Source: Xenococcaceae cyanobacterium MO_188.B32 (GTDB lineage Bacteria > Cyanobacteriota > Cyanobacteriia > Cyanobacteriales > Xenococcaceae). Taken from it: DNA of 45,552 bases. The notes beneath the pieces were generated by a model. That model was not told where the DNA came from, searched no databases, and saw only the letters and a list, made by a program, of their open reading frames with translations. Made by a program: the position numbers and the translations under genes. Within the stretch, counting starts at the first letter, position 1, and each line of letters opens with the position of its first letter. The stretch covers positions 1-45,552 of the forward strand of contig JASJDJ010000016.1 of assembly GCA_030065635.1 (NCBI GenBank). Reading direction: 5' to 3'. Shown one piece after another: positions 1-45,552 of the stretch.

Positions 1-8
1 GATAATAT

Positions 9-1041
9 TTAGGGCTTGCTGAATAAATCTCAAACATTGATCTTGACTGGATTTGCTGGTTCAAAAAGTTGATTTCAATGCCAGAAAAATAGGTAAAATA
101 AGTCAAAATCCTTGCAGCAAAAATTGGCGCTCGTGTATCGGAAACAAGAGCCAACCCTGAAGCCACCAGAAAACTTCGAGCTTCCCTTTGAGGGAAAGCT
201 GTCGGAAAACAACCGTTGGGTAATGATGGCTCAACTAATACCGGGCGTCAGAGTTTGAAGAAGAATATGCCTGTCTGTTTTCCGAAGAGATGGGTGCGCC
301 AGCCAAAACATTCCGAATGGCATTAGCCTCATTAATAATTAAAGAAAAGTTAGGTACAAGCGCTCGAGAAACAGTAGAACAAATTCGAGAGAATCCTTAT
401 CTACAGTATTTTATAGGATTATCAAGCTATAGTAATGAAGCACCATTTGATGCGTCGATGTTATCCCACTTCAGGCAAAGAATCAACATAGATTTAGTTA
501 ATAAGATTAATCGCTCAATGGTGAAGAAAAATGAAGTGGTTAAGTAAAAAAGACTATAAAAACCTACTAGTAGTCTCAGAAGTATACCGTCAACAATTGT
601 GGATGTATGAAAACAAAACTAATCGTATTGATGACCGAATTGTTAGTATTAATCAACCTCATGTCCGTCCCATAATCAGAGGCAAAGCTGGCTCTTCAGT
701 AGAATTTGGAGCCAAAATTTCGGCTAGCTGTGTTGATAACTATGTATTTTTAGACCGTTTAAGTTGGGACAATTTTAATGAGTCTAAAGATTTTAGACAA
801 CAAGTAGAAGCCTTTAAACTGCTATGATTTTTTTAGTAATGAATCTTTCTACTCTTTTGAAGGAGGCTTTGTATCTTTTTTTTGTGCTTACTTTTGAGCA
901 AAAGACTATTTTCTCGGTTTATGATTATTAAACATTATGTTTTAGCCAGTTAAAGATAATAATAAACTATAGTTGTTACATTGATTGAATAATCGCTCAA
1001 TAGAACTAATGTTTTACTCTGACTTTTTCAGCAAGCCCTAA
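9..1041 (+). mobile_element. Decayed insertion sequence with intact terminal inverted repeats (IS5/IS1182-like)
   Basis: A perfect 15-bp inverted repeat, TTAGGGCTTGCTGAA, lies at 9-23 and, reversed, at 1027-1041. Between the ends are fragments of one transposase gene on the plus strand, frameshifted and with the catalytic middle and the C-terminus missing. At about 1.03 kb the element looks shorter than I would expect for a full-length relative. Its right end lies inside the reading frame of the large minus-strand phosphatase gene and supplies that gene's stop codon, so it interrupted the gene. No clear target duplication is visible, and only 8 bp of left flank are present. The family assignment rests on the transposase fragments and is approximate. 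Confidence 0.8.
134..827 (+). pseudogene. Transposase remnant (DUF772/InsH-type N-terminal domain), frameshifted and deleted
   Basis: Three pieces of a DDE transposase are readable. A first segment starts near a GTG at 134 and runs to about 243. It then shifts frame: two bases seem to be missing near 241-246, after which the reading resumes as SEFEEEYACLF. The second segment (290-547) is the conserved N-terminal domain, ending in HFRQRI. The third (531-827) resembles the region preceding the C-terminal catalytic part, with FGAKISASCVDNYVFLDRL. The section between the second and third pieces and everything after position 827 is absent. The gene cannot make an active enzyme; the element could move only if another copy supplied transposase. 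Confidence 0.8.
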
Positions 1042-4000
1042 TTAAACCAGATTCTCCCGCAAAGCGATCGTCTGTAGAGACATCTGCACCCCCTGCAAAA
1101 TCATTAGTCACTTCATGGTCGTCGATGGTAGCCAGAATTGAAGTAGAAGCCCGCAAATCTGCCCAAGCATTCAATCCTAAACGATTACTGTAAACTTCAC
1201 TATGTTTGGCACGATATTCTTCGATCGTTTCTACTTGTGATTTTCTGGTTCCATCGGGATTTTTAACGGCATCAGAAGCAATATCCGCGTAGATAGTATC
1301 TCCGTGTTCGACAAAGAAAGCTAAATCTCTTTCATCTGCGTTATTAATAATTGGATAGGGTGCCAGTTCTCCACGCCAGTCACCAGATACACCAAAACGT
1401 AAACCCTGAAACTCTCCTATTTCAGCAGAGGTGGTAAATTCTCCGCTTAAACTGTCTCCCGCAGCGTCGGTTACTCGGTAGTAATAATCTGTTCCTGCTG
1501 TTAAATTATTAATCTCTACTTTAACAGGAAGATTAATATTGGTTACTTCGGCATCGATAGTACCAATAATATTACTAAAGTCGGCATAGGTAGAGTATTC
1601 AAAAGTAACTGTGCCAGGAACAGTACTCCGTGCCCACAGAACTGTAGAATCTTGAGTGGTATCTCCGCTAGCTATGCCGTTGATGAGAGTATTGGGTTGG
1701 GGATTGCGTGGATCGAAATCATTAGGCTCGTAAGCGGGTAATTCGGGGAAAATATCGGCAAAATCGGCTAAACTGACATATTTAAAGTTGGTATTAAAGT
1801 TTTGAATCTCCCCATCTTCGGGATCGGGGAAAACTATCTGAGGTTCATTAGAACCATCTTGAATAACTAATAAACCAGCAGGAAACTTATCTCCTAAAGG
1901 AACATTAATTACATCTGCCCCATCAGATTCTTCCACATTATCGAGCGCAAATTTCACTAAATAACTATTACTACCAGCGCGGTCGTAAATAGTAAAGGTA
2001 TTATCTCCTTGAGAAGATGCCAGTAAATAACCATTACCATCTTCACCGTAGTAAATAGTTAATCCTTCTACATCTGCTTTGAGTTTACTATCGCTAATAT
2101 CATCCACTACATCGACTAAGGAAATGGGTTCGTCACCACCATTAACCTCAGCCGAATACTTCCAGATACCAAATTCCTCTTGTCCGACATAAAGATAGCC
2201 CGTTTCGCGGTCGACTACCATTCCTTCTACTTGAAAGTCTTCCGCCTCTTCTCCTTCTGGTACGGGAACCTCAATTGTACGAACTACTTTAGCATTAACT
2301 ATGGGTTTATCAACAGCACCAGTAGTAGGCGTAATTTCTAATTGGGCGATTTTGTTACCATCTGCTTGAGAAACAAAAACATAAGTTTTGCCATCTACTA
2401 AACTGTTGTAGGTAGCTAATCCATAGGCAGTTGCTTCTCCATCATCAACGCCAAATATGGATTCGGGAAATTCAAATCCTTCGTCTAATTTAGTTAATTG
2501 TTTGCTTTCTGGATCGATGATAAAAACGGCTATGGTATCGTTGGCACGGTCTGAGGCGATCGCTAGATCGACAGTAGTACCAGGATTGACAAAGCCTGTA
2601 AATGGCACGTTATAAGCAATATCGACATTATTGTAGCGAATATCTTCAGGGGTAATGCTTTGAATTTCTTCTCCTGCTAGATCGTAAACCCTCAAACCGC
2701 CATTTTTAAAAGTAGTAATTACAAAACTCTCTTCAGGATCCTCTGGATGAAGGTAGATAGCTGGATCGTCCGCATCGGGGGCGTTATTGGGATCGGGATT
2801 GGCTGGATCGCCAAAGCGAATTTCGTCGGGAGTTTCTAGGGTAGCAGAGACAGAAGGAATAGTTTCTAGATCTAAGCCAAAAGCGAGAAACTGAGTGATT
2901 TGATTGTCATTAAAATTATTATCACTAGCGACAATTAAAGACTGTCTGCCATCGGCTAGAGTGGGACCAAAAGAAACTGCTTCGCTATTATCTAATTGAA
3001 TACCCAGATCGTTAAAATCGAGTAACAGACGTTTTTCGGCAATAGCATCTACATCAATTGTTTCCCCCTCTGTAGTGGTTAACTTATCTACACCACTAAG
3101 ATCCGTTGCACCTTGAGTACGAACTTCGTATAGTCGGAGATTATTCCCAACGCCAACGGCAAAAGAACGCTCTAAAGCCAAGAATGTACCAGTATTATCG
3201 ATCGCCAGAAGTTCTACCAAACCATTATCGGCAAAACCATCGGCAGGATCGGGAGAAACGGGAATAGGATCGGTAAAATAAAGGAATTCTCCTACTGATT
3301 CTCCCGTGGCTAAATCATACTGTAAAATCCTGACAGGACTTTCATCTTCGAGGGAAGCTTCTGACCCATCCTGAATTAAAGCACTTTCTACTGCCGTGTA
3401 GAGAAAACGATTATCGGGAGTAATCGTGAGGCTTTCAAAAGCTTTATTATTACGAATACCACTACTACCATCTACGGTGGGCAAGAATTTTTCTGGGACA
3501 GGTAGTTCATTAAAAATTTGTCCGTCCAGACTAAATTGTGCCACAAAAGGATCGATTAAATTGTTAGCATCTCCTTCGGAAGAGATAAATAGTGTTCCAT
3601 TATTTGCCAAAGCTATTCCTTCTGGATCGACAGAAGCAGGAGCAAAGGGTCTTTCCGCAAGGTTTAGTAGTGTAGTAACATCCTGAAATTCTACATCACC
3701 CTCATCCAAACTACCATCACTGAGATCGATCGCCAGATCGTAAAAACGAGCATCGTTAATATTACCGCGATCGTCTGATAGGGCATAATAAATATTGCTG
3801 ACAGCATCGTAAGTAAGACCAGAAATTCCCCCTACTTCCGTATCCCCAAAAGTCAATCCTGTAGAGAAAGATACTTCTCCCAGGAAATCGATGCTATTTA
3901 CCGTAGCGCGATCTCGCGTAGCGAGGCAGCGAAGCTGATCGTTATTTACTTTTTCTGGTTCGACTTTAACATCTGTGTATACTAAACGATGATCGGAACT

Positions 4001-5113
4001 GGGAAAGCCCGTAGGTTCTAAATTAGGATCGAAATCTCCTACCAACTCAAATAAAGGATCGTCACTAGTAGGCCAAAATACTCTAGCATCGGTAATTTCT
4101 AAATTCTTGGAAGGCAAAACATAATCTACTCGCAAATTACCAACGCTAGCATCGTTAAAATCTGCGGTATCAAAAGCAGGATTGCCTTGATGGGTATCGT
4201 TAATTTCATTTTGACGGGTAGCTGCGTCTATTCCTCCTTCACTACGGGGAGTAACAGAAGTATTAATTAAAGGATTATCTAAAAGCTGCAAGATAGCATT
4301 ATCCGTACTATCCCCATCAAATGGATCGGCATTTTGATCCCCCATAATCACAAAGCGTTCGCCATCTGCTAATCCACCAAAATTACCATTATCGTCGTAG
4401 ATATAACTACCCTCTCCAGGAGTAATATAATCTGCCCAAAACCTAATCTCATCATGGTTACGGCGACCATTTCTGTCTTCTTCACCGTCGAATACAGGGG
4501 GAGTAGGATGACTGGCTAAAACGTGAATAATTTCCCCGTTAATTTCGATAGGGATATCCCAATGGCTTTTAGAAGAAAGACGAAATACCGCTAACTCATC
4601 TGCTGAATACCAGTCTCGGGGTTCGGGGGTATTGGGGTCATCAGGCAGTAATGCATCGGGCATATCTTGCCATAAAAACTTTTGAAAAGTCCGAATATTT
4701 TCCGTATCGATCGCATATTTAGATAGCAATACCATGCCAAACTGCCCTGGAAAGAAGCCAAAACCAAAAGCATCGCCAGCACTATCAGTAGTACCATCAT
4801 TATCTAGATCGAACCCGGAAGGAATTCCTGTATTGGATGGTGCCAGATAAACATATGGATATTCAACGGGATCGACTCCATTTTGACTAACACCCAGATA
4901 GTTTTCTTGAAACAGAGAAATTGCCTCTCCTTCAGAATCGAAATCAAATTCATTAAGTAAGACCACATCTGGATTACTTCTTTGAATAATTTCCGCTACT
5001 GCTTTAGCTTGAGAGTTATCTGGAGTAGATAAGTCTTCAATTAATTCTCCTTCCGTGTTGCGATTTAAGGAGGTGTTAAAAGTAGCGAAGCGAATGTCTT
5101 CAATATTAGCCAT
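1028..5113 (-). pseudogene. Composite extracellular-type phosphatase: exonuclease/phosphatase + phytase-like + phytase + PhoD, 3' truncated by IS
   Basis: The 1361-residue frame starts at ATG 5113 and ends inside the insertion sequence; its last residues (LIRAC) come from the IS repeat. Domains seen in order: an endonuclease/exonuclease/phosphatase fold at about 5-390 (FATFNTSLN, VVLLNEFDF, MGDQNADPF, SSDHRLVYTDV); an esterase-like phytase segment at about 410-750; a beta-propeller phytase domain at about 760-1120 (DADDPAIYLHP); a PhoD N-terminal beta domain at about 1150-1240; and the start of a PhoD metallophosphatase (SGDWRG, EHGDTIYAD, IDDHEVTND). The remainder of the PhoD core is missing. 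All these families release phosphate from organic esters, so the intact protein was probably a phosphorus-scavenging ectoenzyme. There is no N-terminal signal peptide, so export, if any, may have relied on lost C-terminal sequence. A palindromic repeat is inserted in frame at 3909-3941. Confidence 0.85.
3909..3941. repeat. Palindromic interspersed repeat inside a coding sequence
   Basis: A 33-bp GC-rich sequence begins CGATCTCGCG and ends AGCTGATCG, with internal complementary stretches TCGC/GCGA. It is translated on the minus strand as a Cys/Arg-containing linker (QLRCLATRDR) unlike the acidic domain sequence around it. It lies between the exonuclease/phosphatase domain and the phytase-like domain. 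A related AGCGAAGCT-containing hairpin occurs at 40168-40202, which suggests a dispersed repeat family that tolerates in-frame insertion at domain borders. Confidence 0.55.
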
Positions 5114-5361
5114 GGTTTAGTCTGTTAAAAATTGCCAAATAGATAAATTGCGACTTTTAATGTTCGAGATTTTTTAGACGCATTGAGCTAGAATATCTAG
5201 GCAAGGTTAAGCCACAGAAACTAAATGGTTAAAAAATGGCTATTTTATCTCGATCGAGAACTAAAAATTAACTAGGAAATGAAGACTAAATAATGTGCAA
5301 AACGTCTATACATTTCTAAGTTCCTGCAAGGGTTGACAATTTGTTGGCGGTGTGACGTTCT

Positions 5362-5392
5362 CCCACACTGACCGCAAGCGGTACAGTCTGGG
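5362..5392. repeat. Imperfect hairpin, first of a look-alike pair
   Basis: The 31-bp sequence begins CCCACACTG and ends CAGTCTGGG, with an inner CCGC/GCGG stem and a two-base AA loop. It is followed by GCTTCC. The second hairpin at 5820-5875 has the same plan: CCCAC, CT, ACC, a short loop, GGT, AG, TGGG, then GCTTCC. The shared layout suggests copies of one element rather than chance, but it has not been folded computationally. Confidence 0.5.
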
Positions 5393-5819
5393 CTTCCTTA
5401 TCTCACGATAAGGCATTCCTGCGTAGCACTTACCTAGATGAACAGTACAAGTACCGCACATCCCCGACAGTACGCTGTCAGCAGGCAGTTTCCAACGGCT
5501 CGATTGGATAAGCTGAGGAAACCTCAGCATCCCTCTCGCCCATTCCCCAGCGTCCCTGGGTACAAGATGAATGAAAATGCTTCCTCTATACGGCAAACAT
5601 TTTACGCAGATACCGAGTCTCCAATCGAGACTATTTCTTATCTGCAACCCCATATGTTTGATTGTCAAGGTGCTTGCTAGCTTTAGGTTTTTGTTTATCC
5701 GATCTTCGGTAGCTAGCGACCCATTGATACGCTCTTGCCCATTATACAATGCCCAGAGCCCTTGCTATATGAAGATTTTGTCTCAAAATTGTCAACCGCG
5801 TGAACCGATAAGTTGTCGC

Positions 5820-5875
5820 GTCGGCTCTCATCCCACGCTCACCCTACGGGTAGAGTCGTGGGGCTTCCCGCCGAC
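5820..5875. repeat. Nested hairpin, second of a look-alike pair
   Basis: An outer stem GTCGGC (5820-5825) / GCCGAC (5870-5875) encloses an inner hairpin at 5832-5862 that begins CCCACGCTC and ends GAGTCGTGGG, with ACCC/GGGT closing a TAC loop. Hairpins of this type are found at ends of some IS200/IS605-family elements and in their associated RNAs. No TnpA or TnpB coding sequence is present here, so that link is inference only. Confidence 0.5.
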
Positions 5876-6112
5876 AAAGCTAAAATCGTGAAATCTTCTT
5901 TTGGTAAGGGTTTTAGAGATCGGTCGACGGTAACAGTAGGCTCTGCCGTACAAAGACGGAGTAATCTGTGACTTTATTCTTAAAGTGTTACCCCGCTTCC
6001 TTGACGAGCGAACGATTCCCATATTCATAATTTCTTGCTCTTTTAGTTCCAGAGTAGGTAATTGTAGTTGGTAAATTGCACCGCGATCGACGAGTCTCAT
6101 GATTAAATACAT
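5828..6112 (-). CDS. Doubtful small ORF, unknown
   Basis: A 94-codon frame starts at ATG 6112 and ends within the 5820-5875 hairpin. The predicted protein is rich in Arg and Tyr, has no signal peptide or membrane segment, and resembles no family I know. The first 35 residues have ordinary composition and might be the start of a real gene. The last 20 are read from the hairpin repeat, which suggests a gene truncated or replaced by the repeat-rich segment. It may equally be non-coding. Confidence 0.15.
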   Translation of the reverse strand: MYLIMRLVDRGAIYQLQLPTLELKEQEIMNMGIVRSSRKRGNTLRIKSQITPSLYGRAYCYRRPISKTLTKRRFHDFSFVGGKPHDSTRRVSVG

Positions 6113-6232
6113 TAATTAACTAGAAAATCTGTCATTTAAATAACAAAATGTCAGTAAAATTATAATTTCATGACATTATTTTTAGGTTATATCTAGGTAA
6201 AAATAATAAAAAAAACAGGGACTAAACAGTTG

Positions 6233-6457
6233 ATGGAAAAACCAGTGTTAGAAAAAGCCAAAAATTTAGGATTTCCCTATCAACTGCAGGAGGAAAACTG
6301 CTGGCAGATTTTGCCGAAGCGACGGGGAGCAACCTGGAAACTGATCTCAGCAATGGATTCGCAGTGGTGGATTCTGAGTTTGAGAAATATTCCCCAACTT
6401 TATTTAAATTCAGAAGAGGCGATCGCTTTTTTAGCTACGCGAGCGAGAAGACTGTGA
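6233..6457 (+). CDS. Small conserved-type hypothetical protein (74 aa)
   Basis: A 74-residue basic protein starts at ATG 6233; an in-frame TTG at 6230 directly precedes it. The sequence is rich in Trp, Leu and Arg and has no signal peptide or obvious membrane span. It has coherent protein-like composition, with a C-terminal helix-like stretch SEEAIAFLATRARR, and no competing frame is better. I do not recognise a family. It stands alone: the upstream region is repeat-rich DNA and mgtE downstream is on the other strand. Function unknown. Confidence 0.5.
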   Translation: MEKPVLEKAKNLGFPYQLQEENCWQILPKRRGATWKLISAMDSQWWILSLRNIPQLYLNSEEAIAFLATRARRL

Positions 6458-6547
6458 TTATATTAACAATACTTTATATTAAACCTTTTGCCAAAGTAAA
6501 TCTTGCGGATATTAAACAAATCAACAAGACACCTAGACTAACCAAAA

Positions 6548-6573
6548 CTAATAGCTAATAGCTAATAGCTAAC
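6548..6573. repeat. Heptamer tandem repeat (TAATAGC)n
   Basis: About four copies of a 7-bp unit TAATAGC lie downstream of the small gene and just before the 3' end of mgtE. It is one of several 6-8 bp tandem repeats placed between genes in this window, similar to the heptanucleotide repeats common in filamentous and colonial cyanobacteria. Confidence 0.6.
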
Positions 6574-6617
6574 ACAACCGAGATTTTTGATTTATGCAAG
6601 AAGTCTATTAGAAGTTT

Positions 6618-8012
6618 TTAAAACATTAAAATTAATTGGGCTACATAGAAGTAAATGAGAACGCCGAACACATCAGCAATAGTCGTAATAAAAGGAGCAG
6701 ACATTAGAGCCGGATCCAAACCCAACCAAGAGAAGAAAAAAGGTAAGGCTGTACCAAAAACACTCGCCAAGACGGAGATTAGTAGGAGACTAATTCCTAC
6801 TACTAGCGCAATTAGTAAATTACCCTGAAGTAGATAAGCCCAAGCCACTGCACCCAAACCTAAAATTAAGCCGAGCAAAGCTCCAGCTATTGCCTCCCGC
6901 TTAACAAGCCATAAAACTCCATGTTGGCGGATATTTTGGGTGTTTAAACCCCGAATTACTACGGTAGAAGACTGACATCCGACATCACCACCAGTATCGA
7001 TTAATAGAGGAATAAAAGCTACTAAGACGATCGCTTGTCGCAAAAGCTGCTCTTGGTTTTTAACAATCCAGCTGGCTAAAGTCGTAGTTAAAAACGCAGT
7101 AATCAACCAGAAAGCGCGTCTGTGAACTATGCTGAGGATGTTACTTTGAAAGTAATGATTATCTCCTGGTTGAATACCACTAAGAGTATGAATATCTTTG
7201 GTAGTCTTGGCTTCGAGAATATCGATCGCATCATCAACAGTGATAATACCCACTAGCCGATTTTCCGTATCCACTACGGGTAAGGCTAAGAAGTCGTAAC
7301 GCTGAAGTAGGCGAGCTACTTCTTCTTGATGGGTATCCGTATGGACGCAAATTACGTGAGGATTTGCCAGTTCGCCAATGATTTGCTCTGGTCGAGCAGT
7401 GACGAAATCTTTGAGGGAGAGATACCCAGTTAAACAATGCTTATTATCGGTTACATACAAGGAATAAATAGTTTCTTTGGTTAATGCTAAACGACGTATG
7501 TGTTCAAAGGCTCGAGCTACAGTCCATCCCTCTTTAAGAGAAAGATACTCTGGAGTCATAATGCGTCCAGCAGTCTGAGGTTTATAACCTAACAGTAAAG
7601 CTGTTGCTTGTCGCTCAGAAGGACTGAGTTGTGCTAGCAGTTGGCGGACAACTTTGGCCGGTAGCTCGTCAAATAACTTGACCCTGTCATCCGGCGACAT
7701 CCGATCGATAATATTACGGACATCCTCACGACTGAAGTCTTTAAGTAAAACTTGCTGTACGGAAGGAGCTAAATATTCGTAGACGGCGATCGCTTCATCT
7801 TTGGCAAGTAGACGAAAGGCAAGTGCTTGTATTGCTTCAGGTAATCCTTCGATCGCTTCGGCAATATCGGCTGGCTGCACTGGCACCAAAATTGCTTTGG
7901 CTCCTGACCAGTTTTCCCTCTCCAGCAAAATTTTTAGCTCAGAGCGAACTAACTGTCGTAGCTCCTGACGGGGGTTGAGTTTAGATTTAGAAAGAGGGCG
8001 AGCTTCGGTCAA
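6618..8012 (-). CDS. mgtE: Magnesium transporter MgtE
   Basis: The 464-residue protein has the MgtE order: a helical N domain at about 20-140, which in the family senses cytosolic Mg2+; two CBS domains at about 150-270 (RIMTPEYLSLKEG; VVDTENRLVGIITVDDA); then five predicted membrane helices from about 300. Family hallmarks in the pore region are present: GGDVGCQS (canonical GGNAGxQ, here with Asp for Asn), VVIRGL, and DPALMSAPFITT followed by a conserved Asp. It should be a homodimeric Mg2+ channel of the inner membrane that closes at high Mg2+. Translation probably starts at TTG 8012, because the frame is closed upstream by TAA without an ATG. It is divergent from the P-type ATPase 220 bp away. 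Confidence 0.93.
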   Translation of the reverse strand: MTEARPLSKSKLNPRQELRQLVRSELKILLERENWSGAKAILVPVQPADIAEAIEGLPEAIQALAFRLLAKDEAIAVYEYLAPSVQQVLLKDFSREDVRNIIDRMSPDDRVKLFDELPAKVVRQLLAQLSPSERQATALLLGYKPQTAGRIMTPEYLSLKEGWTVARAFEHIRRLALTKETIYSLYVTDNKHCLTGYLSLKDFVTARPEQIIGELANPHVICVHTDTHQEEVARLLQRYDFLALPVVDTENRLVGIITVDDAIDILEAKTTKDIHTLSGIQPGDNHYFQSNILSIVHRRAFWLITAFLTTTLASWIVKNQEQLLRQAIVLVAFIPLLIDTGGDVGCQSSTVVIRGLNTQNIRQHGVLWLVKREAIAGALLGLILGLGAVAWAYLLQGNLLIALVVGISLLLISVLASVFGTALPFFFSWLGLDPALMSAPFITTIADVFGVLIYFYVAQLILMF

Positions 8013-8232
8013 ATCGGTAAATTGTTATTTGAGATATTTATTTTTGATTCAGAAGTTCTGGTTTTGACTGCTTCAACTGTTTCCCAAGACTTTTGATTCG
8101 ATCTTATGCATCTTCGGGATTAATTTTGCCAATCTGTCTAACACTTAAATATTATAAAGATGTCTGACCGAGAAATACTACGAATTGCTAAGTAAAAACA
8201 CGTACTAACCTTCAAGCGTTCTTAAAATAAGA
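8013..8232. promoter_or_regulatory. Divergent intergenic region between mgtE and the P-type ATPase
   Basis: These 220 bp separate two divergently transcribed cation-transport genes and must hold both promoters. I see no clear riboswitch-like structure (the M-box fold cannot be judged by eye) and no convincing operator palindrome. Confidence 0.4.
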
Positions 8233-11200
8233 ATGGAGGGTCTTCAAGTTGCTCAATGGCTAACAGAAATGAACAATCGTCAACTGCCCAGTGGAGAAAG
8301 CAGAAAATCCCATCGCCTCTCCTTAAAGCAGCCAAAACCTCTGGTGCAGATGCTCCACAATCGCGTACAGGGAAGAGTCCGTTATAAAATTAGGGGACTA
8401 AAGCGGTCAGAAAATTTGCCACAATACTTAGAATTCAGGTTATCGAGTCAACCAGGAATTAATTATGTCCGTGCTAGCTCTTGGACAGGTAATATCCTGA
8501 TTTTATTTACGAAAGAGCTTAGTCTTAAAGCGATCGCCTCTCTCATCCTAACTATTGTCAACGAGTACAGACAACAACCCAAACAAGCACTCGAGCTAAT
8601 GCAGAACTGGTCGAAAACTGCCTCAAAACCATCTAATCTTATGCCGTTAGAATCCTGGCATCTTCAAGAAACAGCAGCAATTTTAACTGAGTTAGAGACT
8701 TCTAGGGAATCGGGATTGTCCTTAGAGAGAGTACAAGACAATCTCCAAAAATATGGTGCAAATGTTCTCGCTGAATCTAAACCCCGTTCTGGACTGAGTA
8801 TTTTTATCGACTACTTTAAATCCGTGCCTGTCGCCCTACTAACCCTAGCAGCAGGACTATCTTTAGTTACGGGGGGCATAATTGATGCGGTTGTGATTAT
8901 GGGAGTGGTAACGATCAATGCCATCCTGGGTTATGCTACCGAAAGTCAATCCGAGCGGATTATTCATTCCCTCAAAAGTCTAGTAAATCCCTCTGCTTGG
9001 ACAATCAGAGCCAGCCAAGTAACCAAAATTAACTCCCAAGAAATCGTCATCGGCGACATTTTAGTCCTCAAACCCGGGAGTTACGTTGCTGCTGATGCCA
9101 GATTAATTGAAGCAGAACGCCTCAGTGTTGATGAGTCTGCTCTCACCGGAGAAAGCGTGCCTGTCCTCAAAACTGCTCAGACTTTAACCGGTCAAGATGT
9201 TCCCTTAGCCGAACGAGCCAACATGGTATATCGGGGCACTTTAGTCACTGGCGGACAAGGACTAGCCGTGGTAGTTGCTACAGGACAATTAACCGAAATG
9301 GGACGTATTCAAACCTTGGTAGGAGAAACTACCGTACCGCAAACGCCGATGGAACGACAACTTGACCGAGCAGGAAGTCAACTCGTCCTCTTATCCAGTG
9401 GGGTATGCGGTCTAGTTTTTGCCTTGGGATTGATGCGGGGTTATGGTGTAGTCCAGATGCTCAAAACTTCTATCTCCTTGGCTGTTGCTGCCGTACCCGA
9501 AGGATTGCCTACGGTTGCCACTACTACTCTTGCTTTAGGAATTGGCAAAATGAGAAGGCATAACGTGCTGATTCGCCGTCTCGATGCCATAGAAGCTTTG
9601 GGTTCGGTACAGACTATCTGTTTGGATAAAACAGGGACTCTAACCGCCAATCAAATGTCTGTAGTCGAACTGTGTACCGATTACCAAAGAATAGAAGTAA
9701 CTGACGGACAATTTCTGCGGGAAGGAGAACCCCTCAATCCTTATGGCTGCGACGAACTGTTAAAGCTCATTCATGTCTCTATTCTGTGTAATGAAAGTAA
9801 AGTTAATAACCATCATGATGGCAGATATGTAGTTAATGGCTCTGCTACCGAAAATGCGCTGATCCAAATGGCGATCGCTGCTGGCATCGATGTCTTAGAA
9901 TTGAAACGCAAATATCCTCGCTTAGAAATCGACCATCGCTCAGAAGAACGGAATTTTATGCGGACGGTTCATATCGTCCACGAATCGCAAAAACTAGTAG
10001 CAGTTAAGGGAAATCCTACAGAAGTACTAGAACTTTGTTGTTGCCAACTCAAATGTGGTCGGCAAATTCCTCTCACTGAAGCAGATAGACAGGCGATCGA
10101 AATGGAAAACGAGCGCATGGCAGGTAAGGCTCTCCGAGTGTTAGGAGCTGCCTATGGTCATATCGATGATGGGGAATGCTCAGAAAGCCTTATTTGGTTG
10201 GGACTGGTAGGTATGGCTGACCCAGTCAGACACGGGGTCAAAGATTTGATGGGTTCTTTCCATCAGGCAGGAATCAAGACGGTAATGATTACAGGAGATC
10301 AGAGTCCCACTGCCTATGCCATCGGCAAGGAATTAAATTTGAGTCAAGGAAAACCCTTAGAAATTCTCGATTCAAATCACCTTGCCCACCTCGATCCCGA
10401 AGTAATGAAAGGATTGTGCGATCGAGTTCAGGTTTTTGCTCGTATCAGTCCCGTTCATAAACTGCAAATCGTTCAGGCACTCCAGCAAGCAGGAAAAATT
10501 GTCGCCATGACGGGAGACGGGATTAATGATGCTCCAGCCCTCAAAGCAGCAGAAGTAGGCATCGCTATGGGTCATACTGGAACCGATGCAGCTAGAGAAG
10601 TAGCAGATGTAGTTTTAGAAGATGACCGTCTGGAAACCATGATTATTGCCGTGAGCCAGGGGCGGACGATCTATAACAACATTCGCAAATCCGTTCATTT
10701 TCTCTTATCTACCAACCTGAGCGAGATTATGGTCATGCTGTTGGCTAATGGAGTCGGACTGGGACAACCGCTTAATGCGATGCAATTGCTTTGGTTGAAT
10801 ATGGTGACTGATATCTTTCCTGGTTTGGCATTAGCCCTCGAACCCCCAGAACCAGAAGTACTGCAAGTACCACCTCGCTCTCCCGAAGATCCTATTCTCA
10901 ACTCCCAGGACTTCCAACGGATTATTTCTGAGTCGAGTGTTTTATCTGTAAGTAGTATGGCAGCCTATGGCTATGGCATTGCCCGCTATGGCATTAGTCC
11001 TCATGCCAGTTCTATTGCCTTTATGAGCTTAGTCACAAGTCAGTTACTCCACGCTTTAAGCTGTCGTTCGACCAAACCTTTAAGTACCATCCACTTACCA
11101 GCCAACCATTATTTAACCGTCGCGCTGGGGGGTTCTCTTACTCTACAACTAATCTGCTTAGTTATTCCTGGTCTGAGGAATTTACTGCAAGTTACGCCTC

Positions 11201-11298
11201 TCAATCTGCTTGACGGTGTGGTAATCGGCAACAGTGCTTTACTGCCACTCCTATTTAATGAAGCAACTAAATCTAATCGGTTAGGAGAAGAACCATGA
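8233..11298 (+). CDS. P2-type cation-transporting ATPase with N-terminal HMA-like domain
   Basis: A 1021-residue P-type ATPase. Residues about 40-110 resemble a heavy-metal-associated fold (GRVRYKIRGLKRSE) but lack a CXXC metal site. The pump core follows: actuator motif TGES in ALTGESVPV; phosphorylation motif DKTGTLT with Asp465; nucleotide-binding part; MITGDQSPTA; and the hinge MTGDGINDAPALK. The membrane ion-site signature is of the Ca2+/P2 type: PEGLP in helix 4, N and E in TNLSE in helix 5, NMVTD in helix 6. It is likely an inner-membrane Ca2+ or other divalent-cation efflux pump, though substrate is not proven. Its TGA stop overlaps the ATG of the metK-like gene by 4 bp, implying translational coupling. 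It is larger than the PacL-like pump at 27021-29849. Confidence 0.9.
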   Translation: MEGLQVAQWLTEMNNRQLPSGESRKSHRLSLKQPKPLVQMLHNRVQGRVRYKIRGLKRSENLPQYLEFRLSSQPGINYVRASSWTGNILILFTKELSLKAIASLILTIVNEYRQQPKQALELMQNWSKTASKPSNLMPLESWHLQETAAILTELETSRESGLSLERVQDNLQKYGANVLAESKPRSGLSIFIDYFKSVPVALLTLAAGLSLVTGGIIDAVVIMGVVTINAILGYATESQSERIIHSLKSLVNPSAWTIRASQVTKINSQEIVIGDILVLKPGSYVAADARLIEAERLSVDESALTGESVPVLKTAQTLTGQDVPLAERANMVYRGTLVTGGQGLAVVVATGQLTEMGRIQTLVGETTVPQTPMERQLDRAGSQLVLLSSGVCGLVFALGLMRGYGVVQMLKTSISLAVAAVPEGLPTVATTTLALGIGKMRRHNVLIRRLDAIEALGSVQTICLDKTGTLTANQMSVVELCTDYQRIEVTDGQFLREGEPLNPYGCDELLKLIHVSILCNESKVNNHHDGRYVVNGSATENALIQMAIAAGIDVLELKRKYPRLEIDHRSEERNFMRTVHIVHESQKLVAVKGNPTEVLELCCCQLKCGRQIPLTEADRQAIEMENERMAGKALRVLGAAYGHIDDGECSESLIWLGLVGMADPVRHGVKDLMGSFHQAGIKTVMITGDQSPTAYAIGKELNLSQGKPLEILDSNHLAHLDPEVMKGLCDRVQVFARISPVHKLQIVQALQQAGKIVAMTGDGINDAPALKAAEVGIAMGHTGTDAAREVADVVLEDDRLETMIIAVSQGRTIYNNIRKSVHFLLSTNLSEIMVMLLANGVGLGQPLNAMQLLWLNMVTDIFPGLALALEPPEPEVLQVPPRSPEDPILNSQDFQRIISESSVLSVSSMAAYGYGIARYGISPHASSIAFMSLVTSQLLHALSCRSTKPLSTIHLPANHYLTVALGGSLTLQLICLVIPGLRNLLQVTPLNLLDGVVIGNSALLPLLFNEATKSNRLGEEP

Positions 11299-12503
11299 AA
11301 CGAGATTTTATGTTTACCTCCGAATCTGTCACTGAAGGACATCCCGACAAACTATGCGATCGCATCAGCGACGCGATCGTCGATCATTTTTTGCGCCACG
11401 ACCCCTTTACGCGAGTAGTTACTGAATGTGCGGTGGCTACGGCTATTGTTTTTATTGCAGCACGGTTTGAGTCGGACGCACTCATAGACTTCACCAAAAT
11501 TGCCCGACAGGTAATTAAACAAGTAGGTTACGAGCAACCCTCTTTCAGTGCTAAAACTTGTAGCATTGTCACTAGTCTGAAAGAATTACCTCAAGGTGAA
11601 TATCGTCACTTTGACGAACAAAAACTCTCCGATACAGAAATAGAAAAGATCGCCGTCAAAAACCAAGCAACAGTATTTGGCTTTGCTTGTAATCAAACAC
11701 CAGCTTTTATGCCTCTACCCATTTGGTTAGCCCATCAACTAGCCAGAAGACTAACAGAAGTCAGAGTGCAAAATATTCTGCCCTATCTCACTCCCGATGG
11801 CAAAACTCAAGTCGGAGTAGAATATTGCGATCGCCAACCCTGCCGTATCCACAGCATTACGATTATTGCCAGTCAGTACCCCCTCGACCCTGTAGCTAGT
11901 CCAGACCTCAAACAACTGCAAGAAGATATTCGCGCCACGGTTATTGACCCCGTCTTTGAGACGGAGATTATTAAACCCGATCTAGATACGCGGATTTTTA
12001 TTAATCCAGATGGCCCCTTTATTATTGGTGGTCCTGCTGCTCATTCTGGCGTTACAGGCAGAAAAAACGCCATCGATACCTACGGCGAATATTCACGGCA
12101 CAGTGGTGCAGCCCTCAGTGGTAAAGACCCGACTAGAATAGACAGGGTAGGAGCTTATGCTGCACGTTATGCTGCTAAAAATGTAGTAGCAGCAGACTTA
12201 GCAGAGGAATGCGAAGTACAGCTTAGTTATTCGATTGGACTGGCGCGACCGGTGAGTATTCAAGTAGAAACTTTTGGCACGGGTAAAATTGCCGACGAAG
12301 AGATTAAAGTTTTGTTGGAAAAGCATTTTGATTTCCGACTAGCAGGAATCATCAAACAATTCAATCTGAGATTTTTGCCAGCACTGATCAAAGGAGGATT
12401 TTATAAACAGCTAGCAACTTACGGTCATGTAGGAAGAACAGATCTTGGCTTAGTTCCTTGGGAAGAAACTGACAAAATTACTCTCTTAAAGGCTATAAAA
12501 TAA
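11295..12503 (+). CDS. metK: Divergent S-adenosylmethionine synthetase (MetK) paralogue
   Basis: The 402-residue protein aligns by eye with MetK along its length. Conserved parts: FTSESVTEGHPDK at residues 7-19 with the ATP-binding His; E44 in VTECAV, equivalent to the K+-site Glu; TPDGKTQV; FINPDGPFIIGGP; TGRKNAIDTYG; SGKDPTRIDR. Differences are striking: the canonical GAGDQG is VKNQAT (about residues 121-126), so the Asp of GDQG becomes Asn123, and GGGAFSGKD is SGAALSGKD. MetK makes S-adenosylmethionine from methionine and ATP using Mg2+ and K+; this copy may have altered or lost activity. The 4-bp overlap with the upstream P-type ATPase suggests a shared role in cation physiology. A standard metK is presumably elsewhere in the genome. 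Symbol given for homology only. Confidence 0.8.
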   Translation: MKRDFMFTSESVTEGHPDKLCDRISDAIVDHFLRHDPFTRVVTECAVATAIVFIAARFESDALIDFTKIARQVIKQVGYEQPSFSAKTCSIVTSLKELPQGEYRHFDEQKLSDTEIEKIAVKNQATVFGFACNQTPAFMPLPIWLAHQLARRLTEVRVQNILPYLTPDGKTQVGVEYCDRQPCRIHSITIIASQYPLDPVASPDLKQLQEDIRATVIDPVFETEIIKPDLDTRIFINPDGPFIIGGPAAHSGVTGRKNAIDTYGEYSRHSGAALSGKDPTRIDRVGAYAARYAAKNVVAADLAEECEVQLSYSIGLARPVSIQVETFGTGKIADEEIKVLLEKHFDFRLAGIIKQFNLRFLPALIKGGFYKQLATYGHVGRTDLGLVPWEETDKITLLKAIK

Positions 12504-12612
12504 TGAGCCGATCCAAAAGCTTAATATTTAGGCGAATATTACTCGTGGCAGGTTTATGCTCCCATTTTAAACTCTCGGCAAAATTATGTTTCCTTTTATA
12601 AAAGAATAAAAA

Positions 12613-12649
12613 AAGCGGTAAATACAGCTACGTTTAAAACTTACCGCTT
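12613..12649 (-). terminator. Hairpin with T-tract on the minus strand
   Basis: The 9-bp perfect stem AAGCGGTAA (12613-12621) / TTACCGCTT (12641-12649) encloses a 19-nt loop. Read on the minus strand it is followed by a run of T, the form of an intrinsic terminator. It lies 110 bp after the metK-like stop and just downstream of the minus-strand HtrA fragment, so it may be that gene's old terminator and may also stop the plus-strand operon. Confidence 0.6.
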
Positions 12650-12679
12650 CTATGGTGTGAGGAAAAACAAAAATGTTGA

Positions 12680-12940
12680 TTAGACCTCTTGCAAAAATAA
12701 ATAAGAAATCAACATGGTGGTTGGACATGGCGAATGCAATTCGCCGTCCCCTTGTGCGCTGCTTCTACCAGTAGCACTGACAATACCGGTAGTCACAGTA
12801 TTATCTAAGCCCAAAGGATTACCAATAGCGATCGCCCATTCTCCAGGCTGTAGCTGTTCGGAATCAGCAAAAGTAACGGTTGGTAAATCTTCGCTGTCGA
12901 TTTTAATTACAGCGACATCGGTTAAGGGGTCTGTTCCCAT
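12680..12940 (-). pseudogene. HtrA/Deg serine protease fragment
   Basis: About 60 residues match the middle of a trypsin-like HtrA protease: [12 protein letters not shown], which carries the catalytic Asp region, and [30 protein letters not shown]. The N-terminal part with the catalytic His and everything from the GNSGGP serine motif onward are missing. Homology stops abruptly at a palindromic repeat (12723-12749), after which the frame reads unrelated sequence. The fragment is not functional. Confidence 0.85.
12723..12749. repeat. Compact palindromic repeat
   Basis: GGCGAAT and ATTCGCC form a perfect 7-bp stem around a GCA loop (12729-12745). GGAC/GTCC extends it outside a two-base bulge. 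It sits exactly where HtrA homology ends, so it may mark the insertion or recombination that destroyed the gene. Confidence 0.65.
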
Positions 12941-12983
12941 TACTTCCCCCTCATTCGACGTGAGGTGAGAATAGCCTCATCGA

Positions 12984-13256
12984 ATAATTGAACCCGATCA
13001 CCGAACGAGGATATCGAGTAATAGCCATTGAACCTTCTTCTACCATGCGAGGCCAGGCGATCGATCGTCCTGATGTGCGTTGGTTGAGTGCCAAGGCCTT
13101 TTCCCGGAAAGAATATACCACCTTTCATAGATGGATCTAGTTACGCAGCATTAGTTTTACCTTTTAAAAGGTGGTATATTCTTTCTTGGAAATCACCCAA
13201 AGCTGAAAAAATTCCTCTGCCAGATAATTCGGTAGATAGTGCAATAATTGTTTTAA
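12984..13256 (+). pseudogene. Class I SAM-dependent methyltransferase fragment, split by a MITE-like insertion
   Basis: On the plus strand the first piece (about 12990-13099) reads ERGYRVIAIEPSSTMR and continues to VRWLSAKA, the strand 2 region and following loop of a class I methyltransferase. After a 93-bp insertion the second piece (about 13195-13250) reads KAEKIPLPDNSVDSAIIVL, the motif around strand 4. The KA codons appear on both sides, consistent with an approximately 8-bp, now diverged, target duplication. The N-terminal glycine-rich SAM loop is degraded (in-frame stops before 12984) and the C-terminal part is absent. It is not functional. Confidence 0.75.
13100..13192. mobile_element. 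93-bp MITE-like element inside the methyltransferase fragment
   Basis: The left terminus 13100-13125 and the right terminus 13167-13192 are inverted repeats of 26 bp with two mismatches. The inner 19 bp, GAAAGAATATACCACCTTT, are perfect. The central 41 bp are unrelated and code for nothing. The flanks CCAAGGCC and CCAAAGCT look like a diverged target duplication. Small size, long terminal repeats and disruption of a gene fit a non-autonomous miniature transposable element. Confidence 0.75.
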
Positions 13257-13397
13257 ACCCCGTCGAGATAGAAAACAGTAGTTTTAGGTTTAGAAACATT
13301 TTGAGTTCTTAACCTATCCTTACTACTCGCTACTCGCTACTTGCTACTTAAGATAGTTACCTCGAAAACTATAGATTTCAAATTAGACGCGGTTTAA

Positions 13398-13538
13398 CAA
13401 TGGCTAGGAAATTACGGACATTTACCCTATGAAAAGCAACAAGAATTGTTATGGGAATTAGGAAAAATTTCCTATAACTATTCTTCGGGAATTTCAGGCG
13501 ATTTCTATTGTTCCGTGGAAACAAAAGAGCTAAAATAG
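13398..13538 (+). pseudogene. C-terminal fragment of an unidentified gene
   Basis: An open frame of 46 codons without a start, preceded in frame by TAA at 13395, reads with ordinary protein composition: WLGNYGHLPYEKQQELLWEL, then a stretch ending FYCSVETKELK and a TAG stop. It looks like the tail of a real protein whose body has been deleted. It could be the end of the methyltransferase fragment upstream, but I cannot establish that. Confidence 0.4.
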
Positions 13539-13562
13539 CCGACAAAAAAAGCAGACGATAAT

Positions 13563-14738
13563 TTGAAAACTGCTATGCACAGATGGATTTCTTCCCTTAC
13601 CCTCAGTCTCGGCTTGACTTTACTACCCATTAGTTACTCAGTCGTACAAGCTCGACCTTTACAAAAATTAGAATTAACCAATTGGCATAATCTTGGTATC
13701 GACGAACAGTTATGGGGTAACTCCCAAAAACCAGGAGATAAACAAGCACTAATTCGCTCGCTCGATAATAGTCTTTACTATCTCAGTACCCCTTCTGCTG
13801 CTAAAGCCTATCGTAACTATCCCGTACCTGGAGTCACTTTAGATAGAGTTAGACGTTCTTTATTTCGTTTTCGTCAATTACTCCTGAGTGCCAATTCCTC
13901 AGAAGAATTACAACAAAAGAGCGCTCGAGAATTCGTGCTTTACTCTTCTATCGGCAACGACGATCGGGGTACAGTTTCTTTTACTGGCTATTTTGAACCC
14001 GTATATCGGGCTAGCAGAGTCCCTACTGCGGAGTATCGCTATCCTCTCTACCGCAAACCTGCTAATTTCGATAATTGGTCTAAACCCCATCCTACCCGCG
14101 CTCAACTAGAAGGAAAAGACGGATTATTGGGCAATAAAAGTATTTTAGCTGGCAATGAATTAGTCTGGATGAGCGATCGCTTGGAAGCTTTTTTGGTTCA
14201 AGTTCAGGGTTCGGCTAGATTACAATTAACCGACGGGACGACTATGAGTGTAGGTTACGGAGGTACTACTAATTATCCCTACACTAGTCTGGGTAAGGAA
14301 TTAGTAAAAGAAGGCATATTTACCCTAGAAGAATTAACCTTACCCAAACTCCTTGCCTATTTCCAAGCTAACCCCGAAGCTTTAGATAAATACATTCCCC
14401 GCAATAAACGCTTTGTTTTTTTCCGCAACACTGAAGGCAAAGCCCCGACTGGAAATTTGGGTGTAGAGGTTACAGGCGATCGCTCTATTGCTACTGATAA
14501 ATCCTTGATGCCTCCAGGGGGACTGGCTTTAATTGTTGCCCCCATTCCCGTAGTGACAGAGACAGGAGAGATAAAAATAGATTTAGTCGATCGCTTTGTT
14601 TTAGACCAAGATACAGGTAGTGCGATTAAAGGTACGGGGAGAGTAGATGTCTTTTTGGGTAGTGGCACTGAAGCGGGAGAGCGCGCTGGCTTACTCCATG
14701 GAGATGGACGTTTATATTATCTTTTACTTAAAGAGTAG
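13563..14738 (+). CDS. mltA: Membrane-bound lytic murein transglycosylase MltA
   Basis: A 391-residue protein with a typical Sec signal peptide (hydrophobic stretch at about 11-24, cleavage likely near VQA-RP). It carries the MltA barrel domain at about 130-270 (SFTGYFEPVYRAS, ILAGNELVWMSDRLEAFLVQVQGSARL) and a C-terminal 3D domain (FRNTEGKAPTGNLGVEVT, DLVDRFVLDQDTGSAIKG, DVFLGSG). The Asp of DVFLGSG fits the family's catalytic position. It cleaves glycan strands of peptidoglycan in the periplasm, forming 1,6-anhydro ends. No lipobox is present, unlike E. coli MltA. The frame opens at TTG 13563; ATG 13575 is an equally good start and keeps the signal peptide. It is convergent with the Uma2 gene, with only 3 bp between. 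Confidence 0.92.
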   Translation: MKTAMHRWISSLTLSLGLTLLPISYSVVQARPLQKLELTNWHNLGIDEQLWGNSQKPGDKQALIRSLDNSLYYLSTPSAAKAYRNYPVPGVTLDRVRRSLFRFRQLLLSANSSEELQQKSAREFVLYSSIGNDDRGTVSFTGYFEPVYRASRVPTAEYRYPLYRKPANFDNWSKPHPTRAQLEGKDGLLGNKSILAGNELVWMSDRLEAFLVQVQGSARLQLTDGTTMSVGYGGTTNYPYTSLGKELVKEGIFTLEELTLPKLLAYFQANPEALDKYIPRNKRFVFFRNTEGKAPTGNLGVEVTGDRSIATDKSLMPPGGLALIVAPIPVVTETGEIKIDLVDRFVLDQDTGSAIKGTGRVDVFLGSGTEAGERAGLLHGDGRLYYLLLKE

Positions 14739-14741
14739 TAT

Positions 14742-15332
14742 TTATTTTGATAAGGCATCTCTATAAGCAATTACTGCTTCGGTTTGATTATCGTAATTAA
14801 CAAACTGACTGAGTAAAGTTAAATCTAAATCTGGTAAAAATTCACTGCGATCGATTTTGTGATACTTTTCTTCTTGGAGACGATACAAGATAAACTGATT
14901 ATCTTGCCAAAACCAAACTTCGGTTACACCCAAACCTTGATAAACAGATAACTTATCTATCCCACCACTCGTTATGACAATTTCGATCGCTATATCGGGT
15001 ACTTCTCTTAATTCTCCTAAGCAATAACATTCATCTGGCTCTAACCCTCTTTGTTTTGCCTCTTTACGAAAGGTGGTATTGCCGTAACCATTGAGGGTGA
15101 TTCTTTTTTCTACAGCGTACATTTCTAAGAGACGAGCAATCATTTTTTTGAGTCGTTCGTGTTCTGAAGATGTCCCCATAATTTCTAATGTTCCCTCCAG
15201 AAAAGTCATCCGTAAACCAGGAAATCGATCCATAAACATTGAGACTAGAGTATCGTATTGTTCCCAACTAACACCGTAGAGGGTAATTTTTTCTTCTGGT
15301 TTGGGTAATTCGGTTTGTTCTAGAAGTTGCAT
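14742..15332 (-). CDS. Uma2-family (DUF820) putative restriction-fold endonuclease
   Basis: A 196-residue protein of the Uma2 family, greatly expanded in cyanobacteria. Visible signatures: an N-terminal EEKITLYGVSWEQYDTL segment, MTFLEGTLEIM followed by SSEHERLKKMIARLLEMY, then EPDECYCLG and VPDIAIEIVITSGGIDKL, matching the D-ExV-K pattern of the PD-(D/E)XK nuclease fold, and TEVWFWQDNQFILYRL. The role of these proteins in the host is not established. Proposed associations with mobile DNA are not supported here, since it sits alone between mltA and the collagen-like gene. Start at ATG 15332. Confidence 0.9.
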   Translation of the reverse strand: MQLLEQTELPKPEEKITLYGVSWEQYDTLVSMFMDRFPGLRMTFLEGTLEIMGTSSEHERLKKMIARLLEMYAVEKRITLNGYGNTTFRKEAKQRGLEPDECYCLGELREVPDIAIEIVITSGGIDKLSVYQGLGVTEVWFWQDNQFILYRLQEEKYHKIDRSEFLPDLDLTLLSQFVNYDNQTEAVIAYRDALSK

Positions 15333-15537
15333 AAATAAATGTCCTTTATGTCAATTACTCATTGCTCTTAGCTAAGTCTATTTTATTCAATAGTTTTAAG
15401 CTCTTAGCTATCAGCTTTTAGTTGTTTCAGTAAATTAATTAAACCTAAAAAACAGACTAGACATTAAAAAACTATGGGATACCATATATCACTAGCAATG
15501 AATTTCTCATTGACTGTCCGTTAGCTATTCTCCAGAA

Positions 15538-16938
15538 ATGAAAGTACTTTTTTCTGCTAAATTTTCTCTCTTCTTAACAATTCTTGCCCTGCCTCAGTTT
15601 TTCACCTCTACTGCGGACTCTATCTTATGTTCTCCTAGTTTGGCTGCGGAAGTAAGAGAACTGGGCGAACAGGGACAACGAGGTCAACCGGGAACCAATG
15701 GTCAAAAAGGAAAAAATAGTGATAATCTGACGGTTTTTGCCGATGGTACCCCAATGACTCTCGATCTTTCTGGAGACAATGGTCTACCTGGAGGTGATGG
15801 CAGTATTGGGAATCCAGCAATTTGTAGCGATCGCGAAGCAGATGCCGATTATAATATCCGTCAGGCTAATGGAGGTAATGGGGGCGATGGTGGCGATGGT
15901 GGCGATGGTGGAAACGGGGGTTCTCTAACTGTCTATACCACCGATAAAAGTCACCTAGCACAAATCTACGTTATCGCCACTGGAGGAGAAGGAGGAGAAC
16001 CAGGACAAGGAGGAGAAGGAGGGGAAGGCTGTAAATGTGCTTCTTCTTACTGGAATCAACAGAGTTGTACGGGTAAACCAGGTCGTGATAACTATAACTG
16101 TACGACAGAAGAATTTCAGTGTCAAGATGGCTACAATGGCAGAAAAGGAAGAAGTGGCAGAAAAGGAAAACAAGGACGGTTAGGAACTTTAACCTTAATT
16201 AACTTAGATAAATCTCTGACACCAGATCGACCAATAGCTACGGTGGCACTCTCCCAACTCAAAGATAGAGGGTTTACTTTATCTAAAAATGAATGGGAAA
16301 CCAAAACAGGAGCAGCTTCTTTATTTGCACCAGGTTCGCTAATTGCCGATCGATATCAAGAATTAGTTAATCGTTTAGAAAGTACTGTTCTTTTAGTTTG
16401 GGATGCACCGCAATCATTTAGTAACTTTGCCCAAGAGCAAATTACCCTGAAGTTAACTGAAGATGAAGAAGTTGATTTTTCTATTCCTGACGATCTGTGG
16501 TTAGAAACCACCACTCTCAAACGAGATGATGTTACAGAATTTTTTGTCTTTAATGCTTTAAAAGAAAAGGAGGCTACCCAACTCAAAAGCCAGGGTTTAT
16601 CGGGTAATGGTTCTAATTTGACCCTAACACTTCAAGATATGGCTGGTAAATCCGATTTGGTCTTAACCGATTTTTCGATTAGATACCGTACTAGCAAGTC
16701 AGATGAAGCACAATTTCGTCGTGTATTCGACTACAAAACCAAATATGAAGGGGACATCCCTCCAGAAGCGATCGAATATCAGAATAATCAATTTACTATT
16801 AACATAGGTCAATTACCTATCCCCCCCGAAGTTCTAGAAAGAGGAACCGCCGTAGAAATAAAAATTGTTGCTAATCGTTCTTTTGCTGGAAACTCCAAAC
16901 AGCAAGACATTATCGTCCGTGATATTCTCAAGCGATAA
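15538..16938 (+). CDS. Secreted collagen-like glycine-rich protein
   Basis: A 466-residue protein with a Sec signal peptide (hydrophobic segment about 8-24, likely cut near SLAAE at 34-37). Residues about 40-230 are low-complexity Gly-rich: short collagen-like GXY runs (GEQGQRGQPGTNGQKG; GRKGRSGRKGKQGRLG) alternate with Gly-Asp and Gly-Glu blocks (GGNGGDGGDGGDGGNGG; GGEGGEPGQGGEGGEG). A Cys cluster (CKC, CTGK, NCTTEEFQCQDG) interrupts them and could form disulfides. The C-terminal half (about 235-466) is non-repetitive, beta-rich and probably folded. I do not recognise a named domain there. It is probably a surface or matrix protein. It ends 59 bp before dndE on the same strand, so the two could share a transcript. 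Confidence 0.75.
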   Translation: MKVLFSAKFSLFLTILALPQFFTSTADSILCSPSLAAEVRELGEQGQRGQPGTNGQKGKNSDNLTVFADGTPMTLDLSGDNGLPGGDGSIGNPAICSDREADADYNIRQANGGNGGDGGDGGDGGNGGSLTVYTTDKSHLAQIYVIATGGEGGEPGQGGEGGEGCKCASSYWNQQSCTGKPGRDNYNCTTEEFQCQDGYNGRKGRSGRKGKQGRLGTLTLINLDKSLTPDRPIATVALSQLKDRGFTLSKNEWETKTGAASLFAPGSLIADRYQELVNRLESTVLLVWDAPQSFSNFAQEQITLKLTEDEEVDFSIPDDLWLETTTLKRDDVTEFFVFNALKEKEATQLKSQGLSGNGSNLTLTLQDMAGKSDLVLTDFSIRYRTSKSDEAQFRRVFDYKTKYEGDIPPEAIEYQNNQFTINIGQLPIPPEVLERGTAVEIKIVANRSFAGNSKQQDIIVRDILKR

Positions 16939-16997
16939 TTTGAATTAATGATGATTGGTGAAACTAACGACTAACAACTAACAACTAACTACTAATC
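16939..16997. repeat. Short tandem repeat between the collagen-like gene and dndE
   Basis: Repeats of an AACTAAC-type unit (CTAACAACTAACAACTAACTACTAA) lie immediately before the dndE ATG, where a ribosome-binding site would be expected. No good Shine-Dalgarno is visible. Confidence 0.55.
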
Positions 16998-17384
16998 ATG
17001 GAAACACCAATCGAACGTATTCGTCTATCCCAAACAGCTAAGGAACAACTAATTAAATTAAAACGTATTACTAAAATCGAGCAATGGAATATCTTATGTA
17101 GATGGGCATTTTGTTATTCTCTAGCTCAAGCGGATACACCTTCTCCTGAATCAATTCCTGCTGACAGTAATGTCGAAATGACTTGGAATGTTTTTGGTGG
17201 AGAAATAGCAGATATTTTACTAATTGCTCTAAAACAAAAATGTCTTCAAGAACAATTAGATACCAACAAAGAAACCCTCAGACAACAATTTCGCTTGCAT
17301 CTTCATCGTGGTATTGGCTATTTAGCTGGAGACGATAATTTAAAAAATATAGAAAATTTAGCTAGTACCGCGTTGTGGAAGTAA
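16998..17384 (+). CDS. dndE: DndE-like DNA phosphorothioation (sulfur modification) protein
   Basis: A 128-residue protein with the layout of DndE: an N-terminal helical basic part (IRLSQTAKEQLIKLKR, EQWNILCRWAFCYSLA), the central EMTWNVFGGE, and the C-terminal RLHLHRGIGYLAG. In the Dnd system DndE is a small tetrameric protein that binds nicked DNA and is needed with DndA/IscS, DndC and DndD to put sulfur into the DNA backbone. Lys residues in the first helix pair fit the DNA-binding surface. None of dndB, dndC or dndD is in this window; the neighbours are a collagen-like gene and a DUF2062 gene. The gene is either a detached member of a dnd set elsewhere in the genome or a stand-alone relic. 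Family assignment from sequence pattern by eye. Confidence 0.8.
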   Translation: METPIERIRLSQTAKEQLIKLKRITKIEQWNILCRWAFCYSLAQADTPSPESIPADSNVEMTWNVFGGEIADILLIALKQKCLQEQLDTNKETLRQQFRLHLHRGIGYLAGDDNLKNIENLASTALWK

Positions 17385-17491
17385 TAAGTAATAAGTAATA
17401 AATATGGATTTATAAATTTTTCGATTATTTTAACTGGTAAGTTTATTTATACCTACGTCTGCTAGTCTAATAGTTAGATGAAAAGATACTT

Positions 17492-18031
17492 TTACTCTGT
17501 ATTTTTATTTCTCGAGCTCAATAAATAAAGGCTAGCAAAATAAGTGATTAAACCAGCTACTAAACCAACAACAAAGCAGCCAAAGATTAAAGTAATAGCG
17601 ACAGTAGAACCTAGTTCTTTAAACTGAGAAATAGATTGAAAATCTAACTGACTAATCGACTTACTTTCTACTCCCAGTAAAAATTTACCCACTTTATAGT
17701 TAAAAATGTAAATAGGTAAATAAGTTAAAGGATTACTAATCCAAGTACCTGCTACCGCTGCAACTTTACTTCCACGAAATAAAGTTGCTAATAATACGCC
17801 AACAAAGCTTTGTAAGCCAAAAAAAGGAAAGCACCCTGCGAAAACTCCTACGGCTAAACCCCTGGATAGTACTATGGGTTTTCCTCGTAAGCTGGGAATA
17901 CGTAAGCGTAAAAAACGACTGCACTTTTTAAACCAAGATCGATCGCGCTTATATTTTTTTTGACTATTTATTTTTGGGGCTACAAGGCGGTTCGATCTGC
18001 ACGAATTACCCTTGTAATAATCTTTACTCAT
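17492..18031 (-). CDS. DUF2062 membrane protein
   Basis: A 179-residue protein with a basic N-terminus (about 1-55) followed by the DUF2062 signature: RGLAVGVFAGCFPFFGLQSF, a second hydrophobic segment beginning VLLATLFRGSKVAAVAGTWI, and SNPLTYLPIYIFNYKVGKFLLG. A last membrane helix lies at about 145-172. Probably three membrane segments in the inner or thylakoid membrane. The family's biochemical function is unknown. Starts at ATG 18031, divergent from mnmE across 113 bp. Confidence 0.9.
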   Translation of the reverse strand: MSKDYYKGNSCRSNRLVAPKINSQKKYKRDRSWFKKCSRFLRLRIPSLRGKPIVLSRGLAVGVFAGCFPFFGLQSFVGVLLATLFRGSKVAAVAGTWISNPLTYLPIYIFNYKVGKFLLGVESKSISQLDFQSISQFKELGSTVAITLIFGCFVVGLVAGLITYFASLYLLSSRNKNTE

Positions 18032-18144
18032 GCAGGATATTCGCGGATTTCAAGATTTCACTGCTGCTTTATTTATATGCTACACAAGAAATAAAATTAA
18101 AGAAATATAGAAATTAAATTTATATCTACAGATATATACACTTA

Positions 18145-19521
18145 ATGATTTTAACTCAAGGAGATACTATTGTCGCGATCGCCAGTGCTGTAGTCCCGCA
18201 ACAAGGCAGTATTGGTATTGTTCGTTTATCCGGTCAAAAAGCAGTAGCCATAGCTAAAAGTTTATTTCATACTCCAGGCAAACAATCTTGGGATTCTCAT
18301 CGAATTCTCTACGGTTATATCAATCATCCAGAAACAAAACAATTAGTAGATGAAGCTTTATTATTAATCATGCTGGCACCTCGCTCTTATACCCGTGAGG
18401 ATGTGGTAGAGTTTCACTGTCACGGAGGAATGATACCCGTACAGCAAGTATTACAACTCTGTTTAGACCGAGGAGCAAGATTAGCTCGATCGGGAGAATT
18501 TACCCTGAGAGCATTTCTCAATGGTAGAGTAGATTTAACTCAAGCAGAAAGTGTAGCCGAGCTAGTTAGCGCACAATCATCGCAAGCATCTCAAGTTGCC
18601 CTAGCAGGATTACAAGGAAAACTCGCTCATCCTATTCGTCAATTAAGACAAACTTGTTTGGATATCTTAGCTGAAGTAGAAGCAAGAATTGATTTTGAAG
18701 ATGATTTACCTCCTTTAGATGAAGATGAAATTAGCAAGCAACTGAGAACCACTCTTAAACAAGTAACAGAAATCTTAGCTACTGCCGATCGCGGAGAATT
18801 ATTACGGACTGGGATAAAAGTAGCTATCGTCGGTCGTCCTAATGTAGGAAAATCTAGTTTGTTGAATGCTTGGAGTAGGAGCGATCGCGCTATTGTTACC
18901 GACTTACCTGGCACAACTAGGGATGTAGTAGAATCTAGTCTGGTAGTAGGGGGTATTCCCGTGCAAGTGCTAGATACGGCAGGAATTAGGGCTACCACCG
19001 ACACTGTCGAAAAAATTGGTGTAGAGCGATCGCGCTATGCAGCCAATTCAGCAGATTTAGTCTTACTTACCATCGACGCTCAAGCAAAATGGACACAAGA
19101 AGACGAAGAAATTTACCAGCAAGTCAAACATCGTCCTCTAATTTTGGTTATCAATAAAATCGATCTAGCCCCCGCTAAAGCGATCGAATATCCCCCAGAA
19201 ATCCAACATATAGTCCAGACAGTGGCAGCTAAAAATGAAGGTATTGAAGCTCTAGAACAAGCGGTCTTAAGTTCAATTCTGACAGGAAAAACTACGGCTG
19301 CTAATTTAGATATTGCGATTAATCAAAGGCAGGCTGCTGCTTTAACTAGAGCTAAAAATTCTCTACAACAAGTTCGAGAAACTATTGACGATCGACTTCC
19401 TCTAGATTTCTGGACGATCGATCTACGCAGTGCCATTCAAGCTTTAGGAGAGATAACAGGAGAAGAAGTAACCGAATCAGTTTTAGAAAGAATATTTAGT
19501 CGTTTTTGTATTGGGAAATAA
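18145..19521 (+). CDS. mnmE: tRNA uridine-5-carboxymethylaminomethyl(34) modification GTPase MnmE
   Basis: A 458-residue protein of normal length. The N-terminal tetrahydrofolate-binding domain (about 1-120: [39 protein letters not shown]) precedes a helical domain into which a Ras-like GTPase is inserted (P-loop [14 protein letters not shown] near 231; switch [17 protein letters not shown]). The protein ends in CIGK at 455-458 with the family's catalytic Cys. With MnmG it modifies the wobble uridine of certain tRNAs. The start is ATG 18145. Confidence 0.97.
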
Positions 19522-19647
19522 TCAAAAAAATAAAAACTCTTAACTCAAACAAAGAGGAGACCGTAAATTCACAACGTAATTTAATCAAAATTAAACTACT
19601 CTGCCAATTTGCAATCTCCTCTTATTCTTATTTTAGATTTGAGTTAT

Positions 19648-20409
19648 CTAAACAGCAGTGGTTTTCCGATAAGGTACAGAGCTTAAGCTAATATTAGTAG
19701 CCGAAATTTTAGGTGGTGTGTTACCTCTTCTAGGCAGACTACGAGCCATATCCAAATATAGAGATGGATCGCCAGCTTTCGGTTGTTTCTCTTGAGGAGT
19801 AAAACGACGAACTTCGGTTTGCCAAATAATTTGGGGGAAGCCCAAAATTGCTCGATGATAAGCATCGTAACGAGGAGATTTGATATTAAAAGGTAATTCT
19901 CCTCGATCTCGGCTAGGTAATACTCGGCGACGCTGATAGGGTACAGTATCGTAACCAAAGTTTTCCATGTATTCTTCACTATCTAAGAGTCGATCGACAA
20001 ACCCTTCAATTCCTTTGGTGGCGATTACAATCGACCAAGTGATTTTTTCCCGTTCGCTATGAACGTCTCTTCCTAGTATTCTTTGTACGCACTGTTCAAC
20101 GACGCGATAGTTGCTATTTTTCTCATAAAAACTATTTTTAAAAGTTTGAGAAAGCAATAATCCACGAATAAAGTCGCGCACGGTGATTTGACCGTTTCTT
20201 AACTGGGATTCGAGGAATGTTTCGCGGTCGGATTTAAAAGCATGAAAGAAGATCTGGCGGTATGCAGCCTCGATCAACTCATTCATGTCGGTATAGGACA
20301 ACAGGTTTTCTGCTGAATAGATTTTAGGTTGGCGATCGCTCCCAACTTCATAGCCACTAACACGAGCATTCTGTGTTTTGGGCGCGTAATTCAGTAGAGG
20401 AATAGACAA
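19648..20409 (-). CDS. cpcG: Phycobilisome rod-core linker polypeptide CpcG
   Basis: A 253-residue linker. Residues about 15-190 are the phycobilisome linker domain ([94 protein letters not shown]). The start [16 protein letters not shown] is typical of CpcG proteins, which attach peripheral phycocyanin rods to the allophycocyanin core. The C-terminus is polar and lacks a membrane helix, so this is the CpcG1 type that serves the main phycobilisome rather than the membrane-anchored CpcG2/CpcL type. It lies 177 bp downstream of cpcS on the same strand. Confidence 0.96.
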
Positions 20410-20530
20410 GTCAAGACCTCCGTATATCTTGCAAAATATTAAAAAGCTTAATCCCGATCATACGGTAGTTAGAGACACTCAATTAAGTAAGGTTACAAAA
20501 TATTACAGAATACGATGGTAATTATTATAA

Positions 20531-20569
20531 CTATCCCCTATCTCCTCCATCTCCCCCCTCTTCTCCATC
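20531..20569. repeat. Polypyrimidine CTATC/CTCC low-complexity tract
   Basis: A stretch beginning CTATCCCCTATCTCCTCC, continuing as almost pure C/T, separates the 3' end of cpcS from cpcG. It resembles the octamer array at 39441-39480 and shorter copies at 22072-22087 and 42069-42086, and looks like one dispersed simple-repeat family. Confidence 0.5.
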
Positions 20570-20586
20570 AAAATGAAGGAAAAAAA

Positions 20587-21189
20587 CTACCAGCCGGTAA
20601 CTGCATACACGGTATTGGTCGGATTATATCCTGATGGTTCTGGCTCTGTTGCTTCTACTAAAACTCTAGATTCCGCACAGAAAGTTGCTGTATTGAAACC
20701 ACCAAATCTCTGTACTGTACTGCTCCGTAAGCGTAAATTAGGATTGACAAACCAAAAACGCTCTACAATACTCATTGTTTCGTATTCGGTAATTAAAACT
20801 AGACCATCTTCACGATCCATCTCATATAAACCAGCTACAGGAACTATCTCCGCATAGCCTCTTTCTCTTAGTAGTTTTCCTTTGCGGTGATTTTCTGGCT
20901 CGGGAATGAGGGCAAAGACTGTTGTCCCTTCATGATTTTCATTTTCTCTATCCCAAGCCATAGACCCATCCCAGCTAACAAAGGCTCCACCCATGGCTAA
21001 ATTCGGCTTGACATCATGCATCTGACAAATTTCAATAATTTTGGGGTCACTTGCTGCTAGGGTTTCGACGTTAATATCTGAACCGCCACTTTCTGCTCGC
21101 CGAAAAGGTAAATGATGAGTCGTTCGTTGCGATCTCCATCTACCCGCACTCCGTTCAAAAAATTCCATTGCGTCTCTAATTTTATCCAT
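20587..21189 (-). CDS. cpcS: Phycobiliprotein chromophore lyase, CpcS/CpeS family
   Basis: A 200-residue lipocalin-fold lyase: AMEFFERSAGRWRSQRTTHHL at the start, SESGGSDI-like RAESGGSDINVE, MGGAFVSWDGSMAWD, GTTVFALIPEPEN, RGKLLRERGYAE, VAGLYEMDREDGLVLITEYETMSIVERFWFVNPNLRLRSST, FGGFNTATFC. The pattern fits the CpcS type that attaches phycocyanobilin to the Cys82/84-type site of phycocyanin beta and allophycocyanin subunits. Some CpcS proteins need CpcU; whether this one does cannot be seen. It is divergent from nblA and upstream of cpcG. Confidence 0.93.
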   Translation of the reverse strand: MDKIRDAMEFFERSAGRWRSQRTTHHLPFRRAESGGSDINVETLAASDPKIIEICQMHDVKPNLAMGGAFVSWDGSMAWDRENENHEGTTVFALIPEPENHRKGKLLRERGYAEIVPVAGLYEMDREDGLVLITEYETMSIVERFWFVNPNLRLRSSTVQRFGGFNTATFCAESRVLVEATEPEPSGYNPTNTVYAVTGW

Positions 21190-21585
21190 GTGATGTTAAC
21201 TCGATTATTTATTCATAAATATCAATATATCGAGTATTGAGTTGATTTTCTTATCTGAGGCTTTTTCCTCCGAAGGGAAGAGGTAAAAGACAATAGTATT
21301 GTACAACCCTATTCCCTATTACCTACTCCTTCTGAATACCGATCTAACTACCAAAAACTTACTATGATTACTACTTTTTCTATTTTTTATTGCATCCAAT
21401 TACACCAAAAGTTATGCTCAACGATAAGAATTCTTGTTACGTTTTATTGCATAGATTATTTATTGCTTGACAAGGTAGACATTTTATTGTCCAGATGTTA
21501 GATTTATTGCAAAATAAAATTACTCAAGTCCAAATAGGGCACTTTGTAGTTTATAGGGCGATCGATCTCGCCAAGGAGGATACAA
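21190..21585. promoter_or_regulatory. Divergent intergenic region between cpcS and nblA
   Basis: These 396 bp, mostly AT-rich, hold promoters for an assembly gene (cpcS, leftward) and a disassembly gene (nblA, rightward). TTGACA at 21467-21472 is a -35-like hexamer, but the best -10 matches are badly spaced. I looked for an NtcA site (GTA-N8-TAC) and found none that fits. A strong Shine-Dalgarno AAGGAGG lies at 21573-21579, six bases before the nblA ATG. Confidence 0.5.
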
Positions 21586-21753
21586 ATGAATATATCTGCT
21601 CAATTAACACTAGAACAGCAATTTAAGTTACAAGTTCTGAAAGAACAAGTCCAAGACCTAAGTCATGAACAAGCCCAAGAATATTTAATTGAGATGTTCC
21701 GTCAAATGATGGTTAAAGACAATTTGGTCAAACATCTGCTCAAAAATGCTTAA
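21586..21753 (+). CDS. nblA: Phycobilisome degradation protein NblA
   Basis: A 55-residue protein, start ATG 21586, stop TAA 21751-21753, with a perfect AAGGAGG ribosome-binding site at 21573-21579. The sequence has the NblA pattern: LTLEQQFKLQVL, then a helix-turn-helix beginning HEQAQEYLIEMFRQMMVKDN and ending KHLLKNA, and the length is typical. NblA binds phycobiliproteins and acts as an adaptor that brings them to the Clp protease during nitrogen or sulfur starvation. It is divergent from cpcS, so assembly and degradation genes share a control region here. A PedR-like regulator follows 405 bp downstream. Confidence 0.92.
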   Translation: MNISAQLTLEQQFKLQVLKEQVQDLSHEQAQEYLIEMFRQMMVKDNLVKHLLKNA

Positions 21754-22158
21754 GGCGCAACTCTGACTGTGGTGTGGAGTTAATAAAGTGGAGTTAATAA
21801 AAATGAATAGGGACAAGTTACAACAAAAAAAGCTTAGCCAAAGACTAAGCCGAAAGTGAACTTGGGAATGACGCTAATCAAACTTGTTCATTTTAACTGT
21901 AACAGCTTCACACCGACAAAGTGAATTATTTATCGCTACTGTTGGAGTAAGTAAAAAATATTTATTAAGAATTAAGAAAATCCGAAGAAACAAAATTAGC
22001 TATCTCAAAACATAGAGAATTATCCTAGATCGAGTCGCTGCGCGAAAATCCCTCTTTTGCCGAGGTTAAACGACTATCTCCCTATCTTAATTCCTAAATT
22101 ATTGACTTTTCCGTGGGTGATTGGTTGTGAAAGTTACCCTATACAATTGAGGGGAATA
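21754..22158. other. Intergenic region between nblA and the LuxR-type regulator
   Basis: A hairpin GCTTAG/CTAAGC at 21831-21849 is preceded by a run of A. It therefore has terminator form on the minus strand, while on the plus strand, where nblA ends, it lacks a T-tract. A very short frame (18 codons) starts at 21804 and is probably not a gene. CTATCTCCCTATCT, a piece of the dispersed polypyrimidine repeat, lies at 22072-22087. TATACAAT at 22138-22145 may be the -10 region of the following gene. Confidence 0.4.
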
Positions 22159-22479
22159 ATGAGTACATTTACTGGAAAGCACATATCTATGGATAGCGAT
22201 AAGTTCGAGAATAACGTTTTACTCTCAGCTAGAGAATTGGAAATCGTAGAGTTAGTTGTTACTGGTCTCAGTAATCTTAAAATTGCTCAAGTACTAGATA
22301 TTAGTAAAAGAACTGTAGATAACCATATCAGTAATATCTTGAAAAAAACTCATACCGATAACCGCGTAGAGTTACTCAGATGGGCTTTACAGTCGGGTAA
22401 AGTTTGTATAGATAACGTCAACTGCTGTTCTCTACCACAATACAGCAAATCAGAAGAGGTAAGTGAACTGGTATCTTAA
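22159..22479 (+). CDS. Small LuxR-type HTH regulator, PedR-like
   Basis: I place the start at ATG 22159, with GAGGGG just upstream, giving 106 residues; an in-frame ATG at 22057 would add residues without regulator-like character. The core is a LuxR/GerE helix-turn-helix: LSARELEIVELVVTGLSNLK, IAQVLDISKRTVDNHISNIL, RVELLRWALQ. There is no receiver domain. Cysteines follow in GKVCIDNVNCC. Small stand-alone LuxR-type proteins with conserved Cys include the cyanobacterial PedR, which senses photosynthetic electron flow through thioredoxin; this protein fits in size, HTH and Cys, but the match is from memory. Control of the adjacent phycobilisome genes is only a guess from position. Confidence 0.7.
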   Translation: MSTFTGKHISMDSDKFENNVLLSARELEIVELVVTGLSNLKIAQVLDISKRTVDNHISNILKKTHTDNRVELLRWALQSGKVCIDNVNCCSLPQYSKSEEVSELVS

Positions 22480-22603
22480 AGCGATTTGATTTAACTATGG
22501 GTTTTTATGTTGATGGCAGGTCTAAGCAAAGAGAACAGGGGGAGGAAAAGTATATGCTTAAGTCTTAGTTATTAATTCGATCGATATGAAATTGAAATGA
22601 AAA

Positions 22604-22635
22604 AAGCTCGATCGCATAACAGAACGATCGAGCTT
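22604..22635 (-). terminator. Intrinsic terminator of clpB
   Basis: The perfect 11-bp stem AAGCTCGATCG (22604-22614) / CGATCGAGCTT (22625-22635) has a 10-nt loop and is followed on the minus strand by a run of T. It lies 25 bp past the clpB stop and may also stop transcription arriving from the regulator gene on the plus strand. Confidence 0.85.
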
Positions 22636-22659
22636 GATACACTAGACTAATATTTTTAT

Positions 22660-25275
22660 CTAAGCCAACAACTCGAGAGGCAATCGCTTAAAGGTTAAAC
22701 GCTCATCTTCTACATCGACAAAGATAGTATCTCCAGCTTGAAATTCTCCCCGCAGAATCGATTTAGCGATCGCAGTTTCTAAATATCTTTGGATTGCCCG
22801 TTTTAATGGTCTGGCACCATATACGGGGTCATAACCTATATCTGCTAGGAAATCTAAAGCGACTTCAGACATTTTGAGAGCAAGTTTTTGTTCTGCTAAT
22901 CGATTCTCTAAGTTTTTAACTTGCAGCTTGACAATTTGCCGTAGTTGAGATTTAACTAAAGCATGGAAGATAATGATTTCGTCGATACGGTTGAGAAATT
23001 CAGGACGGAAACTATTCCCCATGGCTTCCATAACTCGCGAGCGCATTTCTTCGTATCGGGAGTCATCTCCAGCAATATCCAGAATATACTGGGAACCAAT
23101 ATTACTGGTCATAATAATAATCGTATTGCGGAAATCTACAGTGCGACCCTGAGAATCGGTTAATCTACCGTCATCGAGAATTTGCAGCATGATGTTAAAC
23201 ACATCATTGTGTGCCTTTTCAATTTCGTCAAAGAGAATAACCGAGTAAGGACGGCGACGAACAGCTTCGGTAAGTTGTCCTCCTTCTTCATAACCTACAT
23301 ACCCAGGAGGCGCGCCGACTAAACGGGAAACGCTGTGTTTCTCCATATATTCGGACATATCGATCCGCACCAGAGCATCTTCGGTGTCAAATAGATTAGT
23401 AGCTAGGGCTTTAGCTAATTCTGTTTTACCTACCCCAGTAGGACCGAGGAAAATAAAACTAGCGGTAGGACGTTGGGGATCGGCAAGTCCTGCGCGAGAA
23501 CGTTGAATAGCGTCGGCTACAGCGGTAACGGCTTCTTCTTGTCCGATTACTCTTTCGTGTAATTCGTCTTCGAGGTGAAGCAGTTTTTCTTTTTCCGATT
23601 CTACTAACTTACTGAGGGGGATTCCCGTCCACTTAGAGATAATTTCGGCAATATCTGACTCGACTACTTCTTCTCTGAGTAAAGAGCGTCCTGCAACTTG
23701 TTTTTCTTCTAGTTTAGTTTCGATTTCTTTGACTTGACGCTGTAAGTCGGTAAGTTTGCCATAACGCAATTCCGCAGCACGATTGAGGTCGTAATCTCTT
23801 TCTGCTTGTTGAATTTCCAGGTTGACTTTATCTATTTCTTCTTTGAGAGTTTGAATTTTATCGATAACCTCTTTTTCTGATTGCCATTGGGCGTTTAATT
23901 CCGATTGTTCTTCTTTGAGATTAGCTAATTCTTGTTCTAATTTGTTGAGTCTTTCTTTCGATATAGCGTCTTCTTCTTTTTGTAAGGAAAGACGTTCCAT
24001 TTCTAACTGGAGAATTTTACGATCGATCTCGTCTAATTCTTCTGGTTTAGAAGTAATCTCCATTTTTAGTTTGGCTGCTGCCTCATCCACTAGATCGATC
24101 GCCTTATCCGGCAGAAAGCGATCGCTGATATATCTATTAGAGAGAGTTGCTGCTGCTACTAGCGCAGTGTCGGCAATTTTTACCCCGTGGTGAACTTCAT
24201 AACGTTCTTTCAGTCCCCGCAAAATAGAAATAGTGTCAATTTCGTTGGGTTCGTCCACTAATACAGATTGAAAACGTCTTTCTAAGGCTGCATCTTTTTC
24301 AATGTACTTACGATATTCATCTAAGGTAGTTGCCCCAATACAGCGCAATTCTCCTCTAGCTAACATGGGTTTGAGTAAGTTACCCGCATCCATTGCCCCT
24401 TGAGTTGCTCCCGCGCCGACAACGGTATGAATTTCATCGATAAACATGATGATATTCCCTTCGGACTCGGTAACTTCTTTAAGGACGGCTTTGAGTCTTT
24501 CTTCAAACTCACCCCGATATTTTGCTCCCGCAATTAATGCCCCCATATCTAAAGCGACTAATTGACGATCGCGCAGAGATTCGGGTACATCGCGGTTGAC
24601 AATTCGTTGGGCTAAACCTTCGACGATAGCAGTTTTACCTACTCCTGGTTCCCCAATGAGCACGGGATTATTTTTGGTACGGCGAGAGAGGATTTGAATG
24701 GTACGACGGATTTCTTCATCCCTGCCAATGACTGGATCGAGTTTACCTTCTCTGGCTAATTGGGTTAATTCTCGACCATATTTTTCTAGAGATTGATATT
24801 TTCCTTCTGGATCTCGATCGGTTACTTTTTGACTACCCCGCACTTGTTTGATGATCTCCTTCAGTTTAGATTCAGTTAAGCCAAATTCTTGAAATAGTTT
24901 ACGTCCCCAGCGGTCGTCTTGAGCATAGGCTAAAAATATATGCTCGATCGAGATATATTCGTCACCAAAGTCTTTACGGTATTTTTCGGCGCGATCGAAT
25001 AAACTATCTAAACTGCGTCCTAAATAAATAGAATCCCCTAAGTTAGATATTTTTGGCTGACGCTTGATAAATTCATCGGTTTTATCGCGTAGGCGCTGGA
25101 CACTGATATCTGCCTTGTTACAGATGCTACTAGCTAATCCTTCTTCTTCAATTAAAGCCTTGAAGAGGTGTTCGCTTTCTATTTGTTGATGTTGATTTTG
25201 TTTGGCAATATCAGGAGTACGAACAACTGCACTCCAGGCTTTTTCAGTGAATTTCTTGGGATCTGTTGGTTGCAT
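22660..25275 (-). CDS. clpB: ATP-dependent disaggregase ClpB
   Basis: An 871-residue Hsp100 chaperone. The N domain (about 1-150) is followed by AAA-1 with Walker [10 protein letters not shown] near 205 and Walker B IMFIDEIH; the long coiled-coil M domain (about 410-525), which separates ClpB from ClpC and ClpA; and AAA-2 with GPTGVGKTE near 605, [11 protein letters not shown] and the sensor-2 region GARPLKRAI. It lacks the IGF/IGL loop that ClpA/C use to dock to ClpP, so it dissolves protein aggregates with DnaK rather than feeding a protease. No CIRCE element is seen upstream. Start at ATG 25275. Confidence 0.96.
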
Positions 25276-25651
25276 AGGCTAAGTTTAATTTTAAAATAAT
25301 ATTATTTTGTAGCAAATATGTAGTAAAATACTCTCAAAACCTAGTTGATTATTGAAAGTATCAATGTAATTGTAGTGATTTTGAACTAATCCTCTGGGGA
25401 GGATACCCCTACCACTACAGTCTGGTTTCCCCAATTTTATTGAAAACAAGCACCCTTGTTGGCTGTTTGGCTTGTTTAAACTGAGAAAATTACAAAACTT
25501 TGAAAATAAATAATTAAGTTGCTGATATAGTTATTTAAAATAAACTTTTAATATTTTTAATAGTTGTATTTATTTACTACTTTAGTAATTTAACTTTTTC
25601 TTTTGGGAATAGTAAATAAAAGTACTTATTTCCATTATTAATGGATACAAA
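25276..25651. promoter_or_regulatory. Divergent clpB / diguanylate cyclase intergenic region with two hairpins
   Basis: Within 376 mostly AT-rich bases, a GC-richer block at 25385-25480 contains ATCCTC/GAGGAT (25389-25404, four-base loop) and AAACAAGC/GCTTGTTT (25444-25477, 18-nt loop). On the minus strand they would lie in the clpB leader or form a small RNA; on the plus strand they lie upstream of the cyclase. No known riboswitch or cyanobacterial small RNA is recognised. Confidence 0.4.
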
Positions 25652-27010
25652 ATGATTATTGTTAATCTTGAGGAATTGCTTAAAGAAAAAGAAATATCAG
25701 CAATACTTAATATATTACTAGAATCTAATTTTATAGGTATTTATAATCACGAGCGCATACTCAAGTTAGGCACCGATAGTTCATCATCGGAGCGAGATTA
25801 TCCAATTCAAACAAATGATAATATTATTGGCTGGGTAAAGGGTAAACCCGAAAAAAAAGCTAATGCTATAGCTCGGTTTTTGAGCAATATAGCTCGACAA
25901 AAATGGGAAAACAAACTTCTGACGAATGATAGTTTAGATCAATATGAAAAATTAATTTTTATTGATGAATTTTTGCGTCAAATATCTGTTTGCTCTAGCT
26001 TGAGTTCTCTTCTAGAGTTAGTAACTGAAGAAATTAAAAAACAGACAAATACAACCACGGTTCTTATATTTGTATTCGATTCTGAAAGTAATGAATTAAA
26101 TTTATGCATAGAGCGAGAAGGTAGAGTAACATTTGACTCAATATTAAAACCCAATCAAACCATCAACAAATATGTAGTTGCTTCTAAAAAAGCCGAGATA
26201 ATAAATAATCTAAAATTAGATCGAAGATATGTAGAAGAAGAAACTATCGGTTTATCTTTAATCGCTGCTCCCTTAATTGTTTACGATCGAGTTATCGGCG
26301 CGATCGATCTTATCAATGAAAAAACTGATGCTTATACAACTGAAGACTTAAAATTATTAAACTTATTAACTTTTCCAATTGCTGCTGCTATACAAACTGC
26401 TTTATTATCTCAAGATAATCAAGACTATTTTTATATTTTAGAAGATTCTCTAGTAAAGTGGACATTTGCCCTAGAACAAGCCAACAAACAACTCCAAAAG
26501 CTGGCACTAGTAGATGAACTTACTCAAATAACTAATCGTCGTGGTTTTGAACAATATTTTAATCGAGAATATAGACGGATGAAACGAGAAAAAAAGTCTT
26601 TATCTTTAATAATTGCCGACGTAGATTATTTTAAAAATTATAACGACCGCTATGGACATAAAGCTGGAGATCTTTGTTTAAAACAAATTGCACAAACTCT
26701 AAATTCTTCCCTTAAACGGGCAGGGGATTTGGTTTGTCGCTACGGGGGTGAAGAATTTGCGATTATTCTTCCCGATACTGATAGTTATGGTGCAGTTCAT
26801 CTAGCTGAAACTATCCGCGAGCAAATACAACAACTCAATATTATTCATGAATCATCTTCTGTAAGTGGTGTAATTACTCTCAGTCTGGGAATAGCTACAA
26901 CTATGGCTACTAGAGCCAGTCAACCAGATATGATGATTAAAGCAGCAGACCGTGCATTGTATCAAGCTAAACAACAAGGTCGCGATCGATATCGCTTTTT
27001 ATTTGTTTGA
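25652..27010 (+). CDS. Diguanylate cyclase with GAF domain (GAF-GGDEF)
   Basis: A 452-residue soluble protein. The N-terminal part (about 1-100) is unassigned; a GAF domain follows at about 110-250 (EFLRQISVCSSLSSLLELVT, ending near LIAAPLIVYDRVIGAIDLIN) and then a coiled-coil linker (about 265-290). The GGDEF domain (about 290-450) has the active motif GGEEF at 365-369, metal-binding DVDYFKNYND, and an inhibitory RxxD site (R356, D359) five residues before GGEEF. It should make cyclic di-GMP from two GTP, with product feedback. The GAF has no obvious conserved Cys for bilin attachment, so its ligand is unknown. It ends 10 bp from the convergent pacL gene. Confidence 0.92.
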   Translation: MIIVNLEELLKEKEISAILNILLESNFIGIYNHERILKLGTDSSSSERDYPIQTNDNIIGWVKGKPEKKANAIARFLSNIARQKWENKLLTNDSLDQYEKLIFIDEFLRQISVCSSLSSLLELVTEEIKKQTNTTTVLIFVFDSESNELNLCIEREGRVTFDSILKPNQTINKYVVASKKAEIINNLKLDRRYVEEETIGLSLIAAPLIVYDRVIGAIDLINEKTDAYTTEDLKLLNLLTFPIAAAIQTALLSQDNQDYFYILEDSLVKWTFALEQANKQLQKLALVDELTQITNRRGFEQYFNREYRRMKREKKSLSLIIADVDYFKNYNDRYGHKAGDLCLKQIAQTLNSSLKRAGDLVCRYGGEEFAIILPDTDSYGAVHLAETIREQIQQLNIIHESSSVSGVITLSLGIATTMATRASQPDMMIKAADRALYQAKQQGRDRYRFLFV

Positions 27011-27020
27011 ATTGTGGTTT

Positions 27021-29849
27021 TTAGTTATGACGACGAAACCAACGCGTAAACAATTTCTCTAATTCTACCCAAACAAAGATTAAACTACTGAAACCAAGAC
27101 AAATTAAGATTTGTGACCCAGTCAAAGGTTGAGTATTAAAAAAGTTACGCAGGGGTTCGATAGTAACTAGCATTAATTGTAAAGTAGTTGTTACTACTAC
27201 TGCTACTAGTAAATAAGGATTAGAAAAAGGATTGAGTTCTACTGTCAGACGATGGTGCGAGCGTACGGCTAGGGCGTGTCCCATTTGGGCGATACAAAGG
27301 GTGGTAAATACCATAGTTTTCCAAGATTCTGGATTGTCAGAGGCTAGGGCTTCATGATACGCCCATACCATTAGGGAAATAGTGATAATGGCAAAAATAA
27401 TCCCGATGCGAATGATATAAGTACCCAGTCCTCTGGCAAATATACTTTCTTTAGGATCGAGAGGTGGACGACACATAATATCTGGTTCGGCTGGTTCGAT
27501 AGCCAGGGCAAGGGCTGGCAAACCATCGGTGACCAAATTCATCCAGAGAATTTGTAAGGGACTGAGAGGAACATCTTGTAAGCCAATGATTGGGGCGGTA
27601 GCAATAACGATAACTTCACCGACATTACTACCCAAAATATATTTAATAAAGCGACGAATATTGCTGTAAACAACTCTTCCTTCTTCCGTTGCAGCTACTA
27701 TAGTTGCAAAGTTATCATCCAGCAAAATCATATCACTGGCTTCTTTGCTCACATCGGTACCCGTAATGCCCATAGCAATGCCAATATTTGCTTGTTTGAG
27801 GGCAGGAGCATCGTTGACTCCATCCCCTGTCATAGCTACAAATCTACCTTGTTTTTGCAAGGCTTGGACGATCCTCAGTTTGTGTTCTGGGGAAACACGG
27901 GCGTAAACATTGACTCGTTCTACTTCTTGTTCTAATTTCTCGGAAGATAAACTTTCGATTTCATGACCATTGAGGAAGCGATCGCTCTGGGCAATAATCG
28001 CTAGTTTTTGGGCGATCGCTTTAGCTGTTAGAGGATGATCTCCCGTAATCATGATGGGTCTAATTCCCGCTTGCCTACATCGCTGTACTGCTTCTCGGGC
28101 TTCTGTTCTGGGGGCATCTAACATTCCCACCAAACCCAACCAAATAAGCTGTTGTTCCGTGGTAGTTTCTGCTTCGGTAGTCGGAATTTCGGTTAAAGGT
28201 TTATAGGCAAAACCTAAAACTCGTAAGGCTTGTTCTGCCATGTTGGCGTTAGCTTGCAAAATTTGTTCCTTGGCTGCTGCGCTTAGGGATAAAATTTCTG
28301 CTCCCAATTGATAAGATGCACACTTTTCTAAAATCAATTCTGGTGAACCTTTAGTAAACATCAGATAGGGAGATGAGGAAATTGCCAGTAGTAAATCACC
28401 ACCTACAGAACAAATTGTACTCATTCGTTTTCGTTCCGAAGAAAAAGGAAATTCACTGACTCGGCGGGTTTTACTGTTAAAAGTTTGTTGATTTAGATTG
28501 GCTTTTCCCGCTAGAGAAAGTAATGCTCCTTCTGTAGGATCGCCGATAATACTCCATTCTCCCCGTTCGTTTTGCGACAAAGTAGCATCATTACAGAGAA
28601 TACAAGCTATCAAGAGAGTATACAGTTCTTGATGTTGTTGGGGTTCGATAATTTGCTGTTGTCGATCGAGAAAATGCCCTTTAGGTTCGTAACCTTTCCC
28701 TCTTACCTGCCAAAAATCACCCACGGTCTCTACTTGTTGCACGACCATTTTATTTTGGGTGAGCGTCCCTGTTTTATCAGAACAGATGGCATTGACCGAA
28801 CCCAGGGTTTCTACAGCAGGTAGTTTACGAATGAGAGCGTGGCGTTTGACCATCCGTTGTGTTCCCAGTGCTAAAGTTACCGTAATTACGGCAGGTAAAC
28901 CTTCTGGAACTACTGCTACTGCCATAGACATGGAGACTTCTACTAATTCTTGGAGACGACTAAAATTGCCTACCTGGATCGTCCCGAAGATAATCACTGC
29001 TACGACTAAAGTCATCGAGCCAGTTACTAAAGCACGTCCTAACTGATCCATTCTCTGTTGGAGGGGAGTCGGTTCGTTTTCTACCGACTGTAACATCTGA
29101 GCAATTTTACCCAGTTCTGTCTCCATCCCCGTTTTCGTGACTACTACCCTAGCCCTTCCTTGTAATACTTCTGTACCAGTAAAAACCATATTCGTGCGAT
29201 CGCCAATGGGTGTATCTGCACTTAAACCAGATTGATGGGGTTGTTTGTAAACAGGGTGAGCTTCTCCCGTAAGAGCAGATTCTCGAATTTGAAGATTAAA
29301 AGCTTCAATAATTTGTCCGTCAGCACAAAGTCGATCTCCTGCTTCGAGAAAGATAATATCTCCAGGGACGAGAGTAGAAGCTGCTACTTCGGCTCTGTTG
29401 CCATTGCGTAATACTTCTACTTTGGGGGAAGAAAGATTTTTAAGGGCAGCGAGAGCCTTTTCGGCGCGAGTCTCTTGTAAATAACCTAAAAGTCCGTTCA
29501 GTATGACAATCGCTAAAATAGCGACGGTATCTTTAAAAGGTATTTCTCCTTCAGCGACTCCTGCCTGTTGTAAATTTACAAAATCCAAGATACCGGAAAT
29601 GATGGCTACAGCAATCAGCATCAGCAGCATGATATCTTTAAACTGATCTAGCAATATTGACCAAGAATTACGACTAGCAGTTTCTTTTATTTCATTTGTT
29701 CCATAATAGTCTAGTCGTCTTTCAACTTCTTGGTTCGTCAAACCTTTATCTGTATTGCAACCTAGTTCTCGTACAGTATGGGCTACTGGTTTAGTGTGCC
29801 AGATTTGTTGGCTATCGGGCAAAGAATTAGAAGGGTTAGCTTGATTCAC
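27021..29849 (-). CDS. pacL: PacL-type Ca2+-transporting P2A ATPase
   Basis: A 942-residue pump with the P2A layout: a cation ATPase N-terminal domain ([20 protein letters not shown]), TGE in ALTGEAHPV, phosphorylation site [11 protein letters not shown] with Asp358, KGSPE in the nucleotide domain, [14 protein letters not shown], and a C-terminal domain with four membrane helices. Ca2+-site residues of SERCA are matched: PEGLP in helix 4, N and E in SNVGEV in helix 5, and NLVTDGLPA in helix 6. It exports Ca2+ from the cytoplasm. It is the second P2-type pump of the window and has the standard size without the N-terminal extension of the pump at 8233. Start at ATG 29849. Confidence 0.93.
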
Positions 29850-29982
29850 AAAAGATGTATTTGACTTAGTAAATGTCCGAATATTATCTCAATTTTAGTT
29901 TTAGATTTCCTAAAAGCGGGTTTAGATTAAAGAGTTGAAAACTAAAAATATAACAAGCGAATATTTCGATTGCTATAAAAAT

Positions 29983-30014
29983 AATAATCCCCTGCCTTAA
30001 GGCAAGGGATTATT
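29983..30014 (-). terminator. Intrinsic terminator after psaB
   Basis: AATAATCCCCTGCC (29983-29996) pairs with GGCAAGGGATTATT (30001-30014), with one mismatch, around a TTAA loop. T-runs follow on both strands. It lies 33 bp past the psaB stop and should separate the highly expressed psaAB transcript from pacL downstream. Confidence 0.85.
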
Positions 30015-30047
30015 TTTAATTACCTAATCTACTCGTTGACCATTCGA

Positions 30048-32261
30048 TTAACCGAATTTACCGGCAGTAGAGGCAATTAGGAAGGCTGCGTAGGTAAAGA
30101 TATAGCCAACGGTGAAGTGAGCTAGACCAACTACACGAGCTTGAACGATAGATAGAGCAACGGGCTTGTCTTTCCAGCGAACTAGGTTAGCTAGAGGAGT
30201 ACGCTCGTGTGCCCAAACAATAGTTTCGATCAACTCTTGCCAGTAACCACGCCAAGAGATGAGGAACATGAAACCAGTCGCCCAAACCAGGTGTCCGAAG
30301 AGGAACATCCAAGCCCAGACAGAGAGGTTATTTACACCGTAGGGGTTGTAACCGTTGATTAACTGAGCGGAATTAGCCCAGAGATAATCGCGGAACCAAC
30401 CCATCAGGTAGGTAGAGTTTTCGTTGAACTGAGCAACGTTACCCTGCCAGATACCCAAGTGTTTCCAATGCCAGTAGAAAGTTAACCAACCCAGAGTATT
30501 TAGCGTCCAGAATAGGGCTAGGTAGAAGGAATCCCAAGCAGAGATATCGCAAGTACCGCCACGACCGGGACCATCACAAGGGAAGGCAAAACCGAAGTCT
30601 TTCTTGTCGGGCATTAACTTAGAACCACGAGCATCTAAAGCACCTTTGACCAGAATCAAAGTAGTGGTATGTAAACCAAGAGCGATCGCGTGGTGAACTA
30701 AGAAGTCACCAGGACCAATAGTTAGGAATAAAGAGTTAGTTCCACTATTGATCGCATCCAACCAACCAGGTAAATAAGCTGCACCAGTTTGAGCCAAACT
30801 ATCAGGATTGGATAGTAAAGTGTCAAATCCATATAGTGCTTTTCCAGAAGCTGCTTGAATCCATTGAGCAAATACTGGCTCAATTAAGATTTGTTTTTCT
30901 GGTGTGCCAAAGGCTACAACTACATCATTGTGAACATATAGACCCAAGGTATGGAAACCTAAGAAGAGAGTTACCCAACTTAGATGGGAGATCAAAGCTT
31001 CTTTATGCTCTAGCATACGAGCTAACACATTGTCTTTGTTTAGTTCTGGATCGTAATCCCGCACAAAGAAAATGGCTCCATGAGCAAAGGCTCCCGTCAT
31101 CAAGAAGCCAGCGATGTACTGGTGATGAGTGTATAAAGCTGCTTGGGTCGTATAATCTTTGGCAATAAAGGCGTAGGACGGCATAGCATACATATGCTGG
31201 GCTACCAAAGAGGTAACAACACCCAAACAAGCCAGTGCCAAACCTAACTGGAAGTGTAGAGAGTTGTTGAGAGTATCAACAATGTTTTTGTGACCAGCAC
31301 CAAGAGCTCCACCGAAGGGAGTACCTTCTGGAGGATTATGAGCTTCATTAACTTCTTTAAGACTGTGACCGATACCGAAGTTAGTTCGGTACATATGACC
31401 AGCAATAATGAAGATAACAGCGATCGCCAAATGGTGATGGGCAATGTCAGTTAGCCACAGGGATTCTGTTTGAGGATGGAAGCCACCCAAGAAGGTTAGG
31501 ATTGCTGTACCAGCACCCTCAGATGTGTTAAACACATGATTGGCTGTATCTGGATTCTGGGCATATACTCCCCAGTTCAGGCTAAAGAATGGTGCTAAGC
31601 CTGCTGGATGGGGAGGGGTAGACAAGAAGTTATCCCAACCTACGTGTTGTCCGCGAGACTCAGGAATTGCTACGTGCACCAAGTGACCGGTCCAAGCCAA
31701 AGAGCTAACCCCAAACAAACCAGCTAGATGGTGGTTGAGGCGAGATTCAGCATTTTTGAACCAGCTTAAACTAGGACGGAACTTGGGCTGTAGGTGTAAC
31801 CAGCCTGCGAACAAGAATAGGGAAGCTAGAATCAATAAGAACATAGCACCACCGTGCAGTTCGTTATTGGTTCTCATCCCGATAGTGTAGAACCAGTGAT
31901 ACACCCCAGAATAGGCAATATTTACTGGGTTAGAAGCACCGGCTTGGGTGAAAGCATCAATTGCTCCTTTACCGAAGTGAGGGTCCCAAATCGCATGGGC
32001 GATAGGACGGGTATTTAAAGGATCTTTAACCCACTGCTCGAAGTTGCCTTGCCAAGCTACATGGAAAAGAGTACCGGAAGTCCACAAGAAAATGATTGCT
32101 AGATGGCCGAAGTGAGAAGCAAAAATCTTTTGATAAAGATTTTCTTCTGTCATACCATCGTGGATTTCAAAATCGTGAGCCGTGGCAATTCCGTACCAAA
32201 TCCGACGTGTTGTTGGGTCTTGTGCAAGATCCTGGCTAAATTTTGGAAATTTAGTTGCCAT
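30048..32261 (-). CDS. psaB: Photosystem I P700 chlorophyll a apoprotein A2
   Basis: A 737-residue integral membrane protein, the family's usual length, with eleven membrane helices. The cluster-FX loop [12 protein letters not shown] is intact and supplies two of the four Cys ligands of the shared 4Fe-4S cluster; PsaA gives the other two. The N-terminus [20 protein letters not shown] and the C-terminal GRAVG-like [20 protein letters not shown] are typical. With PsaA it binds P700, most antenna chlorophyll and the electron carriers. A Shine-Dalgarno AAGGAG lies about 15 bases before ATG 32261. psaA is 282 bp upstream on the same strand. Confidence 0.99.
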
Positions 32262-32543
32262 AGGTCTTTGAGGAATTCTCCTTTGGTGAAAAATGAGACT
32301 AATGCAATTAATTTTTGCTGCTCACCTTTTACTTTTTTACTGCTTAAAACTAAATTAGTCGATCGCAGTTGTGGTTTTTAAAACGGTTTTCTATGGGGTC
32401 AAGCTGACCTAATGTTTCCGCTTTATTCTGTTGTTAGATGTTACTTTTTTGGGGTAACACTACCTTACCAATCTCTGTGGGATAGCTTAATTGTTATATT
32501 ACAACCATCCCAACAGGATTGGCGAAGTTGGCAGTTAATATTG
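32262..32543. other. psaA-psaB intercistronic region
   Basis: This 282-bp spacer is usual in size for cyanobacterial psaAB. It contains GGGGTAACACTACCTTACC and similar GC-richer pieces in its middle, but I see no clear terminator, so co-transcription is likely. A GGAG-type ribosome-binding site for psaB lies at its left end. Confidence 0.5.
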
Positions 32544-34808
32544 TTATCCCAACGAAAGAGTCCTCGCTAAGAAGAATGCCCAGGTTGTGACAATTCCTCC
32601 CAGGAGATAGTGAGCTACTCCAACTGCACGACCTTGAGTAATACTCAAAGCGCGAGGCTGAATAGCGGGAGCTACATTCAGTTTATTGTGAGCCCAAACA
32701 ATTGACTCGATCAATTCTTGCCAGTAGCCACGACCACTAAAGAGGAACATTAAACTAAAGGCGAAGATAAAGTGACCGGCTAGGAACATAATTCCATAAG
32801 CCGACAGAGCGGAACCATAAGAATTGATTACGTTTGCAGCTTGAGACCACAAGAAATCCCGTAACCAACCGTTAATGCAAATTGCACTTTGGGCAAAGTT
32901 GCCAGCAGTAATGTGAGATACGCTACCGTCTGGTGCTACTGTTCCCCATACATCTGACTGCATCTTCCAACTAAAGTGGAAAATTACTACAGAGATAGAG
33001 TTGTACATCCAGAACAAACCTAGGAAGACATGATCCCAACCAGATACTTGGCAAGTACCACCGCGCCCCGGACCGTCGCAAGGGAAACGGAAACCTAGTT
33101 CTGATTTATCGGGAATTAGGCGAGAGTTACGAGCGTAGAGAACGCCTTTAAGTAGAATTAGTACTGTTACGTGGATGGTAAAGGCGTGGATATGATGCAC
33201 CATAAAGTCGGCTGTTCCCAGCGCAATAGGCATCATGGCTACTTTACCACCGACAGCTACAACGTCACCGCCAAAAGCAGGACTCACTGACGCGAGCGCA
33301 CTAGGGGCAGTATAACCAGGGGCATTTGTGTGAATATTTTGGATCCACTGGGCAAAGACAGGCTGTAGCTGTATTGCCGTATCTGAAAACATATCCTGGG
33401 GACGACCCAAAGCTCTCATGGTGTCGTTATGGATATATAACCCAAAGCTATGGAAGCCTAGGAAGATACATACCCAATTGAGGTGGGAAATAATGGCATC
33501 GCGGACGCGAAGTACACGATCGAGCACGTTGTTCACGTTTTTCGCTGGATCGTAATCCCGCACCATAAATATCGCACCATGAGCTCCAGCACCCACAACC
33601 AAGAAACCGCCAATCCACATGTGGTGGGTAAACAGAGATAACTGCGTACCGTAGTCGATCGCTTGATAAGGATAGGGAGGCATGGCGTACATATGATGCG
33701 CCACAATAATGGTTAAGGAACCTAGAAGGGCTAAATTAATTGCTAATTGAGCGTGCCAGGAAGTTGTCAGGATTTCGTAAAGTCCTTTGTGTCCTTCACC
33801 GCCAAATAGTAGAGGATCTCCTTTATGACCTTCTAAGATTTCTTTCATGCTATGACCGATACCATAGTTGGTTCGGTACATGTGACCGGCAATGATGAAC
33901 AGAACAGCGATCGCCAAATGATGGTGTGCTGTATCTGACAACCATAAACCGCCTGTGACTGGATTTAAGCCTCCTTTGAAGGTCAAGAAATCCGAATATA
34001 CACCCCAGTTTAGAGTAAAGAAAGGTCTTATACCCTCAGCAAAACTAGGATATAGTTCTGCCATCTTGCTGCTGTCGAGAATAAACTCGTGAGGCAGGGG
34101 AATGTCACTCGGAGCAACCCCAGCATCCAACAACTTGTTAACTGGTAGAGATACGTGAATTTGGTGACCGGCCCAACTGAGAGAGCCTAAACCTAACAAA
34201 CCAGCTAAATGATGGTTCATCATTGATTCCACATTCTGGAACCACTCAAGCTTCGGAGCTTTTTTGTGGTAGTGGAACCAACCGGCAAACAGCATCAAGG
34301 CAGCCATTACTAAACCGCCAATTGCCGTGCAATATAGCTGATAACTGTTAGTGAAGCCCGAAGCTCTCCACAGATAGAAGAATCCAGAAGTAATCTGAAT
34401 TCCGTGGAAGCCACCGCCCACATCGGCATTTAAAATGTCTTGACCGACGATTGGCCAAACAACCTGTGCGCTGGGTTTAATACTTGTAGGGTCACTTAGC
34501 CAAGCTTCGTAGTTGGAAAAACGGGCACCATGGAAGTACATTCCGCTTAACCATACGAAAACAACTGCTAAATGACCAAAATGAGCACTGAAAATTTTGC
34601 GCGATATATCTTCTAAATCGCTAGTATGACTATCGAAATCATGAGCATCAGCATGAAGATTCCAAATCCAAGTAGTGGTTTTGGGTCCTTTAGCTAAAGT
34701 GCGGTCGAAATGACCAGGCTTACCCCATTTTTCAAATGAAGTAGGTACTGGATCGTTATCAACTACTACCTTAGCTTTTGCCTCTGCTTTTTGAGGACTG
34801 ATTGTCAT
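32544..34808 (-). CDS. psaA: Photosystem I P700 chlorophyll a apoprotein A1
   Basis: A 754-residue protein of standard length with eleven membrane helices and the FX loop [12 protein letters not shown]. The N-terminal [20 protein letters not shown] and the [21 protein letters not shown] segment are typical of PsaA. It pairs with PsaB to form the photosystem I core: P700, A0, A1 and FX. The ribosome-binding site GAGGAGAA lies about 8 bases before ATG 34808. It is the first gene of psaAB, so high-light repression is expected from the family, probably through RpaB-type control. Confidence 0.99.
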
Positions 34809-35223
34809 GAGGGTTCTCCTCTCCCGACAATAAATAATTTTAGACTTTTCCTATTTTGATAAATAGGTTTTCAATTTTAAAAAAGGTCAGTGAAGGTCAC
34901 TGCTTTTTTATAATTTAGCTCGATCTAACCAATTTTTTCTGGTTTTAGCGACAAGCATTAAATAAGATGATAAAACTTTGACCTCTAATGTAATGGGTTA
35001 GCTTAACAAAATTTTAAATCAGTAGAATTCTTGATTTATCGAGGTTTACACCTAAACCAGACAATTCAAAAGTCAAGGGAATTCCATTTTTCTTTACAAA
35101 TCTAAACAGTAAAATTTTCTAAAACTTCTAATATATCTTGATGTAGTCTAATTATTAGAAATTATCTGACTGATTTTGTATATTTCAAAACATTGTTGGG
35201 CTTCAAATTATAGATTAATTTCA
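34809..35223. promoter_or_regulatory. psaA upstream region, with a weak HLR1-like site
   Basis: 415 bp between psaA and the divergent lipoprotein gene hold both promoters. TTTACAAATCTAAACA (35093-35108) resembles the HLR1 element, two TTTACA-type hexamers separated by four bases, bound by RpaB at photosystem I promoters; its second half has two mismatches. A second TTTACA is at 35045-35050. The distance to psaA (285 bp) is large but a long leader is usual for psaA. No other structure stands out. Confidence 0.35.
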
Positions 35224-36492
35224 ATGAAAACCATTTTCTTTTACTTATTAGTAATTTGCTTTAGTTGTAGTTTGTTTGGTTGTGGAGAAGTTTCATTAGG
35301 CGATCGCTTAGAAATATCTCCTCGCTCGATTTCTCAAGTGGAAATAGAGACAACAAAAACAGATCGATTATCAGAAGTATCACCACCTTTAGTGATTCAA
35401 CAATTGGGTGAAAGTCTAGAAAAATATCAGCCAGAAGTTTCTATACTTAATCCTAAAAACGAAAAAATATACACTAAAAATACAATTGAAGTTCGACTAA
35501 AAGTAAAAGATTTACCACTCTTCAAAAACGAAAAATTAGGTTTAGGGCCTCATTTGCACCTAATTTTAGATAATGAACCCGATCGGGCTATATATAATAC
35601 CGAGCAACCCTTTGTCCTTGAAAATTTAACCCCTGGTACTCATACTCTCAGAGTATTTGCTGCTAAACCTTGGGATGAAAGCTTTAAAAATAATGGTGCT
35701 TATGCTCAAACAACATTTCACATTTTGACCAAAACTGATGAAAATAACCCAGATTCTACTTTACCCCTACTAACCTATAGTCGTCCCCATGGAACTTATA
35801 GTGCAGAGCCAATTATGCTGGATTTTTATCTAACTAATGCCCCTAGTCATTTAGAAGCTAAAAAAAATCCTGACGATGAAATTAAAGACTGGCACATCAA
35901 AGTAACAATTAATGGAGAGAGTTTTGTTGTAGATGATTGGAAACCCATTTATCTTGAAGGTTTTAAGCGTGGTAATAACTGGGTTCAATTAGAACTTATC
36001 GATCGAGAAGACAATTTAATTAAAAATGCCTTTAACAAAACTATTAGACTAATTACCTACAATCCAGAAAAAAAAGATACTTTGGCTAAGTTAGTAACAG
36101 AAGAACTTTCTCTAGCTGAGGTTCGCGGTATCGTTGACTCAAATTATCAGCCCGAAACCATTTCTGTTCCTGAAAAAATAGAAAAACCTATAGTTGAACC
36201 AAAGAAATTAGAAATAGAAGAGATCGAACCAAAAATAGAACCAGAAGTTAAACCAAAATCTTCCGAGAGCGAGGAAAAAGTAAGTAATGTTAAACCTAAA
36301 GTTAATTACACTCCTCCCTCCGTCATAGAAGAGTTAAACCCAGTAACCGAAGAGGTAGTCGAAACCAGAGAACCAACTTTGGAAGTAGTGCCTATTCCTG
36401 AAAAAGTTAAAGAAGCAGAAAAGACTGAAGAAACTTCAGAAGTATCCAACAAAATCTCTGATGTAGACCACGAAAAGCAAGTAGAACAGTAA
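35224..36492 (+). CDS. Lipoprotein with DUF4399-like domain and Glu/Pro/Lys-rich tail
   Basis: I start it at ATG 35224, which gives MKTIFFYLLVICFSC-SLFGC, a lipoprotein signal with lipobox ending at a Cys near residue 20; the longer frame from 35176 would put residues before the signal. Residues about 65-165 contain a beta domain (ILNPKNEKIYTKNTIEVRLK; GPHLHLILDN; LTPGTHTLRVFAAKPW) like DUF4399. A second beta region follows at about 175-280, then a low-complexity tail (about 310-422) of E, P, K and V, probably disordered or spanning the periplasm or wall. The mature protein is probably anchored in the cell envelope. The VanX-like peptidase gene begins 29 bp later, suggesting one transcript. 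Function unknown. Confidence 0.7.
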   Translation: MKTIFFYLLVICFSCSLFGCGEVSLGDRLEISPRSISQVEIETTKTDRLSEVSPPLVIQQLGESLEKYQPEVSILNPKNEKIYTKNTIEVRLKVKDLPLFKNEKLGLGPHLHLILDNEPDRAIYNTEQPFVLENLTPGTHTLRVFAAKPWDESFKNNGAYAQTTFHILTKTDENNPDSTLPLLTYSRPHGTYSAEPIMLDFYLTNAPSHLEAKKNPDDEIKDWHIKVTINGESFVVDDWKPIYLEGFKRGNNWVQLELIDREDNLIKNAFNKTIRLITYNPEKKDTLAKLVTEELSLAEVRGIVDSNYQPETISVPEKIEKPIVEPKKLEIEEIEPKIEPEVKPKSSESEEKVSNVKPKVNYTPPSVIEELNPVTEEVVETREPTLEVVPIPEKVKEAEKTEETSEVSNKISDVDHEKQVEQ

Positions 36493-36521
36493 TATTTAAA
36501 TAACTCGAGTAAATTTTAAAG

Positions 36522-37229
36522 TTGGTGAAACCCTATCAAAAAATTCCCATCGAAGAATGTGGCGAACCGTTAGTTCCCATTCCTCAAGAACACTTTGTTG
36601 TAGAATTACCCCATCCCTATGAAAAACTAGGGGCAACTTACGGCAAGCGATCGCCATACTATCTACGTCAAGGAGTAATAGATGCCCTATTTCGAGCGCA
36701 GTTTTTTTTAAATAAACGTAATCCCGGCTGGCGTTTGAAAATTTTTGATGCTTATCGACCAGTAGGAGTCCAACAATTTATGGTCGATTATACTTTTAAT
36801 TCGATTGTGAAACAAAAAGGTTTACAAGCCCAAAAAATTTTGCCTCAACAAAAACAGGATATTTGGGAAGAAGTGTATCAATTTTGGGCTGCTCCCAGTC
36901 TCGATCCCAAAATGCCTCCTCCTCATAGTACGGGTTCAGCCGTCGATCTAACTCTTGTTAACGAGAAAGGAGAAACTTTGGATATGGGAGGCGAGATCGA
37001 TGAATTATCTCCGCGCTCTATTCCTAATTATTATGCAGCGAGTCCAATTCTCCAAGAACAACAATTGCATCGTCGCCGAGAATTACTCAATCAAGTGATG
37101 AGCCATGGAGGTTTTCATCGTCATCCTGGAGAATGGTGGCATTTTTCTCTAGGGGATCAAATGTGGGCTTGGTTAAATCAACAGAATAATTTAGATAATC
37201 AGGTCATTGCTCGTTATGGACGGGTATAA
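36522..37229 (+). CDS. D-alanyl-D-alanine dipeptidase, VanX/DdpX family
   Basis: A 235-residue zinc peptidase of the VanX type. The metal-binding motif HSTGSAVD gives H135 and D142; GEWWHF gives the catalytic E204 and third zinc ligand H207 (numbering from TTG 36522). KIFDAYRP carries the Arg that in VanX stabilises the transition state. The family cleaves D-Ala-D-Ala; in bacteria without vancomycin resistance it is thought to recycle cell-wall dipeptide. No signal peptide is seen, so the enzyme is probably cytoplasmic. The start is TTG 36522 or GTG 36525; no ATG lies before conserved sequence. It follows the lipoprotein gene by 29 bp. Confidence 0.9.
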   Translation: MVKPYQKIPIEECGEPLVPIPQEHFVVELPHPYEKLGATYGKRSPYYLRQGVIDALFRAQFFLNKRNPGWRLKIFDAYRPVGVQQFMVDYTFNSIVKQKGLQAQKILPQQKQDIWEEVYQFWAAPSLDPKMPPPHSTGSAVDLTLVNEKGETLDMGGEIDELSPRSIPNYYAASPILQEQQLHRRRELLNQVMSHGGFHRHPGEWWHFSLGDQMWAWLNQQNNLDNQVIARYGRV

Positions 37230-37264
37230 CCAAGTTATTAGTAATTACTACTTTCTCTAACTCC

Positions 37265-37350
37265 GAATTCCGTTCGCGAACGCGAAGCGATTACCGAAGG
37301 TCAGCGACTACCGAAGGTCAGCGGGATACCGAAAGTCTTTCTGAATTCCG
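37265..37350. repeat. Repeat cassette with 17-bp tandem units, flanked by GAATTCCG
   Basis: Three 17-bp units begin at 37290, 37307 and 37324; the first two differ only in their second and third bases (ATTACCGAAGGTCAGCG and ACTACCGAAGGTCAGCG) and the third is partial. The block is preceded by a small palindrome TTCGCGAA and bounded by direct GAATTCCG repeats at 37265-37272 and 37343-37350. This looks like an inserted repeat cassette with a duplicated 8-bp border. Confidence 0.65.
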
Positions 37351-37413
37351 AACTCATCTTAAGTTACAATTCAAGAGATTTTTTTTCCTCTCTCCGTTGT
37401 AACTATAACATCC

Positions 37414-38814
37414 ATGACCGACAATACTGGCAGCAGCTATTCTTCTAAAACTGAATCTTATACCGAGCAAGAGTTATCCCTACAGCAATGGAATAAATTA
37501 CGCTACTCTCATGCCAAGATAGAGGAATTATTAAATACAGGATTTTTATTATCTCCTTTTGGTCGTGGATTGTGTTGGGGGGGGATATTTGCTCTTACGT
37601 CAGTAGTTTCAGCAACTTTAGGAGCCAGCCTTACCTATTTTAAACCGATATCTGAGACTATTGCGAATCTCCTCATTGAACCTAATCCCCTTAATTCATT
37701 TGTATCAGCGAACTCTACCCAATCAATTGCTGTCCCTCGTCTTACTAGACCAGTTAATTTATTAATTTTTGGTAGCGAGCCGATAGATGATTTAAAGTCA
37801 GGAATTAATTCTACTTCTAAGAAGAGTACCGCTGTTTTATTACTCAGATTTCAACCTCAAAATAATTTTGTCACTATTACCTCTATTCCTCAAGATAGTC
37901 AGGTAAAAATTCCCGAGATGGGTTCTGGTACTATTCAAGAAGCTCATAACTATGGCGGGATAGAAATGGTATCCCAAGTGGTCAGCAAAACTTTAGACGA
38001 TGTAGAGATCGATCGCTATATTAAAGCGACTCCTACAACTTTGTTAAAGTTAATCGATTTATTGGGTGGAATTGAAGTATTTGTCCCCTCAGACTCTTTA
38101 GATAACCACAAAAAACCCTCGATTTCTACTTCAGGTTGGCAAACTCTTGATGGTAAACAAATAATAGAATTAATTCTGCAAGATAGTCAGGGCAACAAAA
38201 CTGACCAAATTCAACAGCAGCAAATGTTAATAGAAGCTATTCGTCAACGTTTGCATCATCCTAGTTTTGCTGTCAACATAACTCAAACAGTTCAAACACT
38301 ACAAAACTACCTAGATACTAATCTGACTTTGTCGGAGATGGAATCTTTGCTTAGTTTTCTGCATCAAATAGAACGAGATGAGGTAGCTGTCAATCTGATT
38401 CCCAACTCTAATCGCCTGTCAAAATCTACTCAAAATAATTTTATTATTCCTAGTGAAGAAAGCGATCGTCAAACTAGCCATAAAAATTTTTCATATAGTG
38501 GTTATTCTTGGCGCAATATTCCCATTGCCATCCAAAACACTACCAATAATCCTGAATTATCGTTACGGGTGCTAGAGTATTTAATTGGTCGCGGTTTCTA
38601 TAATGTTTACCTCAATAAACACGAACCTCTACAATTAAGCCAAACTGAAATTATTGTCCAGTCAAAAGACATAATTGCAGCCAACTATCTACAAAAAATT
38701 TTAAGTATAGATGAATTAAAAGTTGCTACAGTTGACAATGCTGATTCTGAGTTAACTATTCGGCTCGGCGAAGATGCCAAATTTATTTTTTTAGATGAGG
38801 ATTTTATTAAATAA
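37414..38814 (+). CDS. LytR-CpsA-Psr (LCP) family protein with degenerate active site
   Basis: A 466-residue protein with one membrane helix at about 50-75, an LCP domain at about 110-300 and a C-terminal LytR_C domain at about 365-460. Recognisable LCP parts are NLLIFGSE, the segment TITSIPQDSQVKIP and the following GGIEMVSQVVSKTL. In the family, LCP enzymes transfer glycopolymers from lipid carriers to peptidoglycan using conserved Arg and Asp residues. Here the usual IPRDT reads IPQDS, the usual Asp-Thr before the second strand reads KSTAV, and the Arg-rich region before RQQ reads SQGNKTDQIQQQQ. Most charged phosphate-binding residues are therefore lost. It may bind rather than transfer. 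The pentapeptide gene follows after 34 bp. Confidence 0.75.
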   Translation: MTDNTGSSYSSKTESYTEQELSLQQWNKLRYSHAKIEELLNTGFLLSPFGRGLCWGGIFALTSVVSATLGASLTYFKPISETIANLLIEPNPLNSFVSANSTQSIAVPRLTRPVNLLIFGSEPIDDLKSGINSTSKKSTAVLLLRFQPQNNFVTITSIPQDSQVKIPEMGSGTIQEAHNYGGIEMVSQVVSKTLDDVEIDRYIKATPTTLLKLIDLLGGIEVFVPSDSLDNHKKPSISTSGWQTLDGKQIIELILQDSQGNKTDQIQQQQMLIEAIRQRLHHPSFAVNITQTVQTLQNYLDTNLTLSEMESLLSFLHQIERDEVAVNLIPNSNRLSKSTQNNFIIPSEESDRQTSHKNFSYSGYSWRNIPIAIQNTTNNPELSLRVLEYLIGRGFYNVYLNKHEPLQLSQTEIIVQSKDIIAANYLQKILSIDELKVATVDNADSELTIRLGEDAKFIFLDEDFIK

Positions 38815-38848
38815 TAAATAATAAATCCTAAACTTCTAACTAAATAAA

Positions 38849-39364
38849 ATGATTTCCCAACTTGTACGGCGTTTATTTATGCCGATCGCGATTCTTTCTT
38901 TAGCAGTAGTTGGAGTATTATTATGCGCTACTCCTGTCATCGCCCAAGAAAGTTCAGTTAACTATACTTACAGTGAAATCCACGACCGAGATTTTTCCCA
39001 TAAAGATTTGGCCGGTGCGGTTTTTGCAGCAGCCGATGCTAGAGGAGCAAACTTTGCGGGATCGGATTTAAGCCATTCGATTCTAACTAAAGCTATTTTT
39101 TTAGACACAAATTTAGCTGGAGCAAATTTAACAGGTTCTTTGATGGATCGCGTTAATTTAAATAATGCTAATTTGACTAATGCCATTCTGCAAGAAATTG
39201 TGGCGACAAGTACCACTTTTGCTGGTGCAACGATTACGGGAGCTGATTTTTCTAATGCTATTCTCGATCGATATCAAGCATATCTCTTATGTAAAAGAGC
39301 CGATGGCATCAATCCTACTACTGGTGTTTCTACTAGAGACAGTTTAGGTTGTAAATATAAATAA
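38849..39364 (+). CDS. Secreted, lumenal-type pentapeptide-repeat protein
   Basis: A 171-residue protein with a signal peptide (hydrophobic about 10-29, likely cut at VIA-QE) and A(D/N)LXX repeats from about 50 to 140 ([52 protein letters not shown]) that should form a right-handed quadrilateral helix. A C-terminal tail with two Cys ([14 protein letters not shown]) could form a disulfide. Similar small proteins occur in the thylakoid lumen of cyanobacteria and chloroplasts, with unknown function. It is 34 bp after the LCP gene, probably co-transcribed. Confidence 0.88.
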
Positions 39365-39440
39365 TTTAAAAAACTCTAGAGCTAATAATTTAGTTGAGTA
39401 AGATTAAATATATATCCAGTAAAGCCTTCTTATTCTTTCC

Positions 39441-39480
39441 CTATCTCCCTATCTCCCTATCTCCCTATCTCCCTATCTCC
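39441..39480. repeat. Octamer array (CTATCTCC)5
   Basis: Five exact 8-bp units are followed by nine-base variants CTCATCTCC up to about 39500, close to the ribosome-binding site (AGGAG at 39511-39515) of the thioredoxin-like gene. The reading frame of that gene is open through the array back to TTG 39394, but the protein-like part starts at ATG 39523. Array length could affect the leader of this mRNA. Confidence 0.85.
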
Positions 39481-39522
39481 CTCATCTCCCTCATCTTCCC
39501 CTACAAAAACAGGAGTAAAACA

Positions 39523-40107
39523 ATGGTACTAACACCCTCAACTATGTTATCTCTGGGGACTAAAGCACCAGATTTTCAACTACAGGATGTAGTCAATAGC
39601 AAAACTATTTCTCTAGCAACTTTTAAGCAGTACAAAGCTTTATTAGTGATGTTTATTTGTTGTCACTGTCCGTTTGTCAAACACGTACGGCAAGAGTTAG
39701 CTAATATCGGTCAAGATTATAGCGATCGTTCTTTGGGAATAGTAGCAATTAGTGCCAACGATGCAGTTCAATATCCTGATGATGACGCTAACCATCTCAA
39801 AATTATGGCACGAGAATTAGGGTTTAACTTTCCTGTTTGCTATGACGAAACTCAGTCAGTAGCAAAAGCCTATACCGCAGCTTGTACTCCAGACTTTTTC
39901 TTATTTAATCGAGACCGAGAATTAGTATATCGCGGTCAACTAGATGCAAGTCGTCCCAGCAATGATATCCCAGTGACAGGAAAAGATTTACGTTCGGCGA
40001 TCGATGCAACTTTAGCAGATCGAGAAATTGATTTTGAACAAAAACCGAGTATTGGTTGCAATATTAAATGGAAACCAGGCAAAGAACCAGATTATTTTGG
40101 AGTTTAA
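39523..40107 (+). CDS. Thioredoxin-fold (AhpC/TSA-like) protein
   Basis: I start it at ATG 39523, behind AGGAG; upstream in-frame sequence is only translated tandem repeat. The 194-residue protein has the peroxiredoxin-like thioredoxin fold: LGTKAPDFQLQDV, a central strand ending in CCHCPFVKHV (C46, C47, C49) in place of a CxxC or Prx motif, AISANDAVQYPDD, and the cis-Pro region CTPDFFLFNRDRELVYRGQLDASRP. Proteins of this type are widespread in cyanobacteria as putative thiol oxidoreductases. Substrate unknown. Confidence 0.88.
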   Translation: MVLTPSTMLSLGTKAPDFQLQDVVNSKTISLATFKQYKALLVMFICCHCPFVKHVRQELANIGQDYSDRSLGIVAISANDAVQYPDDDANHLKIMARELGFNFPVCYDETQSVAKAYTAACTPDFFLFNRDRELVYRGQLDASRPSNDIPVTGKDLRSAIDATLADREIDFEQKPSIGCNIKWKPGKEPDYFGV

Positions 40108-40167
40108 CCTACATTCAGCAGGTTAACTTGGATATCGAATATTTTTTACGACATTATGGGAAATCAG

Positions 40168-40202
40168 GCGATCAGCGAAGCTGGCACGCCAAGCGTGATC
40201 GC
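40168..40202. repeat. Palindromic interspersed repeat (intergenic)
   Basis: GCGATCA (40168-40174) pairs with TGATCGC (40196-40202), with an inner TGGC/GCCA stem. The stretch AGCGAAGCTGG resembles the repeat inside the phosphatase gene at 3909-3941. It lies in the 250-bp gap after the thioredoxin-like gene, which otherwise holds nothing recognisable. Confidence 0.55.
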
Positions 40203-40356
40203 AAGTTCAGCTATTATCAAAAAGTCTGACCAATTGAGAATGACCTCTTCTAATGTGTTGTCACTAGCTAGAAGTCAAATCTAGATTAAGTTTGGCATGA
40301 TTCACCCAATAATTTATCCCCTAGTAAAAATGCGATCGCCTTGGTCAGTAGAGCGA

Positions 40357-40725
40357 TCATTCATATTCCAATGTGACGTTAATAGAACCTTTATTATCCC
40401 CATAAAGCTCATCAACATCATTCATGAGAAAATAAACAGTTTCTCCTGGTGCTAGATCAAAAGAGTTTGTCTTACCGGAAGCTTTACATCTGTTGTCCTC
40501 TCCAACAACTATTAATGCTCCCACAGGAACTCTACAACGTGTTTCATTGGACTCAAAATCTAGAGCACCGTCTGCTGACAAATAACCCTTTAGCATGTTC
40601 AGGAATATCTTTATTTTCGGGAATGGCTAACCATTTATCTTTGGAATCCACTTCAAATTTTACTTGTATGTATTTATTTTCAAAATTTGTAAAAGGAGTA
40701 CCTTTGGTATCATCAGAACGCTAAA
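40357..40725 (-). pseudogene. PA-IL (LecA)-like galactose-binding lectin domain, frameshifted remnant
   Basis: Reading leftward, one frame gives GTPFTNFENKYIQVKFEVDS and continues to KWLAIPENKDIPEHAKG. The reading then shifts by one base near 40590-40600 into the frame that continues SADGALDFESNETRCRVPVG and ends ETVYFLMNDVDELYGDNKGSINVTLEY. The second part matches the core of the PA-IL/LecA lectin family, where GALV, a neutral loop and the NDV-YGDN-GS turn form the Ca2+/galactose site. There is no start codon or signal peptide at the front; the frame is closed by TAG. It looks like a truncated, frameshifted gene. If the shift is a sequencing error, it would still lack its N-terminus. Confidence 0.7.
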
Positions 40726-40939
40726 ATCTAGAGAGGGTAAAGGAGAAAGTAGATTTAGTCACATTCCCAAAATATGAGCACGGGAAGTACATATGATTAT
40801 AATAGGTGACAAAAATAGCCAAATACTTAAATCACATTGAGGAAGCGGTTTAATGTCGTAGAGTGACCGCCGATATTATAGGTTGGTTATCGCAAAGTAA
40901 AACCCAACATTATTAAATAGAGCTTTGTTATCAATCACT

Positions 40940-42754
40940 CTATCTCTTAAGCATTTTCTCTACTAATAACCAACCGCCAGAATAATTACAACGCCCAACT
41001 ACAGATACTAAAGATTTATCTTGATAATCTAGCCAAATTTTATCTACTTCTGGCTGTAATGTAACAAGTTGCCAAGTTTGCCCTTTTGTTGCTAACGGTT
41101 CTGTCAAAACAATTTCATATTTTTGTTCGTCACGTCTATAAAAAATGCCTTGATAATATTTATTAGTTGTTGTTAGAAAAGAAAATTCATTATGTTTAAA
41201 AGCTTTACTAGGGCAATTTCCATTTTCTGGATACTCTTCTGGATGATCTAAATAATATTTCTGCCACTTCAACCATTCAGGATGTTCTGGGGGTAAATTA
41301 AATAGAGGAACAACGGCAGCAGGAGCAAACTTATCAGTTAATAATGCTTCTTGTAATTTTCTTACAGGTAATTCTATCGGCTGACAATTAAATTTGATAC
41401 ACAAAGCAGCAGCCATTCCCGCAGCTTGTCCAATATTCATCACTACTGGTTGCAGGCGAGTACTACCATTAGCAATATGGGAAACAGAAATATTTTTCTC
41501 GCATACCAGTAAATTTTCTATATTTTCAGACCATAAAGCATCATAGGGAATAGTAAAAGGTGTACCAGTCCAACGTCCACCCCAACGAAGTGATTTGGGT
41601 TGCAGGGCAAATTCTACCCCAGGATAATGATGATCGTTAGGATAATTACCGATCGCGATCGAACTAACTTCTCCTGTTGTGTTAATTGGTAACTGAGCAA
41701 CACATCCATTTTTGACTGGCAAAATATCATTTTCAGTTATAGTTACTTTTCCTATTAATCTTCTGCTTTCTCGGTAGTAAGGATGTAGAGCAAAAGCACT
41801 ATTATTTATTGATGAATGGGAAAATATATTTTTGGCTAAACCATAGCTTTTTCCTAACTGTGATTGAATAAAACCAGCAAAATCAAGACTGTGATGATAA
41901 GCTTCCTGTAAGAACTCTTGTTGTAATTTTTTTGACTCTATTAAACGTCCTAAATTATTTCCATAATCATTGCCACAAATAGGCCAATTAATCATATATC
42001 GATTGCCTGGTAATCTGCCATAATTTAAAAAATTATCAGCACCATAATTATCCCAAGCACCATTAAAGCAAGATAGGGAGAGAGGTAAAGAAGGAGATGA
42101 GCTAATTAATTCTCGGTCTCGATCGTATTTTTGAAGAATAAAAACCCATGTCGGTGCTTGAATAGGATATTTAGTAGTTAATTTATTAATAATAATAGGA
42201 GCAGAAGGTTCCTTAAATTCTGTTTGCATTTCCCATCCCCAACGATGGGGTATTTCACCTAGAGCAAGTAAATCTCCTAATTCTGTACCATCAATAGTAA
42301 TCTTGGCTTCGACGATAAAATCAGTCAGGCGTTTTCCCTGGCTAGGTTTACTGGCGAATCTAACTCCTATAATTCTATTTTGTTGCCGATATACTTCTAC
42401 AGGTACATAGCCTACTATCCATTTTAAGTTAGGTAGTTCTTCTACCCAATTAGCTAATATTTCGGCACCAATACGAGGATGGTAAGTAAACATACTAACC
42501 CAAGCATTATCTAATCCTCCTGGTTGTCTTTGTTGTAGCGATCGCAAATATTCTCCCCATATTCCTGTTTGCCAAGCAGCTAATTCATTGCCATCGGGGG
42601 CAGATACTCCTGCTGTGGTTAACATTCCCCCTAGCCAAGCCAATTCAGTCACTAAAACTGTTTTAACTCCACAACGTGCAGCTTGAATAGCAGCAGTTGT
42701 GCCACCAGTACTATCACCAACAACTAAAATATCTGTAGGGATCTTTTCTGTCAT
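40940..42754 (-). CDS. FAD-dependent oxidoreductase (FAD_oxidored family)
   Basis: A 604-residue flavoprotein. The N-terminal FAD-binding segment TDILVVGDSTGGTTAAIQAA is a Rossmann-type motif in which the usual GxGxxG is G13-x-S15-x-x-G18. LTTAGVSAPDGNELAAWQTGIW, TIDGTELGDLLALGEIP and the C-terminal STRLQPVVMNIGQAAGMAAAL are typical of the cyanobacterial/planctomycete FAD-dependent oxidoreductases of Pfam FAD_oxidored. The substrate is unknown. A low-complexity insert near residues 220-230 (SSSPSLPLSLS) is encoded by the same C/T-rich repeat seen at 39441-39480. Start at ATG 42754; no signal peptide is seen. It stands alone, divergent from the small ORF at 42961. Confidence 0.85.
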   Translation of the reverse strand: MTEKIPTDILVVGDSTGGTTAAIQAARCGVKTVLVTELAWLGGMLTTAGVSAPDGNELAAWQTGIWGEYLRSLQQRQPGGLDNAWVSMFTYHPRIGAEILANWVEELPNLKWIVGYVPVEVYRQQNRIIGVRFASKPSQGKRLTDFIVEAKITIDGTELGDLLALGEIPHRWGWEMQTEFKEPSAPIIINKLTTKYPIQAPTWVFILQKYDRDRELISSSPSLPLSLSCFNGAWDNYGADNFLNYGRLPGNRYMINWPICGNDYGNNLGRLIESKKLQQEFLQEAYHHSLDFAGFIQSQLGKSYGLAKNIFSHSSINNSAFALHPYYRESRRLIGKVTITENDILPVKNGCVAQLPINTTGEVSSIAIGNYPNDHHYPGVEFALQPKSLRWGGRWTGTPFTIPYDALWSENIENLLVCEKNISVSHIANGSTRLQPVVMNIGQAAGMAAALCIKFNCQPIELPVRKLQEALLTDKFAPAAVVPLFNLPPEHPEWLKWQKYYLDHPEEYPENGNCPSKAFKHNEFSFLTTTNKYYQGIFYRRDEQKYEIVLTEPLATKGQTWQLVTLQPEVDKIWLDYQDKSLVSVVGRCNYSGGWLLVEKMLKR

Positions 42755-42960
42755 TTTTAGTCAAAATCAAGAGTAAATACTGAAAAAAAATAATCAAATT
42801 TAGGTATTAGAGATTAAATATTTAACTCTTCATAACTACTTAGGAAAATATAAGCAAATTTCAGACTAACTTGATTTAAAAAAATCTGTATTTTCTCTCT
42901 AGCTTTTGTGATAGATAAAAGCCAATATGTTGATATACAAAACTAATTGAAAGTAAAGAC

Positions 42961-43143
42961 ATGAGCGTATTACTAAGTTTTTTAGGACTAGCACACATTC
43001 CTCATAAAAACGAACAAGTACGAGGAAAAGAACGAGAAGTAAATACTTTTGATGAGAGAAAAGAAATGAAATTGGCTCAATTAGAATCTTACATGAGCGC
43101 AGATGATAATCAAGGTATCGCTAATTTGGCTCTTTATCTATAG
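42961..43143 (+). CDS. Small hypothetical protein (60 aa)
   Basis: A 60-residue frame from ATG 42961 to TAG 43143. The sequence is hydrophobic at its start (SVLLSFLGLAHI) and then charged and helix-prone (EREVNTFDERKEMKLAQLES). Upstream GAAAGTAAAGAC gives a weak ribosome-binding site. Composition is protein-like and no competing frame exists, but I recognise no family. It is 115 bp before the dehydrogenase gene on the same strand. Confidence 0.4.
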   Translation: MSVLLSFLGLAHIPHKNEQVRGKEREVNTFDERKEMKLAQLESYMSADDNQGIANLALYL

Positions 43144-43258
43144 AGCAATAATATTATTTGTTAAGATTTCTCTAATAAAAATTTATTCCAACTAAAGTAG
43201 GGATTAGCCTAGAGGTATAGTAACTAGCTCTAAAAAGATAATAGGGGTAAGAGTAAAT

Positions 43259-44626
43259 ATGGCAATCTCGACAATTAACCCTACAACAGCCGAAAAGTTA
43301 AAAGTTTTTACACCGTTAACTAGCGCAGAAATAGATAAAAAGCTAGCTCTAGCAGATTCAACTTTTAAACAATATCGTAAAACTTCCTTCGCTCAGCGAA
43401 GTGCGTGGCTCAATAGAGCAGCAGAGATTTTAGAGAAAAACAAACTCGAGTATGCCCGTATAATGACGACAGAGATGGGCAAACCGATTAAAAGCGCGAT
43501 CGCGGAAGTGCAAAAATGTGCTTTAGTCTGTCGTTACTATGCAGAAAAAGCACCCAAATTTTTAGCAGACGTTTCAGTTGCTACCGATGCTAGTGAAAGT
43601 TTTGTTTCTTATCATCCTTTGGGCGTAATCTTAGCAGTAATGCCTTGGAATTTTCCTTTTTGGCAAGTATTCCGCTTCGCTGCACCAGCTTTAATGGCAG
43701 GAAATGTAGGCATACTGAAACACGCTTCTAATGTTCCCCAATGTGCTTTAGCTCTTGAAGATATTATCCAGCAAGCAGGTTTTCCGCCAGGAGCCTTTCA
43801 AACCCTACTTATTGGTGCAGAGCAAGTTAAGGCAGTTATCGAAGACGATCGCGTTAAAGCTGCTACCCTAACCGGCAGTGAACCAGCAGGAGCAAGCTTG
43901 GCTTCAGCAGCAGGAAAACAGATTAAAAAAACAGTTTTAGAGTTAGGTGGGAGCGATCCTTTCATTGTGCTAGAAAGTGCCGATCTAGAATCGGCGGTAG
44001 CAACCGCTGTCACCGCGAGAATGTTAAATAATGGTCAATCTTGTATAGCTGCCAAAAGATTTATCTTAGCTGAAGCAATCGCCGATGAGTTTACAGAGGA
44101 ATTAATAACTAAATTCCAAGCACTTAAAGTAGGCGATCCTATGTCAGAAGATACTGATATCGGTCCTCTAGCAACTTCCGCAATTTTGACAGATTTAGAC
44201 CAACAGGTACAAACTAGCGTCCAAGCAGGAGCAAAAATATTAATTGGGGGAAAACCTCTAAGCGATCGCCCTGGAAATTTCTATCCTCCTACAATTTTGA
44301 CCGATATTCCTCTTGATTCTCCTACAGCTAAAGAAGAGTTTTTTGGTCCCGTTGCTTTGCTATTTCGGGTTAAAAATATCGATGAAGCCATCGAACTTGC
44401 TAATGATATTCCTTTTGGACTAGGGGCAAGTGCTTGGACGACTAATCCACAAGAGCGCGATCGACTGATTAAAGATATTGAAGCAGGGGCAGTATTTATT
44501 AATGGTCTAGTCAAATCCGATCCTCGTTTGCCTTTTGGTGGTATTAAACGCTCTGGATACGGCAGAGAATTAAGTATTCAAGGTATACACGAATTTGTCA
44601 ATATCAAAACCGTTTGGATAAAATGA
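43259..44626 (+). CDS. gabD: Succinate-semialdehyde dehydrogenase (NAD(P)+), aldehyde dehydrogenase family
   Basis: A 455-residue aldehyde dehydrogenase of the short succinate-semialdehyde type. It has the cofactor-binding [20 protein letters not shown], the general base Glu228 in [11 protein letters not shown], and the catalytic Cys262 in [11 protein letters not shown]. The C-terminal [15 protein letters not shown] is also typical. It oxidises succinate semialdehyde to succinate. In cyanobacteria this closes the tricarboxylic acid cycle by the 2-oxoglutarate decarboxylase or GABA routes. Cofactor preference cannot be read from the sequence. Start at ATG 43259. It is convergent with a TetR regulator 32 bp downstream. 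Confidence 0.92.
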
Positions 44627-44658
44627 GGCAACAATTTTAATCAGCGATCGGTTGAAGA

Positions 44659-45222
44659 TTAATTTTTATGGGTCAAAATCCTATGTTGAAGTCTTATTTG
44701 AGCTAACCTTTCTTCTCGATCGATTCGATTCTTTCCTAGAGTATATTCACCGAGCGCAGCATAATAAGCCATGCGAGCGCGTACCATTGCTTCAAACGGA
44801 GTAAAACCAATTTGTAGAAATAAATCTCGCGTATAGTCTAAGCGACGTCGATCGACTTGGGCGAGAATACTAGCAGCTTTCGGGTCATTAGTTGCCCAAG
44901 CCCGAATTGCTTTTTCTAATAGACCATCATCTTGACAACAAAGTTCAAACAAATTCAGGAGTTTGCTACTGGCATCACCCCCTGTAGTTTCAAGCTGTTC
45001 GATAATCTTATCGGTATCGAGATTACTCCATTCTTTTAAGAGGGCGCACAATAACTCTTCTCGATTTTTAAAATGCCAATAAAAACTACCTTTGGTTACA
45101 TTCATTAATTTAGCCAGTAGTTCTACTCGGATCCCTTCTATCCCACTTGTAGCCAGTACTTTTAGCCCTGTATCAATCCAATCTTGTCTGCCAAGTTTTG
45201 CTGAATCTTTTTGCTTAATCAT
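44659..45222 (-). CDS. TetR/AcrR-family transcriptional regulator
   Basis: A 187-residue regulator. The N-terminal TetR helix-turn-helix is clear: GRQDWIDTGLKVLATSGIEG, VELLAKLMNVTKGSFYWHFKNREELLCALL (about 12-60). The C-terminal helical domain (about 75-187) should bind an unknown small ligand. It is convergent with the dehydrogenase gene; whether it controls that gene, itself or another target cannot be seen. Start at ATG 45222. Confidence 0.92.
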   Translation of the reverse strand: MIKQKDSAKLGRQDWIDTGLKVLATSGIEGIRVELLAKLMNVTKGSFYWHFKNREELLCALLKEWSNLDTDKIIEQLETTGGDASSKLLNLFELCCQDDGLLEKAIRAWATNDPKAASILAQVDRRRLDYTRDLFLQIGFTPFEAMVRARMAYYAALGEYTLGKNRIDREERLAQIRLQHRILTHKN

Positions 45223-45371
45223 CTGGCAAGATAATAACTAAAAGTAATAAATAGATTGAAAAGGTAGTAGGGACTAAGCAATAAGTAATTGGACAAATTT
45301 AGTTTCATGTATTTTAATGCCCTGTATCTTTTGAACTTGATTTATCCTGCGAACTACTGTAGGATATCTTC

Positions 45372-45552
45372 ATGGCAACAACTTCTCTCACTTTAAAACT
45401 TCCATTTTTCAAGTTAGAAGACTTATCTAATCTTAGAAAAACCTCTAAACAGAGAAAAAAGAATAAGTCTGATGCCGCTCAAAACCGAGATTTTTGGTGT
45501 TACTTTCAGCTGGAAAATTTCATTTTCTATAAGGCAGAATTAGCTGGTATTC
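45372..45552 (+). CDS. Start of an unidentified ORF, cut by the window end
   Basis: A frame opens at ATG 45372 and is still open at the last base (60 codons). It begins MATTSLTLKLPFFKLEDLSN, then a Lys/Arg-rich stretch and DFWCYFQLENFIFYKAELAG. The basic start could belong to a TnpB-like or other nucleic-acid-binding protein, but too little is present to say. No strong ribosome-binding site is visible. Confidence 0.35.
   Translation, partial: MATTSLTLKLPFFKLEDLSNLRKTSKQRKKNKSDAAQNRDFWCYFQLENFIFYKAELAGI

What the first reader, a model, noticed from the sequence alone, without database searches (positions are those of the whole stretch)
16998..17384. Solitary dndE with no other phosphorothioation genes nearby
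DndE acts with DndC and DndD, which are normally neighbours. Here it sits alone after a collagen-like gene. Either the dnd set is scattered in this genome, or DndE has a separate DNA-binding role, or it is left over after loss of the system.
Basis: partly seen in the sequence, partly recalled or inferred. Interest (0 to 1): 0.55.

Follow-up and report, generated by a model that had tools for sequence, protein, structure and literature searches.

The report
Lone DndE outliving lost phosphorothioation genes
A cyanobacterium and its one sampled sister species both keep an intact gene for DndE, a DNA-binding part of a DNA-sulfur-marking machine, although the machine's core enzymes cannot be found in either draft genome, so DndE may have a use of its own.

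Summary
ORF 16998-17384 is a genuine DndE (Pfam 150.6 bits, cut-off 25; TIGR03184 equivalog 130.8, cut-off 71.85; model resembles DndE crystal structures) and the only dndE found in its genome. Scattering: in Cyanobacteriales dndE is often far from dndD (more than 10 kb apart in 20 of 68 genomes with both on one contig). Loss: dndC and dndD are not found in the window genome or in the only other genome held of its genus, which keeps the same MltA/collagen-like/dndE/DUF2062/mnmE order. Two sites that border dndC/dndD in relatives are present in both genomes without them. DndE is intact in both, under relaxed but still purifying selection (dN/dS 0.19 over residues 1-121, 0.27 full length; median of 36 disjoint cyanobacterial pairs 0.047). 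A PbeC/CxC-type ATPase co-occurs with dndE across the order and is the best candidate partner left; this is unproven, and in the window genome its gene is split by a frameshift. [quoted passage not shown] The collagen-like neighbour looks incidental. Main caveat: both genomes are drafts.

The parts
16998..17384 (+). dndE, 128 aa, intact; two ribbon-helix-helix DNA-binding units expected (fold named after PMC10853773)
   Evidence: structure model
15538..16938 (+). collagen-like (Gly-rich) ORF, upstream neighbour; hydrophobic N-terminus suggests export (my reading, no call); adjacency seen otherwise only in sister genome L003/G129
   Evidence: (weak NF038329 match, 17 bits against a cut-off of 325)
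17492..18031 (-). DUF2062 protein, convergent downstream neighbour; adjacency conserved in L003 and L002
18145..19521 (+). mnmE (tRNA modification GTPase); adjacency conserved in L003 and L002
16962..16995 (.). heptamer tandem repeat (AACTAAC x4.9) between the collagen-like gene and the dndE start codon
17379..17401 (.). heptamer tandem repeat (AAGTAAT x3.3) over and after the dndE stop codon

Best explanation
The gene is a true DndE, of clade-1 type by its loop lengths. Shown: in this family (Xenococcaceae by the titles of L003 and L081) dndE lies apart from dndC/dndD where this could be seen; in the window's genus dndC and dndD are not found in either held genome, while dndE stays intact beside mnmE. 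Inferred: dndE moved away from the dnd cluster first, the cluster was then lost from its island, and dndE survived because it was not on that island. Inferred: the protein still binds DNA, with a preference for nicks, through the basic face of its first unit, and is kept under weakened selection; the PbeC/CxC-type ABC ATPase encoded elsewhere is its likeliest remaining partner. Phosphorothioation by the Dnd route is most likely absent in this organism, because no DndC was found.
For: Identity. No DndC. No DndD: 36 of 36 candidates scored in G000; 30 of 40 scored. The sister genome G129 (the genome of L003) shows the same absences and the same dndE context. Empty sites: in G103 the dnd genes follow tig-clpP-clpX-hydrolase, in G130 clpX-hydrolase, and in G130 proB is the other border. 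In G000 the same run is followed by an unrelated ORF and pdxJ; in G129 by other genes including a DNA methylase and a HerA-type helicase; the proB loci are dnd-free too. Selection: window-G129 dN/dS 0.194 over residues 1-121 is the highest of 36 disjoint pairs with dS 0.3-0.8 measured the same way; 0.274 over the full gene. Amino-acid change within the genus is over-represented in DndE against MnmE (Fisher p=0.016, on counts that I estimated and rounded by hand). Neutral substitution without a stop is unlikely (about 0.03 per lineage). Of 45 columns conserved at >=95% elsewhere the window keeps 42. Comparison for decay: G134 has no DndC or DndD match and only a 43-residue DndE stub.
Against: Both genomes are drafts (281 and 380 contigs; 97% and 90% complete), and islands with repeats are where drafts break; G019 has dndD cut at a contig end and no dndC, a likely gap of exactly this kind. 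dnd genes also sit in other neighbourhoods (G128, G046), so an empty site at two places does not exclude a third. The contigs of G000 and G129 end about 3 and 5 kb past the hydrolase. Relaxed selection can equally be read as slow decay. The DndE tree supports the window-G129 pair only modestly (92/76) and joins it weakly (85/54) to G086/G103, not to G130 with which it shares the mnmE position.
Confidence: 0.68

Rival explanations
1. Assembly gap: dndC and dndD exist in the genome, on an island that both draft assemblies missed, and the system is complete but scattered as in many relatives.
For: Most of the order sample has all three genes (94 of 120); within the family only 4 of 24 genomes with a long-type DndE lack any DndC match: the two of this genus, one probable gap (G019) and one genome 82% complete (G139).
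Against: Two separately assembled species lack both genes, and two known bordering sites are dnd-free; DndE of this pair has about four times the median dN/dS of the other pairs, which an intact system does not predict.
Confidence: 0.2
2. Pure remnant: dndE has no function in this genus and is decaying; it looks intact only because the loss is recent or happened separately in the two species.
For: Raised dN/dS. The window differs from the consensus most in the linker (7 of 15), the loop 85-90 (4 of 6) and the C-terminus (4 of 11), though also in helix 66-84 (6 of 19). The stub in G134 shows where decay leads. The PbeC-like gene is frame-broken in G000.
Against: dN/dS well below 1 and no stop or frameshift in either species; under neutrality since their split the chance of no stop is about 0.001 for both (0.033 squared, substitutions only).
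Confidence: 0.3
3. Misannotated ribbon-helix-helix protein of another family.
For: Such proteins are common (recalled); the structure model has only moderate confidence (pLDDT 69) and shows no strands where they are expected.
Against: Equivalog-level TIGR03184 score, full-length PF08870 match, 68-80% identity to the 80 DndE loci kept, best structural match 7X4E DndE at Z 9.9, then 6.9 and 6.2 for the other two DndE entries, next entry 2.1.
Confidence: 0.01

Closest known systems
Dnd phosphorothioation modification module (DndACDE with DndB)
   Same: The protein is a bona fide DndE; relatives in the same family carry DndC and DndD.
   Different: No DndC or DndD detected in this genus; dndE stands beside mnmE, not in a dnd operon.
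DndD/CxC-DndE 'obligate pair' of Krishnan et al. 2024 (PMC10853773, passages read)
   Same: Loop and C-terminal helix lengths of the model fit their clade-1 DndE; a PbeC-like ATPase with a CIC motif is encoded in the genome.
   Different: dndE is linked neither to dndD nor to the PbeC-like gene; dndD is not found; the paper calls the linkage universal and explains missing members by poor assemblies.
Disordered cyanobacterial dnd sets of Jian et al. 2021 (PMC8569181, passages and one section read; author name recalled)
   Same: They report enrichment of single dnd genes in Nostocales, incomplete clusters and disordered operons in cyanobacteria.
   Different: The passages read do not single out a genus that keeps dndE after losing dndC/dndD, nor test selection or the empty sites; supplements were not available to me.

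Membership tests
DndE family | Full-length profile match above curated cut-offs | tested here: met
   PF08870 150.6 vs 25; TIGR03184 130.8 vs 71.85
DndE family | Fold of the solved DndE structures | tested here: met
   VIA-align: 7X4E Z 9.9 (96 aligned, rmsd 4.2), 5WTU 6.9, 4LRV 6.2, next entry 2.1; Foldseek ranks the same entries first but with E 0.07 and worse. Helices 12-24, 28-43, 69-84, 91-110 parallel four of the five reported for 7X4E. Caveats: pLDDT 69, no strands in the model.
DndE family | Basic nicked-DNA-binding face of the first helix | tested here: met
   By the phmmer alignment K20, K22, R23, K26 sit at B7A positions 18, 20, 21, 24; B7A K17 is I19 here. K20, R23, K26 are invariant in 29 of 29 rows. 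Residues only; binding was not tested.
DndE clade 1 (partner of DndD) | Short H1a-H2a loop (3-5), H1b-H2b loop about 7, short C-terminal helix about 10 | tested here: met
   Model gives 3, 6 and 8 residues, criteria from PMC10853773; no tree against named clades was made
DndD-DndE linked dyad | dndD adjacent to dndE | tested here: not met
   No dndD in the genome over cut-off; none in the window ORF list
Complete PT modification system | DndC sulfurtransferase present | tested here: not met
   No match in G000 or G129; drafts, so absence is of the assemblies
Complete PT modification system | DndB | tested here: inconclusive
   A DndB-like protein query rang in 0 of 12 genomes, a set without a known positive
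Complete PT modification system | DndA or IscS; DndFGH | not tested
PbeC/CxC ATPase system with its own clade-2 DndE | CxC ATPase linked to a DndE | tested here: not met
   The ATPase (PDLC02753 904.7 bits in G129) has no DndE among its neighbours on the 4.4-kb loci L184/L187; neighbours are an ORF with a below-cut-off CyRepA1 match and a DEP-domain gene; the only DndE of G000 is on another contig

The most novel reading that the evidence does not exclude
In Cyanobacteriales the single dispersed DndE serves two ABC ATPases, DndD for phosphorothioation and the PbeC/CxC-type ATPase for something independent of it, so DndE outlives dndC/dndD where the PbeC-like ATPase is kept: a phosphorothioate-free DndE-ATPase DNA-surveillance complex encoded by unlinked chromosomal genes.
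Probability: 0.22. Interest if true: 0.72.

Novelty: new variant of a known kind. Interest (0 to 1): 0.46.

Why it matters
What DndE does is still disputed (nicked-DNA binder, nickase, or target-scanning subunit; PMC9239217, PMC4182426, PMC10853773, passages read). A lineage that keeps DndE without DndC and DndD is a natural experiment that separates a DndE role from phosphorothioation. The order-wide scatter also corrects the published rule that dndD and dndE are always linked, so detectors that rely on operons may miss or misjudge cyanobacterial systems.

Tried and rejected
A DndB-like protein from L111 as query rang in none of 12 genomes, but the set held no genome known to match, so the empty answer shows nothing. 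The 135-aa ORF next to DndC in G103 and G130 was suspected to be a second DndE; Pfam gave nothing for either and PADLOC only a 15-bit match to another family for one, so this is dropped. Co-retention of DndE and the PbeC-like ATPase in genomes without DndC and DndD: Fisher p=0.097 in the order sample (with ATPase: 2 with and 2 without DndE; without ATPase: 1 and 14), and 0.008 after adding four family genomes G129, G139, G124, G134. Against it: G096 and G066 (71% complete) keep the ATPase without DndE, and G070 (77% complete) keeps DndE without it. Promoter scan: 1 site, fewer than in shuffles (mean 4.0); two overlapping terminator-like hits on the minus strand inside the collagen-like gene; neither informative. 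Rfam at gathering scores: 0 matches in the window. The background dN/dS genomes were not each checked for DndC/DndD, and one of the 36 disjoint pairs is of second-type DndEs (L160, L162). The three highest of 503 pairs all involve the window, two of them near dS 0.8. Within the genus a DEP gene (0.264) and the PbeC-like gene (0.165 and 0.191) are also fast, so DndE is unusual for a DndE rather than for this genome. Rows dropped: of 142 hit loci those under 110 aligned residues, identical copies and L001 were left out (125 rows kept); one search used 40 rows and left out five second-type DndE loci. In one search the weak DndC fragments (G022, G027, G105) and second-type or PbeC-like DndD matches were left out of the table.

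Full report
WHAT IT IS. The ORF at 16998-17384 (+, 128 aa) is a genuine DndE: PF08870 150.6 bits, the TIGR03184 equivalog at 130.8 against a cut-off of 71.85, and 68-80% identity to the 80 loci kept (of 230 relatives found). A model from 29 aligned sequences (pLDDT 69, no strands resolved) finds DndE structures first: 7X4E at Z 9.9, 5WTU 6.9, 4LRV 6.2, with the next entry at 2.1; Foldseek gives the same order with weak E-values (0.07 and worse). Loop and helix lengths fit the clade-1 description of PMC10853773 (passages read). Positions equivalent to E. coli B7A K18, K20, G21 and G24 are K20, K22, R23 and K26 by the alignment, while B7A K17 is I19. K20, R23 and K26 are invariant in 29 of 29 rows. 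Published work reports that basic residues put at G21/G24 (B7A) or at G26 (N. bangense) strengthen DNA binding (PMC9239217, passages read), so this protein should bind nicked DNA well; that is inference. Against over-reading: lysine mutants lowered but did not abolish phosphorothioation in vivo (PMC4182426, passages read).

IS IT ALONE. The window genome G000 (6.39 Mb, 281 contigs, 97% complete) has one DndE, no DndC match and no DndD over cut-off. Its four matches to the DndD model are two adjoining pieces on contig C41, which belong to another gene (below), and two weak ones of 37.1 and 19.7 bits.

SCATTER IS COMMON IN THE ORDER. In a sample of 120 genomes of the order, DndE is found in 101, DndC over cut-off in 96 and DndD over cut-off in 99. 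My table places all three in 94; it counts two fragments just below cut-off (DndC of G108, DndD of G050) and leaves out weaker ones. Of these 94, 39 have C-D and D-E each within 10 kb, 21 have at least one of the two distances above 10 kb on one contig, and 34 are split over contigs and cannot be judged. Of 68 genomes with D and E on one contig, 20 have them more than 10 kb apart, from 15 kb to 3.97 Mb in linear coordinates. [quoted passage not shown] DndE with neither C nor D occurs in 3 of 101, G000, G063 and G070, and with D but no C in 4 (G019, G027, G050, G105). G070 is 77% complete, and in G063 dndE lies on a 3-kb contig.

LOSS IN THIS GENUS. In the family (27 genomes) a long-type DndE is found in 24, DndC over cut-off in 18 and DndD over cut-off in 20. 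The genus has two held genomes, G000 and G129. G129 is the genome of L003 (Xenococcaceae MAG MO_188.B29; same 26,564-base contig). Both lack DndC and DndD, and both keep DndE in the order MltA, collagen-like gene, dndE, DUF2062, mnmE. L002 (Pleurocapsales LEGE 06147, genome G130) shares dndE-DUF2062-mnmE and has DndC and DndD on another contig. Elsewhere in the family DndE tends to go with the system: G068 and G124 have none of the three over cut-off, and G134 has no DndC or DndD match and only a 43-residue DndE stub.

EMPTY SITES. In G103 and G130 the dnd genes follow clpX and an alpha/beta hydrolase gene (in G103 with two small ORFs between); G086 shares flanks with G103. In G130 the island holds PbeA-like, PbeC-like, a 135-aa ORF, DndC and DndD, with proB at the far border. 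I located the hydrolase and proB in seven genomes and read flanks. In G000 the run rnj/dapA/asd/tig/clpP/clpX/hydrolase is unbroken and continues into an unrelated ORF and pdxJ (Pfam). In G129 the same run continues into other genes, among them a DNA methylase and a HerA-type helicase. The stretches read around proB in both (18.4 and 14.1 kb) are dnd-free. The names tig, clpP, clpX, asd, dapA, rnj and proB are read from the sequences, not from a profile call. The contigs end about 3 kb (G000) and 5 kb (G129) past the hydrolase, and G128 and G046 have their dnd genes in other neighbourhoods, so this shows absence at two known places only.

SELECTION. Between the two species DndE has dN/dS 0.274 (full gene) or 0.194 (residues 1-121). 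Measured over residues 1-121, this is the highest of 36 disjoint cyanobacterial pairs with dS 0.3-0.8 (median 0.047); the median of all 503 such pairs, which are not independent, is 0.066. Nonsynonymous change within the genus is over-represented against mnmE (p=0.016, counts estimated by hand). Yet the ratio is far below 1, 42 of 45 highly conserved columns are kept (44 of 45 in G129), and residues never seen elsewhere lie in the linker, at R81 and at D85. A neutral simulation gives about 0.033 per lineage for no stop. Relaxed but purifying selection is the plainest reading. Other genes of this pair range from 0.040 (clpX) to 0.264 (DEP gene).

A POSSIBLE PARTNER. An ATPase of about 690-700 aa that scores roughly 120-190 bits to the DndD model is in fact PbeC-like (PDLC02753 904.7 bits in G129), with a CIC motif like the published CxC hook (the likeness is my reading). 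At E <= 1e-60 it is found in 100 of 120 genomes of the order, 96 of them with DndE; 15 have neither, 5 DndE only, 4 the ATPase only. G000 (split gene) and G100 (partial) are counted as present. It lies within 15 kb of C, D or E in 32 of 100, many of the rest being on other contigs. It is intact in G129 and split by one frameshift in G000; the two pieces score 589.6 and 320.7 bits with a small overlap, together about a whole gene, so a recent break or a sequencing error. Co-retention with DndE after loss of C and D is only suggestive (p=0.097 in the sample, 0.008 with four added genomes; not corrected for kinship).

LITERATURE. Searches 'dndE cyanobacteria phosphorothioate', 'DndE nicked', 'orphan dndE dndC', 'phosphorothioation Nostoc dnd', 'CxC DndE ABC ATPase' and 'PbeABCD DndE' listed no paper whose title or abstract start describes an orphan DndE in cyanobacteria. 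I read passages of PMC8569181 (and one section), PMC10853773, PMC9239217, PMC4182426 and PMC3226654. The library holds open-licence papers only.

VERDICT. The finding is real and more informative than it looked: scatter first, loss of dndC/dndD second, and an intact DndE left behind. A genuine orphan is likely (0.68); a function of its own is open.

Noticed in passing
G000 C41 (L187, L194), G129 C23 (L184); order sample: A PbeC/CxC-type ATPase is found in 100 of 120 Cyanobacteriales genomes, co-occurring with DndE but often not near any dnd gene and, at the two loci read, not beside any DndE; in G000 it is split by one frameshift.
   Followed up: partly
G105 contig C2, 2248456-2252098: DndC is a remnant with an internal stop (65 bits, profile 361-446) directly before DndD and DndE with open frames: a case of DndC decaying while the D-E pair stays.
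   Followed up: no
L227, L228, L112, L202: The place after the clpX-hydrolase genes looks like a defence hot spot: Pbe-like and dnd genes in G130 and dnd genes with similar companions in G103, a DNA methylase and a HerA-type helicase in G129.
   Followed up: partly
window 16962-16995 and 17379-17401: dndE is bracketed by short heptamer tandem repeats; the same units were not found around dndE in L003 or L002, which have other short repeats there.
   Followed up: partly
L159-L163 (G136, G138, G133, G131, G135): Five family genomes carry a second, divergent DndE (about 93-96 bits, open frames 190-225 aa) besides the long-type one.
   Followed up: no
window 12680-13128, minus strand: Two abutting short ORFs; the first matches a trypsin-like peptidase domain (47 bits), so this is probably a broken serine protease gene.
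   Followed up: no
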